Source of the DNA: Natrarchaeobius oligotrophus
GTDB lineage: Archaea > Halobacteriota > Halobacteria > Halobacteriales > Natrialbaceae
Length of the DNA stretch: 64,000 bases
Reading direction: 5' to 3'
NCBI RefSeq assembly: GCF_003841465.1
Contig: NZ_REFZ01000006.1
Coordinates: 62,001-126,000, forward strand
The notes under the pieces are model-generated. The model searched no databases and was not told the DNA's origin. It worked only from the letters and a program-made list of their open reading frames with translations. This document shows positions 1 to 64,000 of this stretch, piece by piece (position 1 is the stretch's first letter; every line of letters begins with the position of its first letter). The translations under genes and the position numbers were made by a program.

Positions 1-1
1 T

Positions 2-163
2 TCTGTGCTTATTTTTGGTTCAGTAGTAGGTGAACTAGTCAGCTGGCACCAAAGAGAGAGCAAAGTCGGAGAAGAACGTCAGCTTCGAGACCGAAACGGC
101 ACAACAGACACAATTGGATGTTATTTTCTAGACGGAACAGCGACAGAAATCCCACAGAACTGA
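2..163 (+). CDS. C-terminal end of a protein cut by the window edge
   Basis: An open frame runs from the left edge to a TGA at 161-163 and gives 53 residues. It begins with a short hydrophobic stretch (SVLIFGSVVGELV), which could be the end of a membrane segment, followed by a polar charged tail. Base composition is clearly richer in A and T than the neighbouring gene, so this may be an accessory or recently acquired gene. The family is not recognisable from this piece. The frame is chosen because the other two plus frames stop early. Confidence 0.45.
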   Translation, partial: SVLIFGSVVGELVSWHQRESKVGEERQLRDRNGTTDTIGCYFLDGTATEIPQN

Positions 164-363
164 TCTAACCGGAAGAAACACACCCGCTTGCCCAACGTAC
201 GTTGTCAATCGGGCGAGAGAGCACGCAGGGATGTTTGACGAGACGTACTCGGCCTACACTCGACTCGCCGCACTCACGAAATCGATTTTGAAGTCGAGAT
301 ACCTGATTGAAACCAGCTCGTTAGGGGTGGCCGTTAATCCGCTGGCTACCGTAGAACGCGGTA
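164..363. other. Intergenic region upstream of the FAD oxidoreductase
   Basis: No gene is seen here. Composition shifts from AT-rich at the left to the high GC typical of the rest of the window. The promoter of the gene starting at 364 must lie here, but I see no clear TATA box. Confidence 0.4.
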
Positions 364-1989
364 ATGACCACGGTTCTCGTGATCGGCGGGGGAATCGGCG
401 GCCTCACGGTCGCCCACGAACTCGCCGAGGACGGCGTCGACGTCACCGTCCTCGAGGCCACCGACCGTTTCGGCGGGAAGGCGCGCTCGATGCCGATCGA
501 CGACGGCCCAGCCCCGCTCCACGGCGAGCACGGCTTTCGGTTCTTCCCCGCGTTTTACCGCCACGTGGTGGAGACGATGGCGCGCATTCCCGACGGAAGC
601 GGTACCGTCGCGGACAACCTCGTCGAGACCGAGGCGACGCTGCTCGCGAGCACCACCGGTCCGGATCGGATCGCGGAGACGCGGACGCCCGACTCCGTTC
701 GGGGCTGGCTCGAGGCGCTCCGGCCGGCGTTTTCCGACGAGTTGCCGGCCCGCGACGTGCAGTTTCTGCTCGAGCGGCTGGCGTACCTGCTGACGTCCTG
801 CGAGCGCCGGCGGGAGGAGGAACTCGACGACGTCACCTGGTGGGAGTTCGCCGACGCCGAGAACCGCTCGCGGGCGTTTCGGAACCGTCTCGCGTCGACG
901 ACTCAGTCGCTCGTCGCGCTCAGGCCCCAGGCCGCCAGCGCCCGCACGATGGGGACGATCTACCTCCAGTTGCTGTTCGGCCAGCTCGATCCGACGCGGC
1001 CGACCGAGCGGGTGTTGAACGCGCCGACGAACGAGGCCTGGATCGACCCCTGGCTTCGCCACCTCGAGGCCCTCGGCGTCGACCTCCGTCCGAACACCGC
1101 CGCCCGCTCGCTCTCGTTCGATGGCCGCCGAATCGACGGCGTCGACCTCGCGGACGGAGCGACGCTTTCGGCCGACGAGTACGTCCTCGCCGTTCCGGTC
1201 GACGTCGCACCGACGTTCGTCACCCCCGATCTGGCCCGCGCCGCCCCCGAACTCGGCCGGATCGAGCGACTCGAGACGGCCTGGATGAACGGCATTCAGT
1301 TTTACCTCTCCGTCGACCTCGAGTTGAGCCCCGGCCACCAGGTGTACACCGACTCGCCGTGGGCGCTGACGTCGATCTCCCAGCGCCAGTTCTGGACCGG
1401 CTACGATATCGACGAGCGGGGGCCGGACGACGTCGCCGGCGTCCTCTCGGTGATCGCCTCCGACTGGACCACGCCCGGGATCGTGTACGACAAACCGGCC
1501 CGAGAGTGCACCCGCGAGGAGATCGCCACGGAGATCTGGGCGCAGCTCCGGGCGCACCTCCGCGGCGCGGAACCGCGGCTCACCGACGACGCGCTCGTCG
1601 ACTGGTTTCTCGATCCCGCGATCGTCGAGACCGACGACGGCGTCGAGAACCGATCGCCGCTTTTGATCAACACCGCCGGCTCGCTTCGCAACCGGCCGCC
1701 GGCCGACGTCGGCGTCGAGAACCTCACGCTTGCGGCCGACTACGTCCGCACGAACTCGGACCTCGCGTCGATGGAGTCCGCCAACGAAGCCGGCCGCCGC
1801 GCGGCGAACGCGATCCGACGACGCCACCGTATCCGTCCGAGCGCCAGGATCTGGAATCTCGAGGAGCCGGTCGTCTTCGAGCCGTTCAAGCGCGAGGACG
1901 GACTCCGTTACCGTCTCGGACTGCCCCACCCCGCGGAAGTGACCCAGTCGCTGCGCTCGATCACGGCTCGACTCGGCGGACGCCGATGA
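364..1989 (+). CDS. FAD-dependent oxidoreductase, hydroxysqualene dehydroxylase/carotenoid desaturase type
   Basis: A 541-residue flavoprotein of the amine-oxidase/phytoene-desaturase superfamily. The N-terminus has the dinucleotide-binding motif VLVIGGGIGGL (about residues 4-14), the acidic residue ending the second strand (LEA, about 30-32) and the GGKA segment that follows in desaturases. The C-terminus has the second FAD contact, NLTLAADYV followed by a SAN-AGRRAA helix (about 465-500). Haloarchaeal members are often annotated as hydroxysqualene dehydroxylase; the real substrate, an isoprenoid such as squalene or a carotenoid, cannot be read from sequence. The ATG was chosen because the Rossmann strand begins at residue 3. 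It stands alone, with no neighbouring carotenoid or hopanoid genes. Confidence 0.8.
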   Translation: MTTVLVIGGGIGGLTVAHELAEDGVDVTVLEATDRFGGKARSMPIDDGPAPLHGEHGFRFFPAFYRHVVETMARIPDGSGTVADNLVETEATLLASTTGPDRIAETRTPDSVRGWLEALRPAFSDELPARDVQFLLERLAYLLTSCERRREEELDDVTWWEFADAENRSRAFRNRLASTTQSLVALRPQAASARTMGTIYLQLLFGQLDPTRPTERVLNAPTNEAWIDPWLRHLEALGVDLRPNTAARSLSFDGRRIDGVDLADGATLSADEYVLAVPVDVAPTFVTPDLARAAPELGRIERLETAWMNGIQFYLSVDLELSPGHQVYTDSPWALTSISQRQFWTGYDIDERGPDDVAGVLSVIASDWTTPGIVYDKPARECTREEIATEIWAQLRAHLRGAEPRLTDDALVDWFLDPAIVETDDGVENRSPLLINTAGSLRNRPPADVGVENLTLAADYVRTNSDLASMESANEAGRRAANAIRRRHRIRPSARIWNLEEPVVFEPFKREDGLRYRLGLPHPAEVTQSLRSITARLGGRR

Positions 1990-2330
1990 GGAGGGAGGGA
2001 CCGACGCCGACGCGTGGCGGGATCGCCCGGACGAGTCGGCTCCTCGCTCTTTCCTCGAGCCGGCCGACCGACAGTTCGTCTCGTCTCGTACGACGCTGAA
2101 AGCGGCCGTCTCGAGCCAGGGCCGATGCTTCCGTTCGTGGAACCGTTCTGTCGAGCGGACGACGAACTTCACGACGTCGAACTCGGAAGTCGATACCAAC
2201 TGACTTCGGATAATCCACACCCCCAAATCGATACCCACCGTACCGTCGACCGGTGATCCGTTCCGGATAGGAACCCGAATCGCCGGTGTGAACCACGCGG
2301 TGCCTTCGCGTCGCCGTTTTTTTGGACGGT
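1990..2330. other. Gene-free stretch between convergent genes
   Basis: Overlapping open frames exist on both strands, but none has a plausible protein composition; they look like GC-rich shadow frames. The only signal is a run of seven T at 2317-2323 after a GC-rich segment. Confidence 0.4.
2317..2323 (+). terminator. Possible T-run terminator
   Basis: Seven consecutive T on the plus strand, preceded by a GC-rich segment. Haloarchaeal termination often uses such runs. It lies about 330 nt after the oxidoreductase gene and just before the end of the convergent Usp gene, so assignment to the oxidoreductase transcript is tentative. Confidence 0.3.
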
Positions 2331-3203
2331 CTACCGAACGAGCGATTCGATACGATCGCGGCTTCGTCGCCAGAGCGTCCTCGAGACGGGTTCGGTTCGC
2401 TTTACCATGACGACCCCGCCATCTGCCTCGCGGGCGATCGCCTCCGGAACGTCGCCGACGAGCGTTCGTCGAAAGAGGCCGCTCTCTGCGGCACCCAGAA
2501 CCGTGGCGTCGTGACGTTCGGTCCGATCGACGATCGTGTCCACGATCGGCCCCTCGAGGACGGTCTCCTCGACGGAATCGACGGCTCCGAGTCGCGGAGA
2601 CGTTCCCGTGAGCAGGTCTCGAGCGCCGGCCACCGTCTCCTCGTCTCGATCGGGAACGACCGTGAGGAGTTCGACGCTCGCGTCGTGAGCGCGCGCGATC
2701 GATCCGGCGATCGACGCGGCGAGTTCGGTGTGGGGGCCGCCGGCGACCGGAACCAGTACCGACGACACCGACCCCCGATCGCGGTCGATCCGTTCGACCA
2801 GCACGTCACACGGCGCGTCGTCGAGGACGGCGTCGATGTGGCTCCCGAGGACGACGTCCCGCCGCCGCGGACGACCGCGCCAGCCGAGCAGAATTGCCTC
2901 GACGTTCGCGTCCGCCGCGACGCTGCAGACGCCGTTTGCGACGCTCCGACCGAACCGGATCCGACCGGTCGCTTCCACCCCGTAACCGCGAATCCGATCG
3001 ACCGCGTCGTAAACGAGGTCTTCGTCCGCCTCCGTCTCGAGCAACCGACTCGCCTGCGCGAGCGACAGTTGCATCGGCACCGTGATCACGGTGAGCACGA
3101 CGATCTCGAGGTCGCGATCGTGGGCGAGGTCGACAGCGGTGTCGAGCAGCCGGTCGGCGGTCTCCGGGTTCGCGATCGGAACGAGGAGGCGATCGCCTGT
3201 CAT
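2331..3203 (-). CDS. Universal stress protein, two tandem Usp domains
   Basis: A 290-residue protein made of two UspA-type domains, about residues 1-140 and 145-285. Each begins with a LLVPIA or VLVPVAGG strand. The ATP-loop glycines that usually end the domain (GxxGS) are only partly kept: the first copy has ILLGWRG...VVLGSHIDAVL and the second has VLGAAESG. Usp proteins bind nucleotides and protect cells under stress; tandem forms are common in haloarchaea. No transmembrane segment is present, so it is not the transporter-fused type. A TATA-like box about 28 nt upstream suggests a leaderless transcript. Confidence 0.85.
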   Translation of the reverse strand: MTGDRLLVPIANPETADRLLDTAVDLAHDRDLEIVVLTVITVPMQLSLAQASRLLETEADEDLVYDAVDRIRGYGVEATGRIRFGRSVANGVCSVAADANVEAILLGWRGRPRRRDVVLGSHIDAVLDDAPCDVLVERIDRDRGSVSSVLVPVAGGPHTELAASIAGSIARAHDASVELLTVVPDRDEETVAGARDLLTGTSPRLGAVDSVEETVLEGPIVDTIVDRTERHDATVLGAAESGLFRRTLVGDVPEAIAREADGGVVMVKRTEPVSRTLWRRSRDRIESLVR

Positions 3204-3225
3204 CGACGTCGACTATCACGTCGCC

Positions 3226-3235
3226 CAATATAAGT
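3226..3235 (-). promoter_or_regulatory. TATA box of the tandem Usp gene
   Basis: On the minus strand this reads acttatattg. It lies 23-32 nt before the ATG at 3203, the spacing expected for a haloarchaeal leaderless promoter. Confidence 0.5.
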
Positions 3236-3315
3236 TCGGGGCCGGCCGTCGAATCGGTGAAAGAGTCGTTTTAGCTTGGCCAACGGGTATGACGTCGTCG
3301 GTCGAACGTCGGTGT

Positions 3316-4092
3316 ATGGATCGACGACAGTTCCTCGCCGCATCGACCGCCGGTCTCGTCGCGACGACGGCCGGCTGTATGGACACCGTTCTCGGAACCG
3401 ACTCGAACCCGGATCCCGACGGTCGAATCACCGGTGCGGCGTCCGACGGCTCGACGGAGCGAACGATCGAGGTACGCGCAAACGGACAGGTCGAGACCGA
3501 ACCCGACGAGGCGAGACTCAGAGTCGGCGTCGAAGCGACCGGCGACAGCCCCGACGAGGTCGAAACGGAACTCGCGGAACGAGCCGAGGACATCCGGAAC
3601 GCACTCGACGAACTCGGGGTTCCGGACGACGACGTCGAATCCGGTCGGTACAGCATCCGGCCCGAACGAAACGGCAGTCGATACGAGGGCACGCACACCT
3701 TCCAGATCCGCCTGGAGGACGTCGACCGCGTCGGGGAGGTCGTCGACGCGGTCACCGAAGCCGGTGCCGACGACGTCGGTCGGATCAGCTTCGGATTGAG
3801 CGACGAAAAACGGGCCGAGTTCCGAAACGAAGCGCTCGACCACGCCCTCGAGAACGCCGACGAGGAAGCGAGACACATCGCGGACAACCGCGGCGTCTCG
3901 ATCACCGGTACGAAATCGGTGTCGACGAGAAACGTCGACGTCGTGCCGGTCCGGGCGGAGACGAGCGACGTCGCCGCGGAAGCGGACGTGGACGTAGCGG
4001 ACGACGCGGGACCGAGCACCGAGATCGACTCCGGACTCGTCACCGTGACCGCGTCCGTCGAGGTCGTCTACGGTTTCGAGGACACCGGGTGA
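3316..4092 (+). CDS. SIMPL-domain (DUF541) lipoprotein with Tat signal
   Basis: A 258-residue exported protein. The start is placed at the ATG that opens a Tat signal (MDRRQFLAAST) ending in a lipobox AGC at about residues 20-22, so it is probably a lipid-anchored cell-surface protein. Residues about 50-255 form a SIMPL/DUF541 domain: an opening strand TIEVRANGQVETEPDEARL, paired segments for odd and even exponents of the pseudo-repeat, and a closing VTVTASVEVVYGF strand. Members are periplasmic or surface proteins of unclear biochemistry. An upstream frame extension to 3082 is rejected because it would bury the signal peptide. Confidence 0.88.
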   Translation: MDRRQFLAASTAGLVATTAGCMDTVLGTDSNPDPDGRITGAASDGSTERTIEVRANGQVETEPDEARLRVGVEATGDSPDEVETELAERAEDIRNALDELGVPDDDVESGRYSIRPERNGSRYEGTHTFQIRLEDVDRVGEVVDAVTEAGADDVGRISFGLSDEKRAEFRNEALDHALENADEEARHIADNRGVSITGTKSVSTRNVDVVPVRAETSDVAAEADVDVADDAGPSTEIDSGLVTVTASVEVVYGFEDTG

Positions 4093-4167
4093 GTTCGAAC
4101 GCCGGACGTCCCGGTCGTTCGACGAGTCGGGAGAACCCGACCGAAGCGGCGGTCGACGCCGGCTCGA

Positions 4168-4824
4168 TCAAAACGAGATCGTCGTCATTTCGTCGTCCGC
4201 CGACGGCCCCGCAAGCGAGAGCGTCGCCCGATCGGGTTCGGTTTCTTCGACGTCGATCCGCGCGCTGAACGACGTCTCCATCCCCGCGACCATACTGCGG
4301 ACGTCGGTCTCGAGTTCCGCACTCGTATCGAGCGCACGGACGCCGATCCCGTCGTCGCGACGGAGCTGCGTCAGGAAGTTCGTGTTGAGAAATCGGTAGA
4401 CCGAACGGGTGTCGTCCACCTCGCGACAGATCGACGAACAGAGGAAGATGCCGGCGCGGAACCGACGGGCCGACTGCTGGCTCGAGGCGAGGAGGCTCGA
4501 AAACTCCATTCCCAGACCCGTCAGGTCGCCGATGTCGTCGACGACCGTGATCTCGTCGCCGCCTTCGGGTCCCTCACAGGTGAGCACCCAGGAACGGTTT
4601 CCGGACTCCGATTTCTCACGCTCGAGCGACCGTTGAACGGTGCGTCCGTCGACATCCGTCGAGAGGACGATGCTGCGCCTTTCCGAATCCGCCGCCACCA
4701 ACCGGGCGAACACCGTTCTGGGCGCCGTGGTGTCGTCTCCCGTCAACAGGATCGACGTGCCGTTTTCGACGTTCTCGATCGGTAGCGATTCGACGGCGAA
4801 CCCCTCCGAGTCGGAGAGACTCAT
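4168..4824 (-). CDS. DUF7504 family protein (haloarchaeal RecA-like signalling protein)
   Basis: A 218-residue protein. The N-terminal part has a strand-loop (TSILLTGDDT, about 22-31) where RecA-like relatives bind nucleotide, but no proper Walker A GKT is present. The middle has the family hallmark in which Ser/Arg-containing helices (SVYRFLNTNFLTQL, about 140-153) precede a VRALD strand. The family is restricted to haloarchaea and usually sits with sensory GAF/PAS or HalX proteins. That fits here: the start codon overlaps (ATGA) the stop of a GAF-domain remnant immediately upstream, so it was translated from a shared mRNA. Confidence 0.6.
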   Translation of the reverse strand: MSLSDSEGFAVESLPIENVENGTSILLTGDDTTAPRTVFARLVAADSERRSIVLSTDVDGRTVQRSLEREKSESGNRSWVLTCEGPEGGDEITVVDDIGDLTGLGMEFSSLLASSQQSARRFRAGIFLCSSICREVDDTRSVYRFLNTNFLTQLRRDDGIGVRALDTSAELETDVRSMVAGMETSFSARIDVEETEPDRATLSLAGPSADDEMTTISF

Positions 4825-5102
4825 CTCCCCACCTCGGCAGTGGCGTTCTCGAGGACGGTCTGGTGAAGCTCGAGAATCTCCATCGCCGTCTCCGCGTACT
4901 GTTGGAGCAGTCGCCGTTCCTCGGCCGTGTACGTCCTCGGTTCGTGATCCAGTACGCAGACCTGGCCGATCACCTGCCCGTTCGGTGCGGTCATGTTCGC
5001 CCCCGCGTAGGAGACGATCGCCAGATTTTCTAGCTGTTCGTTCTCGCTGAACCGCTTGTCGTCCGCGATGTCCTCATTCGTCCCAGACGAGCGCCGCGTC
5101 TC
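4821..5102 (-). pseudogene. N-terminally truncated GAF-domain gene remnant
   Basis: An open frame of 93 residues with no start codon before mid-domain. It encodes the second half of a GAF sensor domain: DIADDKRFSENEQLENLAIV, then YAGANMTAPNGQVIGQVCVL, then the closing helix AEERRLLQQYAETAMEILEL. The upstream frame is closed by TAA at 5103-5105, and nothing resembling the first half of a GAF or a kinase lies before it. The TGA overlaps the ATG of the DUF7504 gene, a translational-coupling layout. This is probably the tail of a deleted two-component or light/redox sensor. Confidence 0.7.
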
Positions 5103-5289
5103 TTACATACGATTTTCCCAATCACCAGATCGAATCTGATCGGTGTATGACTGGTCCGTTCACCGCAGCGACGTCGATCGGTGGTGAGAGCCGAACGCGA
5201 AAGAACGAACTGCGGCGGGAAACCGATCGTGAGAAGCGATGACGTTGGAACGGGACGAATCTGTCGAACCCGGATCGGGACGGTACCGA
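5103..5289. other. Non-coding stretch between the GAF remnant and carA
   Basis: No feature is recognised. This may be where the 5' part of the GAF gene was lost. Confidence 0.3.
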
Positions 5290-6366
5290 CTAGTCGTCGG
5301 CCGGAACCGCGGTGGTTTTCTGTGCGGGAACCATCGCGAGGACGTCGTCGAAGAAGTCGAGGGTGTCCTCCGGACCCGGGTTGGCTTCGGGGTGGTACTG
5401 GCGCGTGATGACGTCGTACTCGAGGCCGTCGAGACCCTCCGGCGTATCGTCGTTGACGTTGATCTGAGTGACTTCGAGGTGGTCTCCCGGATCGTCGACG
5501 GTGTAGCCGTGATTCTGCGTCGTCATCACGACCCGGCCGGACTCGAGGTCGAGGACCGGCTGGTTGACCCCGCGGTGGCCGAAGGCCATCTTCTCGGTCG
5601 TGCCGCCGAGGGCCTCCGCGACGATCTGCTGGCCGAGACAGATACCCGCGACGGGGGTGTCCTCGACGAACGCCCGGACGAGCGAGATCGCTTCTTCGTA
5701 GTTGGCGGGGTCGCCGGGGCCGTTCGAGATGAACAGGACGTCCGGGTCGATCGCGTCGACGTCGGCTTCGCTCGCGTCGTACGGCAGGACGTGGACGGTC
5801 GCGTCGCGAGCCAGCAGCGAGTCGACGATCGATCCCTTCGCTCCGCAGTCGACGAGCGCGACGTCGGGGCCGGCGTTATCCGCACCGTGAACGACCGGCT
5901 CCTCGACGCTGACCTGCGCGCCGATGTCGGTGTGCTCGCTCATCGTCTTGCACTGTTCGAGTTGCTCGAGCGCGTCCTCCTCGGTGACGTCCTCGCCGAC
6001 GGCGATACCGCACTTCATCGCGCCGCCGTCGCGGATGTCGGTGACGATCTCCCGGGTGTCGAGGTGATCGACGGCGGGAACCCCCTCGCTCTCGAGCCAC
6101 GCGACGACTTCGTCGGTGAACTCCTTTGCAAGCGCCGCGCGGGGGTGGACGCGGTCGTCTTCGAACCGTTCTTCCCGGACGCCGTAGTTTCCGATCAACG
6201 GGTACGAGAACGTCAGCACCTGCTCCTCGTAAGAGGGGTCGGTCAGACTCTCCTCGTAGCCGGTGTAGGCCGTCGTGAAAACCAGTTCGCCACGAGCCGT
6301 CCCCGGTGAACGACCACGCCCCTCGATCACGTGGCCGCCCTCCAGTGCAACGTAGGCCGCTGTCAT
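5290..6366 (-). CDS. carA: Carbamoyl-phosphate synthase small (glutaminase) subunit
   Basis: A 358-residue protein of normal CarA length. The N-terminal small-subunit domain spans about residues 1-135 (ALEGGHVIEGRG; TAYTGYEESLTDPSY). A class I glutamine amidotransferase domain follows from about 168, with the nucleophile elbow GICLGQQ (Cys about 243) and a catalytic HPEANPGPED near the C-terminus. It supplies ammonia from glutamine to CarB for carbamoyl phosphate, feeding pyrimidine and arginine synthesis. carB is not in the window. The gene is divergent from an Lrp-type regulator, with a palindrome between them. Confidence 0.97.
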   Translation of the reverse strand: MTAAYVALEGGHVIEGRGRSPGTARGELVFTTAYTGYEESLTDPSYEEQVLTFSYPLIGNYGVREERFEDDRVHPRAALAKEFTDEVVAWLESEGVPAVDHLDTREIVTDIRDGGAMKCGIAVGEDVTEEDALEQLEQCKTMSEHTDIGAQVSVEEPVVHGADNAGPDVALVDCGAKGSIVDSLLARDATVHVLPYDASEADVDAIDPDVLFISNGPGDPANYEEAISLVRAFVEDTPVAGICLGQQIVAEALGGTTEKMAFGHRGVNQPVLDLESGRVVMTTQNHGYTVDDPGDHLEVTQINVNDDTPEGLDGLEYDVITRQYHPEANPGPEDTLDFFDDVLAMVPAQKTTAVPADD

Positions 6367-6417
6367 TACGATCTACGTATTGGTCACACCCTCATAAGTG
6401 TTGTCTTCGAAGCTGAG

Positions 6418-6432
6418 TTACGAAATTCGTAA
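6418..6432. promoter_or_regulatory. 15-bp perfect palindrome in the carA-lrp divergent promoter
   Basis: TTACGAAATTCGTAA: two 7-nt arms around one A. It lies about 37 nt before the Lrp-family ATG and 52 nt before the carA ATG. Lrp/AsnC regulators bind palindromic sites of about 13-15 bp and commonly control their own and divergent genes, so this is the likely operator. Confidence 0.6.
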
Positions 6433-6468
6433 TCGGTAAGTGGACCGTCCGCGTACCCTCCGATCTCC

Positions 6469-6882
6469 ATGGACGACCTGGACCGACAGATCCTCGATAT
6501 CCTCCGGCGAGACGCCAGAACGCCCTACACCGAGATCGCAGACGAGGTCGGAACGAGCGAGGGTACCGTCCGCAACCGCGTCGAGCGGATGATGGACGAC
6601 GAGATCATCGAACGGTTTACGATCTCGACGCGCACCGGGAACGTCAAGGCGATGGTCGAGATCGGCGTCGCCGTCGACGTCGACACGAAAGCGGTCTCCG
6701 AGCGAATGGCCGGCTGGGAGGAGGTCGACTTCGTCTGGATGGTCTCCGGCGAACAGGACATCGTCCTCGTCGTCGACGCCACGGACACCCGCGGCGTGAA
6801 CGACCTCATCACGCAGGCTCGAGACCAGGAGGAGGTCGTCAGCACGAAGACGCGGCTGATCCTCGACGAAGAGCTCGGGTAA
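6469..6882 (+). CDS. Lrp/AsnC family transcriptional regulator
   Basis: A 137-residue protein. The N-terminal winged helix spans about residues 1-50 (LDRQILDILRRDARTPYTEIA, then GTSEGTVRNRVERM as the recognition helix). The RAM effector-binding domain follows (about 65-135: VEIGVAVDVDT; a central GEQDIVLVVDA strand). Such regulators form dimers or octamers and bind amino acids. Divergence from carA with a palindrome between them suggests control of carbamoyl phosphate synthesis by an amino acid such as glutamine or arginine, plus autoregulation. This is inference. Confidence 0.93.
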   Translation: MDDLDRQILDILRRDARTPYTEIADEVGTSEGTVRNRVERMMDDEIIERFTISTRTGNVKAMVEIGVAVDVDTKAVSERMAGWEEVDFVWMVSGEQDIVLVVDATDTRGVNDLITQARDQEEVVSTKTRLILDEELG

Positions 6883-7229
6883 ACGGAACAGCGGTCCCGA
6901 CGCGACCGGACAATCGGCGTCGAGCACCCCGGACCTCGAGGATCGGACGGTCGGCCATCGGGCGTTCCCGGAGTCGATTCGATCGTTCTGGCGCGTGCTG
7001 GTTCGCGCCGAGTGACGAACGAGGTTCGAGTCGACGCTCTATCTCGCGGTGATCGACCCCGATCGCTTCGATCCCGCAGTTGGCCTCGTGGGAGTCGGCG
7101 CGCTGTCGTGGGGCGCAATCGTCGTCTCGAGTTTCGACCTCCTCTAGCGGGACGCCCCGAGGGGGTGATAGAACGGACGGGACAGTCGATACACCGGACC
7201 GTCAGCCCCCTCACGAGGAGCTAGACGGC
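6883..7229. other. Gene-free stretch with a possible membrane-protein remnant
   Basis: A plus-strand frame open from 7016 to a TAG at 7145-7147 ends in a hydrophobic stretch (VGLVGVGALSWGAIVVSS) resembling a membrane-protein tail, but it has no ATG and an in-frame TGA at 7013. It may be the eroded end of a small membrane protein or chance. The rest holds nothing I can support. Confidence 0.25.
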
Positions 7230-7940
7230 TCACGACTCCTCGCCAGGGGGCGAGCCGACGCCGGGCGACGGCCGCTCGAGGGCGTCGATCACTCGCTTTC
7301 GGCGGTGGATCGTCCGGTAGCCGCGGCGAAGCAGTCGATCGACACCGGAACTGGCGACCCGCGCGCCCACCCTGCCGTCGCGGATCGCCTCGACGACCGC
7401 CGTGGGGGTGAGTCGGTCGGCGTCGACGACCGTGTACGCCCGGCCCACCTCGAACGGGTAGTGGGCGTCGCTGCCGCCGACGAGCGGAAGACCGCGGCTC
7501 TCCGCGAGCTCCTCGACGAGCGGCCTCGAGCGGGGGTGTTTGCCGTTGATCTCGATCGCGTCGAACGGCACGTCCTCGAGTTCTCTCACCGTGCTGTTGC
7601 GAAACGGGTGTGCGACGATCGCCGCACAGTCGCGGTCGTGGGCGAGCCCGACCGCCTCGTCGGGGGTGAGCGCGCCGGGTTTCGTGGCGGCGGGCGGGTC
7701 GGGTCCGACGACGAGGACGTGACCGCGATCGGTCGTGATCTCGATCCCCGGAAGCGTTTCGATCGGCCCCGGCGGCTCGAGGGGGGTGTAGTAATCGTGG
7801 TTGGTCGTCGCCACGCCGTCGAGGCCCCGCCGGTCGGCCGCCGCCGCGAGCAACCGAACGCCGAGGGGGTCGAATCGGTCTCCGAGTTCGTCGCGTCCGT
7901 GGAAGAAGCGCGTGTGCGCGTGGAGGTCGACGTTGTACAC
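7230..7940 (-). CDS. PHP-domain metal-dependent phosphoesterase
   Basis: A 236-residue protein with the PHP metal-site motifs in order: DLHAHTRFF (about 4-12), TNHDYY (about 46-51), an EIT strand (about 67), a central VAHPFR (about 109-114), and GGSDAHYP (about 153-160). These ligands bind a trinuclear metal centre. Stand-alone PHP proteins of this type hydrolyse nucleoside bisphosphates or oligonucleotide ends. The start is a GTG at 7940, directly before the YNVDLHAH strand; the frame stays open far upstream, but that part is GC-rich shadow. It is divergent from the lipid-kinase gene at 7995 with only 54 bp between. Confidence 0.85.
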   Translation of the reverse strand: MYNVDLHAHTRFFHGRDELGDRFDPLGVRLLAAAADRRGLDGVATTNHDYYTPLEPPGPIETLPGIEITTDRGHVLVVGPDPPAATKPGALTPDEAVGLAHDRDCAAIVAHPFRNSTVRELEDVPFDAIEINGKHPRSRPLVEELAESRGLPLVGGSDAHYPFEVGRAYTVVDADRLTPTAVVEAIRDGRVGARVASSGVDRLLRRGYRTIHRRKRVIDALERPSPGVGSPPGEES

Positions 7941-7994
7941 GGGAGTGCATACGCCGGGACGGTGCTTTTGCGCTGGGCCGGCGTATCCAGCGGT

Positions 7995-8945
7995 ATGGGA
8001 TCGGCCGGAGTGAACGACCCCCGTTCGGACGCCGATCGCGTTCTGATCCTCAATCCCGTCAGCGGCGACGGCACGCGCGTCGACGACGTCGTCGAACTGG
8101 CGGGCGATCACGATTTCGAAATTCGTCGAACCCGCCGGGTCGGGGACGCGACGCGACTTGCTCGAGAGGCGGCGTCCGACGCGGACCTCGTGGCCGCCGC
8201 CGGCGGCGACGGAACGGTGAACGAGGTCGTCAACGGCGTCGTCGCGGCGGAGGCCCTCGAATCGACGACCGTCGCCGTCGTCCCGACGGGGACGGGAAAC
8301 AACTTCGCCGCGAACGTCGGCGTCGACGGCGTCGAGATCGCCTTCGAGGTGATCGAACGCGGTCGACGCCGAACGATCGACCTCGGAATCGCCGACGACC
8401 GGGCGTTCGTCAACTCCTGCGTCGGCGGCGTCACCGCCGAAGCCAGCAGCGAGACGTCCTCGGAGAGCAAACGCGAACTGGGCGTTCTCGCCTACGTGAA
8501 AACCACGTTCGAGACGTTCCGATCGTTCGAGTCGCTTCCGCTGGCGGTCGAGACGGTCGCGGAACCCGACGGGGTCCGCGAACGGACCTGGGAGGGCGAC
8601 GCGCTGTTCGTCCTCGTCGGCAACTGCCGGCGGTTCACCGGATCGCGAACCGCTCAGGGCAACGTCGAGGACGGACTGCTCGAGGTGACGATCGTCGAAG
8701 ACGCTCCGGCGACGGATCTCCTCGGCGACGCGGCCCTGGAGCGGTTGCTCGGTCGCGACAGCACCCACATCGTTCGCCGCCGGACCCCGTCGCTCACGAT
8801 CGAGAGCCGCCGGAACGCCGTCGAGTACAGTCTCGACGGCGAGATACTCGAGACCGAACGGCTCACGCTCGAGATCGACCCTCGCGCGCTCGAGATTGCG
8901 GTGGGAGATCGGTATCGTCCAGAACCCGACGACGGGACGCGGTGA
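7995..8945 (+). CDS. Diacylglycerol/lipid kinase family protein (YegS-like)
   Basis: A 316-residue protein with a DAGK catalytic domain. It has an ILNPVSGDG loop (about 17-25), the nucleotide motif AAGGDGTVNEVVNG (about 70-83) and PTGTGNNFA (about 102-110), followed by the beta-rich C-terminal domain with a VEDGLLEV strand (about 228-235). Haloarchaeal members probably phosphorylate archaeal lipids, though some of this family act on NAD or sphingoid bases; the substrate is not determined. The start at the ATG before a short polar stretch puts the first strand at residue 14, as usual. Confidence 0.9.
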   Translation: MGSAGVNDPRSDADRVLILNPVSGDGTRVDDVVELAGDHDFEIRRTRRVGDATRLAREAASDADLVAAAGGDGTVNEVVNGVVAAEALESTTVAVVPTGTGNNFAANVGVDGVEIAFEVIERGRRRTIDLGIADDRAFVNSCVGGVTAEASSETSSESKRELGVLAYVKTTFETFRSFESLPLAVETVAEPDGVRERTWEGDALFVLVGNCRRFTGSRTAQGNVEDGLLEVTIVEDAPATDLLGDAALERLLGRDSTHIVRRRTPSLTIESRRNAVEYSLDGEILETERLTLEIDPRALEIAVGDRYRPEPDDGTR

Positions 8946-9177
8946 TCGACCCCGAGTCAGCGTCACGCGCTCCCGGACGAGTCGCGTCGCTGATCGATCG
9001 TGCTCTCGCTTTCTCGTGAACGTATCGCCGGTCGAGAACGAACGCGATACACGGGATCGTCCTCGCCGCGCTCGCCGGGCGTCGTCGGTAGCGTCGGCCG
9101 TCCGCTCGAGGACGGCGACGGGGTCGACGCCGCGGAAAGACGATACTGGTTTCAAGAGCCGTTACGATTGTGGACGT

Positions 9178-9738
9178 ATGACCTCATCGACCGAAGAGCC
9201 GGAGCACGAAAACGCGTCACAGGACGTGATCGCGGTCGACGAAGACGACGCCGAGCTCGAACTCGTCAACCGACTCGAGGCGCACACGGGAGACGGGATC
9301 CGCCACCGCGCGTTCACGTCGCTCGTGTTCGACCAGGACGACAACATCCTGCTGGCCCAGCGAGCCCCCGAAAAACGACTCTGGGGGAGCTACTGGGACG
9401 GCACCGTCGCTTCACATCCCGTCGAGGGCCAGAGCCAGGAGGACGCCACGCGACGGCGACTCGAGGAGGAACTCGGCATTACGCCCGACCAGTACGACGA
9501 CTTGCGGCTCACCGATCGGTTCGAGTACAAACGCTACTTCGAGAACGAAGGGGTCGAACACGAGGTGTGTGCAGTCCTGAAGGTGACGCTGTCGGACCGC
9601 AGCCTCGAGCCGAACGAAGAGGAGGTCGCGGGACTGCTGTGGGTGCCGTACGAACGGCTGCACTCGAACCCGGAGTGGTACCGACAGCTCCGTCTCTGCC
9701 CCTGGTTCGAGATCGCGATGCGCCGCGACGTTCGGTGA
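9178..9738 (+). CDS. NUDIX protein of the isopentenyl-diphosphate isomerase type I family, catalytic Cys replaced
   Basis: A 186-residue protein. It has an Idi-like entry (HRAFTSLVFDQ), a WGSYWDGTVASHP segment (about 82-94), the NUDIX box-like helix EDATRRRLEEELGI (about 101-114) and a VEHEVCAVL strand (about 140-148) corresponding to the catalytic Glu strand. In characterised type I isomerases a catalytic Cys stands just before the SHP or GHP of this first motif; here it is Ala (VASHP). It may therefore act as another NUDIX hydrolase or use a changed mechanism. Haloarchaea often carry the unrelated type II isomerase as well. The start was chosen at the ATG 9 nt after a weak TATA-like region. 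Confidence 0.75.
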   Translation: MTSSTEEPEHENASQDVIAVDEDDAELELVNRLEAHTGDGIRHRAFTSLVFDQDDNILLAQRAPEKRLWGSYWDGTVASHPVEGQSQEDATRRRLEEELGITPDQYDDLRLTDRFEYKRYFENEGVEHEVCAVLKVTLSDRSLEPNEEEVAGLLWVPYERLHSNPEWYRQLRLCPWFEIAMRRDVR

Positions 9739-10037
9739 GTGGCTTCTCCCGGCCGCCGTACTCCGTCTCGCCGAACGTCTGCCATCCCGTTTGACGGAAT
9801 CGTCCCGCGGTCGCGTCGAGTCCCCGATCGAACGTTCGAGTCGATCGGAACGCTGGCGCGGCCGCGGGTCCGTCGCGTCGACGATTCAGCCGATCTGCCG
9901 TACCGAGTTTCCGGTGTTCCCGACTGTCGCGTCGTACGCTCTGCTATCGATTGACAAATGGTATCATGCAACAAGGCTTATTACGTCTCTCTCCGTAACG
10001 TTCCGTGCGGACCGACAGAACCGGTCCATGTGACGAA
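9739..10037. other. Intergenic region before the 10038 gene
   Basis: No gene is seen. An AT-richer segment at about 9955-9990 (a GGTATCATG stretch, then GGCTTATTACG) probably carries the promoter of the gene at 10038. Confidence 0.35.
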
Positions 10038-10355
10038 ATGAGCTCCCCACCACCGGAAACCGAGACGCACGAAGTGACGCTCTCCAGAGAAGAGCAATGG
10101 GTCGTCCACCACGTGCTGGCCACCCTCGTCGACGACGCACTCGACGACGACGAGACGCCGCCAGCGTGGATACTCGAGGTGTTCGAGACGATCGAATCCG
10201 AGGACGAACCGGAGACGTTCACCAGCCGACAGGTTCGGCGGCTCTCCGAGGAGTTGTGCGAGTATCTCGAGGAGGAGGAGACGCCACAGCGAGATTACGT
10301 CCACGGATCGGCCGTCCTCGAGACCCTCGAGGACGAACTCGGTTCCCCGGCGTAG
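10038..10355 (+). CDS. Conserved haloarchaeal hypothetical protein, acidic helical
   Basis: A 105-residue soluble acidic protein. A helix starting SREEQWVVHHVLATLVDDAL (about 14-33) is followed by a WILEVFETIE helix and a TSRQVRRLSEELCEYL helix (about 66-81), giving an all-helical bundle. No catalytic motif is visible and the family is not recognised. The ATG at 10038 is preferred over an upstream GTG in frame because the residues between are arginine-rich and unlike haloarchaeal N-termini. It is convergent with the membrane-protein gene at 10369, with a short T-run (TTTTTA) in the 13-bp gap. Confidence 0.7.
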   Translation: MSSPPPETETHEVTLSREEQWVVHHVLATLVDDALDDDETPPAWILEVFETIESEDEPETFTSRQVRRLSEELCEYLEEEETPQRDYVHGSAVLETLEDELGSPA

Positions 10356-10368
10356 GGAACGGACGTTT

Positions 10369-10686
10369 TTAGGGCCGGGTGGTCGCCCAGACCGCCGTCA
10401 GCGCCAGTAACACCGCCGGAGCCAGCGGCAGGATCAACAGCGCGAACAGGTAGCCGACGTCCGGCGGCCAGAGGATGATCGACACCGGCGCGACGATGAA
10501 CGCGAGCACGATCACGCCGACGAGCACCCAGCCTCGCCAGTCGAACTCCCGGTCGGCGCGTGCGGGATGGGTCGGCTCCTCGACCCACTCGCCGTCGTCC
10601 GACGTCTCCCCGTCGTCGCGCCGTCGACCGTCGTCGTCGAACGCCGATGGATCGTGAACGTAGCCGCCGTCGTCGCTCGAGGTCAC
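10369..10686 (-). CDS. Small membrane protein with acidic N-terminal half
   Basis: A 105-residue protein read from a GTG at 10686. The first 55 residues are charged and disordered-looking. Two hydrophobic segments follow (WVLVGVIVLAFIVAPVSIIL, about 60-79, and YLFALLILPLAPAVLLALTAVW, about 86-107), giving a hairpin in the membrane. The function is unknown. The upstream in-frame extension to 10818 is rich in arginine and is discarded as shadow coding. Confidence 0.6.
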   Translation of the reverse strand: MTSSDDGGYVHDPSAFDDDGRRRDDGETSDDGEWVEEPTHPARADREFDWRGWVLVGVIVLAFIVAPVSIILWPPDVGYLFALLILPLAPAVLLALTAVWATTRP

Positions 10687-10857
10687 GCGTGGTCGTAGCG
10701 TCCGGGCGATCAAAGCAGTCACGGTTCGTTCCGCAGTTCGTTTCGCGTTCGATCGGGCGTCGGTCGCTCGACCCGGCGGTTCGTCCGAACACTCGGCACG
10801 CCGCGATCGTCCGCGCACATCGAGGAGTCGCGCCGAATCAGCGGTCCGTTCGATCGC

Positions 10858-11898
10858 TCAGTACTCGCTGTCGGGACGGACGACGACCTTTCCGAATCCG
10901 TCTCGTCCCTCCACGATTTCGTGGGCGCGCGCCGTCTCGCTCATCGGCAGCACCTCCCGAGTCGCCGGTTCGAAGGTGCCGTCCCAGACGAGTTCCATCA
11001 CGTCGTCGACCTGCCCGGGAGTCCCCATCGTCGAACCGATGATGTTGAGCTGATTCCAGAATATTCGCGGAATGTCCGTCTTCGGGTTGCCACCGGCGGT
11101 CCCTCCGCAGGTGACCAGCCGTCCGTTCTTCGCCAGGCTCTTGATCGAGTCCCGCCAAGTCCCCGCTCCGACGTAGTCGACGACGACGTCGACGCCCCGC
11201 TTCCCCGTCTTCTCGCGGACCCACTCCGCGAAGTCGCGTTGCTCGTAGTTGACCGCGTGATCCGCGCCGTACTCGCGGGCGTGTTCGAGTTTCTCCTCCG
11301 TGCTCCCGGTCGCGTACACCTCCGCACCTGCATAGTCGGCGATCTGTACCGCGGCGTGGCCGACGCCGCCGCTGGCTCCGAGCACCAGCACCGACTCGCC
11401 CGCCTCGAGGTCGGCGCGGTCGATCAACATCCGCCAGGCAGTCTGAAAGACGAGCGTGGACGATCCGGCGGTGATCCAGTCGACCCGTTCGGGTACCGGG
11501 ATCAGGTTGTCCTCGGGGACGGCGGCGTACTCCGAGTGGACGCCGGTCACGTGCTCGCCGATGAGATGAAAGTTGACGCAGAGGGTGGGATCGCCGTGTC
11601 GACAGAACTCGCAGTCGCCACAGTTCACCCCCGCCGTGAGCGCGACCCGGTCGCCTGGTTCGAACCTGGAGACGTCCGGTCCGACGTCTTCGACGATCCC
11701 GGCGGCGTCGCTGCCCGGCACGTGGGGCATCTCGAGCGAGAGCGTCGGCAATCCACGACGGACCCAGACGTCGAGGTGGTTGAGGGCGCCGGCTTTGACG
11801 TCGACGAGCACCTCGTCGCGGCCGACCTCGGGGTCGGGGTACTCGCCGTACTCGATGACGTCGGTTCCGCCGTGTTCGGTTATCTTGACTGCCTGCAT
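10858..11898 (-). CDS. Zinc-dependent alcohol dehydrogenase/quinone oxidoreductase family protein
   Basis: A 346-residue MDR-family enzyme. The GroES-like domain spans about 1-150. It carries the GDRVALTAGVNCGDCEFC structural-zinc lobe with four Cys (about 93-112, last Cys in DPTLC) and catalytic-zone residues HVPGSDAAGIVE (about 59-70). A Rossmann NAD(P) domain follows, with VLVLGASGGVGHAAVQIA (about 171-188). The GASGGVG loop suggests NADPH preference as in quinone oxidoreductases, while the cysteine lobe is ADH-like. The substrate is unknown. The gene is monocistronic, divergent from the MoaB-like gene. Confidence 0.9.
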   Translation of the reverse strand: MQAVKITEHGGTDVIEYGEYPDPEVGRDEVLVDVKAGALNHLDVWVRRGLPTLSLEMPHVPGSDAAGIVEDVGPDVSRFEPGDRVALTAGVNCGDCEFCRHGDPTLCVNFHLIGEHVTGVHSEYAAVPEDNLIPVPERVDWITAGSSTLVFQTAWRMLIDRADLEAGESVLVLGASGGVGHAAVQIADYAGAEVYATGSTEEKLEHAREYGADHAVNYEQRDFAEWVREKTGKRGVDVVVDYVGAGTWRDSIKSLAKNGRLVTCGGTAGGNPKTDIPRIFWNQLNIIGSTMGTPGQVDDVMELVWDGTFEPATREVLPMSETARAHEIVEGRDGFGKVVVRPDSEY

Positions 11899-11984
11899 AC
11901 GCGAACCAGACGACGACGCCGTCCAAAAAGGTGGGCGCTGTTGCGTGCGTAGCGTTATTCAAACCGGCGCTCGAACGCCTCTCC

Positions 11985-12581
11985 ATGAACGAGACGGAGT
12001 CGGATCCGAAATCGAGCGCGACGGACCCGGACGCCGCGTCGTCGCCGCTTGGCGCGGGCGTCGTCACCATCGCTTCCACGCGGACGCTCGAGTCCGATGC
12101 GGCAGGGGAGGCGATCGGTACGGCGATCGAGCGAGCGGGTCACGACCTCGCGACGAGAGAACACGTCGGACCCGACCACGATCGGGTGCAGGCCATCGTC
12201 CTGCGGATCATCGAGCGCAAGGACGTCGACGTCGTCGTCACCGCCGGAGCGGCGGGGGTCGAGCCGAGTGACGTCGCCATCGAGGCGATCGAGCCGCTGC
12301 TCGAGAAGGAACTGTCCTCGTTTCGCGAGCTCTTCACCACCCTCGCCTACCAGGAGGTCGGCACGCGGGTCGTCGCCGCACGGACGCTGGCGGGGGTCGC
12401 CCAGGGAACGCTCGTCTTCTGTCTCCCCGGTAACGTCGACGCCGCGAGGTTGGGAATCGAGGAGATCATCGTCCCCGAAGCCGCACATCTCGTCGAACTG
12501 GTGCGCACGGACGGCACAGCTAGCGACGGTGACGAAACTGATTCAGCCGCCGAGACGGTATCGACGGACGACGATCGATGA
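11985..12581 (+). CDS. MoaB/Mog-like molybdopterin-binding protein with a divergent active-site loop
   Basis: A 198-residue protein with the MoaB fold. It has an ITIAS-like first strand (VVTIASTRTL), an IIERKDVDVVVT strand, then TAGAAGVEPSDVAIEAIEPLL (about 87-107), ELFTTLAYQEVGTRVV and FCLPGN (about 152-157). In MoaB and MogA the loop is normally TGGTG followed by a conserved Asp; here it reads TAGAAG while the Asp of PSDV is kept. It may still bind molybdopterin, or it may be a specialised paralogue. The stop overlaps the start of the cyclo-ligase gene (ATGA), so the two are translationally coupled. The ATG at 11985 fits better than an in-frame start upstream at 11931. Confidence 0.82.
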   Translation: MNETESDPKSSATDPDAASSPLGAGVVTIASTRTLESDAAGEAIGTAIERAGHDLATREHVGPDHDRVQAIVLRIIERKDVDVVVTAGAAGVEPSDVAIEAIEPLLEKELSSFRELFTTLAYQEVGTRVVAARTLAGVAQGTLVFCLPGNVDAARLGIEEIIVPEAAHLVELVRTDGTASDGDETDSAAETVSTDDDR

Positions 12582-13300
12582 GCCCCACCGGTACCACCGA
12601 CAAGGAATCGATCCGACAGCGGATCTGGGACGACCTCGAGGAGAGCGGCCTCGCCCGGTTTCCGTTTCCGCCACACGGGCGAATTCCGAACTACGAGAAC
12701 GCCGCCGCGGCGGCCGATCGGCTGGCCGACGAACCCGAGTGGACCGAAGCCGCAGCGATCAAAGCGAACCCCGACGCGCCACAGCTCCCGGTCCGGCGGC
12801 GCGCCCTGCGTGAGGGAAAGACCGTCTACATGGCCGTACCCCGCCTTCGGGACGAGCGATGTTTTCTGGAACTCGACCCGGCCGACCTCGAGAGTTACGA
12901 CGAGGCGACGACCGTCTCCGGTTCGTCGAAACACGGACGCCCGGTCCTTCCCGACGAGGTCGAACGGATCGACCTGATCGTCACCGGGAGCGTCGCCGTC
13001 ACCGACGGCGGCGGACGGATCGGCAAGGGCGAGGGCTACAGCGATCTCGAATACGCTATTCTGCGCGAACTCGATCTCGTCGACGCCGAGACGCCCGTCG
13101 CCACGACCGTTCACGAGCGACAGGTGATCGACGACGCCGCGGCACTCGACGACCACGACGTCCCGATGGACCTGATCGTCACGCCCGAACGGGTTCGTCG
13201 ACCCGACGCACGCGAGCCCCCGACCGGAATCGACTGGGGCCGCCTCGAGGCCGAGCGACTCGATGAGATTCCGGTGCTCGAGCGGCTCCGGGAGGCTTAA
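12578..13300 (+). CDS. 5-formyltetrahydrofolate cyclo-ligase family protein
   Basis: A 240-residue protein of the archaeal cyclo-ligase type. The N-terminal helix is KESIRQRIWDDLEE. An early PPHGRIPNYENA segment and a KTVYMAVPRLRDERCFLEL strand set precede the conserved glycine-rich GKGEGYSDLEYAI (about 149-161), which forms the nucleotide/phosphate loop. A C-terminal DLIVTPERV strand (about 207-215) matches the family. The family converts 5-formyl-THF to methenyl-THF; archaeal members may act on other folates or be methenyl-THF synthase-domain relatives. It is coupled to the MoaB-like gene by a 4-bp overlap, linking two pterin-related activities. Confidence 0.85.
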   Translation: MSPTGTTDKESIRQRIWDDLEESGLARFPFPPHGRIPNYENAAAAADRLADEPEWTEAAAIKANPDAPQLPVRRRALREGKTVYMAVPRLRDERCFLELDPADLESYDEATTVSGSSKHGRPVLPDEVERIDLIVTGSVAVTDGGGRIGKGEGYSDLEYAILRELDLVDAETPVATTVHERQVIDDAAALDDHDVPMDLIVTPERVRRPDAREPPTGIDWGRLEAERLDEIPVLERLREA

Positions 13301-13396
13301 CGAGGACCGGTTTGCACGGGAGCGTCGCGTTCTCGCACGTTCGTTTACGTCGAACCGGAAGCGAGCGGACGCGTTGCGGTCGGTACTTCGCGACGT

Positions 13397-13445
13397 GTCT
13401 GACGCCTATACGCGCGTCTGACGCCTAGAGGACGCGTTTGACGCT
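13397..13445. repeat. Three direct repeats, about 19-nt period
   Basis: GTCTGACGCCTA occurs exactly at 13397-13408 and 13416-13427. A degenerate third copy (GTTTGACGCT) is at 13436-13445. The spacing is 19 and 20 nt. The role is unknown. Confidence 0.75.
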
Positions 13446-13460
13446 CGGCGGGACCGACGG

Positions 13461-13580
13461 ACGCACGTACCCGTGGTGCGTGCTCGAGAGCGGAAAGAAG
13501 TACCCCGGGAACGCGAACAGCGCGTTCCGGGTGCCAGAACCGCAGGGTGCGACGCGGGCCGGTGCAGCGGAACCCGCGTC
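13461..13580 (+). ncRNA. Candidate structured RNA: three hairpins in a row
   Basis: Hairpin 1 pairs ACGCAC (13461-13466) with GTGCGT (13476-13481). Hairpin 2 pairs GGAACGCG (13508-13515) with CGCGTTCC (13521-13528), extended past a bulged G by CCC/GGG. Hairpin 3 pairs GACGCGGG (13551-13558) with CCCGCGTC (13573-13580), with an inner CCG/CGG. The strand is unproven since hairpins look alike on both strands; plus is given for convenience. Confidence 0.35.
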
Positions 13581-13720
13581 GAAACGGTATGGCAATGGTG
13601 GGGGAAGGGTGCTGTGGTGGGATTGCTGGAAGTCACGGGAATAGGCGTGGGTGCCTCAGGTGGGGTCTGCCCGTCGACCTCCAACGATAGCTACCGGTGG
13701 GAACTACTTGAACGGGGTTG

Positions 13721-13732
13721 ACGGTATACCGT
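13721..13732. repeat. 12-bp perfect palindrome
   Basis: ACGGTATACCGT, self-complementary over all 12 bases, in the gene-free region. It could be a protein-binding site. Confidence 0.5.
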
Positions 13733-13935
13733 TCTTACGCCGAATTCCCTCGGATTTAACCCGGATTTAATCACCCGTTATCGGCCCCGAGACCGTTCAT
13801 ATCTCCAGAACTCTGAAAAGTTGCTCCGCTGTCAATACCGGCGGACACGACGGCCGAGCGGTGAGCGTACTGAGTCGGTTCCGTACAACGCCGACCCGCC
13901 GCGGTTGCATCGGAAAATCGCGACAGCGACTCGTC

Positions 13936-14262
13936 TCAGTCGACCAGTTCCTCGGCGACCAACGAGGCGTCGACCAGCTGCGGGTCGACGGCGAGATCGA
14001 GCTGTCCGCGCACGAACTCCGGAATCGTATCGCGCGCGTAGACGACCGTCCGTAGCTCGTCGGTCAGATCGCGGACGATCGGAATCGTCGTCGCCTGGCC
14101 GACGTCCGTCAGGACGTACAACCCGGCGTCGACGATTCCCGCCTCCTCGAGCTGGGGGCGCGTGACGACGCCCTCGAGACGAACGACGTCGGCTCCTTCG
14201 GCCTCGAGGGCCGTCGTGATGTCGTCGTCGTCGGGACCGACGACGATTGCGCGTCCGGTCAT
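13936..14262 (-). CDS. DUF7126-type protein, degenerate TrkA-N/Rossmann-like domain
   Basis: A 108-residue single-domain protein. It begins with a Rossmann-like strand and loop, [24 protein letters not shown] (about 4-27), resembling TrkA-N NAD-binding domains, but the glycine-rich loop is replaced by GPDDDD. A second strand pair ([21 protein letters not shown], about 46-66) matches the TrkA-N region after the nucleotide loop. It starts inside the stop of guaAb (ATGA overlap) and is third in the pyrG-guaAb-DUF7126 run, so it is probably co-expressed with GMP and CTP synthesis. I recall relatives being labelled as CTP synthetase by position only. Confidence 0.7.
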
Positions 14263-15176
14263 TCGTACTCGATCGTCGCCGGAGGCTTGTGTGTCACGTC
14301 GTAGACGACGCGCGCGACGTTTTCGTTGGTTCCGGTGATCCGCGACTGGATCCGCTGGAGCGTCTCCCAGTCGATCTCCTGTGCGCGTGCGGTCATCCCG
14401 TCTCGCGAGTCGACCGAGCGGACGGAAACGACCCAGCCGTGGACGCGGTTGTCACCTTTGACGCCGGTCGCCTTGCCGATCACCGCGGCGAGGGCCTGCC
14501 AGGGCTCGTACTCCTCGAGTTCGTCTTCGACGACGTGACAGGCCTCGCGAGCCACCTCGAGTTTTTCCTCGGTCACCTCGCCGATGACGCGGACGGCGAG
14601 TCCGGGACCGGGGAAGGGCATTCGCTCGGCGACGACCTCCTCGAGGCCGAGGTGGCGAGCCACCTCCCGGACCTCGTCCTTGTAGAGGTCGCGGACGGGT
14701 TCGACGATGCCGTCGAAGTCGACCACGTCGGGGAGGCCGCCGACGTTGTGGTGGGACTTGATCCCGCCTTCGCTCTCGATGCGGTCGGGGTAGATGGTTC
14801 CCTGGACGAGGTAGTCCGCGCCGGCCTCGGTCGCCTCGCGTTCGAACTCGCGGATGAACTGCTCGCCGATCACGGCGCGTTTCTCCTCCGGGTCCGTGAC
14901 GCCCGAGAGCGCCTCGAGGAACCGATCCGTGGCGTCGACGACCCGTAGCGACTCCATGTAGTCGAACGTCTCCTCGATCTGTGCGGTCTCGCCTTTCCGC
15001 ATGAGGCCGGTGTCGACGTACACCGGCGTGAGGCGGTCGCCGATGGCCTCGTAGGCGAGTGCGGCGGCGACCGAGGAGTCGACGCCGCCCGAGAGGGCGA
15101 TGACGGCGTTCGCGTCGCCGATTTCGGTTTCGATCTCTTCGACTGCGCTGGGGACGAACGTGTCGGTGTCTACCAT
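14259..15176 (-). CDS. guaAb: GMP synthase subunit B (ATP pyrophosphatase domain)
   Basis: A 305-residue protein. The P-loop of N-type ATP pyrophosphatases, [15 protein letters not shown] (about 28-42), activates XMP by adenylation. The C-terminal dimerisation domain ends in [15 protein letters not shown], the usual GMP synthase tail. Archaea have separate glutaminase (subunit A) and synthetase polypeptides; subunit A is not in this window. The start overlaps the pyrG stop by one base (TGATG), so the two are expressed together. Confidence 0.96.
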
Positions 15177-16864
15177 CAGTACGTAACCTCCGTTTCCGCG
15201 TCAGCTTCCTGCGTCTCTGCGTCGTCGGTCCCGCCGTCGGTTCCGGCTTCCTCCAGGACGGCCTCGACCAGTCCGAGAAACGGCGGACTCGGCTGGCCCG
15301 GCCGGGACGTGTACTCCGGGTGGAACTGCGTTCCGAGGAAGTAGGGGTGGCCCTCGAGCTCGAGGATCTCCATCCGGTTGCCCGCCGTCCCGGAGAACGT
15401 CAGCGGCTCGTCCTCGAAGTGTTCGAAGTACTCGGGGTTGACCTCGTATCGGTGCCGGTGGCGCTCCGAACAGGACGTGTCGCCGTACAGTTCGTACGCG
15501 AGCGTCTCGGGTTCGATGACGGTCGTGTGCCCGCCGAGTCTCATGGTTCCGCCCATCTCTTCGACCTCGTATTGCTCCGGCAGGATGTCGATGACCGGGT
15601 GGGGCGTCTCCTCGTCCATCTCCGCCGAGTGTGCGCCCTCGAGACCCAGAACGTTTCGGGCGTACTCGACGACGGCCATCTGGAAACCGAGACAGAGTCC
15701 GAGGAAGGGAACGTCGTTCTCGCGGGCGTACTGGACCGCCCGGATCTTGCCCTCCGAGCCGCGCATCCCGAAGCCGCCGGGGACGATGATTCCGTCGACG
15801 TCCTCGAGCTGGTCGTCGTAGCCGTCGGCCATCCCGTCGGCGTGGATCCAGCGGACGTTCACGTCGATGCCGAGTTCGAAGCCGGCGTGTTTCAGCGACT
15901 CGTGGATCGACATGTAGGCGTCCTCTAAGTCGTACTTGCCGACCAGCGCGACGTCGACCGCGCCGTCTTTCTCGGTGGTGACGATCTCGCGCCAGTCGTT
16001 CGCCCGTTCGCCCTCCGGAAGCGCCTCCTCGGCCAGGCCGAACCGCTCCAGGACGTACTGGTCGAGCCCCTCGTCTTCGACCATCAGCGGGACGTGGTAG
16101 ACGTCCTCGACGTCGGGGTTCGAGAACACCGCTTCGGTCGGAATGTCACAGAACAGCGCGATCTTCTCTTTCGTTTCCGGCTCTAAGCGATCCTCGCAGC
16201 GGCCGACGATCACGTCCGGCTGGAGGCCGATCGAGCGGACCTCCTTGACCGAGTGCTGGGTCGGCTTCGTCTTCTGCTCGCCGTTTTTCGAGTACGGAAC
16301 CAGCGTCACGTGGACGAAGAGGATGTCCTCCTCGTCTTCCTCGTGGGCGAACTGTCGTAACGCCTCGAGGTAGGGCATTCCCTCGATGTCGCCGACCGTG
16401 CCGCCGACTTCGACGATGCAGACGTCGGTGCCGTCGGCCGCCTCCCGGATGCGCCGTTTGATGTCGTCCGTGACGTGCGGGATGATCTGGACCGTCTTGC
16501 CCAGGTAGTCGCCGGCGCGCTCTTTCTCGATGACGTGCTGGTACGTCTTGCCGGTGGTGACGTTGTGATCCGAGGTCATGTCGACGTCGAGGAACCGCTC
16601 GTAGTTCCCCAGGTCGAGGTCGACCTCGCCCCCGTCCTCCAGGACGTACACCTCCCCGTGCTGGTAGGGATTCATCGTCCCCGCGTCGACGTTCAGGTAG
16701 GGATCGATCTTGACCGCGGTGACGTCGAATCCGGCGTTTTTCAGGAGACGGCCGGTGCTCGCGGCCGTGATCCCCTTGCCGAGTCCCGACATCACCCCGC
16801 CGGTGACGAAGATGAACTTGTTCCCCAGTTCGGGGTCATAATGAGTGTCCGATTCCGTCGGCAT
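15176..16864 (-). CDS. pyrG: CTP synthase
   Basis: A 562-residue protein of normal length. The amidoligase domain starts [21 protein letters not shown] (about 15-35, P-loop) and continues with [13 protein letters not shown] (about 48-60). The glutamine amidotransferase domain begins at about 300, with [12 protein letters not shown] (nucleophile Cys about 388) and the catalytic [11 protein letters not shown] (about 516-526). It makes CTP from UTP, glutamine and ATP. It is the first gene of pyrG-guaAb-DUF7126. The ATG at 16864 is chosen because family proteins begin shortly before the FIFVTGG strand; the longer frame upstream is shadow. Confidence 0.97.
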
Positions 16865-17078
16865 ACCGAGTGTGCGCGTGAGCAGTTGAAAACGATTTCG
16901 GGACCGGTTCGTCTCCGCCAACAGTTGGCACTCCCCGGGGGACTCGAGAGTCGTCGATTCCAGTCGCTCGACGCGACCGAGACGAACCGAAAACGTCCCC
17001 TCGCCGAGCAGGTGTCCCCGAATCGAAGGCGGACCGGGCTCCCAATCGTTGAAGTGGTGGCTCTCCGTTCGATCGCGT

Positions 17079-17453
17079 ATGAGCGACCTTCGCGTCACCG
17101 TCGACGGGATCGAACTCGAGGCGTCCTGGACCGACGACGCGCCGGAGACGCGAGCCGCGCTGGCGGACGCGCTCCCGGTCGTCGGCGACGCCGTCCGCTG
17201 GGGCGACGAACTCTACTTCGACGTTCCCCTCGAGGTCTCGAGCGAGAACGCGCGCGAAGTCGTTCCCGAGGGGGCGATCGCCTACTGGCCGGCGGGCGGC
17301 AAGCTGTGTCTGTTCTGGGGGGAGACGCCCGCGAGCGTCGACGGCGAACCCCGCGCCGCCGCGCCCGTGAACGTCGTCGCGTGCGTGACGGAGATCGAGC
17401 CGCTCGAGGCCGTCGACGGCGGTGCGCGCGTGAGCCTCGAGCGCGACCATTGA
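17079..17453 (+). CDS. Cyclophilin-like fold protein (DUF369/TM1367 type)
   Basis: A 124-residue all-beta protein. The first strand is [15 protein letters not shown] helix follows ([23 protein letters not shown]), then LYFDVPLEV and [22 protein letters not shown] (about 69-90), the characteristic AYWPxGxxLCLFWG segment of archaeal/bacterial cyclophilin-like proteins. These lack proven prolyl isomerase activity. It is divergent from pyrG, with 214 bp between, and just upstream of a membrane-protein gene on the same strand. Confidence 0.82.
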
Positions 17454-17525
17454 GATCCCGATCGGCCGTCGTCCTCGACGCGTCGGGAGCGTACTTTTTT
17501 GCGACCGACCGCCGTACTGACTGGT

Positions 17526-18440
17526 ATGTCCCTCCACCGGCGAGCGATCGTCGACGCCGAACCGCCGGACATCGGGTTCCAGGCCGCCTTCGGCTTCTAC
17601 CTGGGACTTATCGCGGCCGGCCTCGTCGCGGTCGTGGGCCTGCTCGCGGACGTGACGACGGCGTCGCTGCTCGCTACCCTCCCGACGACGGTAACCGGCG
17701 TGATGATCGTCGGTCACGTCCTCGCAAAGCGGTTTCACGGGCTCCCCGAACTGATCGGCCGTCGGCTGCGGTGGCGACTCGCCTGCTACCTGCCTGCCGT
17801 TGGACTCGTGGCGGTCGCGCTCGCCCCCGGCGCGACGCCGCTCGCGTACACCGCCCGCTACCTCGCGATAACCGTCGCGATGGCGCTGCTCGTCGGCGTC
17901 ACCGCGTTCGGGCTCGAGCGGCTGTGTCGCGCGCGCTTCGTCGAGGCGATCACGACGGACGAGCCGGTCGTGACGTGGAGCTACCGGCCGGCGGGACTGC
18001 TCTCTCGAAACGGTCTCTGGATGGTGCTGACGGTGTTCGTCGTGATGGCCGGTGTGATGAGCGTCGTCGGCGGAACCCTCTTCGGCCTCCTCTGGCTCGC
18101 CTACGGCGTCATCGTGGTCGCCTGGACGTGGTCCGGGACCGACGACGACTCGCGAGGAAAGAGCTACTACGGCAAGCGCTACTCGCTCGAGATGGCCCCC
18201 GAGCCGGACGAGTGGGGAGAACTTCGCGCACACGAGTACGGCGTCCGCCTCGATCTGGGTCGCTCGCGGAGGTTCGTTCCCTGGGAGCGAATCGAGGGGA
18301 TCGAACTGACCGACGACGAACTCGTCCTGAAACGTCGGTTCCGGAACCTGCGGTGCGACCGCGACGCCATCGACGATCCCGAGGCCGAGGCGGTGCTCGA
18401 GGCGCTCGAGACGGCTCGCGACGCCGCTTCGCGTCGCTGA
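17526..18440 (+). CDS. Membrane protein with C-terminal PH-like domain
   Basis: A 304-residue protein. There are about six hydrophobic segments in the first 200 residues (for example LGLIAAGLVAVVGLLADV, about 25-42; GLWMVLTVFVVMAGVMSVVGG and FGLLWLAYGVIVVAWTW further on). The soluble tail has the pattern HEYGVRLDLGRSRRFVPWERI (about 238-258), like bacterial PH domains where a WERI turn precedes ELTDDELVL strands. The function is unknown; such proteins are often lipid- or envelope-associated. The ATG at 17526 follows a TTTTTTGCG stretch about 30 nt upstream. Confidence 0.75.
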   Translation: MSLHRRAIVDAEPPDIGFQAAFGFYLGLIAAGLVAVVGLLADVTTASLLATLPTTVTGVMIVGHVLAKRFHGLPELIGRRLRWRLACYLPAVGLVAVALAPGATPLAYTARYLAITVAMALLVGVTAFGLERLCRARFVEAITTDEPVVTWSYRPAGLLSRNGLWMVLTVFVVMAGVMSVVGGTLFGLLWLAYGVIVVAWTWSGTDDDSRGKSYYGKRYSLEMAPEPDEWGELRAHEYGVRLDLGRSRRFVPWERIEGIELTDDELVLKRRFRNLRCDRDAIDDPEAEAVLEALETARDAASRR

Positions 18441-18484
18441 TCGCCTCGAAACTGGTTCGGTCCGCCGGCCGCCGGATGTCCCGG

Positions 18485-18664
18485 TCAGGCGGCTTCTCGG
18501 CTATCCAGGTGGTTGTTCACGACCATCGGTGCGAGTACGCCGACGAAGATGAGTACCCCCATCAGGAGCTCCGACGGAAAATCGGTCAGCCAGAATCCTC
18601 CGTACGTGAGAACCAGCGCGAGGAGGACGAATCCGGTCACCACGTTGTTTTCACGGGATACCAT
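18485..18664 (-). CDS. Small two-helix membrane protein
   Basis: A 59-residue protein read from the ATG at 18664 (MVSRENNV). It has two hydrophobic helices, VVTGFVLLALVLTYGGFWL (about 8-26) and LLMGVLIFVGVLAPMVVNN (about 33-51), and a short polar tail. No family is recognised. Downstream and on the same strand as infB, but with only 48 nt between, so it may be part of the infB transcript. A longer start nine codons upstream is possible. Confidence 0.65.
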   Translation of the reverse strand: MVSRENNVVTGFVLLALVLTYGGFWLTDFPSELLMGVLIFVGVLAPMVVNNHLDSREAA

Positions 18665-18712
18665 ACCGTCCGTTCTCACACGATACCGCAAAAGTGCGAC
18701 GAAAATTCGCGT

Positions 18713-20518
18713 TTATTTTCCCCAGAACGGGTCGCGCTTGCGCTGTTTCTCGAGGTACATGTTCAGCGCCTCGAGTTCGTCGCCGGGAATCTCGCTCGCC
18801 AGTTCCTGCTCCAGAATCTTCGCGTGTTTTTCCGGGATTTCGATCCAGAGTTCGTCGTCCTCTTCGATCTGGCGGCCGACGGTCGGACCGTCGATGGCGA
18901 TCGAGACGCGGTTTCCGGCGCGGACTTCGTCGATGTCCTCGCCCTGCTCTTGGATTCCCTTGACCTGGCCGACGCGATCGGGCTCGTTGCCGTCGAACGT
19001 GACGACGTTGGTGTTGTTGCGGATCGTCCCGGCGTTGACCTCGACGCCGACGACCGCGGGGTCGTTCTGGCGGAAGGTGTGATCCGGCAGGATGCGAAAC
19101 CGGGCCGGACGGACGATGTTTTCGAGGATCGTGTCCTGCTGGGCGCGCTCGAGTTCTTCGACGAACTCCTCGTACTCCTCGATCAGCTGGTAGATCACCT
19201 CGTCCGTAAAGAGGGTGACGTCGTCGATCTCGGCTCGGCGATCGGCGTCACCGAGGACGTCGACGTTGAACCCGAGGATGACCCGCTGTTTCGGCTCCTC
19301 GGCCGTCGAGGCGACTGAAACGTCCCGCGGAGCGACGTCGCCGACCTCCGCGCGGACGATCGGCACCTCCGCTTCGTCCAGGGCGTCGGCCATCGCCTCG
19401 AGGCTCCCGAGGGTGTCGGCTTTGACGACGACGCCCTGTTCTTCGGTGTCGACGGCGATGTCGGCGAGTTCGGCTTCGACCTCGCGAACGACCTCCTCGA
19501 GGTCGCGGTCGCGGACGACGCGGACCGGCGCGCCGGCCATCGCGTCCTCAAGGTCGGGCGCGGCCACTTTGATCCCGGCCGCGGCCGAGACCTCCTCGAC
19601 CTTTTCGAACCGGCTTTCGGTTCGAATCTCCGCGAGCGGGCGGGGCTGGAGCAGCGCGCGTACCTCGGTGACGATCGGATCGTTCTGTCCACCGATGACG
19701 ATTTCGTCGTCGGCCCGGACCGTCCCGTCGTAGAGGACGGTGTCGATCGTCGTTCCGAAGCCCTTCTCCTCTTTGACCTCGAGGACGGTGCCGACGCCGG
19801 GTCCGGCGACGTCGATCTCCATCTCCGCTTTCATGTAGCGCTGGGAGAGTCCCATCATGACCGCGAGCAGGTCGGGAACGCCCTCGCCGGTCATCGCGGA
19901 GACGGGAACGACGCCGACGTTGCGCTGGAAGTTCTGGACCCGCCAGTAGAGGTCGGCCGAGAAGCCCTCGTCCGAGAGGTTGCCGATGATCTCGTAGAGG
20001 CTCTCGTCCAGCCGACCGGTGACGCGATCGCTCTGGGCGTCGTACGTCGCGTTGATCGGTGAGTCCTCGTTTGCGTTCCAGCCCGGAACGGTGTCGATCT
20101 TGTTCGCCGCGACGATGAACGGCGTCTGCGAGCGCTTGAGGATGTCGAGCGCCTCGAGCGTCTGGGGCTGGAAGCCGTCATTGACGTCGACGACGAGGAT
20201 CGCGATGTCGGCCAGCGCGCCACCGCGCGAGCGAAGCGTGGTGAACGAGTGGTGTCCCGGCGTGTCGATGAACAACAACCCGGGCAGGTCGAAGTCGTCG
20301 GGATCGACCAGGTCGCCCGCGATCGTCGAGATGACGTCCAGGGGGACGGCCGTCGCGCCGATGTGCTGGGTGATCGCGCCTGCTTCGCCCTCGATGACCG
20401 CCGAGCCGCGGATCTTATCGAGGAGACTTGTCTTCCCGTGATCGACGTGTCCGAGGACGGCGACGATCGGGGTCCGAAGTGATGTAGGGTCGAGAGTGTC
20501 TGCGTCCGGTTCCGACAT
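18713..20518 (-). CDS. infB: Translation initiation factor aIF5B (IF-2 family)
   Basis: A 601-residue GTPase, the usual archaeal size and without an intein. The G1 motif is VAVLGHVDHGKTSLLD (about 18-33), switch II FIDTPGHHSF (about 83-92), NKID (about 139-142) and a G5-like VSAMTG (about 209). Domain II follows at about 235, then the alpha/beta domain III and the long helix to a C-terminal beta domain ending EKQRKRDPFWGK. It promotes ribosomal subunit joining. The start sits directly before the G domain, with a short acidic tail as in other archaea. Confidence 0.97.
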   Translation of the reverse strand: MSEPDADTLDPTSLRTPIVAVLGHVDHGKTSLLDKIRGSAVIEGEAGAITQHIGATAVPLDVISTIAGDLVDPDDFDLPGLLFIDTPGHHSFTTLRSRGGALADIAILVVDVNDGFQPQTLEALDILKRSQTPFIVAANKIDTVPGWNANEDSPINATYDAQSDRVTGRLDESLYEIIGNLSDEGFSADLYWRVQNFQRNVGVVPVSAMTGEGVPDLLAVMMGLSQRYMKAEMEIDVAGPGVGTVLEVKEEKGFGTTIDTVLYDGTVRADDEIVIGGQNDPIVTEVRALLQPRPLAEIRTESRFEKVEEVSAAAGIKVAAPDLEDAMAGAPVRVVRDRDLEEVVREVEAELADIAVDTEEQGVVVKADTLGSLEAMADALDEAEVPIVRAEVGDVAPRDVSVASTAEEPKQRVILGFNVDVLGDADRRAEIDDVTLFTDEVIYQLIEEYEEFVEELERAQQDTILENIVRPARFRILPDHTFRQNDPAVVGVEVNAGTIRNNTNVVTFDGNEPDRVGQVKGIQEQGEDIDEVRAGNRVSIAIDGPTVGRQIEEDDELWIEIPEKHAKILEQELASEIPGDELEALNMYLEKQRKRDPFWGK

Positions 20519-20697
20519 GGTGAACCACCAGAGAAGGTCTTGTCTAGAGCGTCCGCAGGGCGGTAGTTAAACCCATCGTCACGGCGCTCCCTCGTCGGCG
20601 TCCGTTCGAGGGCGGCCACGTGCCCGCGTTCGAGGGTCGACCGTCGAACTAACGGCGACCGTCGGCCGACATCACGTCGAGTGGTCGCTCCCCGTGG

Positions 20698-20706
20698 TAT
20701 TTAATA
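20698..20706 (+). promoter_or_regulatory. TATA box of the PRC-barrel gene
   Basis: TATTTAATA centred about 28 nt before the ATG at 20730, the spacing of a leaderless haloarchaeal promoter. It drives the PRC-barrel/nob1 pair. Confidence 0.6.
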
Positions 20707-20729
20707 CCGATTAGTAAATACGAGTATGC

Positions 20730-20975
20730 ATGAGCGATATACTCGCTGAGAACCTCTCGGGCAAATCCGTCATGGGCTCCGACGGAACCGAACTCGGATT
20801 GCTCTACAACATCACGATGGACCTCAAATCCGGCTCGCTCCACAACCTCATCGTCGAACCCGACGAAGAGCTTCCGAGCAACTCGGTCGACTTCGACGTC
20901 AACGACGCCGGTCGGTTTCTCGTTCCCGTCAGCCGCGTTCAAGCGGTGAAAGACTACATCGTCGTCAAGCGCTAA
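20730..20975 (+). CDS. PRC-barrel domain protein
   Basis: An 81-residue protein that is one PRC-barrel domain. LSGKSVMGSDGTELGLLYNI (about 10-29) gives the first beta pair, a hinge LKSGSLHNLIVEPDEELP follows, and the last strands FLVPVSRVQAVKDYIVV end the protein. Archaeal stand-alone PRC-barrels are implicated in cell division (CdpB-like) or RNA metabolism. It lies 4 bp before nob1 on the same strand, so probably one mRNA. Confidence 0.88.
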   Translation: MSDILAENLSGKSVMGSDGTELGLLYNITMDLKSGSLHNLIVEPDEELPSNSVDFDVNDAGRFLVPVSRVQAVKDYIVVKR

Positions 20976-20979
20976 CGGT

Positions 20980-21438
20980 ATGTACGTTCTCGACTCCTCG
21001 GCTTTTATCCACGACTTTCACACCACAGAACAGACCGCAACCATCCCGCTCGTCCGCGACGAACTCGAGGACGAAAGCGCCTACCGGTACGACGCGATGG
21101 AGGGCTCGGGGATGCACATCCACATCCCCAACGAGGACACGACCGAGAAGGTCAGACGCGCCGCCAGGGAGTCCGGCGACCTCGAGGTGCTCTCCGACAC
21201 CGACGTTCGACTCGTCGCCGCGAGTTTCGAACTCGACGGGACGCTCGTGACCGACGATTACGCGATGCAAAACGTCGCCGAGAAGTTGAACGTCGAAGTC
21301 GAGGCGATCGCTCGCGACGGTATCGACGAACAGCGCCACTGGCAGTTCCAGTGTCAGGGCTGTGGCCGCGAGTTCGACGAGGAGAAAGACCGCTGTCCGA
21401 TCTGTGGCTCGGCGCTCGCGCGCAAGAATCCCAACTAG
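20980..21438 (+). CDS. nob1: Endoribonuclease Nob1
   Basis: A 152-residue protein. The PIN domain (about 1-110) has acidic residues VLDSSAFIHDF (about 3-13) and LVTDDYAMQNVA (about 88-99). A C-terminal zinc ribbon (CQGCGREFDEEKDRCPICG, about 126-144) follows. Nob1 cleaves the 3' end of pre-16S rRNA during small-subunit maturation. It is co-oriented with the PRC-barrel gene 4 bp upstream; this pairing suggests a shared ribosome-related transcript. Length and domain order match archaeal Nob1. Confidence 0.95.
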   Translation: MYVLDSSAFIHDFHTTEQTATIPLVRDELEDESAYRYDAMEGSGMHIHIPNEDTTEKVRRAARESGDLEVLSDTDVRLVAASFELDGTLVTDDYAMQNVAEKLNVEVEAIARDGIDEQRHWQFQCQGCGREFDEEKDRCPICGSALARKNPN

Positions 21439-21706
21439 CCGTTCTCCGCCGTCGGTTCCCTCGAGCCGTTCTCCGTCGGTGGTTCACGTCGGTGAACCGC
21501 TACTGCGGAGATCGCTCGAGTGACTCTCCGCGACTCTCGAGGCGTTCGACAGCTACTGTCCGACGCTCGACTGCTCGAGCGTCGACGCAGCTCTTTCGAG
21601 CCATCGAAGGGATTGCCGACTGACGCGCGTCCGAGTCGCTGTGCATCGGGCCCGGTGCAATCGCGACTGGCCTTGAGTTGTGCGGTACATCGGTACACAC
21701 ACCGTA
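21439..21706. other. Intergenic region between convergent genes
   Basis: No gene or recognisable element is seen in these 268 bp. Confidence 0.35.
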
Positions 21707-22825
21707 TCAGGCGTACATCGCGTACAGATTCGCAAAGAGGATCGCGTTGTAGATGCCGTGGATGATCGCCGGCACGACCAGGTTCTCGGTCCGCTCGTAG
21801 ATCGTTCCCAGCACGAGCGAGAGCCCGAAGATCACGCCGAGGCTCGCGATCACTTCGCCCGCGCCGGCGGTGCCGTACGCGAGGACGTGAACCGCGGCGA
21901 AGATGACGCTCCCGACGACGACGGCTCCGTAGCGCGAGAACGTTCCGTACAGCGCCTTCTGGATCACGTTTCGGTAGAGCAGTTCCTCGAACGGACCGAT
22001 GATCAACAGCGAGGCCGGAATCAACACGAGGAGAATCTCCGGGTTCTCCTGGGCTTGCTGGGCGGTTCCGTGATCGGAGCTTTCGATCCCGGTCGTGTAG
22101 AACACCGCCGAGATCAGAAACAGTGCGCCGAACAGCACGAAGATTCCGGCGACGATCCAGAGGAGATCGCGTTTGGTCGGAACGTGGAGGTCGATGTACG
22201 AGAATCCGTACTCCCGAATCACGAGGTAGCCGATCGCAACCGCCCCCGTTCCGAGGGCCATTCCGATCTGGCTGACGACGACGAGTTGCACCAGCGAGAG
22301 CGACCCGAACGCCGCCATCGCGGGAAGCGCGACCGCAACCGTGGCGAACTGCGCGGCGATCAATCCGCCCAGTCCGAGAACCGACAGCGTTGCCGTCTGT
22401 ACGCTGCGCTCTTTGAGCCCGTAGCCGTCGATTCCGAAGAAGTGAGCGACGCCGACGCTGACTGCGAGTCCCGCCGTACAGAACGCGACGAACACGAGCG
22501 AAATCGACCAGGGAACGGCGGGAAGGGCGATCGACGCCGCGACGCCCTGGTTGAGCGCGTAGCCGGCGAGCATCACGACGACGGCGCTCGAGGCGGCGGC
22601 CACCCCCGCGGCCAGCCGTCGCTCGAGGCCGAAGTGGCGGTCCGCCAGAAACGCCACCACGGCGACGACCGCGAACGCGGCGCCGACCCAGACGGCCGGG
22701 TCGTCGACGCCGCGGCGGATGGGAACGATCATCGCGGCCATCGTCGCGGCCGCGAATCCGATCCCGACGCCGGGAACGACGCCGGAGGAGACGGACCCGG
22801 CGTCGGTCCGTGCAATCTCGGTCAT
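21707..22825 (-). CDS. CPBP-family intramembrane metalloprotease
   Basis: A 372-residue membrane protein with about ten hydrophobic segments. The CPBP (Abi/Rce1-like) core is at about 270-360: FEELLYRNVIQKAL (the EExxxR motif), FAAVHVLAYG (second motif with His) and a last GIYNAILF. Residues in these motifs coordinate zinc in Rce1-type proteases. Substrates of haloarchaeal members are unknown. The ATG at 22825 (MTEIARTD) is chosen because upstream residues are arginine-rich; the frame begins at 22864. Confidence 0.86.
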   Translation of the reverse strand: MTEIARTDAGSVSSGVVPGVGIGFAAATMAAMIVPIRRGVDDPAVWVGAAFAVVAVVAFLADRHFGLERRLAAGVAAASSAVVVMLAGYALNQGVAASIALPAVPWSISLVFVAFCTAGLAVSVGVAHFFGIDGYGLKERSVQTATLSVLGLGGLIAAQFATVAVALPAMAAFGSLSLVQLVVVSQIGMALGTGAVAIGYLVIREYGFSYIDLHVPTKRDLLWIVAGIFVLFGALFLISAVFYTTGIESSDHGTAQQAQENPEILLVLIPASLLIIGPFEELLYRNVIQKALYGTFSRYGAVVVGSVIFAAVHVLAYGTAGAGEVIASLGVIFGLSLVLGTIYERTENLVVPAIIHGIYNAILFANLYAMYA

Positions 22826-22891
22826 ACGCGGTCTTTCGCGCGCGGCCACATAGGACCTCCGCAAGCGGACGGCGGTTGCCGATTCGGTCGG

Positions 22892-24193
22892 TCAGCGTTC
22901 GACGCGAAGCTCGGTTTTTTCCGTCACCGACTCGGCCTCCTCGAACGTCCCCTCCCCGAGCAGCCCCCGCGTGGCTCGCTTCGCCCACTCGACTGCGGGC
23001 TGGTTGAACGGATTCACGTCGTACAGCTCGCCCGCGAGCACGCACGCGGCTTCCATCCCGTACAGGAGGCCGCCGAGTTCGTACTCGTCGACCCGCTCGA
23101 GTTCGATCCGGACGTTCGGGCGGCCGGCGGCGGCGAGGCTCGCCTCCGTCGCCTCGAACTCGGCCGACAGCAACTCGCCGAGGGTCGCCTCCCCGAGGTA
23201 CGCGAGGTCGTCGACGTCGGTCGCGGGGATCGATCGATCGTCGCGCTCGTCGGGGACGACGAAGCTGACGAGTTTGTCCCGCGGTCCCGCCCGGTAAAGC
23301 TGAATTTGTGAGTGCTGGTCCGTCGCGCCGAGTGCGCGCACCGGCGTCTGTCCGAGTCCGTCCTTTCCGAGGCTCTCGGCCCACAGCTGGGCGAACCACT
23401 CGGCGTAGGTGTCGAGCGATTCCGCGTACGGCATCATCGCGTTCGTTCCCGCACCCCGCGCGTCGAGAGCGTATGCCGTTGTTCCGTACGCGTAGGCCGG
23501 ACACTCGAACAGCGATCCGGCCAGCGAGTCCGCCTCGGCGGCCGCGCCCGAAAGCAGCGCCTCCAGGTCGTGACCGCAGACGGCCGCGGCGACCATGCCG
23601 ACCGCCGAGAGCGCTGAGAATCGTCCGGGGACGCCGTCCGGAACGCGAAGCGACGGGAGGTCGCGTCGATCCGAGAGGTCCCGAAGCGGACCCGACTCGC
23701 CCGTCGTCACGATCGTTCGTTCGGTCCAGTCGACGCCAGCGCGCTCGAACGCGTCCCGAACGACGAGAAAGTTCGCGAGCGTCTCGGCCGTCGTTCCCGA
23801 TCGGGAGACGACGTTGATCGCCGTCCGCTCGAGCGGAAGCCGACCGAGCTGAGTCGAGATCCACGCGGGATCGACGTTGTCGAGGTAGACCGCCTCCACG
23901 TCGCTTTCGGCCGCCAGTGCGTTGGTAATCGTCGCTGCACCCAGCGCGCTGCCACCGATACCGACCGTGAGCAGGGCGTCGGCGTCGGCGACCGGTGCGA
24001 CCGTCTCGCGGATCTCGTCCGGGTCCGTTCGCTCCGGGAGGTTCAACGCGGCGTAGCCGTGCTCGTCGTTCGCTCGGCCGGCCTCGATTCGTTCGTGTGC
24101 GTCGGCCACGCGTTCGTCGAGGCGCTCGAGTGAATCCCTCGACACGCCGGGAGACGCGACGGACGCGAGTGCGTTGCCGATGTCGACGTTCAT
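22892..24193 (-). CDS. pgi: Glucose-6-phosphate isomerase
   Basis: A 433-residue protein of the short archaeal PGI type. It has the sugar isomerase fold with an early LLTVGIGGSALGA (about 74-86) strand-turn, the phosphate-binding VVSRSGTTAETLANF (about 128-142) and a C-terminal NPFNQPAVEWAK (about 397-408). It interconverts glucose-6-phosphate and fructose-6-phosphate, serving gluconeogenesis in haloarchaea, which usually lack classical glycolysis. It lies 67 bp after the CPBP gene in the same direction. Confidence 0.94.
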   Translation of the reverse strand: MNVDIGNALASVASPGVSRDSLERLDERVADAHERIEAGRANDEHGYAALNLPERTDPDEIRETVAPVADADALLTVGIGGSALGAATITNALAAESDVEAVYLDNVDPAWISTQLGRLPLERTAINVVSRSGTTAETLANFLVVRDAFERAGVDWTERTIVTTGESGPLRDLSDRRDLPSLRVPDGVPGRFSALSAVGMVAAAVCGHDLEALLSGAAAEADSLAGSLFECPAYAYGTTAYALDARGAGTNAMMPYAESLDTYAEWFAQLWAESLGKDGLGQTPVRALGATDQHSQIQLYRAGPRDKLVSFVVPDERDDRSIPATDVDDLAYLGEATLGELLSAEFEATEASLAAAGRPNVRIELERVDEYELGGLLYGMEAACVLAGELYDVNPFNQPAVEWAKRATRGLLGEGTFEEAESVTEKTELRVER

Positions 24194-24375
24194 ACCCCTT
24201 CAGGCGGTCGCCGGAGCTAAAACCGTTCCGTCACGCCGCGATCGCGCCGTTCGAGTCGACCGGATCGCCTCGCGACGGAGCGACGTCACGCGCCCCCGGA
24301 CGACGGCGGCCACTCGCCACCGTCGCGGGCGAAGACGAAACCTCGAAACCAGGCGCGTCCGTACGTACGCACGAC

Positions 24376-24858
24376 ATGAGCGAACAGCCGGAACAGACGG
24401 GAACGTTCGTCGTCACCCACGCCGACGCCGAGTCGGCCGTCGTCCGCGACGTCGACACCGCACAGGTCCTCACGCTCGCGTCCAATCCGGGCCTCGAGGT
24501 CGACGACGTCGTCGATGCGACCGTCGCGCCCGATCCGCCGCTCGAGGTGACCTGGCAGGTGATCGAGGTCGAGAGCCGACGGTCGATCGAACTGGTCGAC
24601 AGCGACCTCGAGCCGACCCGGCGTTCGAAAGCGCTCGCGGCCGACGCCGATATCGGCGACCTCGTCACCGACGAGCGGGCCGGGACGGGTGAGATCCACG
24701 TCGTTCGCGTGCCGGCGGAGGAGGTCGACGATGCGGCTCGCGACGTCCTCGACGACGACGAGACGATCGCGCGGGCGGCGCGACTCGAGGCGGTCCGCGT
24801 CGAGGTGCGTCGATCGGCGGACGACGGGATGGTGAGCGTTCGGTACCTGCCCGACTGA
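24376..24858 (+). CDS. DUF5812-type haloarchaeal protein
   Basis: A 160-residue soluble acidic protein. It opens with EQTGTFVVTHADAESAVVRDV (about 6-26), then VLTLASNPGLEVDDVVDATV strands and an ITRH-like segment. A second alpha/beta part (GEIHVVRVPAEEVDDAARDVL, about 113-133) ends in VRYLPD. No catalytic residues are obvious. The family assignment is from memory of similar haloarchaeal proteins, so moderate. It is divergent from pgi. Confidence 0.6.
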   Translation: MSEQPEQTGTFVVTHADAESAVVRDVDTAQVLTLASNPGLEVDDVVDATVAPDPPLEVTWQVIEVESRRSIELVDSDLEPTRRSKALAADADIGDLVTDERAGTGEIHVVRVPAEEVDDAARDVLDDDETIARAARLEAVRVEVRRSADDGMVSVRYLPD

Positions 24859-24909
24859 TGGGACGGTGGCTGAATGAACGCGACCGCGGGGACGGTAGCC
24901 GGACGAACG

Positions 24910-25299
24910 TCACGCTCGCCGCGGTCCACCGGCGCTCTGAACCCGCCAGCTGCCGTCGAGTCCGCAGGCGTCCCGTTCCTCGTACTCGATTTCGGTCCCG
25001 GCCGACAGCCGGGAACCGCCGTCGATGCGTTCGACGCGCAACGGCACGTCGAGGGTGTCGCCACAGCAGCCGACGCCGACGAACTCATTCCACTGGTCGC
25101 CCTCGCGGGCGGTCCGGCGGATCTTTCGCAGGAACGCGCGAAACGACGGTTTCTCCACCTGGAAGCGCCCCCACCGGGAGAGGTCGGCCGGAGACGAGAC
25201 GACGACTCGCTCGGCCGAGGATCTCTCGACCCGGTCGGAACCGGCGGACTGCTCGCCCCCCGCGGATCGCTCGCTCGCGTTCGACGAGTCCGGGCTCAC
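24910..25299 (-). CDS. Conserved haloarchaeal hypothetical protein with paired cysteines
   Basis: A 129-residue protein from a GTG at 25299. The first 40 residues are low-complexity and acidic. The core begins WGRFQVEKPSFRAFLRKIRR (about 50-69) and contains VGVGCCGDTLDVPLRV (about 82-97), with a vicinal Cys pair, then a VERIDGGSRL strand. The cysteines may bind metal or be redox-active. No family is recognised. The reading frame stays open upstream into the secF promoter, but has no ATG or GTG start there. It is divergent from secF. Confidence 0.55.
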   Translation of the reverse strand: MSPDSSNASERSAGGEQSAGSDRVERSSAERVVVSSPADLSRWGRFQVEKPSFRAFLRKIRRTAREGDQWNEFVGVGCCGDTLDVPLRVERIDGGSRLSAGTEIEYEERDACGLDGSWRVQSAGGPRRA

Positions 25300-25415
25300 G
25301 TCGATTTCTACGGGCTCGAGCGCCTCGAGTCCGATTTCGTTCCAGCAATAATCTTTCGAAACATGCTGGAGAAATTGAGAAGGCTTACTTCGGCTGACTA
25401 CCAGTGGTCCGATAC

Positions 25416-26312
25416 ATGGGGTATTTCGACGTACCGGAGGTAGAGTACACCCGGTACAGCAACCGCCAGCTCGCGGCGGTGCCGCTCGCGATTCTCGCGG
25501 TTGCACTGCTCGTCCTCAGTGGCTCGTTTCTCCTGACCGGAGCCCCGGTACAGCTGGGGATGGACTTCGCCGGTGGAGCGGAACTGACGATCCAGACGAC
25601 GTCCTCCGAGGGGGAGATCCGAGACGCGTTCGACCGGGCACCCGACTCGATCCAGGCGATCCAGGCGCCGGGCGTCGACAACCAGTACACGGTGCAGTTC
25701 GCCGGAATCGACGACAGCGAGGCGATCCAGGCGTTGAGCACGCAGGCCGAGCAGAACCTCGAGGCCGACGGCGACGCCGCGATCGTCCAATCGGAGTCGA
25801 CGGCGTCAGCGAGCTTCGCCGAACAGACCCAGCGGACCGCCTTGCTCGGAATCGCCGTGGCGTTTCTCGGGATGAGCGTCCTCGCGTTCCTGCTCTTTCG
25901 GACGTTCGTTCCCTCCGTCGCCATCGTCGTCTCGGCGTTTTCGGACATCATGATTCCGCTCGCGTTCATGGCGATCGCGGGCATTCAACTCTCGCTCGGC
26001 ACCGTCGCCGCGCTGTTGATGTTGATCGGATACTCGGTCGACTCCGACATTCTGTTGAACAACCACGTCCTCAGACGGAGCGGTGACTTCTACGAGAGCA
26101 CGCACAGAGCGATGCGAACCGGTATCACCATGACGGTGACGTCGATGATGGCGATGCTCGTAATGGGGATCGCCGCCTGGCTGTTCGGCGTCGAACTGCT
26201 CGCGTCGATCGGAATTATCCTCTTCGTCGGCCTGGCGGCCGACCTGATGAACACGTACATGTTGAACGTAAGTCTCCTTCGCTGGTACAAGTTCGAGGGG
26301 GTGAGATCGTAA
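25416..26312 (+). CDS. secF: Protein-export membrane protein SecF
   Basis: A 298-residue protein with six membrane helices. The first extracellular region is short, with the D1-like GMDFAGGAELTIQ (about 47-59), the SecF hallmark (FxGG). TM2-TM6 carry the RND-type segments: VAFLGMSVLAFLLFRTFVPS (about 148-167), LLMLIGYSVDSDILLNN (about 202-218) and MTVTSMMAMLVMGIAAW (about 237-253). SecDF uses ion gradient to aid Sec export. The stop shares one base with the secD start (TAATG). Confidence 0.95.
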   Translation: MGYFDVPEVEYTRYSNRQLAAVPLAILAVALLVLSGSFLLTGAPVQLGMDFAGGAELTIQTTSSEGEIRDAFDRAPDSIQAIQAPGVDNQYTVQFAGIDDSEAIQALSTQAEQNLEADGDAAIVQSESTASASFAEQTQRTALLGIAVAFLGMSVLAFLLFRTFVPSVAIVVSAFSDIMIPLAFMAIAGIQLSLGTVAALLMLIGYSVDSDILLNNHVLRRSGDFYESTHRAMRTGITMTVTSMMAMLVMGIAAWLFGVELLASIGIILFVGLAADLMNTYMLNVSLLRWYKFEGVRS

Positions 26313-27952
26313 TGGGACCCATCGCATTCGCCAAAGAGTACTGGCGGATCCTCCTGCTCGTGACGTTCCTCGGCGTCGCGCTCGTCGCGCTGTTCATCCC
26401 CGGCGGCATCGTCGCCGACGACACCCTCGCCGCCGAAAACGAGAGCGTCGACGACAACCCCACCAACATCGAGTACGGGCTCGGACTCGACGGCGGAACG
26501 CGGGTGAGCGCGCCGCCGGTCGGGATGACCGTCGACCACCTCGATATCGAACACGACGAACAGCAACAGGTCGCCACGGCGCTGTACACGTACGACTACG
26601 AGAACGCCGATCTCGAGGTCAGAGATGCCACCGTCAGGTTCCACGAGAACGACAACCGCTTCAGCGCGGAGATCTTCTCCGACGAGGTGACGCCCGCCGA
26701 GTTCGCGGCGGCTCTCGAGTCCGCGGACGTCGGTCTCGAGGTCGACGAGGACGACGTCGAGCAGGGGGTCACCCAGCAGACTCGCGACGAGATCATCCAG
26801 ACGATCGAGTTGCGCATCAACGAAGCCGGTCTTGACGGCGGATCCGCCTATCAGGAGGCGACGCTCGGCGGCCAGTACTACATCGTCACCGAGGTACCGG
26901 GAATGAGCCCCGAGGAGCTCCGGGAACTGCTGAGCGATCGCGGCGACGTGCGGATCGATGCGTACCATCCGGACGAGGACGGCGAGCAGACGAACGAAAC
27001 CGTGCTGCTGGGCGAAGAGATTGCCGACTCCGGCGTCGCGTCGTACGACGACGAGCGCGGTCAGCACTACGTTCCGATCACCGTCGACAACACGGAAGGC
27101 GAAGACGGGAACAGTCCCGCCTCCGAGTACCAGGGGGCGATGAACGATCTCGGATTCACCGGCGAGGGACAGGGCCGATGTCACATTCAGGACCGCGAAG
27201 CCGGCGAGTTCGACTTCGATCCGGACGATCCGCAGTGGTGTCTGCTCACGATCGTCGACGGCGAGGTCATCGACGCTCACAGCATGGGCGCGGGTCTCGC
27301 GGAGAACATGCGCACCGGCACCTGGGAGAACGATCCCACGTTCCGGATGATCGTCCCGACCCAGCAGGACGCCCACCACCTCGCGGTCAACCTCCAGTCC
27401 GGCGCGCTGACCGCGCCGCTCGATTTCGACCGCGAGCAGACGTTCACGCTCCAGCCCGCCCTCGCCGACCAGTTCAAGCTCTACTCGCTGCTCATCGGTG
27501 GGCTCGCGGTGATGACCGTCTGCGGGATGATCTTCCTGCGCTACCGGGATCCGCGCGTCGCCGCGCCGATGTTCCTCACCGCGATGGCGGAGGTGGTCAT
27601 CCTGCTCGGGTTCGCCGCGGCGATTCGCATGCCGCTCGACCTCTCGCACGTCGCCGGGTTCATCGCCGTTGTCGGTACCGGGGTCGACGACCTCGTCATC
27701 ATCGCCGACGAGGTGATGGACGAAGGCGACGTCAACTCGAGGCGGGTGTTCGAATCCCGCTTCCGGAAGGCGTTCTGGATCATCGGGGCCGCGGCGGCGA
27801 CGACGATCATCGCGCTGTCGCCGCTCGCGGTGTTGAGCCTCGGGGACCTCCGCGGGTTCGCGATCATCACGATCCTCGGCGTGCTCGTCGGGGTGCTCAT
27901 CACCCGACCGGCCTACGGAGACATCCTCCAGCGCCTGCTGACGGACAAGTAA
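26312..27952 (+). CDS. secD: Protein-export membrane protein SecD
   Basis: A 546-residue protein, the partner of SecF in the F-then-D gene order normal for haloarchaea. An N-terminal helix (ILLVTFLGVALVALFIPGG) leads to the D1 LGLDGGTRVSAPP (about 51-63) and a large, acidic extracytoplasmic P1 region to about 385. Five membrane helices follow, with FAAAIRMPLDLSHVAGFIAVVGTGVDDLVI (about 429-458, holding the proton-path Asp region). It overlaps secF by one base, so both are made from one mRNA. Confidence 0.95.
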   Translation: MGPIAFAKEYWRILLLVTFLGVALVALFIPGGIVADDTLAAENESVDDNPTNIEYGLGLDGGTRVSAPPVGMTVDHLDIEHDEQQQVATALYTYDYENADLEVRDATVRFHENDNRFSAEIFSDEVTPAEFAAALESADVGLEVDEDDVEQGVTQQTRDEIIQTIELRINEAGLDGGSAYQEATLGGQYYIVTEVPGMSPEELRELLSDRGDVRIDAYHPDEDGEQTNETVLLGEEIADSGVASYDDERGQHYVPITVDNTEGEDGNSPASEYQGAMNDLGFTGEGQGRCHIQDREAGEFDFDPDDPQWCLLTIVDGEVIDAHSMGAGLAENMRTGTWENDPTFRMIVPTQQDAHHLAVNLQSGALTAPLDFDREQTFTLQPALADQFKLYSLLIGGLAVMTVCGMIFLRYRDPRVAAPMFLTAMAEVVILLGFAAAIRMPLDLSHVAGFIAVVGTGVDDLVIIADEVMDEGDVNSRRVFESRFRKAFWIIGAAAATTIIALSPLAVLSLGDLRGFAIITILGVLVGVLITRPAYGDILQRLLTDK

Positions 27953-28033
27953 CGGCGACCGGACGATCTCGTTTTGTCGATCTCCCGCTTGCGCGTGGTC
28001 GCGTTCCGCGCCTCGAGCGTCCGCTCTCGACGG

Positions 28034-29065
28034 TCAGGTCGGAACGACGTTCGTCGCGCCGACGCTCTCGAGCACCAGCCAGGCGACGAAGACGCCGTAC
28101 AGCGCGAGCAGCGTCCAGGCTTCTCGCCTCGAGAGGAGCATGTCGGTTCGCACGATGGCGAAGAAGACGACCGTCGCGAGGATCAGAAAGGCCATCATCG
28201 GGACGACGTGGGCAAACGACACCGCCAGTGAGCCCGCGACGAGGACGCCCGCCGGGATCGCCACCAGCAGATCGAAGACGTTGCTCCCGAGGACGTTCGC
28301 GAGGCTCACGCTCGAGCGTCCCCTCCGCGCCGCCACGATGCTGACGAACGCGTCCGGCACGCTAGTGCCGGCGGCGACGACGATCATGCCCCAGAGGAAC
28401 GCGGGCGTGGCGAACGCCTCGCCGAGTCCGATCGCGGAGACGACGAGTCCCTCGACGCCGGCGACGATGAGCACCAGCCCGAGTCCGAACCGGAGCCAGG
28501 TCCGTCGGCGAGGGACGTCGACGGGCTCGAGTCCGCGATCCGTCGCGTCCAGGTACTGCGTGAACAGGTAGAGTGCGTACAGTGCGAGCGGGAAGAGCGC
28601 GAGCGGGCGGGTCACCGTTCCCTCGAGGGGGATCCCGTTCGTCGGGTAGTAGATGACAGCCAGCGAGAACGTCAGCAAGAGCGCTGCAACAGCGAGCATG
28701 TAAAACAGCGCCTCCTTGTAGACGAGGTCGCGGTTGGTGTCCATCCGACCGCCGACGAGCACCGCCAGACCCGGGATGACCAGCAGGTTGAACACCGCGG
28801 AGCCGACGATCGCGCCGATACCCAGCTCGAACTCGCCGTGACGGAGCGTCGCCAGGAGGACGCTCGCCAGTTCCGGCGTGCTAGAGCCGACGGCCGCGAT
28901 GACGGCTCCCTGGACGACCGCGGGCACGCCGTACGCGGCCGCGAGATCGTTCGCCGCCTCCTCGAGCCACGTACTCCCGTTCCAGACGACCGCCGTCGCG
29001 ACCGCGGCGACCACGAGCAGCCAGGCGACCTCGAGCACGCTCACTCGTGCGACGGGCACGACCAT
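28034..29065 (-). CDS. Sodium/calcium exchanger (CaCA) family protein
   Basis: A 343-residue transporter with about ten helices in two inverted repeats. The first alpha repeat is AVGSSTPELASVLLAT (about 60-75) with GSAVFNLLVIPG, and the second is AAGTSVPDAFVSIVAARRG (about 236-254) with LGSNVFDLLVAIPAG. The acidic residues in these repeats (Glu and Asp after SSTP/TSVP) bind Ca2+ in NCX relatives. Ion specificity is unproven. The start (MVVPVARV) is taken at 29065, since the upstream residues are polar and not helix-like. Confidence 0.9.
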   Translation of the reverse strand: MVVPVARVSVLEVAWLLVVAAVATAVVWNGSTWLEEAANDLAAAYGVPAVVQGAVIAAVGSSTPELASVLLATLRHGEFELGIGAIVGSAVFNLLVIPGLAVLVGGRMDTNRDLVYKEALFYMLAVAALLLTFSLAVIYYPTNGIPLEGTVTRPLALFPLALYALYLFTQYLDATDRGLEPVDVPRRRTWLRFGLGLVLIVAGVEGLVVSAIGLGEAFATPAFLWGMIVVAAGTSVPDAFVSIVAARRGRSSVSLANVLGSNVFDLLVAIPAGVLVAGSLAVSFAHVVPMMAFLILATVVFFAIVRTDMLLSRREAWTLLALYGVFVAWLVLESVGATNVVPT

Positions 29066-29170
29066 GAAAGTTGGACGGGCTCTCGGACGGGAGCCGACGT
29101 CGAGTCTCGGTTTCGTGACCGAATCGCTCGCGTCTCCGTTCACCGCACCCCCTCGAATCCCGCACCGCCG

Positions 29171-29842
29171 TCAGAACTGCTCGAGTCCGGTCTGTTCGGC
29201 GGCGGCGAGCACGTCCGCGCAGGTCGACCACGACTCGCGCGCGAACGGCGGGAGGTCGCCGTGATCGTCGACGTAGGTCTCGAGGAACTGGCGAGTGGTC
29301 GGATCGCTCGGGTAGCCGCTGCCGAGGTCCCCGTACTCCGCGGCGAGGGCGGCGACGTGGGCGTCGCGTTCGACCTTCGCGATCACGCTCGCCGCGCCGA
29401 CGAGTCGCGACTCGTCGTCCGCGCCGTGGCGCGCCTCGAGATCGACGAACTCGAGCGAGCACGCCTCGGCGACCCGGCGGGCGAACCGATTCGCGTCCGT
29501 GTCGCAGGCGTCACAGAGGCCTGCGATCGGCTCGCCCGCCGACGGATCGCCGTCACAGTCCGTGAGCGCGTCGTCGATCGCCGCGGCGTGAGCCTCGACG
29601 GCCAGCGAGTTCATGTCCGTCTCCGGGTGGTCGATCCGCGACGGCGTGACCTCGGCGACGCCGACGGCGACTCGGTCGTCGTCTCGCAGCGTCGCGGCGA
29701 GTTCGTTCCGTCGTGTCGCCGTCAGTCGCTTCGAGTCCGCGACGCCGTCGGGGAGGTGAGCGCGGTCCTCGAGGTAGACGGCCGCGGCGAACATCGATCC
29801 CAGGGCGGGTCCCTTTCCTGCCTCGTCGACGCCGAGTGGCAT
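29171..29842 (-). CDS. rnhB: Ribonuclease HII
   Basis: A 223-residue protein. It opens GVDEAGKGPALGSM (about 4-17), carrying the first two metal-binding acids, then VADSKRLTATRR (about 34-45) and the third Asp in LCDACDTDANRFA (about 108-120). A C-terminal region GSGYPSDPTTRQFLETYVD (about 174-192) is the archaeal RNase HII signature. It removes RNA from RNA/DNA hybrids and single ribonucleotides. It lies in the same direction as pus10, 69 bp apart. Confidence 0.94.
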   Translation of the reverse strand: MPLGVDEAGKGPALGSMFAAAVYLEDRAHLPDGVADSKRLTATRRNELAATLRDDDRVAVGVAEVTPSRIDHPETDMNSLAVEAHAAAIDDALTDCDGDPSAGEPIAGLCDACDTDANRFARRVAEACSLEFVDLEARHGADDESRLVGAASVIAKVERDAHVAALAAEYGDLGSGYPSDPTTRQFLETYVDDHGDLPPFARESWSTCADVLAAAEQTGLEQF

Positions 29843-29911
29843 ACGCTCACGGTGGGACGCCGGTCGGTAAATCGTTTTATCGTTCGGACGACTCGTCCGT
29901 CGCGACGGGCC

Positions 29912-31261
29912 TCACGTTTCGCGCGGTCCGTCCCGGAAGTACTCCTCGAGTTCGAACGGCTCGTCCTCTCCCTCGACGCCGATTACGTCGAGCGCGGTCA
30001 CCTCGGCGTCGGTCTCCAGTAATCCGGCGAGGCTCGGCTCGGTGCGGCCATCGTCACCGCTGATGAGTTCCTTGACGTACAGACCGCCCGCGCCGTGGAG
30101 GCGGACGTCGGCCCGACTCGGCTCGAGCAGTTCCCCGTCGATTTCGTAGACGGACCGCTCGCGGGTGAGGTTCGCACGCCGGTGGTCGACTCGTTGGGGG
30201 GTGTACTGCTCGACCGTGGTGCCCGAGAGTTCCTCGAGCGCGGTCTCGAACGCCTCGCGATCGACGGGGTCGTCGAATGCGACGTCGGCGCGATAGCGCT
30301 TGCTCGCGTCGTGTTCTTTGACGCGCTCGACCATCTCGTACGTCGCGAGCCGGAGACCGTCGACTTCGACGGCTCCCCCGGCGGCGGCGTTGATCTCGCG
30401 TTCGAGTTCGGCCGGGTCCGGATCGCGAACGCGCGGGCGTTTCACCTCGAGGACGAACGGGCGACCGTCCTCGAGCATCCGGGCGTCGACGTCCTCCCGA
30501 CCGGCCCCGTGAAACGTTCCCTCGTCGCCGTCCATCGCCTCGACGACGTGCGGTCGCACGACCTGTTCGACGCTCGTATCGTACATGTAGCCGGAGCCGT
30601 CGCAGTGGTCACAGGGCACTTCGCCATCGTCGCCGAGCTGGACGCCGCTGGCACCGCACTCCCGGCAGGGCCACTCGGTCTGTGGGACGTCGCGCTCGAG
30701 TTTGCGGTACCGACCGTAGACGAACGCCGGATTCACCTGGACGTCGACCGCGTGGCTGGTCACCCGGTCCGACTCGAGGGCGGAGAGCGGATCGAACCCG
30801 TCGAGATCGACGACGACCAGGACGTCGGGGCGGTCGAAGTCGACGTCGGTACCGGTTTTCGCTCCGATGCGGCGGCCGACCTCGCGGTTCACCTCGCGTT
30901 TCATCGCCTCGCCGACGTCCGGCTCGAGCCCCGCGTCCTCCCGGAGGAGTCGCTCGTTTTCCTCGACCAGCGGCGGCACCTGCGATCCGACCTGGTAGGT
31001 GGAGAACTCGACGCCCTCGAGGGCGTCGATCGCCGCGTTCGCGACGGCGTCGAAGGTTCCGCAGTAGCCCTCACAGACCCAGCAGTCGGCGGGTTCGTCG
31101 GGGTCGAAGTCCTCGTCGTCGGCCAGCGCTACCGTAGTTCGAAGCGCCCGACCGCGTTCGGCGTTCGTCAGCCCGAAACTCCTGTCGGCGAACGGACGGC
31201 CGAGACAGGAGTCACAGACCGGTCCCGTCGCCAGCAGCGCGCGGGCGTCTTCCGTGATCAT
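29912..31261 (-). CDS. pus10: tRNA pseudouridine(54/55) synthase Pus10
   Basis: A 449-residue protein. The N-terminal THUMP/zinc region has CDSCLG (about 16-21) and CWVCEGYC (about 61-68), and a DnaJ-like zinc knuckle WPCRECG...CDHCDGSGYMY lies at about 199-225. The catalytic module has FHGAGREDVDARML (about 247-260, nucleophilic Asp within DVD) and FVLEVKRPRVRDPD. The C-terminal half closes with LYVKELISGDDGRTEPS, typical for pseudouridine synthases. Archaeal Pus10 makes pseudouridine 54 and 55 of tRNA. The start MITEDARAL at 31261 is preferred to one ten codons upstream. Confidence 0.95.
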   Translation of the reverse strand: MITEDARALLATGPVCDSCLGRPFADRSFGLTNAERGRALRTTVALADDEDFDPDEPADCWVCEGYCGTFDAVANAAIDALEGVEFSTYQVGSQVPPLVEENERLLREDAGLEPDVGEAMKREVNREVGRRIGAKTGTDVDFDRPDVLVVVDLDGFDPLSALESDRVTSHAVDVQVNPAFVYGRYRKLERDVPQTEWPCRECGASGVQLGDDGEVPCDHCDGSGYMYDTSVEQVVRPHVVEAMDGDEGTFHGAGREDVDARMLEDGRPFVLEVKRPRVRDPDPAELEREINAAAGGAVEVDGLRLATYEMVERVKEHDASKRYRADVAFDDPVDREAFETALEELSGTTVEQYTPQRVDHRRANLTRERSVYEIDGELLEPSRADVRLHGAGGLYVKELISGDDGRTEPSLAGLLETDAEVTALDVIGVEGEDEPFELEEYFRDGPRET

Positions 31262-31405
31262 GTCGCGAGAGTGGGTGGCCGCGGGTAACACGTTTTCCCT
31301 TCGACGGAGCGCCGTCGCCGGCGGCGAACTCGCCGGAGCGGACCGGGTCGTTCTCGCCGCGGGAATCCCACGAGGTTCAAATGGGTGGGGTCCTATCCGT
31401 GGGAC

Positions 31406-32515
31406 ATGAACGACCCCCTACTCAGCCGCCGTCGCCTTCTCGCGGCCGCGGGCGGCGGTCTCGCCGGCGGTCTCGCCGGCTGCGCCGAACCACGGCGCGA
31501 CAGCGCAATCGAGGGGAGCACGTCCCACGAGATCGACCGAGGTGACGTCGCGGACGGATCGGCGTTTACCGCCGTCTACGAGGCGATCATCGACTCGGTG
31601 ACCCAGGTTCGGGTCTTCGGCGTCGAGGATCCGATCACGGAAGGCGAGGGTCGCGGCCAAGGTTCCGGATTCGTCTACGACGACCGCCACGTCGTCACGA
31701 ACGATCACGTCGTCGCGCGAGGTGAGGAAGTCGACCTCCAGTACATCAACGGCGACTGGACGAACACCAGACTCGTCGGAACGGATCCGTTCAGCGACCT
31801 GGCGGTCCTCGAGGCGGATCACGTACCGGAGTCCGCGTCGCCGCTCGCGGTGAGCACACAACGGCCCGCGGTTGGTCAACAGGTGCTCGCGATCGGCAAC
31901 CCGTACGGTCTCGAGGGGTCGATGTCCTCGGGAATCGTCAGCGGCGTCGATCGGACGGTCGACGCGCCCGGTCGGCCGTTTTCGTTTGCGAACGTCGTCC
32001 AGACCGACGCGGCGGTCAATCCGGGAAACAGCGGCGGTCCGCTCGTCGATCTCGACGGCGACGTCGTCGGCGTCGTCAACGCCGGCGGCGGCGAGAACAT
32101 CGGGTTCGCGATCTCGGCCGCGCTGACCGATCGCGTCGTCCCAGCGCTGATCGACGACGGCGAGTTCGAACACTCCTATATGGGAATCCAACTGGCCACG
32201 GTCGACCGACTCGTGGCCGAAGAAAACGACCTCCCGGAGGCGACCGGCATCGTCGTCACCGACGTTCTTCCGGACGGTCCCGCCGACGGCGTCCTTCAGG
32301 GTGCGGACCGAGTCGCCAGGCGCCGCGATGAACCGATTCCCGTCGGCGGCGACGTGATCTTCGAGATGAACGGCGAACCGATCCCCGACCGACACGCGCT
32401 CTCGACGTTTCTCGCACTCGAGACGAGTCCGGGAGAGACGCTCGAGCTACGTCTTCGACGGAACGGTGTCGAGACGACCGAGTCGATGACACTCGGTGCG
32501 CGGCCGACGCCGTGA
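31406..32515 (+). CDS. HtrA-type serine protease, Tat lipoprotein
   Basis: A 369-residue exported protein. A Tat signal (LLSRRRLLAAAGGG) ends in lipobox LAGC (about 24-27). The chymotrypsin-fold domain has HVVTNDHVVARG (His about 98), a catalytic Asp in DPFSDLAVLEA (about 130) and NPGNSGGPLVD (Ser about 213). A PDZ-like domain follows (VADGVLQGADRV and GDVIFEMNGEPIPD). This DegP/HtrA family degrades misfolded proteins outside the membrane; haloarchaeal members are envelope-quality-control proteases. The ATG at 31406 gives the expected charged n-region. Confidence 0.93.
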   Translation: MNDPLLSRRRLLAAAGGGLAGGLAGCAEPRRDSAIEGSTSHEIDRGDVADGSAFTAVYEAIIDSVTQVRVFGVEDPITEGEGRGQGSGFVYDDRHVVTNDHVVARGEEVDLQYINGDWTNTRLVGTDPFSDLAVLEADHVPESASPLAVSTQRPAVGQQVLAIGNPYGLEGSMSSGIVSGVDRTVDAPGRPFSFANVVQTDAAVNPGNSGGPLVDLDGDVVGVVNAGGGENIGFAISAALTDRVVPALIDDGEFEHSYMGIQLATVDRLVAEENDLPEATGIVVTDVLPDGPADGVLQGADRVARRRDEPIPVGGDVIFEMNGEPIPDRHALSTFLALETSPGETLELRLRRNGVETTESMTLGARPTP

Positions 32516-32748
32516 CGGCTGTGCGTCGAAATATCGCATTTCTCGGCCGTAAGACCGAATTACCGTCGCCGCGCTGGCGTACGGTCGCCGTACACGTTGG
32601 AATTCGTCGAACTCTTGATACCGGTCACCGGAACGTCGAATAAATCCCGATTCGAACGGTACCGGACCCGTACCGTCAGTTAGGACGATGATAACAATGG
32701 TATGGACGGCCATCGATATCACCGGTGCGAGTCTTCGCCCGGTATCAC

Positions 32749-32943
32749 ATGTCACATAACGTCGAACACCGAACACCCGATGCCGAAGAGCCGTTGATCG
32801 AACTCGATCACGTCACCGTGGAGAACGAAAACGCTCCGAACGAGTGCGCCATCTTCCCCCGCGGAGCGACGGAAGCGGAGCTCTTGACCACCTGGATTAC
32901 AGCCCACGACGACGCGTTCGTCGCGCTCGAGGCGATGCGCTGA
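32749..32943 (+). CDS. DUF7511-type small haloarchaeal protein
   Basis: A 64-residue acidic protein. The sequence has a conserved IELDHVTVENE lead and an IFPRGATEAELLTTWITAHDD segment (about 39-59), the hallmark of this haloarchaeal family, followed by VALEAMR. The function is unknown. It starts 230 bp after the HtrA gene. The next gene begins 5 bp after its stop. Confidence 0.65.
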   Translation: MSHNVEHRTPDAEEPLIELDHVTVENENAPNECAIFPRGATEAELLTTWITAHDDAFVALEAMR

Positions 32944-32948
32944 GGGCG

Positions 32949-33140
32949 ATGGCGATGCGCGTGGACGATTCGGTCACCGCTGTCGGCTTCTGGATCGCGA
33001 CGGTGTTGCCGCTCGCGTACTTTCCGGTCTTCCTCGCGGGGATCGATTCCGTAACCTCCCTCTCGTTGTTTCTCGGACTCCTGGCGATCAACGTCCTCGC
33101 GCTGATCGTCGGCCACGAGTATCCTGGCACTCGTTCGTAG
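32949..33140 (+). CDS. Small two-helix membrane protein
   Basis: A 63-residue protein (a start two codons later is also possible). Two hydrophobic helices, TAVGFWIATVLPLAYFPVFLA (about 9-29) and SLFLGLLAINVLALIVG (about 39-55), and a short polar end. It starts 5 bp after the DUF7511 stop and is probably co-transcribed with it. No family is recognised. Confidence 0.6.
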   Translation: MAMRVDDSVTAVGFWIATVLPLAYFPVFLAGIDSVTSLSLFLGLLAINVLALIVGHEYPGTRS

Positions 33141-33213
33141 TGACGCACACTCCGCTTTTCGGTGATCGGTCACCGGTGAAAGCGCTAAGGTGTGTCGGGT
33201 GGTACCTACAATC

Positions 33214-33372
33214 ATGAAGTCCCGCTGTCCACTCTGCAACCGACTCGTTCCGGGCGACGCCCAGCACTGGTGTCGGTGCGGCCAGGTGATGGATCGGCGC
33301 TGTTTCGACGCTCACGGCTCCTGGTGTAGCGCGGGCGGTCGAGACGCCTGGATCGGCGCGCTCGAGCGGTAG
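33214..33372 (+). CDS. Small cysteine-rich (zinc-binding) protein
   Basis: A 52-residue protein from the ATG at 33214. It has CPLCNRL (about 5-11), WCRCGQ (about 20-25), then a Cys/His set DRRCFDAHGSWC, giving about six Cys and His ligands in pairs. This is compatible with one or two zinc sites. Composition matches haloarchaeal zinc-ribbon mini-proteins, often involved in RNA or protein contacts. A longer in-frame start at 33190 is less likely. Confidence 0.6.
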   Translation: MKSRCPLCNRLVPGDAQHWCRCGQVMDRRCFDAHGSWCSAGGRDAWIGALER

Positions 33373-33632
33373 TATCGAACGGAGCGCCCGAATCGAACTC
33401 GCGATCGTCGGATGCGCGATGGCAACCGAAGCGATTCGAACGCGGTGTTCTTTAAGTACCTCTGGTCACAAGGTGTAGATACGAAGCGCTTTTTCGCGAA
33501 TCATAAACGCGCACAACCTCCCGGTCAGCGGCCGCTGAACGACGACCGGCCGCCGAGAACGTATCGAACCGACGGACTGTCGTGCGAAACGAGCGAGCCT
33601 TTTTCAGTCTCCCCCTCCGACCGACGAACGAG

Positions 33633-34481
33633 ATGAGAGACGACGGTGGCGAACCCGGATCGAACCTCCAGCAATCGATCGCGGTCCAACGACGACGAGG
33701 CACGGACCGCGAGCGCCGTCTCGAGACGCGTCCCGGCTCCGGATCGCTCTCTCGAGCGGACGTCCAGCGGGACTCGACGGTCCGTCGGTGGGGCGTCGTC
33801 ACGCCGAGTGCGACCGTCATCGGCCGTCCGGAGTCGCCCGACGCGGACCTCTCGGAGAGCGTCCGACGACTCCACGACGAACAGCACGCGGCGACGCCGG
33901 GCTACAGCGAGCGCGCACACCATCTCGATCGGCTGCGGACCACGCAGGCGCTGTGCAACGCGCTCGAACTGACGCCGTGGCAACGCGATCTCGCGCTCGG
34001 CGTGATGGATCACATCGACCTCAGGGAGTTCGGCAGCCAGCGGGCGATCCCGAAGGTCGCACTGGTCGTGATCAGACACGTCGTGGACGTCGACCGACAG
34101 GCGTACTTCGGCCTCGACGACGTCGACGCGCAGGCGCTGTCTGCCGAGCGGATGGACCAGCTGTTCGGTCAGTACCGAGCCCACGACATCACTGGCGAGC
34201 CGACGTTCAAACGGCTGGCGTCACAGTTCGGCCTCGACACGACGAGCCTGAACCGGCTTCGGCGGGTCCTCCGTTCGCAACTCGACGGCGAGTTGCCCGC
34301 GTACGGACGAAACCCGTACCGCGACCCCAATCTCCCGGACTCGAGCGCGACCGGACCGGAATCCGTGGGCGAGGCCGGCGACGAATCCGCCGAGGATCCG
34401 AACGCGGACGACGAACCCGCGTCCGATTCGACCGCGGGAGACCAAACGACGGACAGTTCGAATCCGAACGATTCGGGCTAA
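33633..34481 (+). CDS. Haloarchaeal DNA-directed RNA polymerase subunit epsilon
   Basis: A 282-residue protein. The start at 33633 is followed by a variable Arg/Ser-rich stretch. The family core begins WGVVTPSATVIGRPESPD (about 50-67) and continues SVRRLHDEQHAATPGYSERAHHLDRLRTTQALCNAL (about 74-109), then FGSQRAIPKVALVVIRHVVD (about 132-151). It ends with a disordered acidic tail. This subunit is known only from haloarchaeal RNA polymerase preparations; its role is not well defined. A TATA-like TTCTTTAAG at 33450 is far upstream (about 175 nt), so other promoter elements may exist. Confidence 0.88.
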   Translation: MRDDGGEPGSNLQQSIAVQRRRGTDRERRLETRPGSGSLSRADVQRDSTVRRWGVVTPSATVIGRPESPDADLSESVRRLHDEQHAATPGYSERAHHLDRLRTTQALCNALELTPWQRDLALGVMDHIDLREFGSQRAIPKVALVVIRHVVDVDRQAYFGLDDVDAQALSAERMDQLFGQYRAHDITGEPTFKRLASQFGLDTTSLNRLRRVLRSQLDGELPAYGRNPYRDPNLPDSSATGPESVGEAGDESAEDPNADDEPASDSTAGDQTTDSSNPNDSG

Positions 34482-34580
34482 ATCAACCCGAAACCGAACG
34501 GTCGGGGCGAATACGACTCGACGTCGAAGTGATCGGCGTCGCGGACGCTGTCCTCGACGGTGAGCTCGTCCGGTCGTTTC

Positions 34581-35420
34581 TCACTCGAGTTTCTCGAGTC
34601 CGCGAAAGAAGTTCGTCCGGGGACCGACCAGCGTGACGGGATCGTCGGCGAGCGAAACCGAAATCGTCACCGGTGGCTCGAGTTCGCGTCTGTTTCTGCC
34701 GTCGCTGATCACGAACGCCGTCTCGGCGTCGGAGACCGAAAGCGTGAGTTCGGTTTCGGGGGAGACGACCAGTGGCGGCATCGAGTCGCTCGCGGCCATC
34801 TGCGTGACCACGAGCGCGTCGGTCGTCGGGTGAACGAGCGGACCGCCCTCGCTCAGGTTGTACGCGGTCGATCCCGTCGGCGTCGAGACGAGTACCCCGT
34901 CGACGTGGCTTTCGGCATACCGGTTTCCGGCGACGCGAATCTCGATCGTCGCGCCGCCGCCGTGGCCTCGCCGCGGTCCGTGGACGACGATTTCGTTGAG
35001 CGCGGGTTCGAGGGACCAGCCGTCGTCGCCGGTCGCTCGCAATCGATCGAGCGCGCGACCCTCGAGCTCATCGCCACGTCGAAGCCGTTCGACGAGCGGG
35101 ACGGCGACGGCGAGTGCGTTCTCGGGCGAAACGGCGTTGAGAAAGCCGACTTCTCCCAGGTTGACGCCGAGGATCGGCGTCGAGCCGACCTCGCGTGCGA
35201 CGAACAGCAACGTCCCGTCGCCGCCGATGCTCACGACGAGATCGCGGCCGGCCATCGCGTCGACCGGGACGGCCGTTGCGTCGACCGCCCGCCCGGTCGC
35301 TTCGTCGACCACGAGGTCGACTCCGTCCCGCTCGTCCGCGAGTGCCCCGACCAGCGATTCGGTGAGTTCCTGTGCCCGCTCGTTGTCGCGCTGGGCGACG
35401 ATTCCGACGGCGACGTCCAT
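34581..35420 (-). CDS. nadK: NAD kinase
   Basis: A 279-residue ATP-NAD kinase. It has GIVAQRD at the start, VVSIGGDGTLLFVAREV (about 63-79, the GGDG motif), NLGEVGFLNAVSPENA (about 87-102), NEIVVHGPRRGHGG (about 141-154) and VDGVLVSTPTGSTAYNLSEGGP (about 174-195), all family motifs. It converts NAD to NADP. The ATG at 35420 gives normal length; the upstream frame extension is arginine-rich shadow. It is divergent from the KaiC-like gene at 35652. Confidence 0.95.
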   Translation of the reverse strand: MDVAVGIVAQRDNERAQELTESLVGALADERDGVDLVVDEATGRAVDATAVPVDAMAGRDLVVSIGGDGTLLFVAREVGSTPILGVNLGEVGFLNAVSPENALAVAVPLVERLRRGDELEGRALDRLRATGDDGWSLEPALNEIVVHGPRRGHGGGATIEIRVAGNRYAESHVDGVLVSTPTGSTAYNLSEGGPLVHPTTDALVVTQMAASDSMPPLVVSPETELTLSVSDAETAFVISDGRNRRELEPPVTISVSLADDPVTLVGPRTNFFRGLEKLE

Positions 35421-35651
35421 CGTCGCCGGATAGCCCTCCCGGGGTGAAAAAGCCACGCCTCCTGCGTTCGCGTGGCGGCAACAACATTCATCCCGCTGGA
35501 CGCACTCGTAGGCGGTGAAGAATTTGCGACGTTCCGTCGCTGACGCTGCAATGGAGTACCCCCCGTCGAGTGCGTCCGTCCCACCGGACGAGCGGAACGC
35601 GACGCCGTCTCGAGCGACCGGTTCGCAGTCGGACAGCGGGTGGTGTCGACC

Positions 35652-36710
35652 GTGACCGACGAGCCCGACGACTGGTTCGAACGGGCGCTGGCCGAAGACG
35701 ACGACGGAACGCAGTCGGAGGCGGACGACGCGTCCGGGTCCGACGACGACCGCGAGGGATCGGCCGACGAGATGCCCGAGCCGTCCGCGGGCGACGAACT
35801 CGTGGATTCGGCCAACGCGAGCGAGCCGAACGAGACAGAGACGGGAACCGACGGCTCCCTGTTCGACGAGGACTTCGGGACGGCGCTGGAAAACGCCGAA
35901 CGCGTCTCGGTCGACGCCGAGCAGGACGACGATCGACCCGCCGGCTTTTCCGACGTTGACTTCGGATTTTCGGGCCTCGAGGACACGGATTTCGACGACG
36001 AACCGGACTCGGAGCTGCCGCGAACCGATCTCGGCATCGACGGACTCGATCGAATGATCCAGGGCGGTATTCCAGAGCGGTCGCTCCTCGTCGCGATCGG
36101 AAGCGCTGGGACCGGCAAGACGACCTTCGGACTCCAGTTTCTCAACCACGGCCTCGAGCAGGGCGAGAACGCGGTGTTCATCGCCCTCGAGGAGAGCCGA
36201 GAGCGCGTGATAAACACTGCAACCGAGAGAGGGTTCGCGTTCGACGAGTACGTCGCCGAAGGTCGCCTCGCGATCGTCGATCTCGACCCCGTCGAGATGG
36301 CGACGAGTCTCGCGTCGATTCGAAACGAACTGCCGGCGCTCGTTGCGGAGTTCGACGCGTCTCGCCTCGTGCTCGATTCGGTCTCGCTGCTCGAGATGAT
36401 GTACGACGACCGGGCGAGTCGACGGAACGAGATCTACGATTTCACCCGGAGCCTGAAAGACGCCGGCGTGACGTCGCTGTTGACGAGCGAGGCGGCCGAA
36501 GGCAACCCGTACGCGTCCCGACACGGAATCGTCGAGTATCTCACGGACGCCGTCTTCGTCCTCCAGTACGTTCGCCCGGACGACTTTCGGGAGACGAGAC
36601 TCGCGATCGAGATCCAGAAGATCCGCAACGCGAACCACTCCCGGGAGAAAAAGCCCTACGAACTCACGAGCGACGGAATCTCGGTCTACCAGCAGGGAAA
36701 TCTTTTTTAA
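35652..36710 (+). CDS. KaiC-like RecA-superfamily ATPase
   Basis: A 352-residue protein. A long acidic linker (about 1-125) precedes one KaiC domain. The Walker A motif is AIGSAGTGKTTFGLQFL (about 152-168), the catalytic Glu pair lies in FIALEESRERV and Walker B is RLVLDSVSLLEMM (about 237-249). The domain ends with KIRNANHSREKKPYELTSDGI, typical of RadA-like/KaiC single-domain archaeal ATPases. Such proteins often sense or transmit signals (Htr-like, gvpD relatives). The GTG at 35652 (MTDEPDDW) is the likely start. A TTTTTT run in the last codons may help termination. Confidence 0.88.
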   Translation: MTDEPDDWFERALAEDDDGTQSEADDASGSDDDREGSADEMPEPSAGDELVDSANASEPNETETGTDGSLFDEDFGTALENAERVSVDAEQDDDRPAGFSDVDFGFSGLEDTDFDDEPDSELPRTDLGIDGLDRMIQGGIPERSLLVAIGSAGTGKTTFGLQFLNHGLEQGENAVFIALEESRERVINTATERGFAFDEYVAEGRLAIVDLDPVEMATSLASIRNELPALVAEFDASRLVLDSVSLLEMMYDDRASRRNEIYDFTRSLKDAGVTSLLTSEAAEGNPYASRHGIVEYLTDAVFVLQYVRPDDFRETRLAIEIQKIRNANHSREKKPYELTSDGISVYQQGNLF

Positions 36711-36839
36711 AGAAATCTCCCGTCCAGCAGCGCGCATTCGCGGCGATCACCGATCACGGAGGACGGTAAACGCCGATTAGATCCAATCGAATCGGTGTTC
36801 GCTGTCCATACTTTTCCCCGACGTGTGGCCAGTGGCGAC

Positions 36840-37076
36840 ATGGCACAACGAACGACGAGCGACGACACGCTCACGCGCGAAGAGCTCGCGACGTACTTCG
36901 AACACCTCGCGGAGGAGTTCGCCGGCGACGACGACGTACGCGTCGACGTCGGGAACAAGACCGTCCAGCTCTCGCCACCAGAAGCGGTCGATCTCTCGGT
37001 CGACGTCGTCGAGCGCTCGACCATGTTTCGCGGAGACCACGAGACGGTCGAGATCGAACTGAACTGGAAACCCTGA
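36840..37076 (+). CDS. amphi-Trp domain protein
   Basis: A 78-residue protein. It has a helix (LTREELATYFEHLAEEF, about 10-26), a beta pair around VRVDVGNKTVQLSPPEAVDLSVDVV, and ends EIELNWKP. The Trp in the final strand is the family mark of the small amphi-Trp domain common in haloarchaea. The function is unknown. It stands alone, between the KaiC-like gene and a Usp gene on the same strand. Confidence 0.82.
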   Translation: MAQRTTSDDTLTREELATYFEHLAEEFAGDDDVRVDVGNKTVQLSPPEAVDLSVDVVERSTMFRGDHETVEIELNWKP

Positions 37077-37220
37077 CCGCCCCGAGGACGGATGGATATC
37101 GTCGAGCGAGCGACTCGAGACGAGACGTCGTCGAGAGGCCGCACCACGTTTCGATCCCCGCTCCCGCTCTCGAGGAACGATGACGAAGTTCTTGGTGTTT
37201 CGCACACGACCTTCGGACGA

Positions 37221-37649
37221 ATGTACGAGACGATCCTCTTTCCCACCGACGGGAGTGAACACGCAGAGCGAGTCGCCGAGCACGCGGTCGACGTCGCGAC
37301 GACCCGAGACGCGTCGCTGCACGTCCTCTCGGTCGTCGACGATCGCGCGTTTCTCGTTCTCGACGACGACCGCGTCGAGCGCGTCCGAGACGACCTTCGC
37401 TCGAGCGCGCTCTCTGCCACCGAGGACGCAGCCGCGGTCGCGACGAAGGTCGGCCTCGACGTGGAAACTGCGGTCGATACCGGCAACCCCGCGGAACGGA
37501 TCGTCGACTACGCGGCCGAACACGGGGTCGACCTGATCGTGATGGGAACCAGCGGCGACGAGTACGAGACGAACGTCGTCGGAAGCGTCTCCCAGCGAGT
37601 CGTTCGAACGGCACCCGTTCCGGTGTTAACCGTCGGACCGGACGCTTAA
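37221..37649 (+). CDS. Universal stress protein, single domain
   Basis: A 142-residue UspA protein. It opens YETILFPTDGSEHAERVAEHA (about 2-22), has the GVDLIVMGTSGDEYETNVVGSVSQRVVR loop (about 103-130; the GxxG-9x-G(S) ATP motif is kept as MGTSG...VGSVS) and ends VPVLTVGPDA. Unlike the tandem Usp at 2331-3203, it keeps a full ATP-loop. It probably binds ATP and acts as a homodimer under stress. Confidence 0.93.
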   Translation: MYETILFPTDGSEHAERVAEHAVDVATTRDASLHVLSVVDDRAFLVLDDDRVERVRDDLRSSALSATEDAAAVATKVGLDVETAVDTGNPAERIVDYAAEHGVDLIVMGTSGDEYETNVVGSVSQRVVRTAPVPVLTVGPDA

Positions 37650-37762
37650 GTGGGTTCGAATCCGACGTCGCCGACCCGAGAATCCTACCGAGGCGACCGA
37701 TCCTGTCGATCGAACGACTCGAGTAAGTAAATTGATGTGGGGTGGCTCACTACTCCCGGTGA

Positions 37763-39151
37763 ATGCGTCGCTCGCTCGTCGTCGCGATTACCCTGCTTGC
37801 GGTCGCCTTTCTGTTCGTCGGCGGTCCGTCGCTACTGTTTTCGCCGTCGGCGGACGACGTGGCGCCCGAAGAAGAGGAGCGTCCGGAGCCGAATATCGTC
37901 TCCGTCGAAGACAGCGAAAGCGGCTTCTGGCCGTACCTCAACGCTCGCGAGGCCCACGAGAAGCGAAGCCCGCTAAACGTCGTCGTTCGCGGCGAAACGG
38001 ACCGAGTCGTCCACCTGCTGACGGCGTACGGCGACGGCGACTGGGAGGAAACCGACCACGACCACTTCGACGCCGAGGAACTCGTGGGTCTCGCGGACAA
38101 CGAGACCGACGACGAACTCGCGAACGGAAACGAGAGCTCGGCCCCCTCCGACGAAACGCTCAATCCGGTGTCTCCGACCGACATCCCCTGGTCGCACGCC
38201 GACGGAACGACCCGCTTCGCCTATCTCGATCCCGGCCCCGACGAGGACGCCCACTGGACGACCGAAACGCTCCAGCTCGAGGACGGCGAGTACTACGGCT
38301 ATCGCTACCACGTCCGCGTCTACGAGAGTCCCAATCCCGACGACAGGTGGCTCGTGATGCAGACCCACTCCGAGCACTTCGACTGGTTCACCCTTCGCCA
38401 CCGGGTCGATGGCGTCGAGGCGGCCCAGTCGCGTCTTGAACGCGATCTGATGGCGATCCCCGGCATCGACGTCCAGGAGGACGTCCAGCGAATCTACCTC
38501 GACAATGCCGGCCCCTCGGACGCCGACGGCTGGGCGGCGAAGGTCGATCTCACCGCGATGGCGACCGCGTCCGTCGCGATCGGCCTCGCAGCGAGACGGA
38601 CGCGGCGAACGGACGGTGCGAGTCAGCGCGTCGTCGAACGAGCGGACCGCGAAGTCGACGACCGACTGACCGACGTCGATCGCGAACGACTCGCCGCCGC
38701 TTCCGATCGACTCGAGGCCGGGCACCTGATCCTCGTCGCGACGATATTCGCGATCGTCCTCGGCGTCAGAATCACCGGCATCGCGCTCGATCGAACCGTC
38801 GACGCGCTCACGGCACACATGATCGCGGCGCTGCTGTATCCGTTCATCGCCGTCGGGCTACCGGTCGCCACGTACGCGATCGCGAACGGCCTCGAGCGAC
38901 GGCTGGACGCCGCGATAATCGCGTCGGTCTCGCTCGCGGCGGCGATCTGGCTCGATTACTCGCTGTTGGGCGTCGACGTCCTTCCGATCGACGTCATCGT
39001 CCAGCGGGCGCTGGTGGTCGTCGCGCTCGGATTGATCGCCGGCGGTGCGGCGCGACGAGCCACCCGCGACTCGCGGCTGAACGACATGCTGGCCGCCGGT
39101 ATCGTCCTCTGGGTGCTGGTACTGGGCGGAACGTTACTCGGCTACCTGTGA
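37763..39151 (+). CDS. Large haloarchaeal membrane protein with extracytoplasmic domain
   Basis: A 462-residue protein. An N-terminal membrane anchor (LVVAITLLAVAFLFVGGPSLLF) leads to a soluble acidic region of about 200 residues containing RSPLNVVVRGETDRVVHLL (about 68-86), a Trp/Tyr-rich FAYLDPGPDEDAHWTTETLQL segment and a DRWLVMQTHSEHFDWFTL segment (about 194-211). Five C-terminal membrane helices follow (about 270-460). No family is recognised. The extracytoplasmic domain has aromatic pairs typical of binding domains, so a surface or transport role is possible. Confidence 0.65.
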   Translation: MRRSLVVAITLLAVAFLFVGGPSLLFSPSADDVAPEEEERPEPNIVSVEDSESGFWPYLNAREAHEKRSPLNVVVRGETDRVVHLLTAYGDGDWEETDHDHFDAEELVGLADNETDDELANGNESSAPSDETLNPVSPTDIPWSHADGTTRFAYLDPGPDEDAHWTTETLQLEDGEYYGYRYHVRVYESPNPDDRWLVMQTHSEHFDWFTLRHRVDGVEAAQSRLERDLMAIPGIDVQEDVQRIYLDNAGPSDADGWAAKVDLTAMATASVAIGLAARRTRRTDGASQRVVERADREVDDRLTDVDRERLAAASDRLEAGHLILVATIFAIVLGVRITGIALDRTVDALTAHMIAALLYPFIAVGLPVATYAIANGLERRLDAAIIASVSLAAAIWLDYSLLGVDVLPIDVIVQRALVVVALGLIAGGAARRATRDSRLNDMLAAGIVLWVLVLGGTLLGYL

Positions 39152-39389
39152 GCAGGACGCCCCGACCCAGAGCACCCACGAAACCGCGCTCGTGAGTCCG
39201 AACGCGCGAGCACCAGTCCGATCCACGAACCGGCCACGACTCTCGTGAGGCGATAGCGCCGTAGACTGCGGCGATCGCCACCACGACCGAGTCGGCAGCC
39301 GAGGTACTCGTTTCTCAGACGTACAGCGCACTCGCCTGGCGCGCCCGTTTCGGATCTCCGGTACGCGAACGTGCCGGTTCTGTCAGCGA

Positions 39390-40571
39390 TCAGGAGGCCG
39401 TCGAGACGATCCTGATCACGTCGCCTTCCTCGAGTTCGTAGCTGTCGCTCACCTCGCGGCCCGACCTGGCGTCGACCGCGTGGAGGTAGCCATCACCGAT
39501 GTCCGAGTGGACGGAGTACGCGAGGTCAACGGGTGTCGACCCCCTCGAGAGCAAGAACGCGTCCGGTAGAACGTTTCCGCTTCCGTCGGACCACTTCGAG
39601 GCGTCCTCCACCGGATACGCCGTGACCCGATCGAGCAGATCGTACACCGCGTAGTCGAGCGCGGACTGGACGCCCGTTCCGTCCCACTCGTCCATCGTCT
39701 CTGCGAGTCCCTCGAGCGCCTCGCGCTGGGCGTCGCTGACGTCGTCGCCGATCTCGACGGTTTCGTCGCCCGGGTCGTAGGCGACGAGGTCGCTTTCGGC
39801 CGCCCGGCGGAGCGCGAGCTCGCCCTCGGCCGTCGTCGGTATCACTGGCTTGTCGAGGTCGAGCAACCGCTCGACGTTCTCCTCGGGAGCCACGTCGATC
39901 TTGTTCGCCGCGACGACGATCGGCTTCGTTCGCCGACGGACGTCGCGGGCGAGCGCTTCGCGGTGATCGTCGTCCCACTGGATGGGGTCCTCGGGATACT
40001 CGAGGTCGCGCAACACGGCGGCGACGTCGGCGGGTGACGCTCCGAACCCGGTCAGCATCTCCGAGAGCGCCTCGTCGACGTCGAAGTCCGGAGAGCGGGA
40101 CTTGCGCTCGATCGATTCCCAGTTTCGCTCGACGATGCCGGCCAGCCAGAGATCCATCTCCTCTTCGACGAAGTCGATGTCCTCGAGCGGGTCGTGGCTG
40201 CCGATATCGACCGGCTCGCCCTTCTCGGTGGTTCCTCCGGAGGCGTCGACGACGTTGACGATGACGTCCGCGTTCGTCAGCTCATCGAGAAACTGGTTTC
40301 CGAGTCCCTTCCCCTCGTGTGCGCCGGGAACCAGCCCCGCGACGTCCAGCAGTTCGATCGGGACGTATCGCTTTCCGTCCGCACAGTCGTCGGCGTTGCA
40401 GCGTTCGTCTCGCTCGAGACAGGGACACTCGGTCCTGACGTAGCTCACGCCCCGGTTGGCGTCGATCGTGGTAAACGGATAGTTGGCGACGTCGACGTCC
40501 GCCATCGTCGCCGCGGTGTAGAACGTGGACTTGCCGGCGTTCGGTTTTCCGGCAAGCGCGATCGAGAGCAT
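39390..40571 (-). CDS. ychF: YchF/Ola1-type redox-regulated GTP/ATP-binding protein
   Basis: A 393-residue TRAFAC GTPase. G1 is LAGKPNAGKSTFY (about 6-18), G3 is LLDVAGLVPGAHEG (about 70-83), and a C-terminal TGS domain ends SYELEEGDVIRIVS (about 376-389). An ADCAD insertion after a CPCLERDERC pair (about 45-54) gives several Cys that could bind metal. YchF members hydrolyse ATP as well as GTP and interact with ribosomes. The start is ATG 40571 (MLSIALAGKP); MLRKP at 40586 is also possible. Confidence 0.9.
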   Translation of the reverse strand: MLSIALAGKPNAGKSTFYTAATMADVDVANYPFTTIDANRGVSYVRTECPCLERDERCNADDCADGKRYVPIELLDVAGLVPGAHEGKGLGNQFLDELTNADVIVNVVDASGGTTEKGEPVDIGSHDPLEDIDFVEEEMDLWLAGIVERNWESIERKSRSPDFDVDEALSEMLTGFGASPADVAAVLRDLEYPEDPIQWDDDHREALARDVRRRTKPIVVAANKIDVAPEENVERLLDLDKPVIPTTAEGELALRRAAESDLVAYDPGDETVEIGDDVSDAQREALEGLAETMDEWDGTGVQSALDYAVYDLLDRVTAYPVEDASKWSDGSGNVLPDAFLLSRGSTPVDLAYSVHSDIGDGYLHAVDARSGREVSDSYELEEGDVIRIVSTAS

Positions 40572-40782
40572 GGGTTTCCGTAGCATCCTGCGTTCAAACT
40601 GTCTTTCGATTCCCGACGTGCGCGGCGGCGAGGCGAACGCGATCGATCGGCGAGCAACGGACGGCGGAGATCGTTCGGCGATCGACTCCCTTCGATCGGT
40701 CCGTCCGGGGTTTCTGGCGTCCAGCAGCCAGCTTTCTCCTGAAAGGTTCAGTCTGATACGATCGAATTGGAAAGGGACGTCC

Positions 40783-41194
40783 ATGCAGTACGACGAACTC
40801 ATCGGCGAAATCCAGCATCGAGCACGGCTCGATTCCCGCGAAGCCGCACTGAGCATCACCCGCGCGACCCTGACGACGCTTTCGGAGCGCATCCAGCCCG
40901 GCGAAGCCGAAAACCTGGCTGCGCAGCTCCCCGAGGAACTCGGTCGGTTCCTGGAGGAGGTCGACGACGTCGAGCGGTTCGGCTTCGACGACTTCGTCGA
41001 CCGCGTCGCCGAACGCGAGGAGATCGGCGACGACGATCCGGCAGACGCCGCCTTTCACGCGCAGGTCGTCGTCGACGTGATCGAGGAAGCGGTCACCGAA
41101 GGGGCCCTCGAGGACGTCGAAGCTCAGGCTCCCGTCCGACGAAGGCTACGACGACCTTTTCGAGATCGCCGAGCACGACGGGAGTCCCGCGTAA
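40783..41194 (+). CDS. DUF2267 family protein with a probable frameshift near the 3' end
   Basis: The protein begins MQYDELIGEIQHRARLD and has the DUF2267 helical layout, with LTTLSERIQPGEAENLAAQLP (about 28-48) and a second helical half to VDVIEEAVTEGALEDVEAQ. After residue 115 the same frame turns into an unnatural Arg-rich tail to a stop at 41203-41205. In the next frame the sequence reads LPSDEGYDDLFEIAEHDGSPA and stops at 41192-41194, the expected family ending. Removing one G at 41127/41128 joins them into a 136-residue protein. This is either a real frameshift or a sequencing error. Confidence 0.8.
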
Positions 41195-41591
41195 CCCGTC
41201 AATAGAACGTCCGATTTCGGAAATCTACATTTCTTTACGTCGCACAGTACAGAAGCCGATCAAGAGACGGAACAACCCCAGAATTGGCCGACGCTAAGTA
41301 CGGATCGACCGTCTCCATGTCGAGAACGACGGCTCGAAACGCCTGCCACGTACGCGGTATAATCCGAATAATCGATCGGTTTCGGATTCGTCTCTTCTCG
41401 CCGAAACGACTGTTCAAATCGATATCGGTGCTCACGGTAGTCGGTGCGTTAGTGTTCGTTGCGGTGCTCGGTGTTCGTCCTCGGACAAGTTTGATGGTTT
41501 CCCAGGCTCGACCTGAATGTTGCAGCGTTCATATCTACTTACACACATGTTCGTGTGTTCACTCGAAACAGCAAGACGTGAGCAAGGTAGT

Positions 41592-41617
41592 AGTGCGCGG
41601 GACCGGATTCGAACCGG
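41592..41617 (-). repeat. Copy of the 3' end of the tRNA-Leu gene
   Basis: 26 nt matching 41711-41736 (the T arm and acceptor 3' strand of the tRNA-Leu) at 25 of 26 positions. It is 119 bp beyond the tRNA 3' end. This is how attachment sites of integrated elements at tRNA 3' ends look, but nothing intact lies between. Confidence 0.75.
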
Positions 41618-41637
41618 AGCAAGACATTCCGAGCGTG

Positions 41638-41652
41638 CGGCCCTTCGGGCCG
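41638..41652. repeat. GC-rich hairpin
   Basis: CGGCCC-TTC-GGGCCG, perfect 6-bp stem with 3-nt loop, between the two tRNA 3'-end copies. Confidence 0.5.
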
Positions 41653-41712
41653 TTCCGGGCTGTGACTTGCAGGATTCAAATCGATCCTGCTCTTCGTCGC
41701 TTCGCTCCTCAG

Positions 41713-41796
41713 TGCGCGGGACCGGATTTGAACCGGCGGACCCCTACGGGACAGCGTCCTAAGCGCTGCGCCGTTTCCTGGCTTGGCTACCCGCGC
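41713..41796 (-). tRNA. tRNA-Leu (anticodon UAG)
   Basis: 84 nt on the minus strand without encoded CCA. The acceptor stem pairs GCGCGGG with CCCGCGC, with A as discriminator. The D arm has GCCAAGCCAGGAAACGGC. The anticodon stem CAGCG/CGCUG holds the loop CUUAGGA, so the anticodon is UAG. A long variable arm (about 12 nt with UCCC...GGGG pairing) and the GGUUCAAAUCC T loop follow. The type II arm plus anticodon fix it as Leu, reading CUA/CUN codons. No intron is seen. Confidence 0.95.
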
Positions 41797-41844
41797 CCTG
41801 GGTGTCGCCTATTCACGAATCGAGTATGAAGCTGTCGATACTGA

Positions 41845-42018
41845 CTACTCGTGTTTGACCGGTTCCTCGGGTGACCAGTCCGGTGGAACGATAAACGTGA
41901 CGTGCTCGGGGTCACGAAGCTGGTGCAGTTCCGCGGCCTGCTCGGCCAGAGACCGATCTCGGTAGGGCATCTCGAGCCCGCAGCCGGTACAGACGAGTTT
42001 GCAGGTTGGTTCCTTCAT
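41845..42018 (-). CDS. 57-residue putative zinc-binding protein
   Basis: Found by reading the minus strand; too short for usual length cut-offs. From ATG 42018, the protein starts MKEPTCKLVCTGCGLEMPYR (Cys at about 6, 10 and 13), followed by a helical AEQAAELHQLRD and an HVTFIVPPDW strand, ending VKHE and TAG. It looks like a small zinc-finger protein (CxxxCxxC, with His 32 or 39 as a possible fourth ligand). Codon choice and composition are protein-like, with no in-frame stop. A promoter-like stretch (ACTAAAG) lies about 70 nt upstream on the minus strand. The function is unknown. Confidence 0.65.
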   Translation of the reverse strand: MKEPTCKLVCTGCGLEMPYRDRSLAEQAAELHQLRDPEHVTFIVPPDWSPEEPVKHE

Positions 42019-42268
42019 GACGGACGCGGGCCCGACGGGAGCGGGCGAGCTATGCCCCCACCTTTCCCAAGCAACCGCTTTAGTAGTCGTCTCCTAGTGA
42101 AACCGCGGGAGAACGGCCAATCAACCTACTCGTTCGTAGCTGAACGTTGGGTTCAGTAGTACCGCATTGGACGTCTCGGTGGACGAGAGCCCGATTGATG
42201 GCTCTCCCCGGTTCAGAACCGCCGCGGACGGCGCGGGATTTATCCACCGCCGGACCGACACCCCGGAT

Positions 42269-42577
42269 ATGCACAGCGCTCGGGATCGGATCGAGTACGA
42301 ACCCTGGCTCGAGGAACTCGAGGCGATCGCGGACCGTCTCGAGCTGTCGAGCGAGGCCCGATCGTGCGCGACCGATCTCTTTCTCGCGGACGTTCCGTCC
42401 GACGATCGATCGAAACGGGCAGTTCTCGCGGCGAGCGTCTACGCCGGCTCGCTCGTCGCCGGCGACGGCCGAACGCAGGGCGACGTCGCCGACGCGGCCG
42501 ACGTCTCGCGGCTCTCGATTCAAACGCGATGGAAGACCATGCTCGAGGACGCCGGGCTCGAACCGCCCCGGTGGTAA
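42269..42577 (+). CDS. Single cyclin-repeat TFB-like protein
   Basis: A 102-residue protein. Residues about 15-95 form one cyclin-type helical repeat as in TFB/TFIIB: LEAIADRLELSSEARSCATDLF (about 16-37), KRAVLAASVYAGSLVAGDGRTQGDVADAADVS (about 48-79), then IQTRWKTML (about 82-90). The zinc ribbon and B-finger of full TFB are absent, so it is not a standard initiation factor and may instead modulate transcription. Similar mini-TFBs are common in haloarchaea. It is divergent from the small zinc protein gene at 41845-42018. Confidence 0.8.
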   Translation: MHSARDRIEYEPWLEELEAIADRLELSSEARSCATDLFLADVPSDDRSKRAVLAASVYAGSLVAGDGRTQGDVADAADVSRLSIQTRWKTMLEDAGLEPPRW

Positions 42578-42736
42578 CGACCGGGCGGTAAGCGGTCGGA
42601 AACGAAACGCAAGCGGCGATAGAAGACGAGTAGCTGAAGACGACTCCACCCGACGGATCGTACGGACCGTCAGAACTCAGTTCCGGTACAACCGTGACTA
42701 CCCGTGGTTCGTCAGCAAATCGTCAGAAGGGTCGTA

Positions 42737-43213
42737 TCACTCGGCGTCGGAGTCGTCGAGGACGGTTCCGTGCTCGTCGATCTCTCCGCGGACGATTCGC
42801 GTACTCGAGATGATGTCGCCGTCGTCGGCGAGTTCGTGCGGAACGACGACCACCTCGAGCGGATCGTATCCCCGTTCGCGACGGATCTCGTTGATCAGTT
42901 CGCCGCCGTCTCGCGTTTCCGGCGAGACGACGAGGTACTCGAACTGTGGCTCGGTCGCGATACCGGTCGGCTCTTCGAGCGGCCTGATCTCGAACGCGCG
43001 GTCGTACTCCGCGGCGATCGAGTCGAGTTCCTCCTCGAGACTCTCCCGGCGCTCGTCGAACGACCTGACGTGTCGTTCGACGTGTCGCGTCTTCGGTGCG
43101 AGTTCGTCGCTGGTCAGCCCGATCGTCACGTCTCCGAGTTCGAACGCCCGTTGGAACAGCTTCCGGTGACCGTCGTGAACGGGGTCGAACGTCCCACCAA
43201 GCGCGACGTCCAT
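42737..43213 (-). CDS. coaD: Phosphopantetheine adenylyltransferase (archaeal type)
   Basis: A 158-residue nucleotidyltransferase. It opens LGGTFDPVHDGHRKLFQRAFE (about 5-25, the HxGH-type nucleotide site, here HDGH) and has the ISSTRIVRGEID motif (about 137-148, KMSKS-equivalent). It transfers AMP to 4'-phosphopantetheine in CoA synthesis. The ATG at 43213 (MDVALGG) fits; MKVC upstream is less likely. It is divergent from the malic enzyme gene. Confidence 0.93.
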   Translation of the reverse strand: MDVALGGTFDPVHDGHRKLFQRAFELGDVTIGLTSDELAPKTRHVERHVRSFDERRESLEEELDSIAAEYDRAFEIRPLEEPTGIATEPQFEYLVVSPETRDGGELINEIRRERGYDPLEVVVVPHELADDGDIISSTRIVRGEIDEHGTVLDDSDAE

Positions 43214-43337
43214 ACACACCTTCACTAGGGCGGTCCGTATAAAAGAGTCGAATCAGCGAATAAAGAATCGTGATGTTCGACAATCGACGAATACCCCTTT
43301 CGCATTGCTTTTAATGGTAGGCCACAGTGGGTTCTGT

Positions 43338-45593
43338 ATGGGACTGGACGAGGACGCACTCGAGTACCATCGGACGGATCCGCCGGGAAAGATCGAGATT
43401 TCGACGACGAAACCGACGAATACACAGCGCGACCTCTCGCTCGCTTACTCCCCGGGCGTGGCCGCACCGTGTACGGAGATCGACGAAGACGAAACGGAGG
43501 CCTACACGTACACGGCGAAAGGAAATCTCGTAGGCGTCGTTTCGAACGGGTCCGCGGTGCTCGGACTCGGAGACATCGGAGCGCAGGCGTCGAAGCCCGT
43601 CATGGAGGGCAAGGGCGTGCTGTTCAAGCGCTTCGCGGATATCGACGTCTTCGACATCGAACTCGACGAGGCCGACCCGGAGAAACTCGTCGAGGCCGTC
43701 AAGATGATGCAGCCGACGTTCGGCGGCATCAACTTAGAGGACATCAAAGCGCCGGAGTGTTTCACGATCGAGGAGCGACTGCGCGAGGAGATCGGCATCC
43801 CTGTCTTCCACGACGACCAGCACGGGACAGCGATCATCTCCGGCGCGGCGCTTCTCAACGCTGCCGACATCGCGGGCAAGGAGCTCGACGATCTCGAGAT
43901 CGTTTTCTCCGGAGCGGGCGCGAGTGCGATCGCGACGGCCCGGTTTTACGTCTCGCTCGGCTGTCGAAAGGAAAACGTCACGATGTGTGACTCCTCGGGA
44001 ATCATCACCGAGGCCCGCGCGGACCGTGGCGACGTCAACGAGTACAAACAGGAGTTCGCGCGCGACGTGCCCGAGGGCGATCTCGCTGACGCGATGGAGG
44101 GCGCGGACGTCTTCGTCGGCCTCTCGATCGGCGGCCTCGTCTCACAGGAGATGGTCCAGTCGATGGCGGACGATCCGATCGTCTTCGCGATGGCCAATCC
44201 GGATCCGGAGATCGGCTACGAGGAGGCGAAGGCGGCGCGCGACGACACCGTCATCATGGCAACCGGCCGATCGGACTATCCGAACCAGGTCAACAACGTC
44301 CTCGGATTCCCCTTCATCTTCCGGGGCGCACTCGACGTGCGCGCGACCGAGATCAACGAGGAGATGAAAGTCGCCTGTGCCGAGGCCCTCGCCGACCTCG
44401 CCCGCCAGGACGTGCCCGACGCGGTCGTCAAAGCCTACGGCGACGATCCGATCCAGTACGGACCCGATTACATCATTCCGAAGCCCGTCGATCCGCGCGT
44501 TCTCTTCCGGGTCGCGCCGTCGATCGCGGAAGCGGCGATGGAGTCCGGAGCCGCCCGCGTGGAGATCGACCTCGACGAATACGAAGAGGAACTCGAGGCC
44601 AGACTCGGCAAGTCCCGCGAGATGATGCGGGTCGTGCTCAACAAGGCCAAGAGCGATCCGAAGACCGTCGCGCTCGCGGAGGGCGAAAACGAGAAGATGA
44701 TCCGAGCCGCCTACCAGATCCAGGAACAGGGAATCGCGATGCCGATTCTCATCGGCGAAGAGAGCGAGATCCGTCGAACGGCGGCGAATCTCGGACTCGA
44801 CTTCGAGCCGCAGGTGGCCGACCCCTCGGTCGGCGACTACGAGGAGTACGCAGATCGACTTCACGAGCTTCGCCAGCGCAAGGGGATCACCCGGACCGAA
44901 GCGGGCGAGCTCATCGAGCGCGACACCAACTACTTCGGGAGCGTGATGGTCGAACAGGGCGACGCCGACGCCCTCATGACCGGGCTCTCGCACCATTACC
45001 CGTCCGCGCTCCGGCCGCCGTTGCAGGTGATCGGAACCGCCGAGGACGTCGACTACGCCGCCGGGGTCTACCTGCTGACGTTCAAAAACCGCGTCATCTT
45101 CGTCGCCGACGCCACGGTCAACCAGTCGCCCGACGAGGACGTGCTCGCGGAGGTGACCAAACAGACGGGCAAACTCGCTCGCCGGTTTAACGTCGAACCG
45201 CGCGCCGCGTTGCTCTCGTACTCGAACTTCGGTAGCGTCGACAACGAGAACACTCGAAAGTCACGACGTGCCGCGAAGATGCTCCAGAACGATCCGGAAG
45301 TCGACTTCCCGGTCGACGGAGAGATGCAGGCCGACACCGCCGTCGTCGAGGACATCCTCGAGGGGACGTACGGCTTCTCTGAACTCGACGAGCCGGCAAA
45401 CGTCCTCGTCTTCCCGAACCTCGAGTCGGGCAACATCGGCTACAAGCTGCTCCAGCGACTCGGCGGCGCGGACGCCATCGGACCGATGCTCGTCGGAATG
45501 GACGAGCCGGTCCACGTCCTCCAGCGCGGCGACGAGGTCAAGGACATCGTGAATCTGGCTGGCGTTGCGGTCGTCGACGCACAACAGGAGTAG
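43338..45593 (+). CDS. maeB: NADP-dependent malic enzyme with phosphate acetyltransferase-like domain
   Basis: A 751-residue protein of the MaeB type. The malic enzyme half (about 1-425) has [15 protein letters not shown] (about 36-50), [22 protein letters not shown] (about 67-88, with the catalytic Lys shortly after), [11 protein letters not shown] (about 156-166) and a Rossmann [13 protein letters not shown]. The second half (about 430-751) is a phosphotransacetylase domain, which in MaeB is regulatory. It decarboxylates malate to pyruvate. The ATG at 43338 gives the usual start [11 protein letters not shown] tandem repeat block begins 1 bp after the stop. Confidence 0.95.
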
Positions 45594-45594
45594 C

Positions 45595-45658
45595 GCGGTT
45601 CGGAGCGAACGCGGTTCGGAGCGAACGCGGTTCGGAGCGAACGCGGTTCGGAGCGAAC
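45595..45658. repeat. 16-bp tandem repeat, four perfect copies
   Basis: GCGGTTCGGAGCGAAC four times in direct head-to-tail array, starting 1 bp after the maeB stop. A partial copy (GCGGTTCG) recurs at 45881-45888, after the second array. Confidence 0.95.
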
Positions 45659-45876
45659 GAAGTGAGCGAGAACCGCGAAGAAGCGAGCGGGGAGGGACGA
45701 CCCGCGAGCCAGACGAAGTGAGCGAGAACCGCGAAGAAGCGAGCGGGGAGGGACGACCCGCGAGCCAGACGAAGTGAGCGAGAACCGCGAAGAAGCGAGC
45801 GGGGAGGGACGACCCGCGAGCCAGACGAAGTGAGCGAGAACCGCGAAGAAGCGAGCGGGGAGGGACGACCCGTGAG
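45659..45876. repeat. 56-bp tandem repeat, three full and one partial copies
   Basis: Units begin at 45659, 45715, 45771 and 45827. The unit starts GAAGTGAGCGAGAACCGC and ends CGCGAGCCAGAC; the fourth breaks after CCCG. It contains GAACCGC, the complement of the GCGGTTC in the 16-bp repeat. 56 is not a multiple of 3, so it does not encode a periodic protein in any frame. It sits between malic enzyme and a PQQ-propeller gene and fills the gap. Confidence 0.95.
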
Positions 45877-45954
45877 GAGCGCGGTTCGCCACGATGCGGT
45901 CCGAAACCGGCAGGATTTTTCTACTCGACCCACCGTAGACGAACGAGAAGGGGC

Positions 45955-47364
45955 GTGAACGGGGAAAAAACCGGAGGCGAACGACCTCGAGCCGAATTCG
46001 AACGCCTCTCTAGGCGGGGATTGCTCGCGGGCGTCGGCGCGGCCGGGAGTCTTACGCTCGTCGGCTCGAGCGCGCGGGCCCGGCGAACGGTGCCCGACTG
46101 CGCGGGGGCGACGGCCGACGCGGGACCCGTACACGCGCCTAGACCCGTCGACGACGACGTCACGATGTTTCGACGCGGACTGCGCCGGTACGGCTTCTAC
46201 CCGGAGGTGACGGTCCCGTCCGCCGTTCGCGTCGACTGGTCGGCTCCGATCAACCGCATCGGCCACACCGCGGCGAAGTCGACGCCCAGGCCGACGCCGG
46301 ACGGCGAAACGATCCTTGTCGCGGGCGATACGGGCGTCGTCCACGCCTTTACGCCCGAGGGCGACGAGCGGTGGAGTCTCGAGACGGCGGCTGGACGGAG
46401 CCTCGGCTTTCACGGCACGCCGGCGGTCGTCGGCGACGTCGCGTACGTCGGCGGCTACGACGGCGCGCTGTACGCGGTGGACGTGGAGACGGGCGAACTG
46501 ATCTGGCGAACCGGGATCCGCGAGTTCGACGGCTCGATTGCGATCGGTTCGAGCCCCGCTTACGTCGATGGGACGCTCTACCTCCTTGCGGAGTACAGCG
46601 ATCCCGCGAGCGGCGCGCTCTGGGAGATCGACGCCGAAACCGGGACGCCGACCTGGAGCGACGACCGGATCTGGGGAATGCCCCACCCCTCGCCCGCGAT
46701 CGACTGCGACGCCGGACGACTGGTCACCGGCTCGAACGACGGCGTCGTCTACTGCTGGGAGTTTCCGTCGCTCGAGTTCGCCTGGTCGTTCCAGGCTGGC
46801 GGCGAGGGCGGTCCCGACGGCGAGCCGATGGCCGGCGGACGCTTTCACCTCGGCGCGGAGATCAAGGGGACGACGCCCGTCTACGACGGCGCGGCGTTCG
46901 TCGGCTCCTGGGACGGCCGCTTTTACCGCCTGAACCTCGAGGACGGCAGCGAGGAGTGGTCCTTCGAGACGGGCCGGGTAATCATGTCAAATCCGGCGGT
47001 CGATCCCGAGGAAGGGATCGTCTACGTCGGCAGCGACGACCGCCGCGTCTACGCGCTCGACGCCGAGACGGGCGACGAGTTGTGGTCGACCCACGTGGGC
47101 GGCCACGTCATCGGCTCGGTGACCGCCACCGCCGAGACGATCCTCGTCGGCTCGTACGACACGCACCTGTACGCGCTGGACAGGGAAACCGGAGAGCGAC
47201 GGTGGCGCGTCGAAAATCGTGGACACGTCACCAGCGGCGCGATCCCGCGCGACGGTCGAATCTACTACGCAGAACGGGGCGTCTTCTCGAACTACTGGGA
47301 CGACGACGAGGAGACCGTATTCGAGGGACCCGGACACGTTTACTGTCTCGTTCCCGACGAGTGA
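45955..47364 (+). CDS. Secreted PQQ-type beta-propeller protein, Tat signal
   Basis: A 469-residue protein from a GTG at 45955. A Tat signal (ERLSRRGLLAGVGAAG, about 16-31) is followed by an AxA-type end. The rest is about seven PQQ/quinoprotein repeats: ILVAGDTGVVHAFTPEGDERWSLET (about 120-144), VAYVGGYDGALYAVDVETGELIW, AAFVGSWDGRFYRLNLEDGSEEWSF, IVYVGSDDRRVYALDAETGDELW, ILVGSYDTHLYALDRETGERRW. A propeller binding protein outside the cell is likely, but no dehydrogenase motifs are visible. Between two repeats lies a Gly-rich linker (about 285-300). Confidence 0.85.
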   Translation: MNGEKTGGERPRAEFERLSRRGLLAGVGAAGSLTLVGSSARARRTVPDCAGATADAGPVHAPRPVDDDVTMFRRGLRRYGFYPEVTVPSAVRVDWSAPINRIGHTAAKSTPRPTPDGETILVAGDTGVVHAFTPEGDERWSLETAAGRSLGFHGTPAVVGDVAYVGGYDGALYAVDVETGELIWRTGIREFDGSIAIGSSPAYVDGTLYLLAEYSDPASGALWEIDAETGTPTWSDDRIWGMPHPSPAIDCDAGRLVTGSNDGVVYCWEFPSLEFAWSFQAGGEGGPDGEPMAGGRFHLGAEIKGTTPVYDGAAFVGSWDGRFYRLNLEDGSEEWSFETGRVIMSNPAVDPEEGIVYVGSDDRRVYALDAETGDELWSTHVGGHVIGSVTATAETILVGSYDTHLYALDRETGERRWRVENRGHVTSGAIPRDGRIYYAERGVFSNYWDDDEETVFEGPGHVYCLVPDE

Positions 47365-47555
47365 TCCGGTTTACTGTCCGTCAGTTCCGACGCAACCGCG
47401 ACACGGGCGGCGGGTACACCGGGACATCGGGACAGCAATCCGTATGAGCGCCGGTCCGACCTCGGAGCGGAGAACGGTCGGTCGGCCCGTCACGGCGCGT
47501 TCTGTAGTCGGCGCGAAAGCGTGCATTCAAGTATTCGCCGGATCTTTTCCCGGGT

Positions 47556-47930
47556 ATGCAAGATCAGGGACGCTCTACGCGAAAGCGGACCGGCGGTCGA
47601 CTGAAGAACGTACGAAAGCGCCGAAAGGACGAACTCGGCCGACTTCCGACCGAGACGCAGGTCGGCGAGCCCCGCTACCGAACCGTCGACGTTCGCGGTA
47701 ACGGAACGAAAACCCGCGCACTGGCGACGGACGTCGCCACCGTGAACAAAGGCGGCGAGACGATCTCCGCCGAGATCGAAGACGTCCTCGAAAACGACGC
47801 GAACCCCAACTACGTTCGCCGAAACATCATCACGAAGGGTGCGATCATCGCCACCTCCGAGGGCGACGCCCGCGTCACCTCCCGCCCCGGCCAGACCGGA
47901 CAGGTCAACGCCGTGTTGCTCGAGAACTGA
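47556..47930 (+). CDS. rps8e: 30S ribosomal protein S8e
   Basis: A 124-residue protein. It opens with the basic RSTRKRTGGRLKNVRKRRKDELGR (about 6-29), continues VGEPRYRTVDVRGNGTKTRAL (about 36-56) and ends GDARVTSRPGQTGQVNAVLLEN. This matches archaeal S8e fully. The lone gene is monocistronic, with phoU convergent 97 bp downstream. Confidence 0.96.
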   Translation: MQDQGRSTRKRTGGRLKNVRKRRKDELGRLPTETQVGEPRYRTVDVRGNGTKTRALATDVATVNKGGETISAEIEDVLENDANPNYVRRNIITKGAIIATSEGDARVTSRPGQTGQVNAVLLEN

Positions 47931-48026
47931 TCGTCCGCTGACTGTCGATTCTGGCCGATGAGAAACGGTTTCGCGAGCGAATGCGACCGCGAGGTTTTCC
48001 GGAACGTCCGTCGCGAGAGGCGCAGA

Positions 48027-49022
48027 TCAAGGACGCGGTGCCGCCTTCTGTAAGGCCGTCTCGGCGATGTTGCCGCCGTAGTCGGCGCTTCGAGATAACG
48101 AGTCGACGATCAACCCCAGTGATTGCGCCTGGACGGGCTCGAGGTCGCGGAGCATGTCGTCGATCGTTCGGGTGTGTTCGTCGATCTCGAGGACGGCCTC
48201 ACGAGCCGCGTGCCCGAGCCGGTTCGCCTCGTCGGTTTCCTCGGCGAACAGCGCGTCCATCGACTTCTGCAGGACGTCCGACGCGTCCGTGTGGAGTTCG
48301 GTGAGCGCCTCGGCGACCGACTCCGGAATGTCGTCGAGTTTGAGCGCGAGGTTGCTGATCTTGGCGGCGTGGTCGGCGACGCGCTCGAGCTGGCGCGCGC
48401 TCGAGTGAAAGTCGAAACAGTCCTCGCGGGGAACGCCGAGTTCCTCCGCGGCTTTCGGCGACCGGAGCGTCGCTCGAAAGATGCGGGAGACGACCAGCCA
48501 CAGTCGGTCGACGTCGTCGTCGCGCTCGATGACGTCGTAGGCGATGTCGTCGTCGTTCTCGATGAGTGCGGTGACCGCGTCCGCGAGCATCGACGTTGCA
48601 ATGAGACGCATCCGCGAGACGGCGTTGACGATCGACAGCTCCGAGGAGTCGAGCAAGTCCTGGATGACGACGCTATCGGTCGTCTCCTCTAACACCTCGA
48701 CGCCGACGAGGCTCTGGGTCGCGTCGCGGATCGCCCGACGCTGATCCGTCGTGATCCGGCCGGCCTCGAGACGGATGATGTCGAACCCGCTTACGTACAT
48801 CGTCATCACGGCCCGGGTGAGCCGTTCGCCCTCGAGATCGGAGACGTCGAGCGTCCCCTCCTGTCGCTCGGTGTCACTCTGTGGTGTCAACAGCAGGGAG
48901 TCGTCTTCCGGATAGAATTCGACGGTCGTCCCGGCGCTCACGTCGTTGGCCGTCGCCCACCCTTTCGGAAGCGAGACGGTGTACGTCGAGCCGCCCGTCA
49001 CCTGAACCTTGCGCGTCTCCAT
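48027..49022 (-). CDS. phoU: PhoU-type phosphate regulator with N-terminal AbrB domain
   Basis: A 331-residue protein. The SpoVT-AbrB DNA-binding domain is at about 5-50 (VQVTGGSTYTVSLPKGWATAN). Two PhoU three-helix units follow: about 105-215 (ATSMLADAVTALIENDDDIA) and about 215-325 (ARQLERVADHAAKISNLALKL). This haloarchaeal type combines a DNA binder with PhoU, suggesting that it acts both on transcription and on Pst transport. It is divergent from pstS across about 200 bp. A TATA-like catatttatg lies about 28 nt before its ATG. Confidence 0.94.
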   Translation of the reverse strand: METRKVQVTGGSTYTVSLPKGWATANDVSAGTTVEFYPEDDSLLLTPQSDTERQEGTLDVSDLEGERLTRAVMTMYVSGFDIIRLEAGRITTDQRRAIRDATQSLVGVEVLEETTDSVVIQDLLDSSELSIVNAVSRMRLIATSMLADAVTALIENDDDIAYDVIERDDDVDRLWLVVSRIFRATLRSPKAAEELGVPREDCFDFHSSARQLERVADHAAKISNLALKLDDIPESVAEALTELHTDASDVLQKSMDALFAEETDEANRLGHAAREAVLEIDEHTRTIDDMLRDLEPVQAQSLGLIVDSLSRSADYGGNIAETALQKAAPRP

Positions 49023-49173
49023 AGTTCGGTTTCGAATCACGGAGCCATAAATATGATTGAATCCGATTCCGGACGCAGATCTCCGGCTACTGAGGTTCGA
49101 GGTTCGTTACTTTTCTGGGTACAGTCCTAACGAGGTGTATCGGACCATGGTCAACGATTGTCCCACATAGAGA

Positions 49174-49200
49174 TATATAGGGAACATAGTAGAGTATTTA
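49174..49200 (+). promoter_or_regulatory. pstS promoter with motif shared with pstB
   Basis: TATATAG at 49174-49180, AACATAGTA at 49183-49191 and TATTTA at 49195-49200. The TATTTA lies about 29 nt before the ATG, so it is the likely TATA box of a leaderless transcript, and AACATAGTA covers the BRE zone. The combination AACATAGTA-N3-TATTTA recurs upstream of pstB (52172-52189). It is a strong candidate for a phosphate-responsive control site. Confidence 0.6.
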
Positions 49201-49226
49201 GACAAAATGTCGCCACTACACAGTTG

Positions 49227-50273
49227 ATGGCAAACGAGCCGACAGCAGGCCGGGCCGGTGGACTCTCACGCCGGCGCGTTCTCCTCGGCGTTGCCGGAAC
49301 CACACTTTCTGCGTTGGCCGGGTGTATTGCACGCGGCCGGGAGACGGATCTCGAGGGGGAGATCCTGATGGACGGCAGCAATACGGTGTTGCCCCACGGG
49401 GCAGTCGTCTCCGAAGAGTTCCAGTGGCGCAACAATCGCGTTCAGATTCCGGTTCGGGGATCCGGAACGGGAGCGGGATTTCAGCGGTTCTGTGACGGCG
49501 AAACGGACGTCCAGAACGCGAGCCGTCGAATCTTCGACGACGGCGGCGACGACGAGGGTGCGCTGTGTGAGGCCAACGGGATCGAGTACGTCGAACTCCA
49601 GACGGCACTCGACGGGATCGCCGTCTACGTCAATCCCGAAAACGACTGGTGTGACTGTCTCACGACGGACGAACTCGAGCGAATCTGGGAGTCCGGTTCG
49701 GATATCGACACGTGGAGCGACGTTCGCGACGAGTGGCCGGACGAAGAACTGGAGCTGTACGGGCGCGATCCGGCGTCCGGGACGTTCGATTACTTTACCG
49801 AAGAGATCACCGGTGAGGTGGGTAACATCCGGTCGGACTACTCCGCGAGCGCGGATACGAACGTCATCGTTCGCGGCGTTCGCGGCGATCGATACGCGCT
49901 GGGGTTCGGCGGGGCGGGCTACTACTACGAGAACGAAGACGACCTCGAACTCGTCGCCGTTGACGACGGAGACGCCTGCATCGAGCCGACGAGATCGTCG
50001 ATCGAGGACGGTTCGTACGAGCCACTGACCCGTCCGCTGTACACCTACTTCCGCGCCGACGCGCTGGAACGCGAGGAGGTTCGCGCCTTCGCGCAGTTTT
50101 ACTTCGAGGAGATCGACGGACCGGCGACCGAGGCCGACGTCGTCGAATCCGGCGAAACGCTCTCGTGGACGCAGTGGGGGGCCCGCCGCGTCGGATTCTA
50201 CGGAATCTCCGACGAACGACTCCAGGAGGAAGCGCAAACGCTCAGACACGCGATTGCAGAGGTGCTGGAATGA
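49227..50273 (+). CDS. pstS: Phosphate ABC transporter substrate-binding protein PstS
   Basis: A 348-residue lipoprotein. The start places a Tat signal (LSRRRVLLGVAGTT, about 13-26) and lipobox LAGC (about 30-33). The binding domain has a MDGSNTVLP (Pst family SST-like, about 48-56), RGSGTGAGFQRFCDGETDVQNASRR (about 77-101; the GTGAGF phosphate loop) and GRDPASGTFDYF (about 181-192). It delivers phosphate to PstCA. The stop overlaps the pstC start (ATGA). An independent promoter with the shared motif drives it. Confidence 0.95.
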   Translation: MANEPTAGRAGGLSRRRVLLGVAGTTLSALAGCIARGRETDLEGEILMDGSNTVLPHGAVVSEEFQWRNNRVQIPVRGSGTGAGFQRFCDGETDVQNASRRIFDDGGDDEGALCEANGIEYVELQTALDGIAVYVNPENDWCDCLTTDELERIWESGSDIDTWSDVRDEWPDEELELYGRDPASGTFDYFTEEITGEVGNIRSDYSASADTNVIVRGVRGDRYALGFGGAGYYYENEDDLELVAVDDGDACIEPTRSSIEDGSYEPLTRPLYTYFRADALEREEVRAFAQFYFEEIDGPATEADVVESGETLSWTQWGARRVGFYGISDERLQEEAQTLRHAIAEVLE

Positions 50274-51196
50274 GTGACGACGACCCGATGAACATCACGG
50301 CCGGCAGTTCGGGAAGCATCGACGATCGAAAGAACGCGGCGATTCGATACGTGTTCTTTTCGTGTGCGTTCGTGACGGTGTTGACGACCCTCGGGATTAT
50401 TCTCGTGCTGGTTCAGGGATCGATCGAGTTCTTCCAGCACGTCTCGATCGTCGAGTATCTTACCGAGACCGAGTGGTCGCCCGTCATCAGTCCCCACAGT
50501 TACGGCGTGTTGCCGCTGGTCTGGGGGACGCTCGTCATCACCATCGGATCGGCGCTGATCGCGATCCCCGTCGGGACGGCGACCGCGATCTACCTGAGCG
50601 AGTACGCAGACCCCCAGGTCAGAAAGACGGTCAAACCGACCCTCGAGATCCTCGCGGGGATCCCGACGATCGTCTACGGATTTTTCGCGCTGTCGTTCAT
50701 CACGCCTCTGATCCAGCGATTCTACCCCGAAACCGGGACGTTCAACGCGGCCGCGGGTGCGATCGTCGTCGGAATCATGATCATCCCGATGGTCTCGAGT
50801 CTGAGCGAGGACGCGATGTCGGCGGTGCCAGACGATCTCCGTAACGCGGCGTACGGACTCGGAGCGACGAAGTTCGAGGTCTCGACGAGCGTCGTCGTCC
50901 CCGCGTCGCTGTCGGGCGTGATCGCTTCGTACATCCTCGCGCTCTCGCGGGCGATCGGCGAGACGATGGCGGTGACGCTCGCGGCGGGGATGCACCCACA
51001 GATCACGGTCGATCCGCTGGAGCCGATTCAGACGATGACCGCGTACATGGTCCAGATCGGAATCAGCGACGTATCGGTGGGATCGATCGGATACCAGAGC
51101 CTGTTTGCCGTCGGGTTGACGTTGTTCGTGATGACGCTCTCGATGAATCTGCTCAGCCTGTGGATCAAATCGCGCTACAGGGAGGAGTACCAATGA
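50270..51196 (+). CDS. pstC: Phosphate ABC transporter permease PstC
   Basis: A 308-residue permease with six helices. The Pst permease EAA-like loop is [31 protein letters not shown] (about 182-212) and the segment [15 protein letters not shown] (about 228-242) is a family mark. It forms the channel with PstA. The ATG overlaps the pstS stop and its own stop overlaps pstA (ATGA), so translation is coupled along pstS-C-A. Confidence 0.95.
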
Positions 51197-52095
51197 GCAC
51201 GGGCAATCCCTTCGCGGAAGGCACCGAGGACATCGCGAGAAAGCGACTGATCGGTCGCGCGTTCGTCGCAATCTGTTTCGCCTCCACGCTGGTCGGTATC
51301 GTCGCGCTCGTCGCCCTGATCGCGGACGTCCTCGTCGAGTCGTGGGGGTGGGTCACCTGGGAGTTCCTGACGTATCCGCCGTCGCAGGTCATCGAGAACT
51401 TCCTGCCCGGCGGACGCGGAGCTGGAATCTATCCAGCCCTCGTCGGATCGATCTTCCTCATCGCGCTGACCGCCGTCTTCACGGTCTTTCTCGGCGTCGG
51501 TGCGGCGGTCTACCTCGAGGAGTACGCGTCGGAAAATCGGTTGACGTCGTTCATCGAGGCTAACATCGCGAATCTCGCCGGCGTTCCGTCGATCGTTTAC
51601 GGGCTACTCGGACTCGCGATCTTCGTCAGGAGCGTGCAACTGGGCTCGAGTCTCATCGCCGGCGCGCTGACGCTGACGCTGTTGATCCTGCCGATCGTCA
51701 TCGTCTCGACTCAGGAGGCGCTCCGGTCGGTTCCCGACAGCCAGCGCCAGGCGGCCTACGGCGTCGGTGCGACGCAGTGGCAGGTGATCCGCGACGTCGT
51801 CTTGCCGCGGGCGCTTCCGGGCATCATGACCGGAACCATTCTCTCGCTCTCGCGGGCGATCGGCGAGACTGCACCGATCCTGATGGTCGGTGCGGCCACG
51901 TCGCTGTTCGTAGCCCCGGACGGGTTGACGGCTCCGTTCAGCGCCATGCCGATGATGATTTTCGAGTGGGCGTCCCGTCCGGATCCCGAGTTCCAGCACG
52001 TCGCGGCTGCGGGGATCGTCGTCCTTCTGACGATACTGTTGCTGATGAACGCGGTTGCGATCCTGATCAGGAACCGGTACGATCCCCGGAGCTGA
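51193..52095 (+). CDS. pstA: Phosphate ABC transporter permease PstA
   Basis: A 300-residue permease with six helices. The loop [37 protein letters not shown] (about 177-213) and [16 protein letters not shown] (about 225-240) are the PstA marks. It pairs with PstC. Its start overlaps the pstC stop. The gap to pstB is 235 bp and carries a second promoter motif, so pstB need not be on the same transcript. Confidence 0.95.
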
Positions 52096-52132
52096 TCGCC
52101 GCTCCACCGATTTTCCCTCTCAAGCAAAAATC

Positions 52133-52189
52133 TATATAGTCGGACGTAGACAACCTTCCCTGAACGTAGCCAACATAGTATCCTATTTA
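52133..52189 (+). promoter_or_regulatory. pstB promoter, copy of the pstS motif
   Basis: TATATAG at 52133-52139, AACATAGTA at 52172-52180, TATTTA at 52184-52189. The last two match the pstS promoter at 15 of 18 positions (only the N3 differs). Here TATATAG is 39 nt before AACATAG, against 9 in pstS: a difference of 30 bp, about three helical turns. A TSS about 25-30 nt past TATTTA would leave a leader of about 115 nt before the pstB ATG, or the start may lie further up; a second weak TATA (TATACC, 52304-52309) sits 22-27 nt before the ATG. Confidence 0.55.
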
Positions 52190-52330
52190 CTCCGCGACGG
52201 CCGTAGATTTCGACGTGTCAGGTGAGTGTTTCGGCACGTCTGCGGGCGTCGCGCTCGAAATCGGGTGGATCGACGAACGAACGAATCCGAAACGAGCGCT
52301 CGACTATACCCGGCGAACACCCAACTAGAT

Positions 52331-53191
52331 ATGAATACGAACGGCGGTGGACCACGAACGGTATCGAAACCGAAAGTCAGCGACGACGAGACGAGTTCGG
52401 CAGTGGCCGGCGACGAACGCCGGAGCGGATCCCGCGTCGTCGACCCGGTCATCGAATCTCGGGATCTCGACGTCTACTACGGTGACGATCAGGCCCTCCA
52501 CGGCATCGACATGGACATCCCGGAGCGACAGGTGACCGCGCTCATCGGTCCCTCCGGCTGTGGGAAGTCCACGTTTCTGCGTTCGATCAACCGAATGAAC
52601 GACCTGATCGACATCGCCCGCGTCGAGGGGGACCTCCGGTTTCACGGCAAGAACGTCTACGACGACGACGTCGATCCCGTCGCCCTCCGACGCAAGATCG
52701 GCATGGTGTTTCAGAAACCGAACCCGTTCCCGAAGTCGATCTACGACAACGTCGCCTACGGCCTTCGGGTCCAGGGAAAAGACGTCGACGTCGACGAACA
52801 GGTCCACACCGCCCTCGAGCGCGCCGCCCTGTTAGACGAGGTCGAAGACCAACTCGACTCGAGCGGACTCGACCTCTCCGGCGGCCAACAGCAACGACTC
52901 TGCATCGCTCGCGCGATCGCACCCGATCCCGAGGTCATCCTGATGGACGAGCCGGCGTCCGCACTCGACCCCGTCGCGACCTCGAAGATCGAGGACCTCG
53001 TCGAGGAGCTTGCCGAATCCTACACGGTCGTCATCGTCACGCACAACATGCAACAGGCGGCTCGCATCTCGGACAAGACGGCGGTCTTTCTCACCGGCGG
53101 CCACCTCGTCGAGTTCGACGACACGAACAAGATCTTCGAAAATCCCGAGAGCGACCGCGTCGAGGACTACATCACCGGCAAGTTCGGCTAG
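52331..53191 (+). CDS. pstB: Phosphate ABC transporter ATP-binding protein PstB
   Basis: A 286-residue ATPase. A polar N-terminal extension (about 1-35) precedes the ABC domain: Walker [23 protein letters not shown] (about 74-93; the RSINRMND is PstB-specific), Q-loop [35 protein letters not shown] (about 181-195), Walker [14 protein letters not shown] (about 203-215) and [11 protein letters not shown]-loop. It powers phosphate import. The ATG at 52331 is preferred over a GTG at 52226 because the extra 35 residues are Arg/Asn-rich without family support. Confidence 0.96.
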
Positions 53192-53451
53192 CGGCTCTTC
53201 TCGTCGCCGCAGTGTCGTCGTTGCCTCGTTCGCATCGCGAACACCACTCGAGGCCATTGGTCTTTCGCTCTTCTGTACGTGATTGTTGCTACCGTTCGGT
53301 TCCTTGTTCGTTTGAACGGGACTAGCGTGTAGAACTACTCGTAGACGGCATCTCAGTTCGAAGCACTCACGGAAAATCGCAAGACTGCACTCTATCAACA
53401 ATGTGCTACAGAAGAGTCTAGTGTTTATATCGCACTGTCCGGTGTGCCCGT
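53192..53451. other. AT-richer gene-free stretch
   Basis: No convincing gene is seen. A short frame on the plus strand (53345-53476) reads as a peptide with EALTENRKTALYQQC, but it lacks a start codon and overlaps the end of a minus-strand gene. It could be a remnant. Confidence 0.3.
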
Positions 53452-53646
53452 TTATTCTGCTTTTCCCGCCTCATAAACTTGTAGAATCGAATATATAACT
53501 ATGGCGGGTATGGCGAAAAAGAGTATAGCGTCGATCGGGTCTTCATCACCTATCGCATTAAAGAACACAGCAAATGTTAGTGCAACCAACACAGTATGAA
53601 TTGCGCGTAGGTAGGAACCGCAAGGTTCCTTCGATTGATCCGTCAT
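53452..53646 (-). CDS. Small two-helix membrane protein
   Basis: A 64-residue protein. Two hydrophobic helices, AIHTVLVALTFAVFFNAIG (about 15-33) and AILFFAIPAIVIYSILQVY (about 40-58), are separated by a DEDPID turn. A short polar N-terminus precedes them. It lies in the AT-richer part of the window and uses A/T-ending codons more often than its neighbours, suggesting transfer. No family is recognised. Confidence 0.55.
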   Translation of the reverse strand: MTDQSKEPCGSYLRAIHTVLVALTFAVFFNAIGDEDPIDAILFFAIPAIVIYSILQVYEAGKAE

Positions 53647-53730
53647 TTGTATTCAACCTCTACCGAACATTAATAAAACCACCGATTCCGATCTTGTGAA
53701 GAACATGTTTGCTGAGTCAGGTTCGTCTGA

Positions 53731-53898
53731 ATGCCGCAAGCGTTCGGCTTCGCCCATCGCGAAGCCGAACGCGAACGACCAGACAAGCGGTGGAATCTGA
53801 AGCTTCCACTCGCACTCAACCACGCCGACATCCTAGACGTGGTCTTCGAGCGCTTCAGAGGGAAGGAGGTTAGTGAGCCGACGTTCAATATGACGTGA
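53731..53898 (+). other. 55-residue open frame in an AT-richer island, possible gene remnant
   Basis: From ATG 53731 to TGA 53896-53898. The translated end (RWNLKLPLALNHADILDVVF, then ERFRGKEVSEPTFNMT) looks protein-like and is more natural than random shadow coding, but the first third is dominated by the complement of a 13-bp hairpin. It may be a decayed transposase or accessory gene. No homology can be asserted. Confidence 0.35.
53740..53772. repeat. Perfect 13-bp hairpin
   Basis: GCGTTCGGCTTCG at 53740-53752, a 7-nt loop (CCCATCG), then its exact complement CGAAGCCGAACGC at 53760-53772. It is stronger than usual terminators and lies inside the open frame at 53731. Such hairpins occur at ends of IS200/IS605-type elements; no element was confirmed here. 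Confidence 0.7.
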
Positions 53899-54046
53899 AG
53901 AGGGTTCTGTCTGCATAGCTGAAGCCTCCTCCTTCCTTCCAAAAAGATGTCGATAAGTCGCCGCAGTCACGCGATTCTTCGCTTAGCAAAAGACGGATGA
54001 CGTCGAGGCAGTCGCGAACGTCCGGTCTCCGGTGGCCGTCGGTACG

Positions 54047-54811
54047 CTACAGCGAGGCCATTCCGGCCGAAAACAGCGCGAAGGCGACCGCGATCAGAAT
54101 CGCCCAGCGAACGCCACGGTGGTTGCACAGAAATCGTAACGCCGTGTCGTCGATAAGTCGCTCGCGACGGGTTCGCGGCTCTCGACGGATCGCGACCTGG
54201 GACGGCGCGAACGCGCTCGGTCGAACTGGGGCGTCGGATTTGTGGCGGCCGAGTTCCGATCGTCCGAGGCGGCGGTTGCTCTCGAGCGCCTCCATCGTGC
54301 ACCCTCGGTGCTCCTCGAGGAGGAGTCCCGCACAGGGCGTACAGACCGTGAGGTGGTTTCGGTTGCGCCGTGTTTCCCGCCGGGGAACGTCGGTCCAGGC
54401 GACGAGATTCGCGGGATCGACGCGTTCGGTTCCACAACGACTGCACAGCTGGTCGTCGGGTTCGCGCATTCGGGCGACCGGGTCGGGCGCGTCCGGTTTC
54501 GGAAACAACGGCGCGTCGTCTCGCACGTCGTCGAACGAACCGTTCGACTGGTGGATTACGCCGTGGCAGGGACGACAGAGCGTGAGCAAGTTCTCCAGCG
54601 CGTCGGGACCGCCTGCCGAGCGCGGAATCACGTGGTGTGCCTGCAGCGTTCGGTCGTCGCATCCACAGCGGGTACACGCGTATCCGTCCCGGCGAAGCGT
54701 CCGCTCTCTGAGTTTCGGCCAGCCGTCGCCGTAGCCTCGAGCGTCGGTGCGGTCGCCGCGAACGCCGTCGACGTCGCGATCACCACGGTCGCCGCCGTCG
54801 CGTTTCCCCAT
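54047..54811 (-). CDS. HNH endonuclease with C-terminal membrane helix
   Basis: A 254-residue protein. The HNH domain (about 28-80) reads CTRCGCDDRTLQAHHVIPRSAGGPDALENLLTLCRPCHG, with two CxxC pairs binding zinc and the His-His-Asn-His active site. A second CxxC pair follows (CSRCG, about 108; CTPCAG), likely another zinc knuckle. A C-terminal hydrophobic helix (WAILIAVAFALFSAGMASL) suggests membrane attachment, unusual for HNH nucleases. The ATG at 54811 (MGKRDGG) is chosen because upstream residues are poor. Target unknown. Confidence 0.8.
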   Translation of the reverse strand: MGKRDGGDRGDRDVDGVRGDRTDARGYGDGWPKLRERTLRRDGYACTRCGCDDRTLQAHHVIPRSAGGPDALENLLTLCRPCHGVIHQSNGSFDDVRDDAPLFPKPDAPDPVARMREPDDQLCSRCGTERVDPANLVAWTDVPRRETRRNRNHLTVCTPCAGLLLEEHRGCTMEALESNRRLGRSELGRHKSDAPVRPSAFAPSQVAIRREPRTRRERLIDDTALRFLCNHRGVRWAILIAVAFALFSAGMASL

Positions 54812-54867
54812 CGTTCGATTGTGCACTCTTCGATACCAAAGGTTCACCGGACGGTCCGTACTTCCGG

Positions 54868-55113
54868 TCACAACGAACGACGGTACCGACAGACTGGACA
54901 GGAGAGACTCCCGTCTTTGACGAGGAGATGGCTCCGTCCGCAGCGGCTGCACGGACAGCCGATCGAGACCCCGGCCTCGCGGGCGACGGCGCGGAGCGTG
55001 TTCTGGAGCTGGCGCAACTGTTCGTCCATCTCGTCGAGACGCTCGTCGATCGGATCGATCCGTCGGGTCCGACCCCGTGAACCTCGATCTCGGAAGCGAA
55101 CCGGTGGTGTCAT
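54868..55113 (-). CDS. Zinc-ribbon protein with coiled-coil-like helix
   Basis: An 81-residue protein. The N-terminus is Arg-rich. A helix DPIDERLDEMDEQLRQLQNTLRAVAREAG (about 20-48) with heptad-like spacing could form a coiled coil. The tail is a zinc ribbon, CPCSRCGRSHLLVKDGSLSCPVCR (about 53-76), with four Cys in two pairs. It lies 56 bp upstream of the HNH gene on the same strand and may be co-transcribed. Function unknown. Confidence 0.7.
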   Translation of the reverse strand: MTPPVRFRDRGSRGRTRRIDPIDERLDEMDEQLRQLQNTLRAVAREAGVSIGCPCSRCGRSHLLVKDGSLSCPVCRYRRSL

Positions 55114-55268
55114 GTGAACCGATACGCGACCGAGGACGATAACGACGTACGTCTTTCGGTTGGAATCACCGGACGGCTAGACGGTCACGTCGGGGGACGA
55201 ATCGGTTGACGACGGTTCGGGTCCGATCCGGCACAAAACCTACGCCGCGGGGGATCGAACGTGGCGAC

Positions 55269-55484
55269 ATGAACGAGGACATGCTCGACGACCAGCGCCG
55301 GCTCGTGGAGCTCATCGAAGCGGAAGGGTGGGAGGTCAGCGATCTCGAGCTGTCGGCCTACGACAGTCCGTGGTCCGACGAGGACGATCCCGAGGCGACG
55401 GTGACGGTGACGGCGCGAAAGCCCTACGAGCGGTCCGACGGCGACGAGGACGACGAGGACGAGAATCCGTTTCGCCTGAAGTGA
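55269..55484 (+). CDS. Conserved haloarchaeal hypothetical, acidic
   Basis: A 71-residue protein from ATG 55269. It has a DQRRLVELIEAEGWEVSDLELSAYDSPWSDE segment (about 8-38), a TVTVTARKPYERSD strand-turn and an acidic tail. Seems to be a single alpha/beta unit. The function is unknown. It is convergent with rtcB. Confidence 0.6.
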   Translation: MNEDMLDDQRRLVELIEAEGWEVSDLELSAYDSPWSDEDDPEATVTVTARKPYERSDGDEDDEDENPFRLK

Positions 55485-55547
55485 GCCGGGGGCGTCGGCC
55501 GTTCCGGCGTACTCCCGCGATCGAGTACGTTTGAACGTATCGTGGCG

Positions 55548-57014
55548 TCACCCCTTGATGTTGCACACCGGGAACGTTCGCGCGACTTTGTCGCCGATGC
55601 CGAGCGCGTCGGAGACTCGTACGACTTCGTCGACGTCCTTGTAGACGCCCGGCGCTTCCTCCGCGACCGTCGCACCCGACTGGGCTTTCACGTAGATTCC
55701 CTGTTGTCCCTCGAGTTCGTCCTGGACGTCGCCGCCCCAGTACTCGTTTTTCGCCTGCGTTCGGCTCATGAGCCGGCCAGCGCCGTGGGCGGTAGAGCCG
55801 AACGTGAGATCCATCGAGCGCTCGCCGCCCCGAAGCACGTAGCTTCCGGCACCCATGCTGCCGGGGATGATCACCGGTTGGCCGACGGTTCGGTACGCTC
55901 TGGGCACCTCGGGGTGGCCCGCGGGAAACGCCCGCGTCGCACCCTTTCGGTGAACGTACAGCTCGCGTTGCTCGCCGTCGACGTCGTGGACTTCCTTTTT
56001 CGCGATGTTGTGTGCGACGTCGTACAGCAGCTCCATCTCCATCTCCTCCCAGGAGCGGTCGAACACGCGCTCGAAGACGCGTCGCGTGCGGTGCATGATG
56101 AGCTGGCGGTTGACCCACGCGAAGTTGATCGCGGCGTTCATCGCACCGTAGTACTCCCGGGCGAGCTGGGAACCGGCCGGTGCCGCGGCCAGTTCCTTGT
56201 CCGGAAGCCGGTCGAGCAGCCCCTTGTGCTGTCGTTCGATCTTTCGGAGGTAGTCGTTACACGTCTGGTGGCCGAGCCCGCGCGAGCCACAGTGGATCAA
56301 CACGACGATCTGGTCTTCCTCGAGACCGAACGCCTCGCCGATCTCGTCGTCGAAGACGTCGGTCACGCGCTGGACCTCGAGGAAGTGGTTGCCCGACCCG
56401 AGCGAGCCGATCTGGTTCTTCCCGCGGTCTTTGGCCTTCTGGCTTACGGCGTCGGGATCGGCTTCCTCGCGCATTCCCTCGTCCTCGCAGTGGAGCAGGT
56501 CGTCCTCGACGGCGTGGCCGTTTTCGAGCGCCCAGTCGACGCCGCGGGCGAGAATCTCGTCGACGGTGTCTACGCCCGACTCGACGATTCCGCCGCCGCC
56601 CAGTCCCGACGGCACGTTGGCGAACAGGGAGTCGACGAGTTCGCGCTCGCGGCCGTTCAGGTCGTCGTAGGTCAGATTCGTCCGCATCATCCGGACGCCG
56701 CAATTGATATCGTAGCCGACGGACCCGGGGGAGATGCAGCCGTCCTCGGCGTCCATCGCGCCGACGCCGCCGACCGGGAAGCCGTACCCCTGGTGGCCAT
56801 CGGGCATGCAGATGGCGTACTTCGTGATCCCCGGCAGGTGGGTCGTGTTTCTGATTTGCTCGAGGGTCTTGTCCTCTTTGATCTCCTCGAGGAGCGCCTC
56901 GCTCGCGAGAACGCGCGCGGGGACGCGCATCTCTCCCTCCCGTGGAATCTCCCAGACGAACTCGCTCACCCGCTCGAGGGTGACGTCGTCCGCGTCGAAG
57001 GTGACGTCGCTCAT
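55548..57014 (-). CDS. rtcB: RNA-splicing ligase RtcB
   Basis: A 488-residue protein, no intein. Key motifs: IAIxPDxHxG-like CMPDGHQGYGFPVGGVGA (about 68-85), the metal-binding Cys in VGYDINCGVRMM (about 97-108), GSGNHFLEVQRV (about 207-218), VLIHCGSRGLGHQ (about 240-252) and a C-terminal THHPR-equivalent GAGSYVLRGGE region. The guanylylated His near the end lies in STAHGAGRLMSR (about 415-426). It joins tRNA halves with GTP and Mn2+. An archease gene, its activator, lies 1.25 kb away on the same strand with a DoxX gene between. Confidence 0.96.
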   Translation of the reverse strand: MSDVTFDADDVTLERVSEFVWEIPREGEMRVPARVLASEALLEEIKEDKTLEQIRNTTHLPGITKYAICMPDGHQGYGFPVGGVGAMDAEDGCISPGSVGYDINCGVRMMRTNLTYDDLNGRERELVDSLFANVPSGLGGGGIVESGVDTVDEILARGVDWALENGHAVEDDLLHCEDEGMREEADPDAVSQKAKDRGKNQIGSLGSGNHFLEVQRVTDVFDDEIGEAFGLEEDQIVVLIHCGSRGLGHQTCNDYLRKIERQHKGLLDRLPDKELAAAPAGSQLAREYYGAMNAAINFAWVNRQLIMHRTRRVFERVFDRSWEEMEMELLYDVAHNIAKKEVHDVDGEQRELYVHRKGATRAFPAGHPEVPRAYRTVGQPVIIPGSMGAGSYVLRGGERSMDLTFGSTAHGAGRLMSRTQAKNEYWGGDVQDELEGQQGIYVKAQSGATVAEEAPGVYKDVDEVVRVSDALGIGDKVARTFPVCNIKG

Positions 57015-57121
57015 ACGTATCAGTCCGGTCTCGACGGTGAAAGGTGTTCGTCTCCGCGACCGCTGTCGGGCAGTTTCGGTTGCCGTTCCAGCGTCCGCTG
57101 TCGGGGCTCTCGCGGGGCGGT

Positions 57122-58216
57122 TCAGGGCCCGTCGGTCGGCGTCGCGTCGAGTCGATCGGCGTCGGTCTCGATGCGCTCGAGGTGCTCGTCGAGCGCGTAC
57201 GGTCCGCCGCCGGTGATGAGCAGGACGGACGCCATTCCGAACAGCCCGACGTGAGCGAGGACGGGATCGTCGGGCAGGGCGAACAGGGTGAGCGTGAAGA
57301 CGGCGATAGCCGTGGCCGCGGTCGCGCGCGTGAAAAAGCCGGCGAGCAGCGCCAGCCCCAGACCGACCTCGGCCAGTCCGGCACCCAGCACCCACAGCTC
57401 CGGCGCAACCGGAACGGCCGCGGTGAGCTCGTACCGGTCGACGACGCCGAGTGCCAGCCCCGGTCGAAGGATCTTCTGGGTCAGCCCGAGATAGACGAAC
57501 GTGACGCCGAGGCCGACTCTAACGACGGTTGGAAGATACCGCTCGGCGGAGTCGATCCGATCTCGAACCGATCGCGCGCGATCGTGGACCGGATCGAGCC
57601 GCCCGTAAAGCGTCCCCGGCGTACCCGCCAGCCGGCCGAGGACGTGATCCGCGCTGGGTCGACCGCCGCCGACCAGCGCGATCGCAGCGAGGCCGCCCAC
57701 GAACTCGACCTGGAGGAGCAGCGTCGGCCAGACGGCGACGCCCGCGAGGTAGACCGAGAGCGCGACTAGGGCGACGACGCGGGTTCCCAGGCCGAACAAC
57801 AGGAGGAATCCGAGCGCGACCTGGAGGAGTCTGAGGTCGACTTCGACCGCCGGACTGACGAAGTAGCCGCTGAATCCGGCACCGATCAGCGGAATGCCGA
57901 ACGAGATTCGCAACAGCCACGGGACGTACTCGACGTACTCCCGCATCGCGAACCGAAACGCGGCGACGTCGCGCTGGACCGGTCGAACGACCAGATACGC
58001 CGCGAGCGTCGCGACGACGACGAGCGCGCCCGCGACCAGCGGTCCGACGACGAACGGATCGGCCAGCGCCTCGAGCAGAAACTCGCGGAGGCCGACGTCG
58101 CGTTCGTCCTCGACCACGTACTCCTCGTGGGCGCTCACGACGTCGATCGATACCGCGGCAAGCAACACGAGCCCCGCCGCGCCGATCGTCGAACGCGCCC
58201 GGATCGAACGGGTCAC
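57122..58216 (-). CDS. DoxX-family membrane protein, two DoxX-like units
   Basis: A 364-residue protein. After an N-terminal hydrophobic segment (possible signal; AGLVLLAAVSIDVVSAHEE) come about eight helices. Two similar halves are visible: WLLRISFGIPLIGAGFSGYF (about 100-119) and VVRVGLGVTFVYLGLTQKIL (about 236-255), each followed by an LGFLLL/LGAGLAEVGLGLALL motif, the DoxX pattern. DoxX proteins relate to quinone or thiosulfate oxidation and redox stress. It lies between rtcB and archease and in the same direction, without obvious functional link. Confidence 0.85.
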   Translation of the reverse strand: MTRSIRARSTIGAAGLVLLAAVSIDVVSAHEEYVVEDERDVGLREFLLEALADPFVVGPLVAGALVVVATLAAYLVVRPVQRDVAAFRFAMREYVEYVPWLLRISFGIPLIGAGFSGYFVSPAVEVDLRLLQVALGFLLLFGLGTRVVALVALSVYLAGVAVWPTLLLQVEFVGGLAAIALVGGGRPSADHVLGRLAGTPGTLYGRLDPVHDRARSVRDRIDSAERYLPTVVRVGLGVTFVYLGLTQKILRPGLALGVVDRYELTAAVPVAPELWVLGAGLAEVGLGLALLAGFFTRATAATAIAVFTLTLFALPDDPVLAHVGLFGMASVLLITGGGPYALDEHLERIETDADRLDATPTDGP

Positions 58217-58261
58217 CGTCGACGGCTACCACGGCCGCGGTCAAATGCACTCGGGCGGAAC

Positions 58262-58690
58262 TCACACGTCGAAGACGACGTACACTTCCCACCCGCCGCC
58301 GACGCGTTCGACTCGCATCTCCGAGTACGTGACGGCCTTGACGTCGCGGGCGACGATCTCCGAGAGCGGAATGCCGCGCGCGCTCGCCTCGAGCGTCCAG
58401 CGCTCGTCGCCGTCGTCGTCGCGACGAATGCGTTCAACCCGATTGTCGACCGGAAGCTCGGACCGGACGTCCCGAAGGTAGATCAGTTCGTCGAGATAAT
58501 CGAACAGCAACGCCTCCCGCCCCTCCGCAGTCACGGAGACGGAGAACCGATCGCCGACGTCCGACGGCGGCTCGTCGTCCCGCGACGCGGCGGCCAGTCC
58601 GTCCGCGGTCGCGGCGAAGACCGCCTCGAGCGTGTCGCCGGTCGCCGCGACCGCGACGTCGGCGGTGTGGTCGCGAAGTTCGTACTCCAT
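58262..58690 (-). CDS. Archease
   Basis: A 142-residue protein. It begins MEYELRDHTADVAVAATGDTLEAVFAATADGLAAAS (about 1-36), with the conserved Asp in the first segment (DHTADV), then LFDYLDELIYLRD (about 62-74), and ends VKAVTYSEMRV...WEVYVVFDV. Archease activates RtcB by promoting guanylylation and turnover. Length and motifs are normal. rtcB, DoxX and archease lie in the same direction and could share a transcript. Confidence 0.93.
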   Translation of the reverse strand: MEYELRDHTADVAVAATGDTLEAVFAATADGLAAASRDDEPPSDVGDRFSVSVTAEGREALLFDYLDELIYLRDVRSELPVDNRVERIRRDDDGDERWTLEASARGIPLSEIVARDVKAVTYSEMRVERVGGGWEVYVVFDV

Positions 58691-58868
58691 TGGACGAACG
58701 CTACGATCGTCGGCGTGGTATGTCCGTCGTTTCCGACGGACGGACCGATGCAATCGACGGCGGTCGCGGTGGCGACCGGACCGGAGGGCGAATCGTGTCG
58801 ACGATTCGTCGAAAAGTGCGAGACGTGTCGGCGGCGTCTGACGTTCTCGATGGCCGACTGCCGGTGGA

Positions 58869-58876
58869 ATTATATT
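58869..58876 (+). promoter_or_regulatory. TATA box of the GNAT gene
   Basis: TTATATTG lies 25-31 nt before the GTG at 58900. It supports a leaderless start there. Confidence 0.5.
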
Positions 58877-58899
58877 GGCCACGATGTAATGGTGTGATA

Positions 58900-59376
58900 G
58901 TGAGCGTCAACATCGACAGTCGGGTCGTCACGCCGGGGAGTGACGACTTCGTCGACGAAGCCTGGCAGCTCAAAGAGGAGATCAAACGTCAGGAGGGTGT
59001 GCTCAAGCAGCGATACGACTTCTTCACCGACGCCTATCGCCGCTCGACGGTTCACTGCTACCTTCAGGAGAGTGAACTGGTCGGATTCGCCGCCGTCAGA
59101 CGCGACGGCTACATTCTCTTTCTGGCGGTCGATTCCGACTGTCGGGGACTCGGAATCGGCAAACAACTCGTCGCACACGTCGCCGAAGACCACGACTCGA
59201 TCACCTGCCACGCCCGGACGAGCAACGAAAACGCCCTCCAGTTCTACGAACATCTCGGCTTCGAGATCAAACGCCGGATCGACAACTACTACGAAGACGG
59301 CGGCGACGCCTACTACCTCAAACTCGGCTCGGACGTCGGAATCACGGACCGGATCTCGGAACTGGTTCGGCGCTGA
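58900..59376 (+). CDS. GNAT-family N-acetyltransferase
   Basis: A 158-residue protein from a GTG at 58900 (MSVNIDSRV). The acetyl-CoA fold has the central strand FLAVDSDCRGLGIGKQLVAHV (about 76-96), with the R/Q-x-x-G-x-G motif RGLGIG, and a SNENALQFYEHLGFEIKRRI (about 108-127) C-terminal segment. The RimI-like pattern fits N-terminal protein acetylation; the true target is not determined. An alternate GTG two codons upstream is possible. TATA placement favours 58900 or 58894. Confidence 0.85.
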   Translation: MSVNIDSRVVTPGSDDFVDEAWQLKEEIKRQEGVLKQRYDFFTDAYRRSTVHCYLQESELVGFAAVRRDGYILFLAVDSDCRGLGIGKQLVAHVAEDHDSITCHARTSNENALQFYEHLGFEIKRRIDNYYEDGGDAYYLKLGSDVGITDRISELVRR

Positions 59377-59482
59377 GCCGTCCTAGCGCAGGCGCTGGGG
59401 CCTCGGACCTCGGCCGAGCGGGCTCGAACCGAGTCGACCATTCGGCAGAATTAAACCCCCCGTCCGACGACTACCCAGGCGA

Positions 59483-60658
59483 ATGGAGGAGCGAACGAGG
59501 GCGTATCTTCGGGGGCGATTTCGGGATCACTACCGCCGCACGGAGATTACGCCGCCGCCTGCTGCCAACGAGCGTGAATGGGGCTTTATCCCCTGGACCG
59601 ACGGTCCCGGAACGACGATGGTCCGACACCGCTCGCTGCTCGAGCTCGGCGACCTCTCGGAGTTCCTCGTCCGAAAACGGCCCCGTCACGTCTACTTCTC
59701 GGCGGGACGGTTTCGCGACCCCGGCGCGAGTTCGATGAGCGCGAAGGACTGGCAGTCGGCCGATCTCGTCTTCGACCTCGACGCCGACCACCTCCCGTCG
59801 GTGACGCTGGGCGAGGACAGTTACGCGGAGATGCTCGAAAAGTGCAAGGCGGCCCTGTTTCGGCTGCTCGATTTTCTCGAAAACGACTTCGCGTTCGAGG
59901 ACGTCGAAGTCGTCTTCTCCGGCGGGCGCGGCTACCACGTCCACGTCCGCGACGAGAACGTGGTACACCTGGAACGGGAACACCGCCGCGAGATCGTCGA
60001 CTACGTCCGGGGAATCGGCCTCGACTTCGAGGAGCTGATCGAGACCGAAACCGTCGCCGGAATGGGCAGAAAGACGCCGACGGAGCGACGCACCCTTCGA
60101 ATCGACGGCGGATGGGGACGACGAACCCACGAGCGGTTCATGGGGTTCGTCGACGGGTTGCTCGAGCTCGACGACGAGGAGGCGAAAGCGCGGCTACAGG
60201 AGTTCGACGGAATCGGCGAGGGAAAAGCCGAGGCGACGCTTAACGCCGCCAGAAACAACCGCGAGGGCGTAGCGTCCGGTAACGTGACCGTCCACACCGC
60301 GGTCGCCCAGCTGGCCGAGCGGTTCGCAACCCGGACCGTCGAGGCCGACAACGCGCCGATCGACGAGCCCGTGACGACGGATACGAACCGCCTCATTCGG
60401 CTTCCCGGCAGCCTTCACGGCGGGAGCGGGCTCGAAACGGTTCGCCTCGAACGGGACGAACTCGACGCGTTCGATCCGCTCACGGACGCGGTTCCGGAGA
60501 CGTTTCGCGGCCAGGAGATCGCCGTCGACGTCACCGACGGCGGCGACGTCGAACTCGGTGGCGATATCTTTACGGTCTCCGAGGGAGACCAGTCACTCCC
60601 GGAGTACGTCGGCGTGTTCCTCATGACACGCGGCAGGGCCGAAAAGGAAAAAGAATGA
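59483..60658 (+). CDS. priS: DNA primase small subunit PriS
   Basis: A 391-residue protein. The archaeo-eukaryotic primase active site is DLVFDLDADHLPS (about 95-107, catalytic DxD) with a second acid further on, and the zinc-less core continues VVFSGGRGYHVHVRD (about 147-161, SGxRGxHxW-like, here SGGRGYHVH). NRLIRLPGSLHGGSGL (about 306-321) is the C-terminal family mark. It makes RNA/DNA primers together with PriL (not in the window). Its stop overlaps the GINS start (ATGA), a pairing seen in many archaea. Confidence 0.95.
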   Translation: MEERTRAYLRGRFRDHYRRTEITPPPAANEREWGFIPWTDGPGTTMVRHRSLLELGDLSEFLVRKRPRHVYFSAGRFRDPGASSMSAKDWQSADLVFDLDADHLPSVTLGEDSYAEMLEKCKAALFRLLDFLENDFAFEDVEVVFSGGRGYHVHVRDENVVHLEREHRREIVDYVRGIGLDFEELIETETVAGMGRKTPTERRTLRIDGGWGRRTHERFMGFVDGLLELDDEEAKARLQEFDGIGEGKAEATLNAARNNREGVASGNVTVHTAVAQLAERFATRTVEADNAPIDEPVTTDTNRLIRLPGSLHGGSGLETVRLERDELDAFDPLTDAVPETFRGQEIAVDVTDGGDVELGGDIFTVSEGDQSLPEYVGVFLMTRGRAEKEKE

Positions 60659-61665
60659 ATCTCGACGAGTTGCGCTCGGTCCAGAGCAAGGAGCGGAAAA
60701 AAGACAGTCTCCAGCACCTGCGCCCTTCGTTTTACCGGGAGGTCGGCGACTACATCGCCGACCTCGAGGCCGAACGCGACCGTGCGGCCGAGCGGGCCGA
60801 CGACCCGTTCTCCTCGCCCGAGGTGGGTCGGCTCACCGACGAGATCGAAACCGCCAAAGACGTCGTCGAAGCGGTTTACGAGCGACGGATGGGCAAACTC
60901 GTCAAACAGGCGAGTCTCGCGGCCGCCGGCATGCAGGCCGACGACGAGGGACTGACGGCCGAGGAAGCCGACCTGTTCGACGACCTCGTCGACCGGATCG
61001 AATCCAACAAGACCCGCGTTCTCGACGTTCTCGAGGGGATCGAGGAATCGGGAGAACCGGGTCCAGGCGGCGACAATCCGGTGGCGGCCGCTCGAGCGGA
61101 CGAACGGCGGGCCGCCGGCGAGGCGAACGACGTCGCCGGAGCGTCGCCGGAGCGTACCGTCGAGCCGTCCGCCCCGGACGTCTCCGACGATCCGCCGCCA
61201 CCGCCGCTGGAACCCGACGCGCCGGACCAGACCGCCTCGAACGAGCCGACGAAGTCGGACGGTTCGAGCGGTGTCTCCGCAGCGGACGTCATGGGCGGCG
61301 ACCGCGACCCGACCGACGGGTCGAATCCGACTCCGCCCGACACGAACGACGGTGACGTCCGTCCGACGGAGCCAGCCGAGACGCTCGACGGATCGGACGG
61401 GAAAACGACGGCGGACGGATCCGCGGGCGACTCGGACGGCCCAGGCGCGGGCGAGTCTGACGGCGAACCCACGGGGGATTCCGACGGTGTGGCGGCTGCG
61501 GAATCGGACGTCGACCGCGTCACCGTCAAGATCACCAGAGACGTCGGTTCGATCCTCGGCGTCGACGACCGCGAGTACACGCTGTCGGCCGACGACGTCG
61601 TGACCCTCCCCGAGCAGAACGCGACGCCGCTTGTCGACCGCGAAGCGGCCGAGCAACTCGAGTGA
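60655..61665 (+). CDS. GINS complex subunit (Gins15/51-type)
   Basis: A 336-residue protein. The GINS helical A domain is at about 1-110: LDELRSVQSKERKKDSLQHLRPSFYREVGDYIADLE (about 3-38) and LTAEEADLFDDLVDRIESNKTRVLDVL (about 99-125). A long disordered linker (about 140-280), rich in Asp, Pro, Ser and Thr, leads to the small B domain at the C-terminus (RVTVKITRDVGSILGVDDREYTLSADDVVTLP, about 285-316). GINS links Cdc45/RecJ, Mcm and primase. It overlaps priS by 4 bp. The linker is long compared with the usual archaeal protein. Confidence 0.9.
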   Translation: MNLDELRSVQSKERKKDSLQHLRPSFYREVGDYIADLEAERDRAAERADDPFSSPEVGRLTDEIETAKDVVEAVYERRMGKLVKQASLAAAGMQADDEGLTAEEADLFDDLVDRIESNKTRVLDVLEGIEESGEPGPGGDNPVAAARADERRAAGEANDVAGASPERTVEPSAPDVSDDPPPPPLEPDAPDQTASNEPTKSDGSSGVSAADVMGGDRDPTDGSNPTPPDTNDGDVRPTEPAETLDGSDGKTTADGSAGDSDGPGAGESDGEPTGDSDGVAAAESDVDRVTVKITRDVGSILGVDDREYTLSADDVVTLPEQNATPLVDREAAEQLE

Positions 61666-61775
61666 GACCGGGTTTCGACGCCAGCGCTTCGCTCACGTAC
61701 AGCTGTCGGTTCGGACAGATCGCCGTCGCCGCCCGTAACCACAACACATACAACGGTCGTCTCTAACAGACGGCT

Positions 61776-62255
61776 ATGCTCGACGTTGGCGACGAGGCAC
61801 CCGAGTTCGAACTGCCGAATCAGCACGGCGAATCGGTCCGACGGTCGGATTTCGACGGCCAGCGACTCGTCGTCTACTTCTATCCGCGCGCGAACACGGA
61901 CGGCTGTACGACCGAGGCGTGCGAGTTCGACGCGGCGAAACCGCGATTCGACGACAACGACGCCGCGGTCGTCGGCATCAGCGACGATCCGGTCCCCGAC
62001 CTCGAGTCCTTCGCCGCGGAGTACGAGCTGGGATTCGATCTGCTCTCGGACGAGCTGGGGGAAGTCGCGACGCTCTACGACTCCTACGGCGAAAAGCAGC
62101 TGTTCGGGAACACGTTCGACGGCGTCTTTCGAAACACGTACGTCGTCGGTCCCGACGGCAGAATCGAAGCCGTCTACGAGGGCGTCTCTCCCGAGGGTCA
62201 CGCCGAGGAAGTGCTCGAGGGGATCGAGATCGAATCGCAGGAGGCGACGCCGTGA
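61776..62255 (+). CDS. Peroxiredoxin, PrxQ/BCP type
   Basis: A 159-residue protein. It opens VGDEAPEFELPNQHGESV and has the peroxidatic site FYPRANTDGCTTEAC (about 35-49) with peroxidatic Cys 44 and the resolving Cys 49 five residues on, the alpha2-type PrxQ spacing. The PxxxTxxC motif is complete. It ends PDGRIEAVYEGVSPEGHAEEVLE. It reduces hydroperoxides using thioredoxin-like donors. Stand-alone gene. Confidence 0.93.
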   Translation: MLDVGDEAPEFELPNQHGESVRRSDFDGQRLVVYFYPRANTDGCTTEACEFDAAKPRFDDNDAAVVGISDDPVPDLESFAAEYELGFDLLSDELGEVATLYDSYGEKQLFGNTFDGVFRNTYVVGPDGRIEAVYEGVSPEGHAEEVLEGIEIESQEATP

Positions 62256-62334
62256 TCGAACTGCTCCCGTTCCGGCCGTTCCGAAGTCAGTCCGAAAGCT
62301 CGTGACGCAGACGCGTTCGAGACGGCTCGCGTAC

Positions 62335-62838
62335 TCAGTTTAACAGCTGGTAGAGACTGCTCGCCGCGACGACGAGCAACACGAGGACGGTCGAGAGAAC
62401 GGGATCGAGATTCGCGATCACCGGAATCTGCAGTCCGGCCAGTGCGACGAGGAGGAGTCCGAGGACGCTGATCGCGAGGTGAATCGCGAGCACGCTCGAG
62501 TAGTCGTCGTCGTGGCCGTCGATGTAGGTGAGTACGTCGGCGAAGTTCGGTCCCGGTTCGATCGTTTTCGCGTCGGAATCGTACTCGATGACCGCGTCCT
62601 CCTCGAGTTGCGGGAGGTGCGTCTGCTGGAGGGAGACGTAAACGCTCTTGTAGAGGTTGTTCGGAACTGGCGTCGAGTCGGACTCGTTCGAGGCGATCTC
62701 GGTCGCCACGTCGGAGACGTCGACCTGTCCGGACTCACGTGCGAGTAACTGGACGATCGCACGCCGTCTGTCGTTGCCGAGTATGTGAAACACTTCGCTT
62801 TCAGCGAGCGAATCGGATCGGCTCGTCTGGACAGACAT
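62335..62838 (-). CDS. DUF7344-type winged-helix protein with C-terminal membrane helices
   Basis: A 167-residue protein. The wHTH part (about 13-95) has EVFHILGNDRRRAIVQLLARESGQVDVSDVATEIA (about 15-49) and a wing segment YVSLQQTHLPQLEEDAVIEYDSDAKTIEPG. Two hydrophobic helices end it (VLAIHLAISVLGLLLVALAGL, about 115-135; LSTVLVLLVVAASSLYQLL, about 147-165). This haloarchaeal family of membrane-bound regulators is abundant; targets unknown. It is convergent with the PrxQ gene. Confidence 0.83.
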   Translation of the reverse strand: MSVQTSRSDSLAESEVFHILGNDRRRAIVQLLARESGQVDVSDVATEIASNESDSTPVPNNLYKSVYVSLQQTHLPQLEEDAVIEYDSDAKTIEPGPNFADVLTYIDGHDDDYSSVLAIHLAISVLGLLLVALAGLQIPVIANLDPVLSTVLVLLVVAASSLYQLLN

Positions 62839-63010
62839 TGATCAAGAGGAAATCCCGGGGCCGTTATCGACCGTTAGTCCACCATCAACCTTCATTAACG
62901 TGTGTCGTTTCGTCGACCAGTGACTTTAAGCTGCGGTATTCGTTTCCCTCCACCTGGTGGGAAAAATAGCGACGCTGGTCGATGCGGCTGTCGCGGGAAA
63001 AACGAACGAT

Positions 63011-63181
63011 TCAGCTCGTTTCGTCGTGCGGGAGGTGACCGCCGGACTGCATCTCTCGGTAGGTCGTACAGCCGGGGCAGCCGTGAACGACGTCACCGTT
63101 ATCTCCGAAGACGCGGGCGAACTGCTGGGTGACGTGGGTGCCGCAGTTTCGACAGCGTGCGCCCGCCGTCGACGATTCCAT
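63011..63181 (-). CDS. DUF7563-like small zinc protein
   Basis: A 56-residue protein from ATG 63181 (an upstream start at 63211 would add 10 residues). The core is RCRNCGTHVTQQFARVFGDNGDVVHGCPGC (about 9-38), two CxxC pairs, followed by TTYREMQSGG. It matches the small haloarchaeal zinc-finger families of this type. Function unknown, possibly RNA- or protein-binding. Confidence 0.65.
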   Translation of the reverse strand: MESSTAGARCRNCGTHVTQQFARVFGDNGDVVHGCPGCTTYREMQSGGHLPHDETS

Positions 63182-63590
63182 GGGTCGCCAGTTTTGCTGT
63201 GTGGATCTCATGATTGGGATAGTGGGAAACGGTCTCGCTGGGAACGGTACGGTCGGTCGACGCCGGGAAGCGTCGTCCGCCGCCTGTCAAGCCCGGTGTA
63301 TCGGTCTGACCGTAGCCACGCCTCGTCGGGACAACCGACGGCCGCAGCGACGATCTCCGTCCGGGCATCACTACGACGGAGGGGGTCAGACGTGAATAAA
63401 GGACGCAGACCGTTCACTCGGTGGTCAGGGCTAGAGGCGTAGAAACACACTGTTTCCGCCGGTAGACCGGTGGTAGCGGTCGTATCCTCCCGTTTTCCGA
63501 AAACGAGGTGGAGACGACCTCAACGTGAGTTCAGATTACTTGCTCCGCATTCGCCTCCCAAACCCGCGGTTGAGCGACGATATCCACCCT

Positions 63591-63628
63591 CGAAATCGGA
63601 GATTTCGACCCCGAAATGCGAAATTTCG
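63591..63628. repeat. Two similar 17-bp inverted repeats in tandem
   Basis: CGAAATCGGAGATTTCG (63591-63607) and CGAAATGCGAAATTTCG (63612-63628) start 21 bp apart, about two helical turns. Each begins CGAAAT and ends ATTTCG, so both are hairpin-forming or dyadic sites, possibly regulator operators for the gene(s) at the right edge. Confidence 0.6.
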
Positions 63629-63666
63629 CAGAAGAATGACTTGCCTTCGAAGTAGAAGGTCCATCG

Positions 63667-63676
63667 TTATAAAATA
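63667..63676 (+). promoter_or_regulatory. TATA-like box
   Basis: TTATAAAATA, the best TATA match in this part of the window. It lies about 40 nt before the ATG at 63712 and 150 nt before the regulator ATG at 63821. Confidence 0.45.
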
Positions 63677-63711
63677 CCGTTCTCGCTTACAAGTTGAACC
63701 GCTAGAACGTG

Positions 63712-63831
63712 ATGAAGGACCACCCACAACGGCCCGGCGCTGACCCGCTTACCTCGTATGGTCGCCTCTCGGCGCAGAGAGTGAACCATTCTCCTCTGGC
63801 GGACCGGATCATCCACAATAATGTCAACTAA
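63712..63831 (+). CDS. 39-residue open frame upstream of the edge regulator
   Basis: From ATG 63712 to TAA 63829-63831, overlapping the first 11 bp of the next gene. It is short and could be a leader peptide or chance, but it follows the TATA-like box and ends with a natural-looking ADRIIHNNVN. No family is recognised. Confidence 0.3.
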   Translation: MKDHPQRPGADPLTSYGRLSAQRVNHSPLADRIIHNNVN

Positions 63832-64000
63832 AGCGAGTAATACGCGATTGGAACAGACGGCTGACCCTGCAGCACAGCTCGACGTGCTTGGGGATACGTG
63901 TGCACGAACGATCCTCATCGCGACGAGTGACGGACCCAAGACGGCAAAGGAACTGACGGAGCGAACGGACAGCTCGTCGGCGACCGTCTACCGACGGATC
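63821..64000 (+). CDS. ArsR-like winged-helix regulator, cut by the right window edge
   Basis: 60 codons are visible from ATG 63821. The N-terminus has LDVLGDTCARTILIATSDGPKTAKELTERTDSSSATVYRRI (about 20-60), a winged-helix DNA-binding pattern with AKELTE as helix 2 and SSATVYRRI as the start of the recognition helix. Haloarchaeal regulators of this type are common. The rest is outside the window. Confidence 0.7.
   Translation, partial: MSTKASNTRLEQTADPAAQLDVLGDTCARTILIATSDGPKTAKELTERTDSSSATVYRRI

Follow-up and report, generated by a model that had tools for sequence, protein, structure and literature searches.

To our knowledge, few conserved structured RNAs have been catalogued in haloarchaea beyond tRNA, rRNA, SRP RNA, RNase P RNA, and guide RNAs. 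In bacteria, some regulatory sRNAs carry exposed C-rich segments between hairpins, together with a terminator hairpin. From a halite metatranscriptome, 22 conserved haloarchaeal itsRNAs without assigned function have been described, and they are reported as intergenic and primarily 50 to 200 nt long (PMC7002113). Here, we describe a locus in a 64-kb window (the whole stretch of 64,000 nucleotides analyzed) that probably encodes a single-copy, Natrialbaceae-specific, structured noncoding RNA of ∼240 nt on the minus strand, with its own promoter, a terminator-like end, and a putative role in trans. We put the probability of this reading at roughly 78%.

The locus occupies the gap between a cyclo-ligase-like gene, whose stop lies at 13300, and a convergent DUF7126 gene. 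The gap extends from 13301 to 13935, matching the 635 bp of the original prediction, and the following features were assigned in and around it.

12578-13300, plus strand: neighboring gene for a 5-formyltetrahydrofolate cyclo-ligase family protein (Pfam PF01812)
13490-13504, minus strand: U-rich stretch after P4 (GGGUACUUCUUUCC), the likely 3′ end judging by its sequence; UUUU in several relatives
13492-13730, minus strand: predicted noncoding RNA, ∼240 nt, over a block conserved in 30 relatives
13505-13531, minus strand: P4 hairpin, terminator-like
13532-13594, minus strand: P3a closing stem, UGCCA-ACCGU (13594-13584) with GCGGU-UGGCA (13543-13532), mostly invariant, enclosing P3
13551-13580, minus strand: P3 hairpin, GACGCGGG...CCCGCGUC, with loop CUGCACCG
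13595-13626, minus strand: C-rich linker GCAAUCCCACCACAGCACCCUUCCCCCACCAU, near-invariant and unpaired
13627-13639, minus strand: 3′ strand of the P2 helix, CCCGUGACUUCCA
13643-13656, minus strand: P2b hairpin inside P2, AGGC-ACCCAC-GCCU
13670-13683, minus strand: 5′ strand of the P2 helix, UGGAGGUCGACGGG, with one bulged base
13690-13725, minus strand: conserved 5′ segment ACCGUCAACCCCGUUCAAGU..., mostly unpaired, with invariant alignment columns
13726-13801, minus strand: conserved upstream element with TATA-like TTAAAT boxes (the doubled CGGATTTAA), phased invariant A residues, and near-constant spacing in the family
13936-14262, minus strand: neighboring gene for a DUF7126 protein (Pfam PF23443)

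A search with the gap sequence found positions ∼13491 to 13806 conserved at 69 to 87% identity in 31 of 37 same-family genomes (the source genome included). Conservation does not extend to the remainder of the gap, and one genome from outside the family matched over 30 bases only. Nearly all 30 loci fetched from relatives have the same flanking genes (5-FTHF cyclo-ligase-like and DUF7126/guaA). Most other haloarchaeal families (loci L106 to L125) keep guaA and DUF7126 adjacent, without the cyclo-ligase neighbor and without the RNA. The core was represented by covariance model R1 (139 positions, 13725 to 13588 on the minus strand), which was run under strict filters against an order-wide sample of 392 genomes; it matched 88 of the 96 Natrialbaceae genomes, in single copy each, and none of the ∼296 genomes outside the family. 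A more permissive search in 34 genomes recovered one additional member, G030 (E value, 0.025), which is divergent and syntenic, and found nothing in Natrialbaceae genera g7 and g10 or in other families. When 84,980 genomes were scanned for the exact helix pattern, 45 records matched, every one from a Natrialbaceae genus or MAG. The plasmids searched contained no homologues. In viral contigs, a 20-mer matched twice, but the remaining RNA showed no homology. One public genome has a second, partial R1 copy (L082:1173-1279) containing CTGTCTCTTATACACN, which resembles a transposase or sequencing adapter end; because of this adapter-like end, we consider the copy a probable assembly artifact.

The predicted RNA folds on the minus strand with a z-score of -4.37, versus -0.80 for the plus strand. 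Double compensatory changes were found at all 18 pairs of P3 and P4 (9/9 in each hairpin), with 97% of cells paired, and the double-change cells number 137 against a shuffled mean of 31, a signal that collapses when the partners are slid. Reconstruction on a core-only tree gave 70 double changes, compared with 1 to 10 for slid pairings. Although the P3/P4 alignment was fitted to its own model, the slid pairings nonetheless fail, and mutual information independently ranks the P4 and P3 pairs at the top. All four pairs of P2b, the small hairpin enclosed by the bulged 13-bp helix P2, have also changed on both sides. Covariation is weak in P2, the linker, and P3a because these parts barely vary; P3a is predicted in the source genome and in many relatives, with limited variation and covariation. 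Read as the minus strand, P3 and P4 contain 84 G-U cells versus 14 A-C cells, and one pair of P2 is G-U in 30 of 30 sequences; on the plus strand, it would be mismatched as A-C. An RNA on the plus strand was thus ruled out by the wobble pairs, the fold z-scores, and the position of the upstream element. The conservation of 13491-13806 across the whole family, the minus-strand fold, and the compensatory changes are far beyond chance. We regard the conservation, synteny, strand, and secondary structure of the predicted RNA as established. The original prediction of a novel structured RNA is supported, both by the strong covariation among relatives and by Rfam 15, which has no match at the locus or in 20 relatives. 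At a low threshold, Rfam returned only sR28, below its cutoff (12.3 versus 39 bits) and outside the RNA.

Of the unpaired parts of the RNA, the linker (GCAAnCCCACCACAGCACCC-UUCCCCCACCAU) is conserved best; it carries a GCACC/CACC motif that recurs in the P3 loop and in P2b. The U-run behind P4 is weak in the source genome. In the divergent genus g12 (L101 to L105), the RNA ends in one P3 hairpin, whose loop is CUAGCACCUCCC, followed immediately by UUUUU (TTTTT in most of the loci); the letters CACCUCC in this loop also occur at the 3′ end of 16S rRNA (...GGATCACCTCCA). In genus g6 (L026, L087, L088, L090, L092, and L099), the module appears to have been duplicated: the 3′ domain has two hairpins resembling P3, both with a UGCACC loop.

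Upstream of the RNA, A is invariant at 13766, 13756, 13745, 13735, and 13725 and present in 91% of sequences at 13796. These adenines recur every 10 to 11 bp (best period, 10.4 to 10.5 bp), with permutation P values of 0.0002 for the A fraction and 0.0036 for information content. The boxes are TTAAATCCGGG, TTAAATCCGAG, GGAATTCGGCG, and TAAGAACGG, and divergent members retain similar ones. The exact phased pattern occurs once in the source genome, at the RNA locus. We detected no regulon sharing it; in ten genomes it matched at the RNA locus only, except for one extra site in G002. The element is likely a dedicated promoter of the RNA, and its phasing suggests that promoters in archaea can be recognized in an unfamiliar way. 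Archaeal promoters hold a characteristic distance between the TATA-like box and the start site, and applying this geometry to the box near 13756 would place the 5′ end near 13730; the 3′ end probably lies near 13492.

The features listed in the original prediction were confirmed in part, and some of them fall outside this RNA. Its three direct repeats amount to two good copies of GTCTGACGCCTA, at 13397 and 13416, and a third that is only partial; they are unique to the source genome, missing from the gaps of 29 relatives, and do not belong to the structured RNA. Nearby, a 30-bp stretch left of the RNA (13357-13386, GGAAGCGAGCGGACGCGTTGCGGTCGGTAC) is 90 to 93% identical to single unlinked sites on C24 of the same genome and in several relatives, and it is possibly a small dispersed motif. 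Two of the three predicted hairpins (13505-13531 and 13551-13580) lie within the conserved block, but the first (13461-13482) is outside it. The G-rich run is present around 13591-13624. The palindrome ACGGTATACCGT exists at 13721-13732 but is perfect in just 9 of 103 relatives and is therefore incidental; as a hairpin it was rejected, not being conserved. The doubled CGGATTTAA (13751-13759 and 13762-13770) comprises the sole two plus-strand copies in the window, and it forms part of the DNA element upstream rather than of the RNA. The anticipated 250 to 300 nt was roughly right for an RNA now predicted at ∼240 nt, but without the direct repeats, the first hairpin, and the palindrome.

Several other explanations of the locus were weighed. 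The core could be a small protein gene, given the open frames of 68 to 92 codons on both strands. Core lengths in relatives vary in single-base steps, with every remainder modulo 3 represented, and the best-conserved stretch includes a C-run whose length also varies by single bases; the sequence is therefore not coding, which leaves a protein a negligible chance. Compensatory changes and noncoding character are both as expected for a member of the conserved structured noncoding RNAs. We regard it as very improbable that no RNA is made and that the locus is just a bidirectional terminator or a conserved DNA site with a regulatory or architectural role. The helically phased upstream invariants would suit a DNA site, and P4 could serve convergent transcripts, but the bias of G-U pairs toward one strand and the compensatory changes within helices are signs of RNA, and P2, P3, and the linker extend far past what a terminator needs.

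Two further readings seem unlikely. One is a structured 3′ untranslated region of the guaA-DUF7126 transcript, perhaps freed by processing, which fits the shared strand and the position directly downstream of DUF7126 in the examined loci. Against it stand the near-constant-spacing element just upstream, with its TATA-like boxes and 10-bp phasing, the unconserved remainder of the gap, and the retention of guaA-DUF7126 in other haloarchaeal families that have no detectable RNA. The other is a housekeeping RNP RNA, which might guide modification or associate with the ribosome in this lineage; the single copy per genome, fixed locus, and invariant helix and linker sequence would suit it. Nevertheless, the RNA is missing from two Natrialbaceae genera and from other haloarchaea, and its complementarity to 16S, 23S, RNase P, and SRP RNA is not clearly better than that of shuffles. 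A box C/D or H/ACA guide RNA was specifically rejected: no Rfam guide family matches, and by inspection there are no C/D boxes, no pocket in P3, and no conserved ACA after it.

Under the preferred reading, an independent noncoding RNA gene, transcription would start from the helically phased upstream element and end at the terminator-like hairpin P4. The helices would hold open the C-rich single-stranded linker and the GCACC/CACC loop, which may capture a partner, so that the RNA would act as a trans-acting regulator; both transcription and this function are proposed from sequence. Invariant sequence in an unpaired linker points to a partner. We give somewhat less than even odds to an RNA-binding protein, with the RNA as a decoy or scaffold. 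Pairing of short seeds with G-rich regions of mRNAs ranks below it, as doubtful, since conservation was seen for no target of long complementarity. Across 13 genomes, no conserved long antisense target of the linker core GGTGCTGTGGTGGG was found, and near-matches to the linker complement were no commoner than those to a reversed control. More speculatively, the locus may specify an RNP peculiar to this archaeal family: an RNA of a new class, with an invariant bulged helix and a C-rich linker that bind its own dedicated protein, and an unusual promoter that some factor contacts on one DNA face over about seven helical turns. Because its covariation is strong, its locus is fixed, and Natrinema, Haloterrigena, and Natrialba are culturable hosts, this RNA is open to direct testing.

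Among known RNAs, archaeal RNase P RNA (RF00373) is similarly structured, close in size, and present in one copy, and archaeal SRP (7S) RNA (RF01857, about 300 nt) is likewise structured, but neither model matches at this locus; the genuine RNAs sit elsewhere in the genome, on C20 and C1, respectively. Both identities were thus rejected, as the original prediction had proposed by eye. The likeness to bacterial sRNAs with C-rich single-stranded loops concerns a possible way of working, with no homology shown and no conserved mRNA target here. Our search of open-access papers found no description of this RNA. We rate it as a new family within a known kind, the conserved noncoding RNAs, uncatalogued in Rfam 15. 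It may overlap the published itsRNAs, which are also intergenic and conserved in Halobacteria, although its ∼240 nt exceed the 50 to 200 nt given as their primary range (PMC7002113).

Follow-up and report, generated by a model that had tools for sequence, protein, structure and literature searches.

A tandem-repeat block at the maeB stop codon of Natrarchaeobius oligotrophus as a copy of a palindromic module dispersed among haloarchaea

Introduction

The closest described systems are miniature repeats of haloarchaea and of bacteria. In Haloquadratum walsbyi, the SMR-A repeats are ~110 bp long, encode no transposase and lie inside the palindromes of other mobile elements; they have their own inverted terminal repeats, and their targets are the palindromes of PATEs and IS605-type elements (PMC3119063). 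In bacteria, the GTAG-tagged REP/BIME sequences are short extragenic hairpins dispersed in the genome (PMC3733652, PMC2817692, PMC6006769).

Here we analyse a block of tandem repeats that directly follows maeB in a window of 64,000 nucleotides from the haloarchaeon Natrarchaeobius oligotrophus. The block resembles REP/BIME in being built on a 36-nt extragenic hairpin, within the criterion of a 20-40-bp imperfect palindrome, and the window copy, located after maeB, has GTAG (GAG-TAG) at the hairpin foot. However, the tag is not conserved in copies of the module found in the loops of inverted-repeat elements (TAG before 2/43), the order of half-units is usually L..LR..R rather than alternating in orientation, and copy number in the N. 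oligotrophus genome is low (6 core matches at 3 mismatches). A search for the Y1 (IS200/RAYT-type) transposase domain PF01797, run on 12 genomes, matched seven of them; the N. oligotrophus genome (99.4% complete) had no match. With no Y1 transposase found and few copies in this genome, the module is placed outside the RAYT-type REPs.

The likeness to SMR-A, at the level of described features, is that sister copies of the module sit in the loop of an 84-bp MITE, although the window copy does not; the module differs in that its host element looks IS630-type and in having a second context, at stop codons, with tandem growth. The sister copies, inside a ~84-bp inverted-repeat element with a TA-type duplication, also recall IS630/Tc1-type MITEs, but the window copy has no such ends and so falls outside that class. 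Like a minisatellite or VNTR, the block consists of perfect tandem units whose number is probably variable; unlike one, it has two complementary unit types in a fixed order and relatives across the genome and the family.

Results

Layout of the block

The coordinates of the features are collected in Table 1. The maeB product matches the Pfam domains malic, Malic_M and PTA_PTB, its C-terminal end is alike in relatives with and without the block, and the following same-strand gene codes for a PQQ-type beta-propeller protein. An earlier note on this DNA had described two repeat types starting at the maeB stop: four perfect 16-bp units, three full and one partial 56-bp units, and then the 16-bp motif again. 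TRF recovered both periods (16 bp x 4.1 copies, 100% matches, 45594-45659; 56 bp x 3.9 copies, 99% matches, at the tabulated interval), and these rows scored highest among the window's 25 tandem-repeat rows (433 and 132; next 77). The position stands, the first unit beginning at the base immediately past the TAG, as do the four perfect units and the three full 56-bp units; the fourth of the latter is nearly complete, diverging at its end only, and what recurs of the 16-bp motif is its start, limited to the first 9 bases. The two types are both present, yet they are not separate: one forms the left half and the other the right half of a single palindromic module. Each 56-bp unit contains GAACCGC, complementary to GCGGTTC of the 16-bp unit as the note had pointed out, and every such unit holds the right arm GAACCGCG plus a second small hairpin. 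The latter (GCGGG-GA-G-GGA-C-GA-CCCGC) follows the same plan as the core and is repeated in the later units. All unit counts of the block come from a draft assembly of 69 contigs.

Table 1. Features of maeB and of the repeat block that follows it (positions in the window).
Feature	Position	Strand	Basis
maeB, malic enzyme fused to phosphotransacetylase-like domain	43305..45593	+	ORF; start codon per ORF listing
maeB stop TAG	45591-45593	+	
Left-arm array, four perfect 16-bp units CGCGGTTCGGAGCGAA	45594..45657	+	sequence, TRF
Right-arm array, 3.9 x 56-bp units	45657..45876	+	sequence, TRF, unit comparison
Core 36-nt hairpin, innermost left and right arms	45642..45677	+	pattern match, covariation
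Second hairpin of the first 56-bp unit	45687..45705	+	sequence, pairing in fold
9-base partial left arm CGCGGTTCG past the array	45880..45888	+	sequence
T5 tract, possible native maeB terminator	45916..45920	+	alignment; counterpart at block-free G002 site

The expectation that single strands of the block would fold was borne out. The stretch 45591-45925 folds at -140.4 kcal/mol, against a mean of -119.8 (sd 4.2; z -4.9) for dinucleotide shuffles, of which 0/100 were as good. In the RNA fold the left arms pair with the right arms in a nested manner, and the 56-bp units form a small side hairpin. Because the T5 tract beyond the block has a counterpart at the block-free site of G002, the block would lie inside the maeB 3′ UTR and, as the note had proposed, would be transcribed together with the gene.

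The module core is a conserved covarying hairpin

In the window copy the core hairpin consists of an 8-bp stem, a tandem GA/GA and a GAA triloop. Hairpins that contain tandem sheared G·A pairs and a GNA triloop are very stable, also in DNA. Folded alone as DNA, the core scored modestly (z -2.05, with 6/200 shuffles as good). For an analysis of covariation, all 36-mers matching the 11 positions unpaired in the fold were collected from 1.86 Mb of sequence, yielding 38 unique 36-mers, among which five evident chance matches (<=7/12 pairs) were kept. In this set 89.0% of cells were paired, against 75.3% after shuffling; changes occurred on both sides at 12/12 pairs, and double-change cells numbered 58, against 14.9 in shuffled sets. 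None of five covariation measures was reached in 500 shuffles (0/500), and when the structure was slid along the sequences 20-50% of cells paired. The module core was thereby shown to be a conserved covarying hairpin. Allowing one mismatch gave 142 unique 36-mers, which fell into noise (92, with 1-6 pairs) and hairpins (40, with 10-12 pairs), with 10 in between at 7-9 pairs. Among 49 sequences, conservation is strong at GA/GA and at the first and last bases of the GNA triloop, whereas the middle loop base varies.

A scan for hairpins of the form GA-NN-GNA-NN-GA found 38 in the N. oligotrophus genome (G000) and 46 in G014, against 19 and 15, respectively, for the reversed control. Requiring perfect flanking stems of at least 4 bp left one in G000 and five in G014 (control 0 and 0); the matches are few because real stems carry internal mismatches.

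The block belongs to a dispersed repeat family

As the note had anticipated, relatives of the block exist elsewhere in its own genome and in other haloarchaea. The own genome holds ten block matches at E <= 0.01, on contigs C1, C3, C4, C5, C6, C9, C19, C20 and C24 (two overlapping). With 2 mismatches allowed, the core pattern is present in 77/125 genomes of the family and in 88/392 genomes drawn from the order, with counts per genome ranging from 0 to 47 (the maximum in G113); the reversed pattern had no match in the family and order genomes. Related arrays are carried by the Natrialba magadii plasmids pNMAG01 and pNMAG02, and in the latter, the record of which is described as complete, four left arms stand with several right arms. 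The module has no match in Rfam, and the literature searched, the coverage of which was partial, contained no description of it. The block is not a lone minisatellite but a single copy of a palindromic module dispersed among haloarchaea, and the view of a solitary tandem-repeat block gives way to that of an array at one locus of a repeat family.

Sister copies lie inside an inverted-repeat element

In G003, G066 and other genomes, the module lies within the loop of a ~84-bp inverted-repeat element (TATAGTAGCCACTG ... CAGTTGTTACTATA), which occurs both bare (~84 bp) and in longer, module-carrying forms of 114-330 bp (for example 114, 124, 172, 198, 301 and 330). A left end was recognisable at 15/20 loci in G003, and the terminal inverted repeats were present at 17/17 loci fetched from G066. 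Left ends counted in eight chosen genomes numbered 131 in G003, 87 in G092, 82 in G066, 61 in G113, 35 in G108, 32 in G122, 25 in G095 and 3 in the own genome. Three bare 84-bp copies without the module were seen in the own genome (L123 on C18, L131 on C9 and L139 on C14), and at L144 and L146 the module is inverted inside the loop. Matches to the MITE were found in 39 plasmid records and in no phage record.

Many flanks of these sister copies, though not of the window copy, read c|TATAG..CTATA|g. A 1059-bp IS630-type (DDE_3) element has MITE-like outer bases and is itself inserted in a MITE: at L313 (G003:C3, 933-1991) it contains two overlapping reading frames, sits in a MITE end at CTAG and has TA on both sides of the insertion (a duplicated TA). 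We infer from these sequences that the MITE may be moved by an IS630-type transposase. The own genome has eight DDE_3 matches; at the four of these loci that were fetched, MITE-like ends were absent (3 mismatches allowed). The window copy has no terminal inverted repeats in its flanking sequence.

A second kind of copy lacks inverted repeats and sometimes abuts stop codons

The context of the module was sampled at one locus in each of 29 of the 77 core-positive genomes. A left inverted repeat was present at 7/29 loci and absent at 22/29. Among the 22 copies without it, seven start 0-1 nt past the stop of a gene on the same strand, and all seven of these stops are TAG, against a background use of 99/562 (genes of G014 and G000); the seven represent four kinds of gene only, encoding an M29 peptidase, the thermosome, a purH-type product and an acyl-CoA dehydrogenase. 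The upstream gene is on the same strand for 17/20 copies without inverted repeats (P 0.003; the 20 being those of the 22 with a called upstream gene) versus 3/7 with them. Altogether, modules abut the stops of maeB, thermosome, etfA, RNB-domain, enoyl-CoA hydratase, acyl-CoA dehydrogenase, M29 peptidase (two genomes) and purH-type genes. In the own genome, the C3 copy follows the RNB-domain gene, with stop TGA, and the C19 copy follows etfA, with stop TAA; together with the window copy they are of this second kind, without inverted-repeat ends.

At the maeB stop, the element was found in 6 of 44 family genomes inspected by eye. Five of them (G000, G003, G007, G039 and G126) carry the same core or its nested form, and G014 carries a hairpin of the core's plan with a different stem, the core itself occurring further downstream. 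A different palindromic element occupies this site in G010, G015, G107, G115 and G116, and neither type is present in 33/44. Two congeneric genomes, G001 and G002, lack the block; the maeB C-terminus of G002 is 96% identical. In Haloterrigena salina a further chain of palindromes follows maeB; at the G014 maeB 3′ end (L036) the gene is directly followed by various palindromes in a chain, and TAG precedes several of them.

The preference for TAG is mixed overall, with no clear preference at maeB, where the stops are 4 TAG and 2 TAA with the module and 14/33 TAG with no element. TAG precedes 11/54 occurrences scored as lacking an inverted repeat, versus 2/43 with one; of the 54, about seven match by chance and eight, from G066, adjoin an N.

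Duplication of the gene tail was also considered as the origin of the window block and rejected (score 18, shuffled maximum 22). For this check the last 70 bp of the gene were aligned downstream at 23 stop-adjacent loci, with the module or other palindromes; tail duplication was clear at four (L032, L297, L057 and L069), and L036 gave a weak 18-bp match. At L032 (G015), L297 (G107) and L069 (G054), another palindromic element, T-rich and ending GAAAAAGGT, lies at or near the stop, and roughly the final 42-60 bp of the gene recur behind it as a duplicate. At L057 (G035), a 23-bp duplicated gene tail accompanies the module.

Array structure and probable growth in place

Within each array of the own genome the units are identical, except for one base in one of the five C24 units. 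Unit length differs by locus (56 bp in the window; 53 bp in C3, C19, C24 and C9; 58 bp in C4), as do the sequences. All left arms precede all right arms in 72/83 arrays, and it is because left arms usually come before right arms that the block can fold as one nested hairpin. The numbers of left and right arms correlate (rho 0.71 over 83 arrays, those of the same genome not being independent) and are equal in 47/83, of which 29 are trivial 1+1 pairs. Homogeneity within arrays, differences between them, and the order and counts of arms fit local growth better than arrival of a finished array, so that both series, the 16-bp and the 56-bp one, probably arose by multiplication at the site. Self-nesting in its simple form does not account for all of this growth, since counts are unequal in 36/83 arrays, many equal ones are 1+1 and 11/83 depart from the plain L..LR..R order. 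The end of C19 and the start of C24 both lie inside an array of one 53-bp unit, and to judge by this unit they are probably one locus after etfA, split by the assembly.

Hairpins at thermosome stop codons

In 22/61 family genomes (14/29 genera), which are related and so not independent, a hairpin with 7 or more net pairs begins 0-4 nt past the thermosome stop. The same measure at control offsets of 20 and 40 gave 1/61 and 0/61, and genes sampled from two genomes gave a background of 20/562. Two or more unrelated palindromes occur at the thermosome stop, one module-like and one of the CTAAATTTTGC...GCAAAATTTAG type, and unrelated palindromes share this stop-abutting position across different genera (L333-L393). 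A shortened form, GAGGTTC-GAA-GAACCTC, was seen at the thermosome gene in G107 and G005. With a module pattern that was written after part of the data had been seen, the stop was TAG at 7/8 matched ends versus 7/53 others (P 6e-5); with the plain hairpin measure it was TAG in 9/22 versus 5/39 (P 0.024). The own genome has no hairpin at its thermosome stop. Hairpins of at least 7 net pairs starting 0-1 nt after stops show no general excess, occurring at 5/268 genes in G014 and 4/294 in G000, where other offsets give 2-7 and shuffles 2.6 and 2.2.

Discussion

We favour, by a modest degree of confidence above even, an explanation in which the block represents a dispersed palindromic module resembling the REP- or SMR-type miniature mobile repeats in behaviour. 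On this view a copy lacking terminal inverted repeats reached the maeB stop and multiplied there, and it is mainly selfish or neutral. The hairpin copy would have inserted at a site where an insertion costs the cell little; slippage during replication, or unequal recombination, at the hairpin could then have repeated the 16-bp left half and the 56-bp right half; and the array would persist mainly as a selfish or neutral element, becoming a strong hairpin in the maeB 3′ UTR. Counting against this explanation, no enzyme that inserts copies without inverted repeats was found, the PF01797 search of the own genome giving no Y1 transposase.

A less probable but still serious reading is that the block is a selected 3′-UTR element, in which a hairpin at the stop protects, pauses or trims the 3′ end of a housekeeping mRNA and mobile palindromes supply the raw material. 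The enrichment of thermosome hairpins at the stop over the offset positions, the two or more unrelated palindrome types found there, the stop-abutting modules after many housekeeping genes, the strand bias of the upstream genes and the retention of pairing while stem sequence varies all speak for selection, and the thermosome recurrence in particular suggests selection rather than pure selfishness. Yet the distribution is patchy, at few maeB stops and at none in the congeneric G001 and G002, the own thermosome gene has no hairpin, and the 562 genes scanned show no general excess over shuffles or other offsets. Moreover, the pairing is symmetric for DNA, the G-T mismatches that selection on RNA would favour outnumbering A-C by 15 to 9 in the set of 49 sequences, Rfam has no match, and the relatedness of the thermosome genomes tempers their count. 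A broader proposal, which we judge less likely than not, is that haloarchaea use mobile palindromes as exchangeable 3′-end modules: in many genera, unrelated families would land exactly 0-4 nt past the stops of one and the same set of housekeeping genes, bring along or prefer a TAG stop, and be kept as mRNA 3′-end structures. In archaea, T tracts rather than hairpins generally signal the end of transcription.

It is improbable that the block was delivered as cargo of an IS630-type MITE whose inverted-repeat ends were then lost. The same module does occupy MITE loops within the genus (G003), the own C9 and C4 copies retain remnants of both ends, and the G003 locus L085 abuts a stop with its left end gone and its right end kept; but in the sequence inspected no left end is visible at the window copy, at the maeB copies of G003 and G007 or at those on the own contigs C3 and C19, and all of these except C19, whose contig stops before that side is reached, also show no right end. 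Nor would erosion be expected to halt at a stop codon across different genes and genera. Inflation or collapse of the unit counts by short-read assembly is unlikely as the whole explanation, and we give it very little credence: the assembly is a draft, C19 and C24 break within one array, and G066 scaffolds show repeated halves around an N, yet similar arrays occur in the N. magadii plasmid records described as complete and at the same maeB position in G003 and in G007, which belongs to another genus. We return to the mobile-repeat explanation, under which the block would be a mainly selfish REP-like palindrome that is tolerated, and perhaps used, as a 3′-UTR hairpin.

The finding joins minisatellites, MITEs and 3′-UTR hairpins, which are usually treated apart in archaea. 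If the preference for stop codons is true, it would offer a testable route from selfish palindromes to gene 3′ ends, and it may explain why a draft haloarchaeal assembly breaks at such sites.
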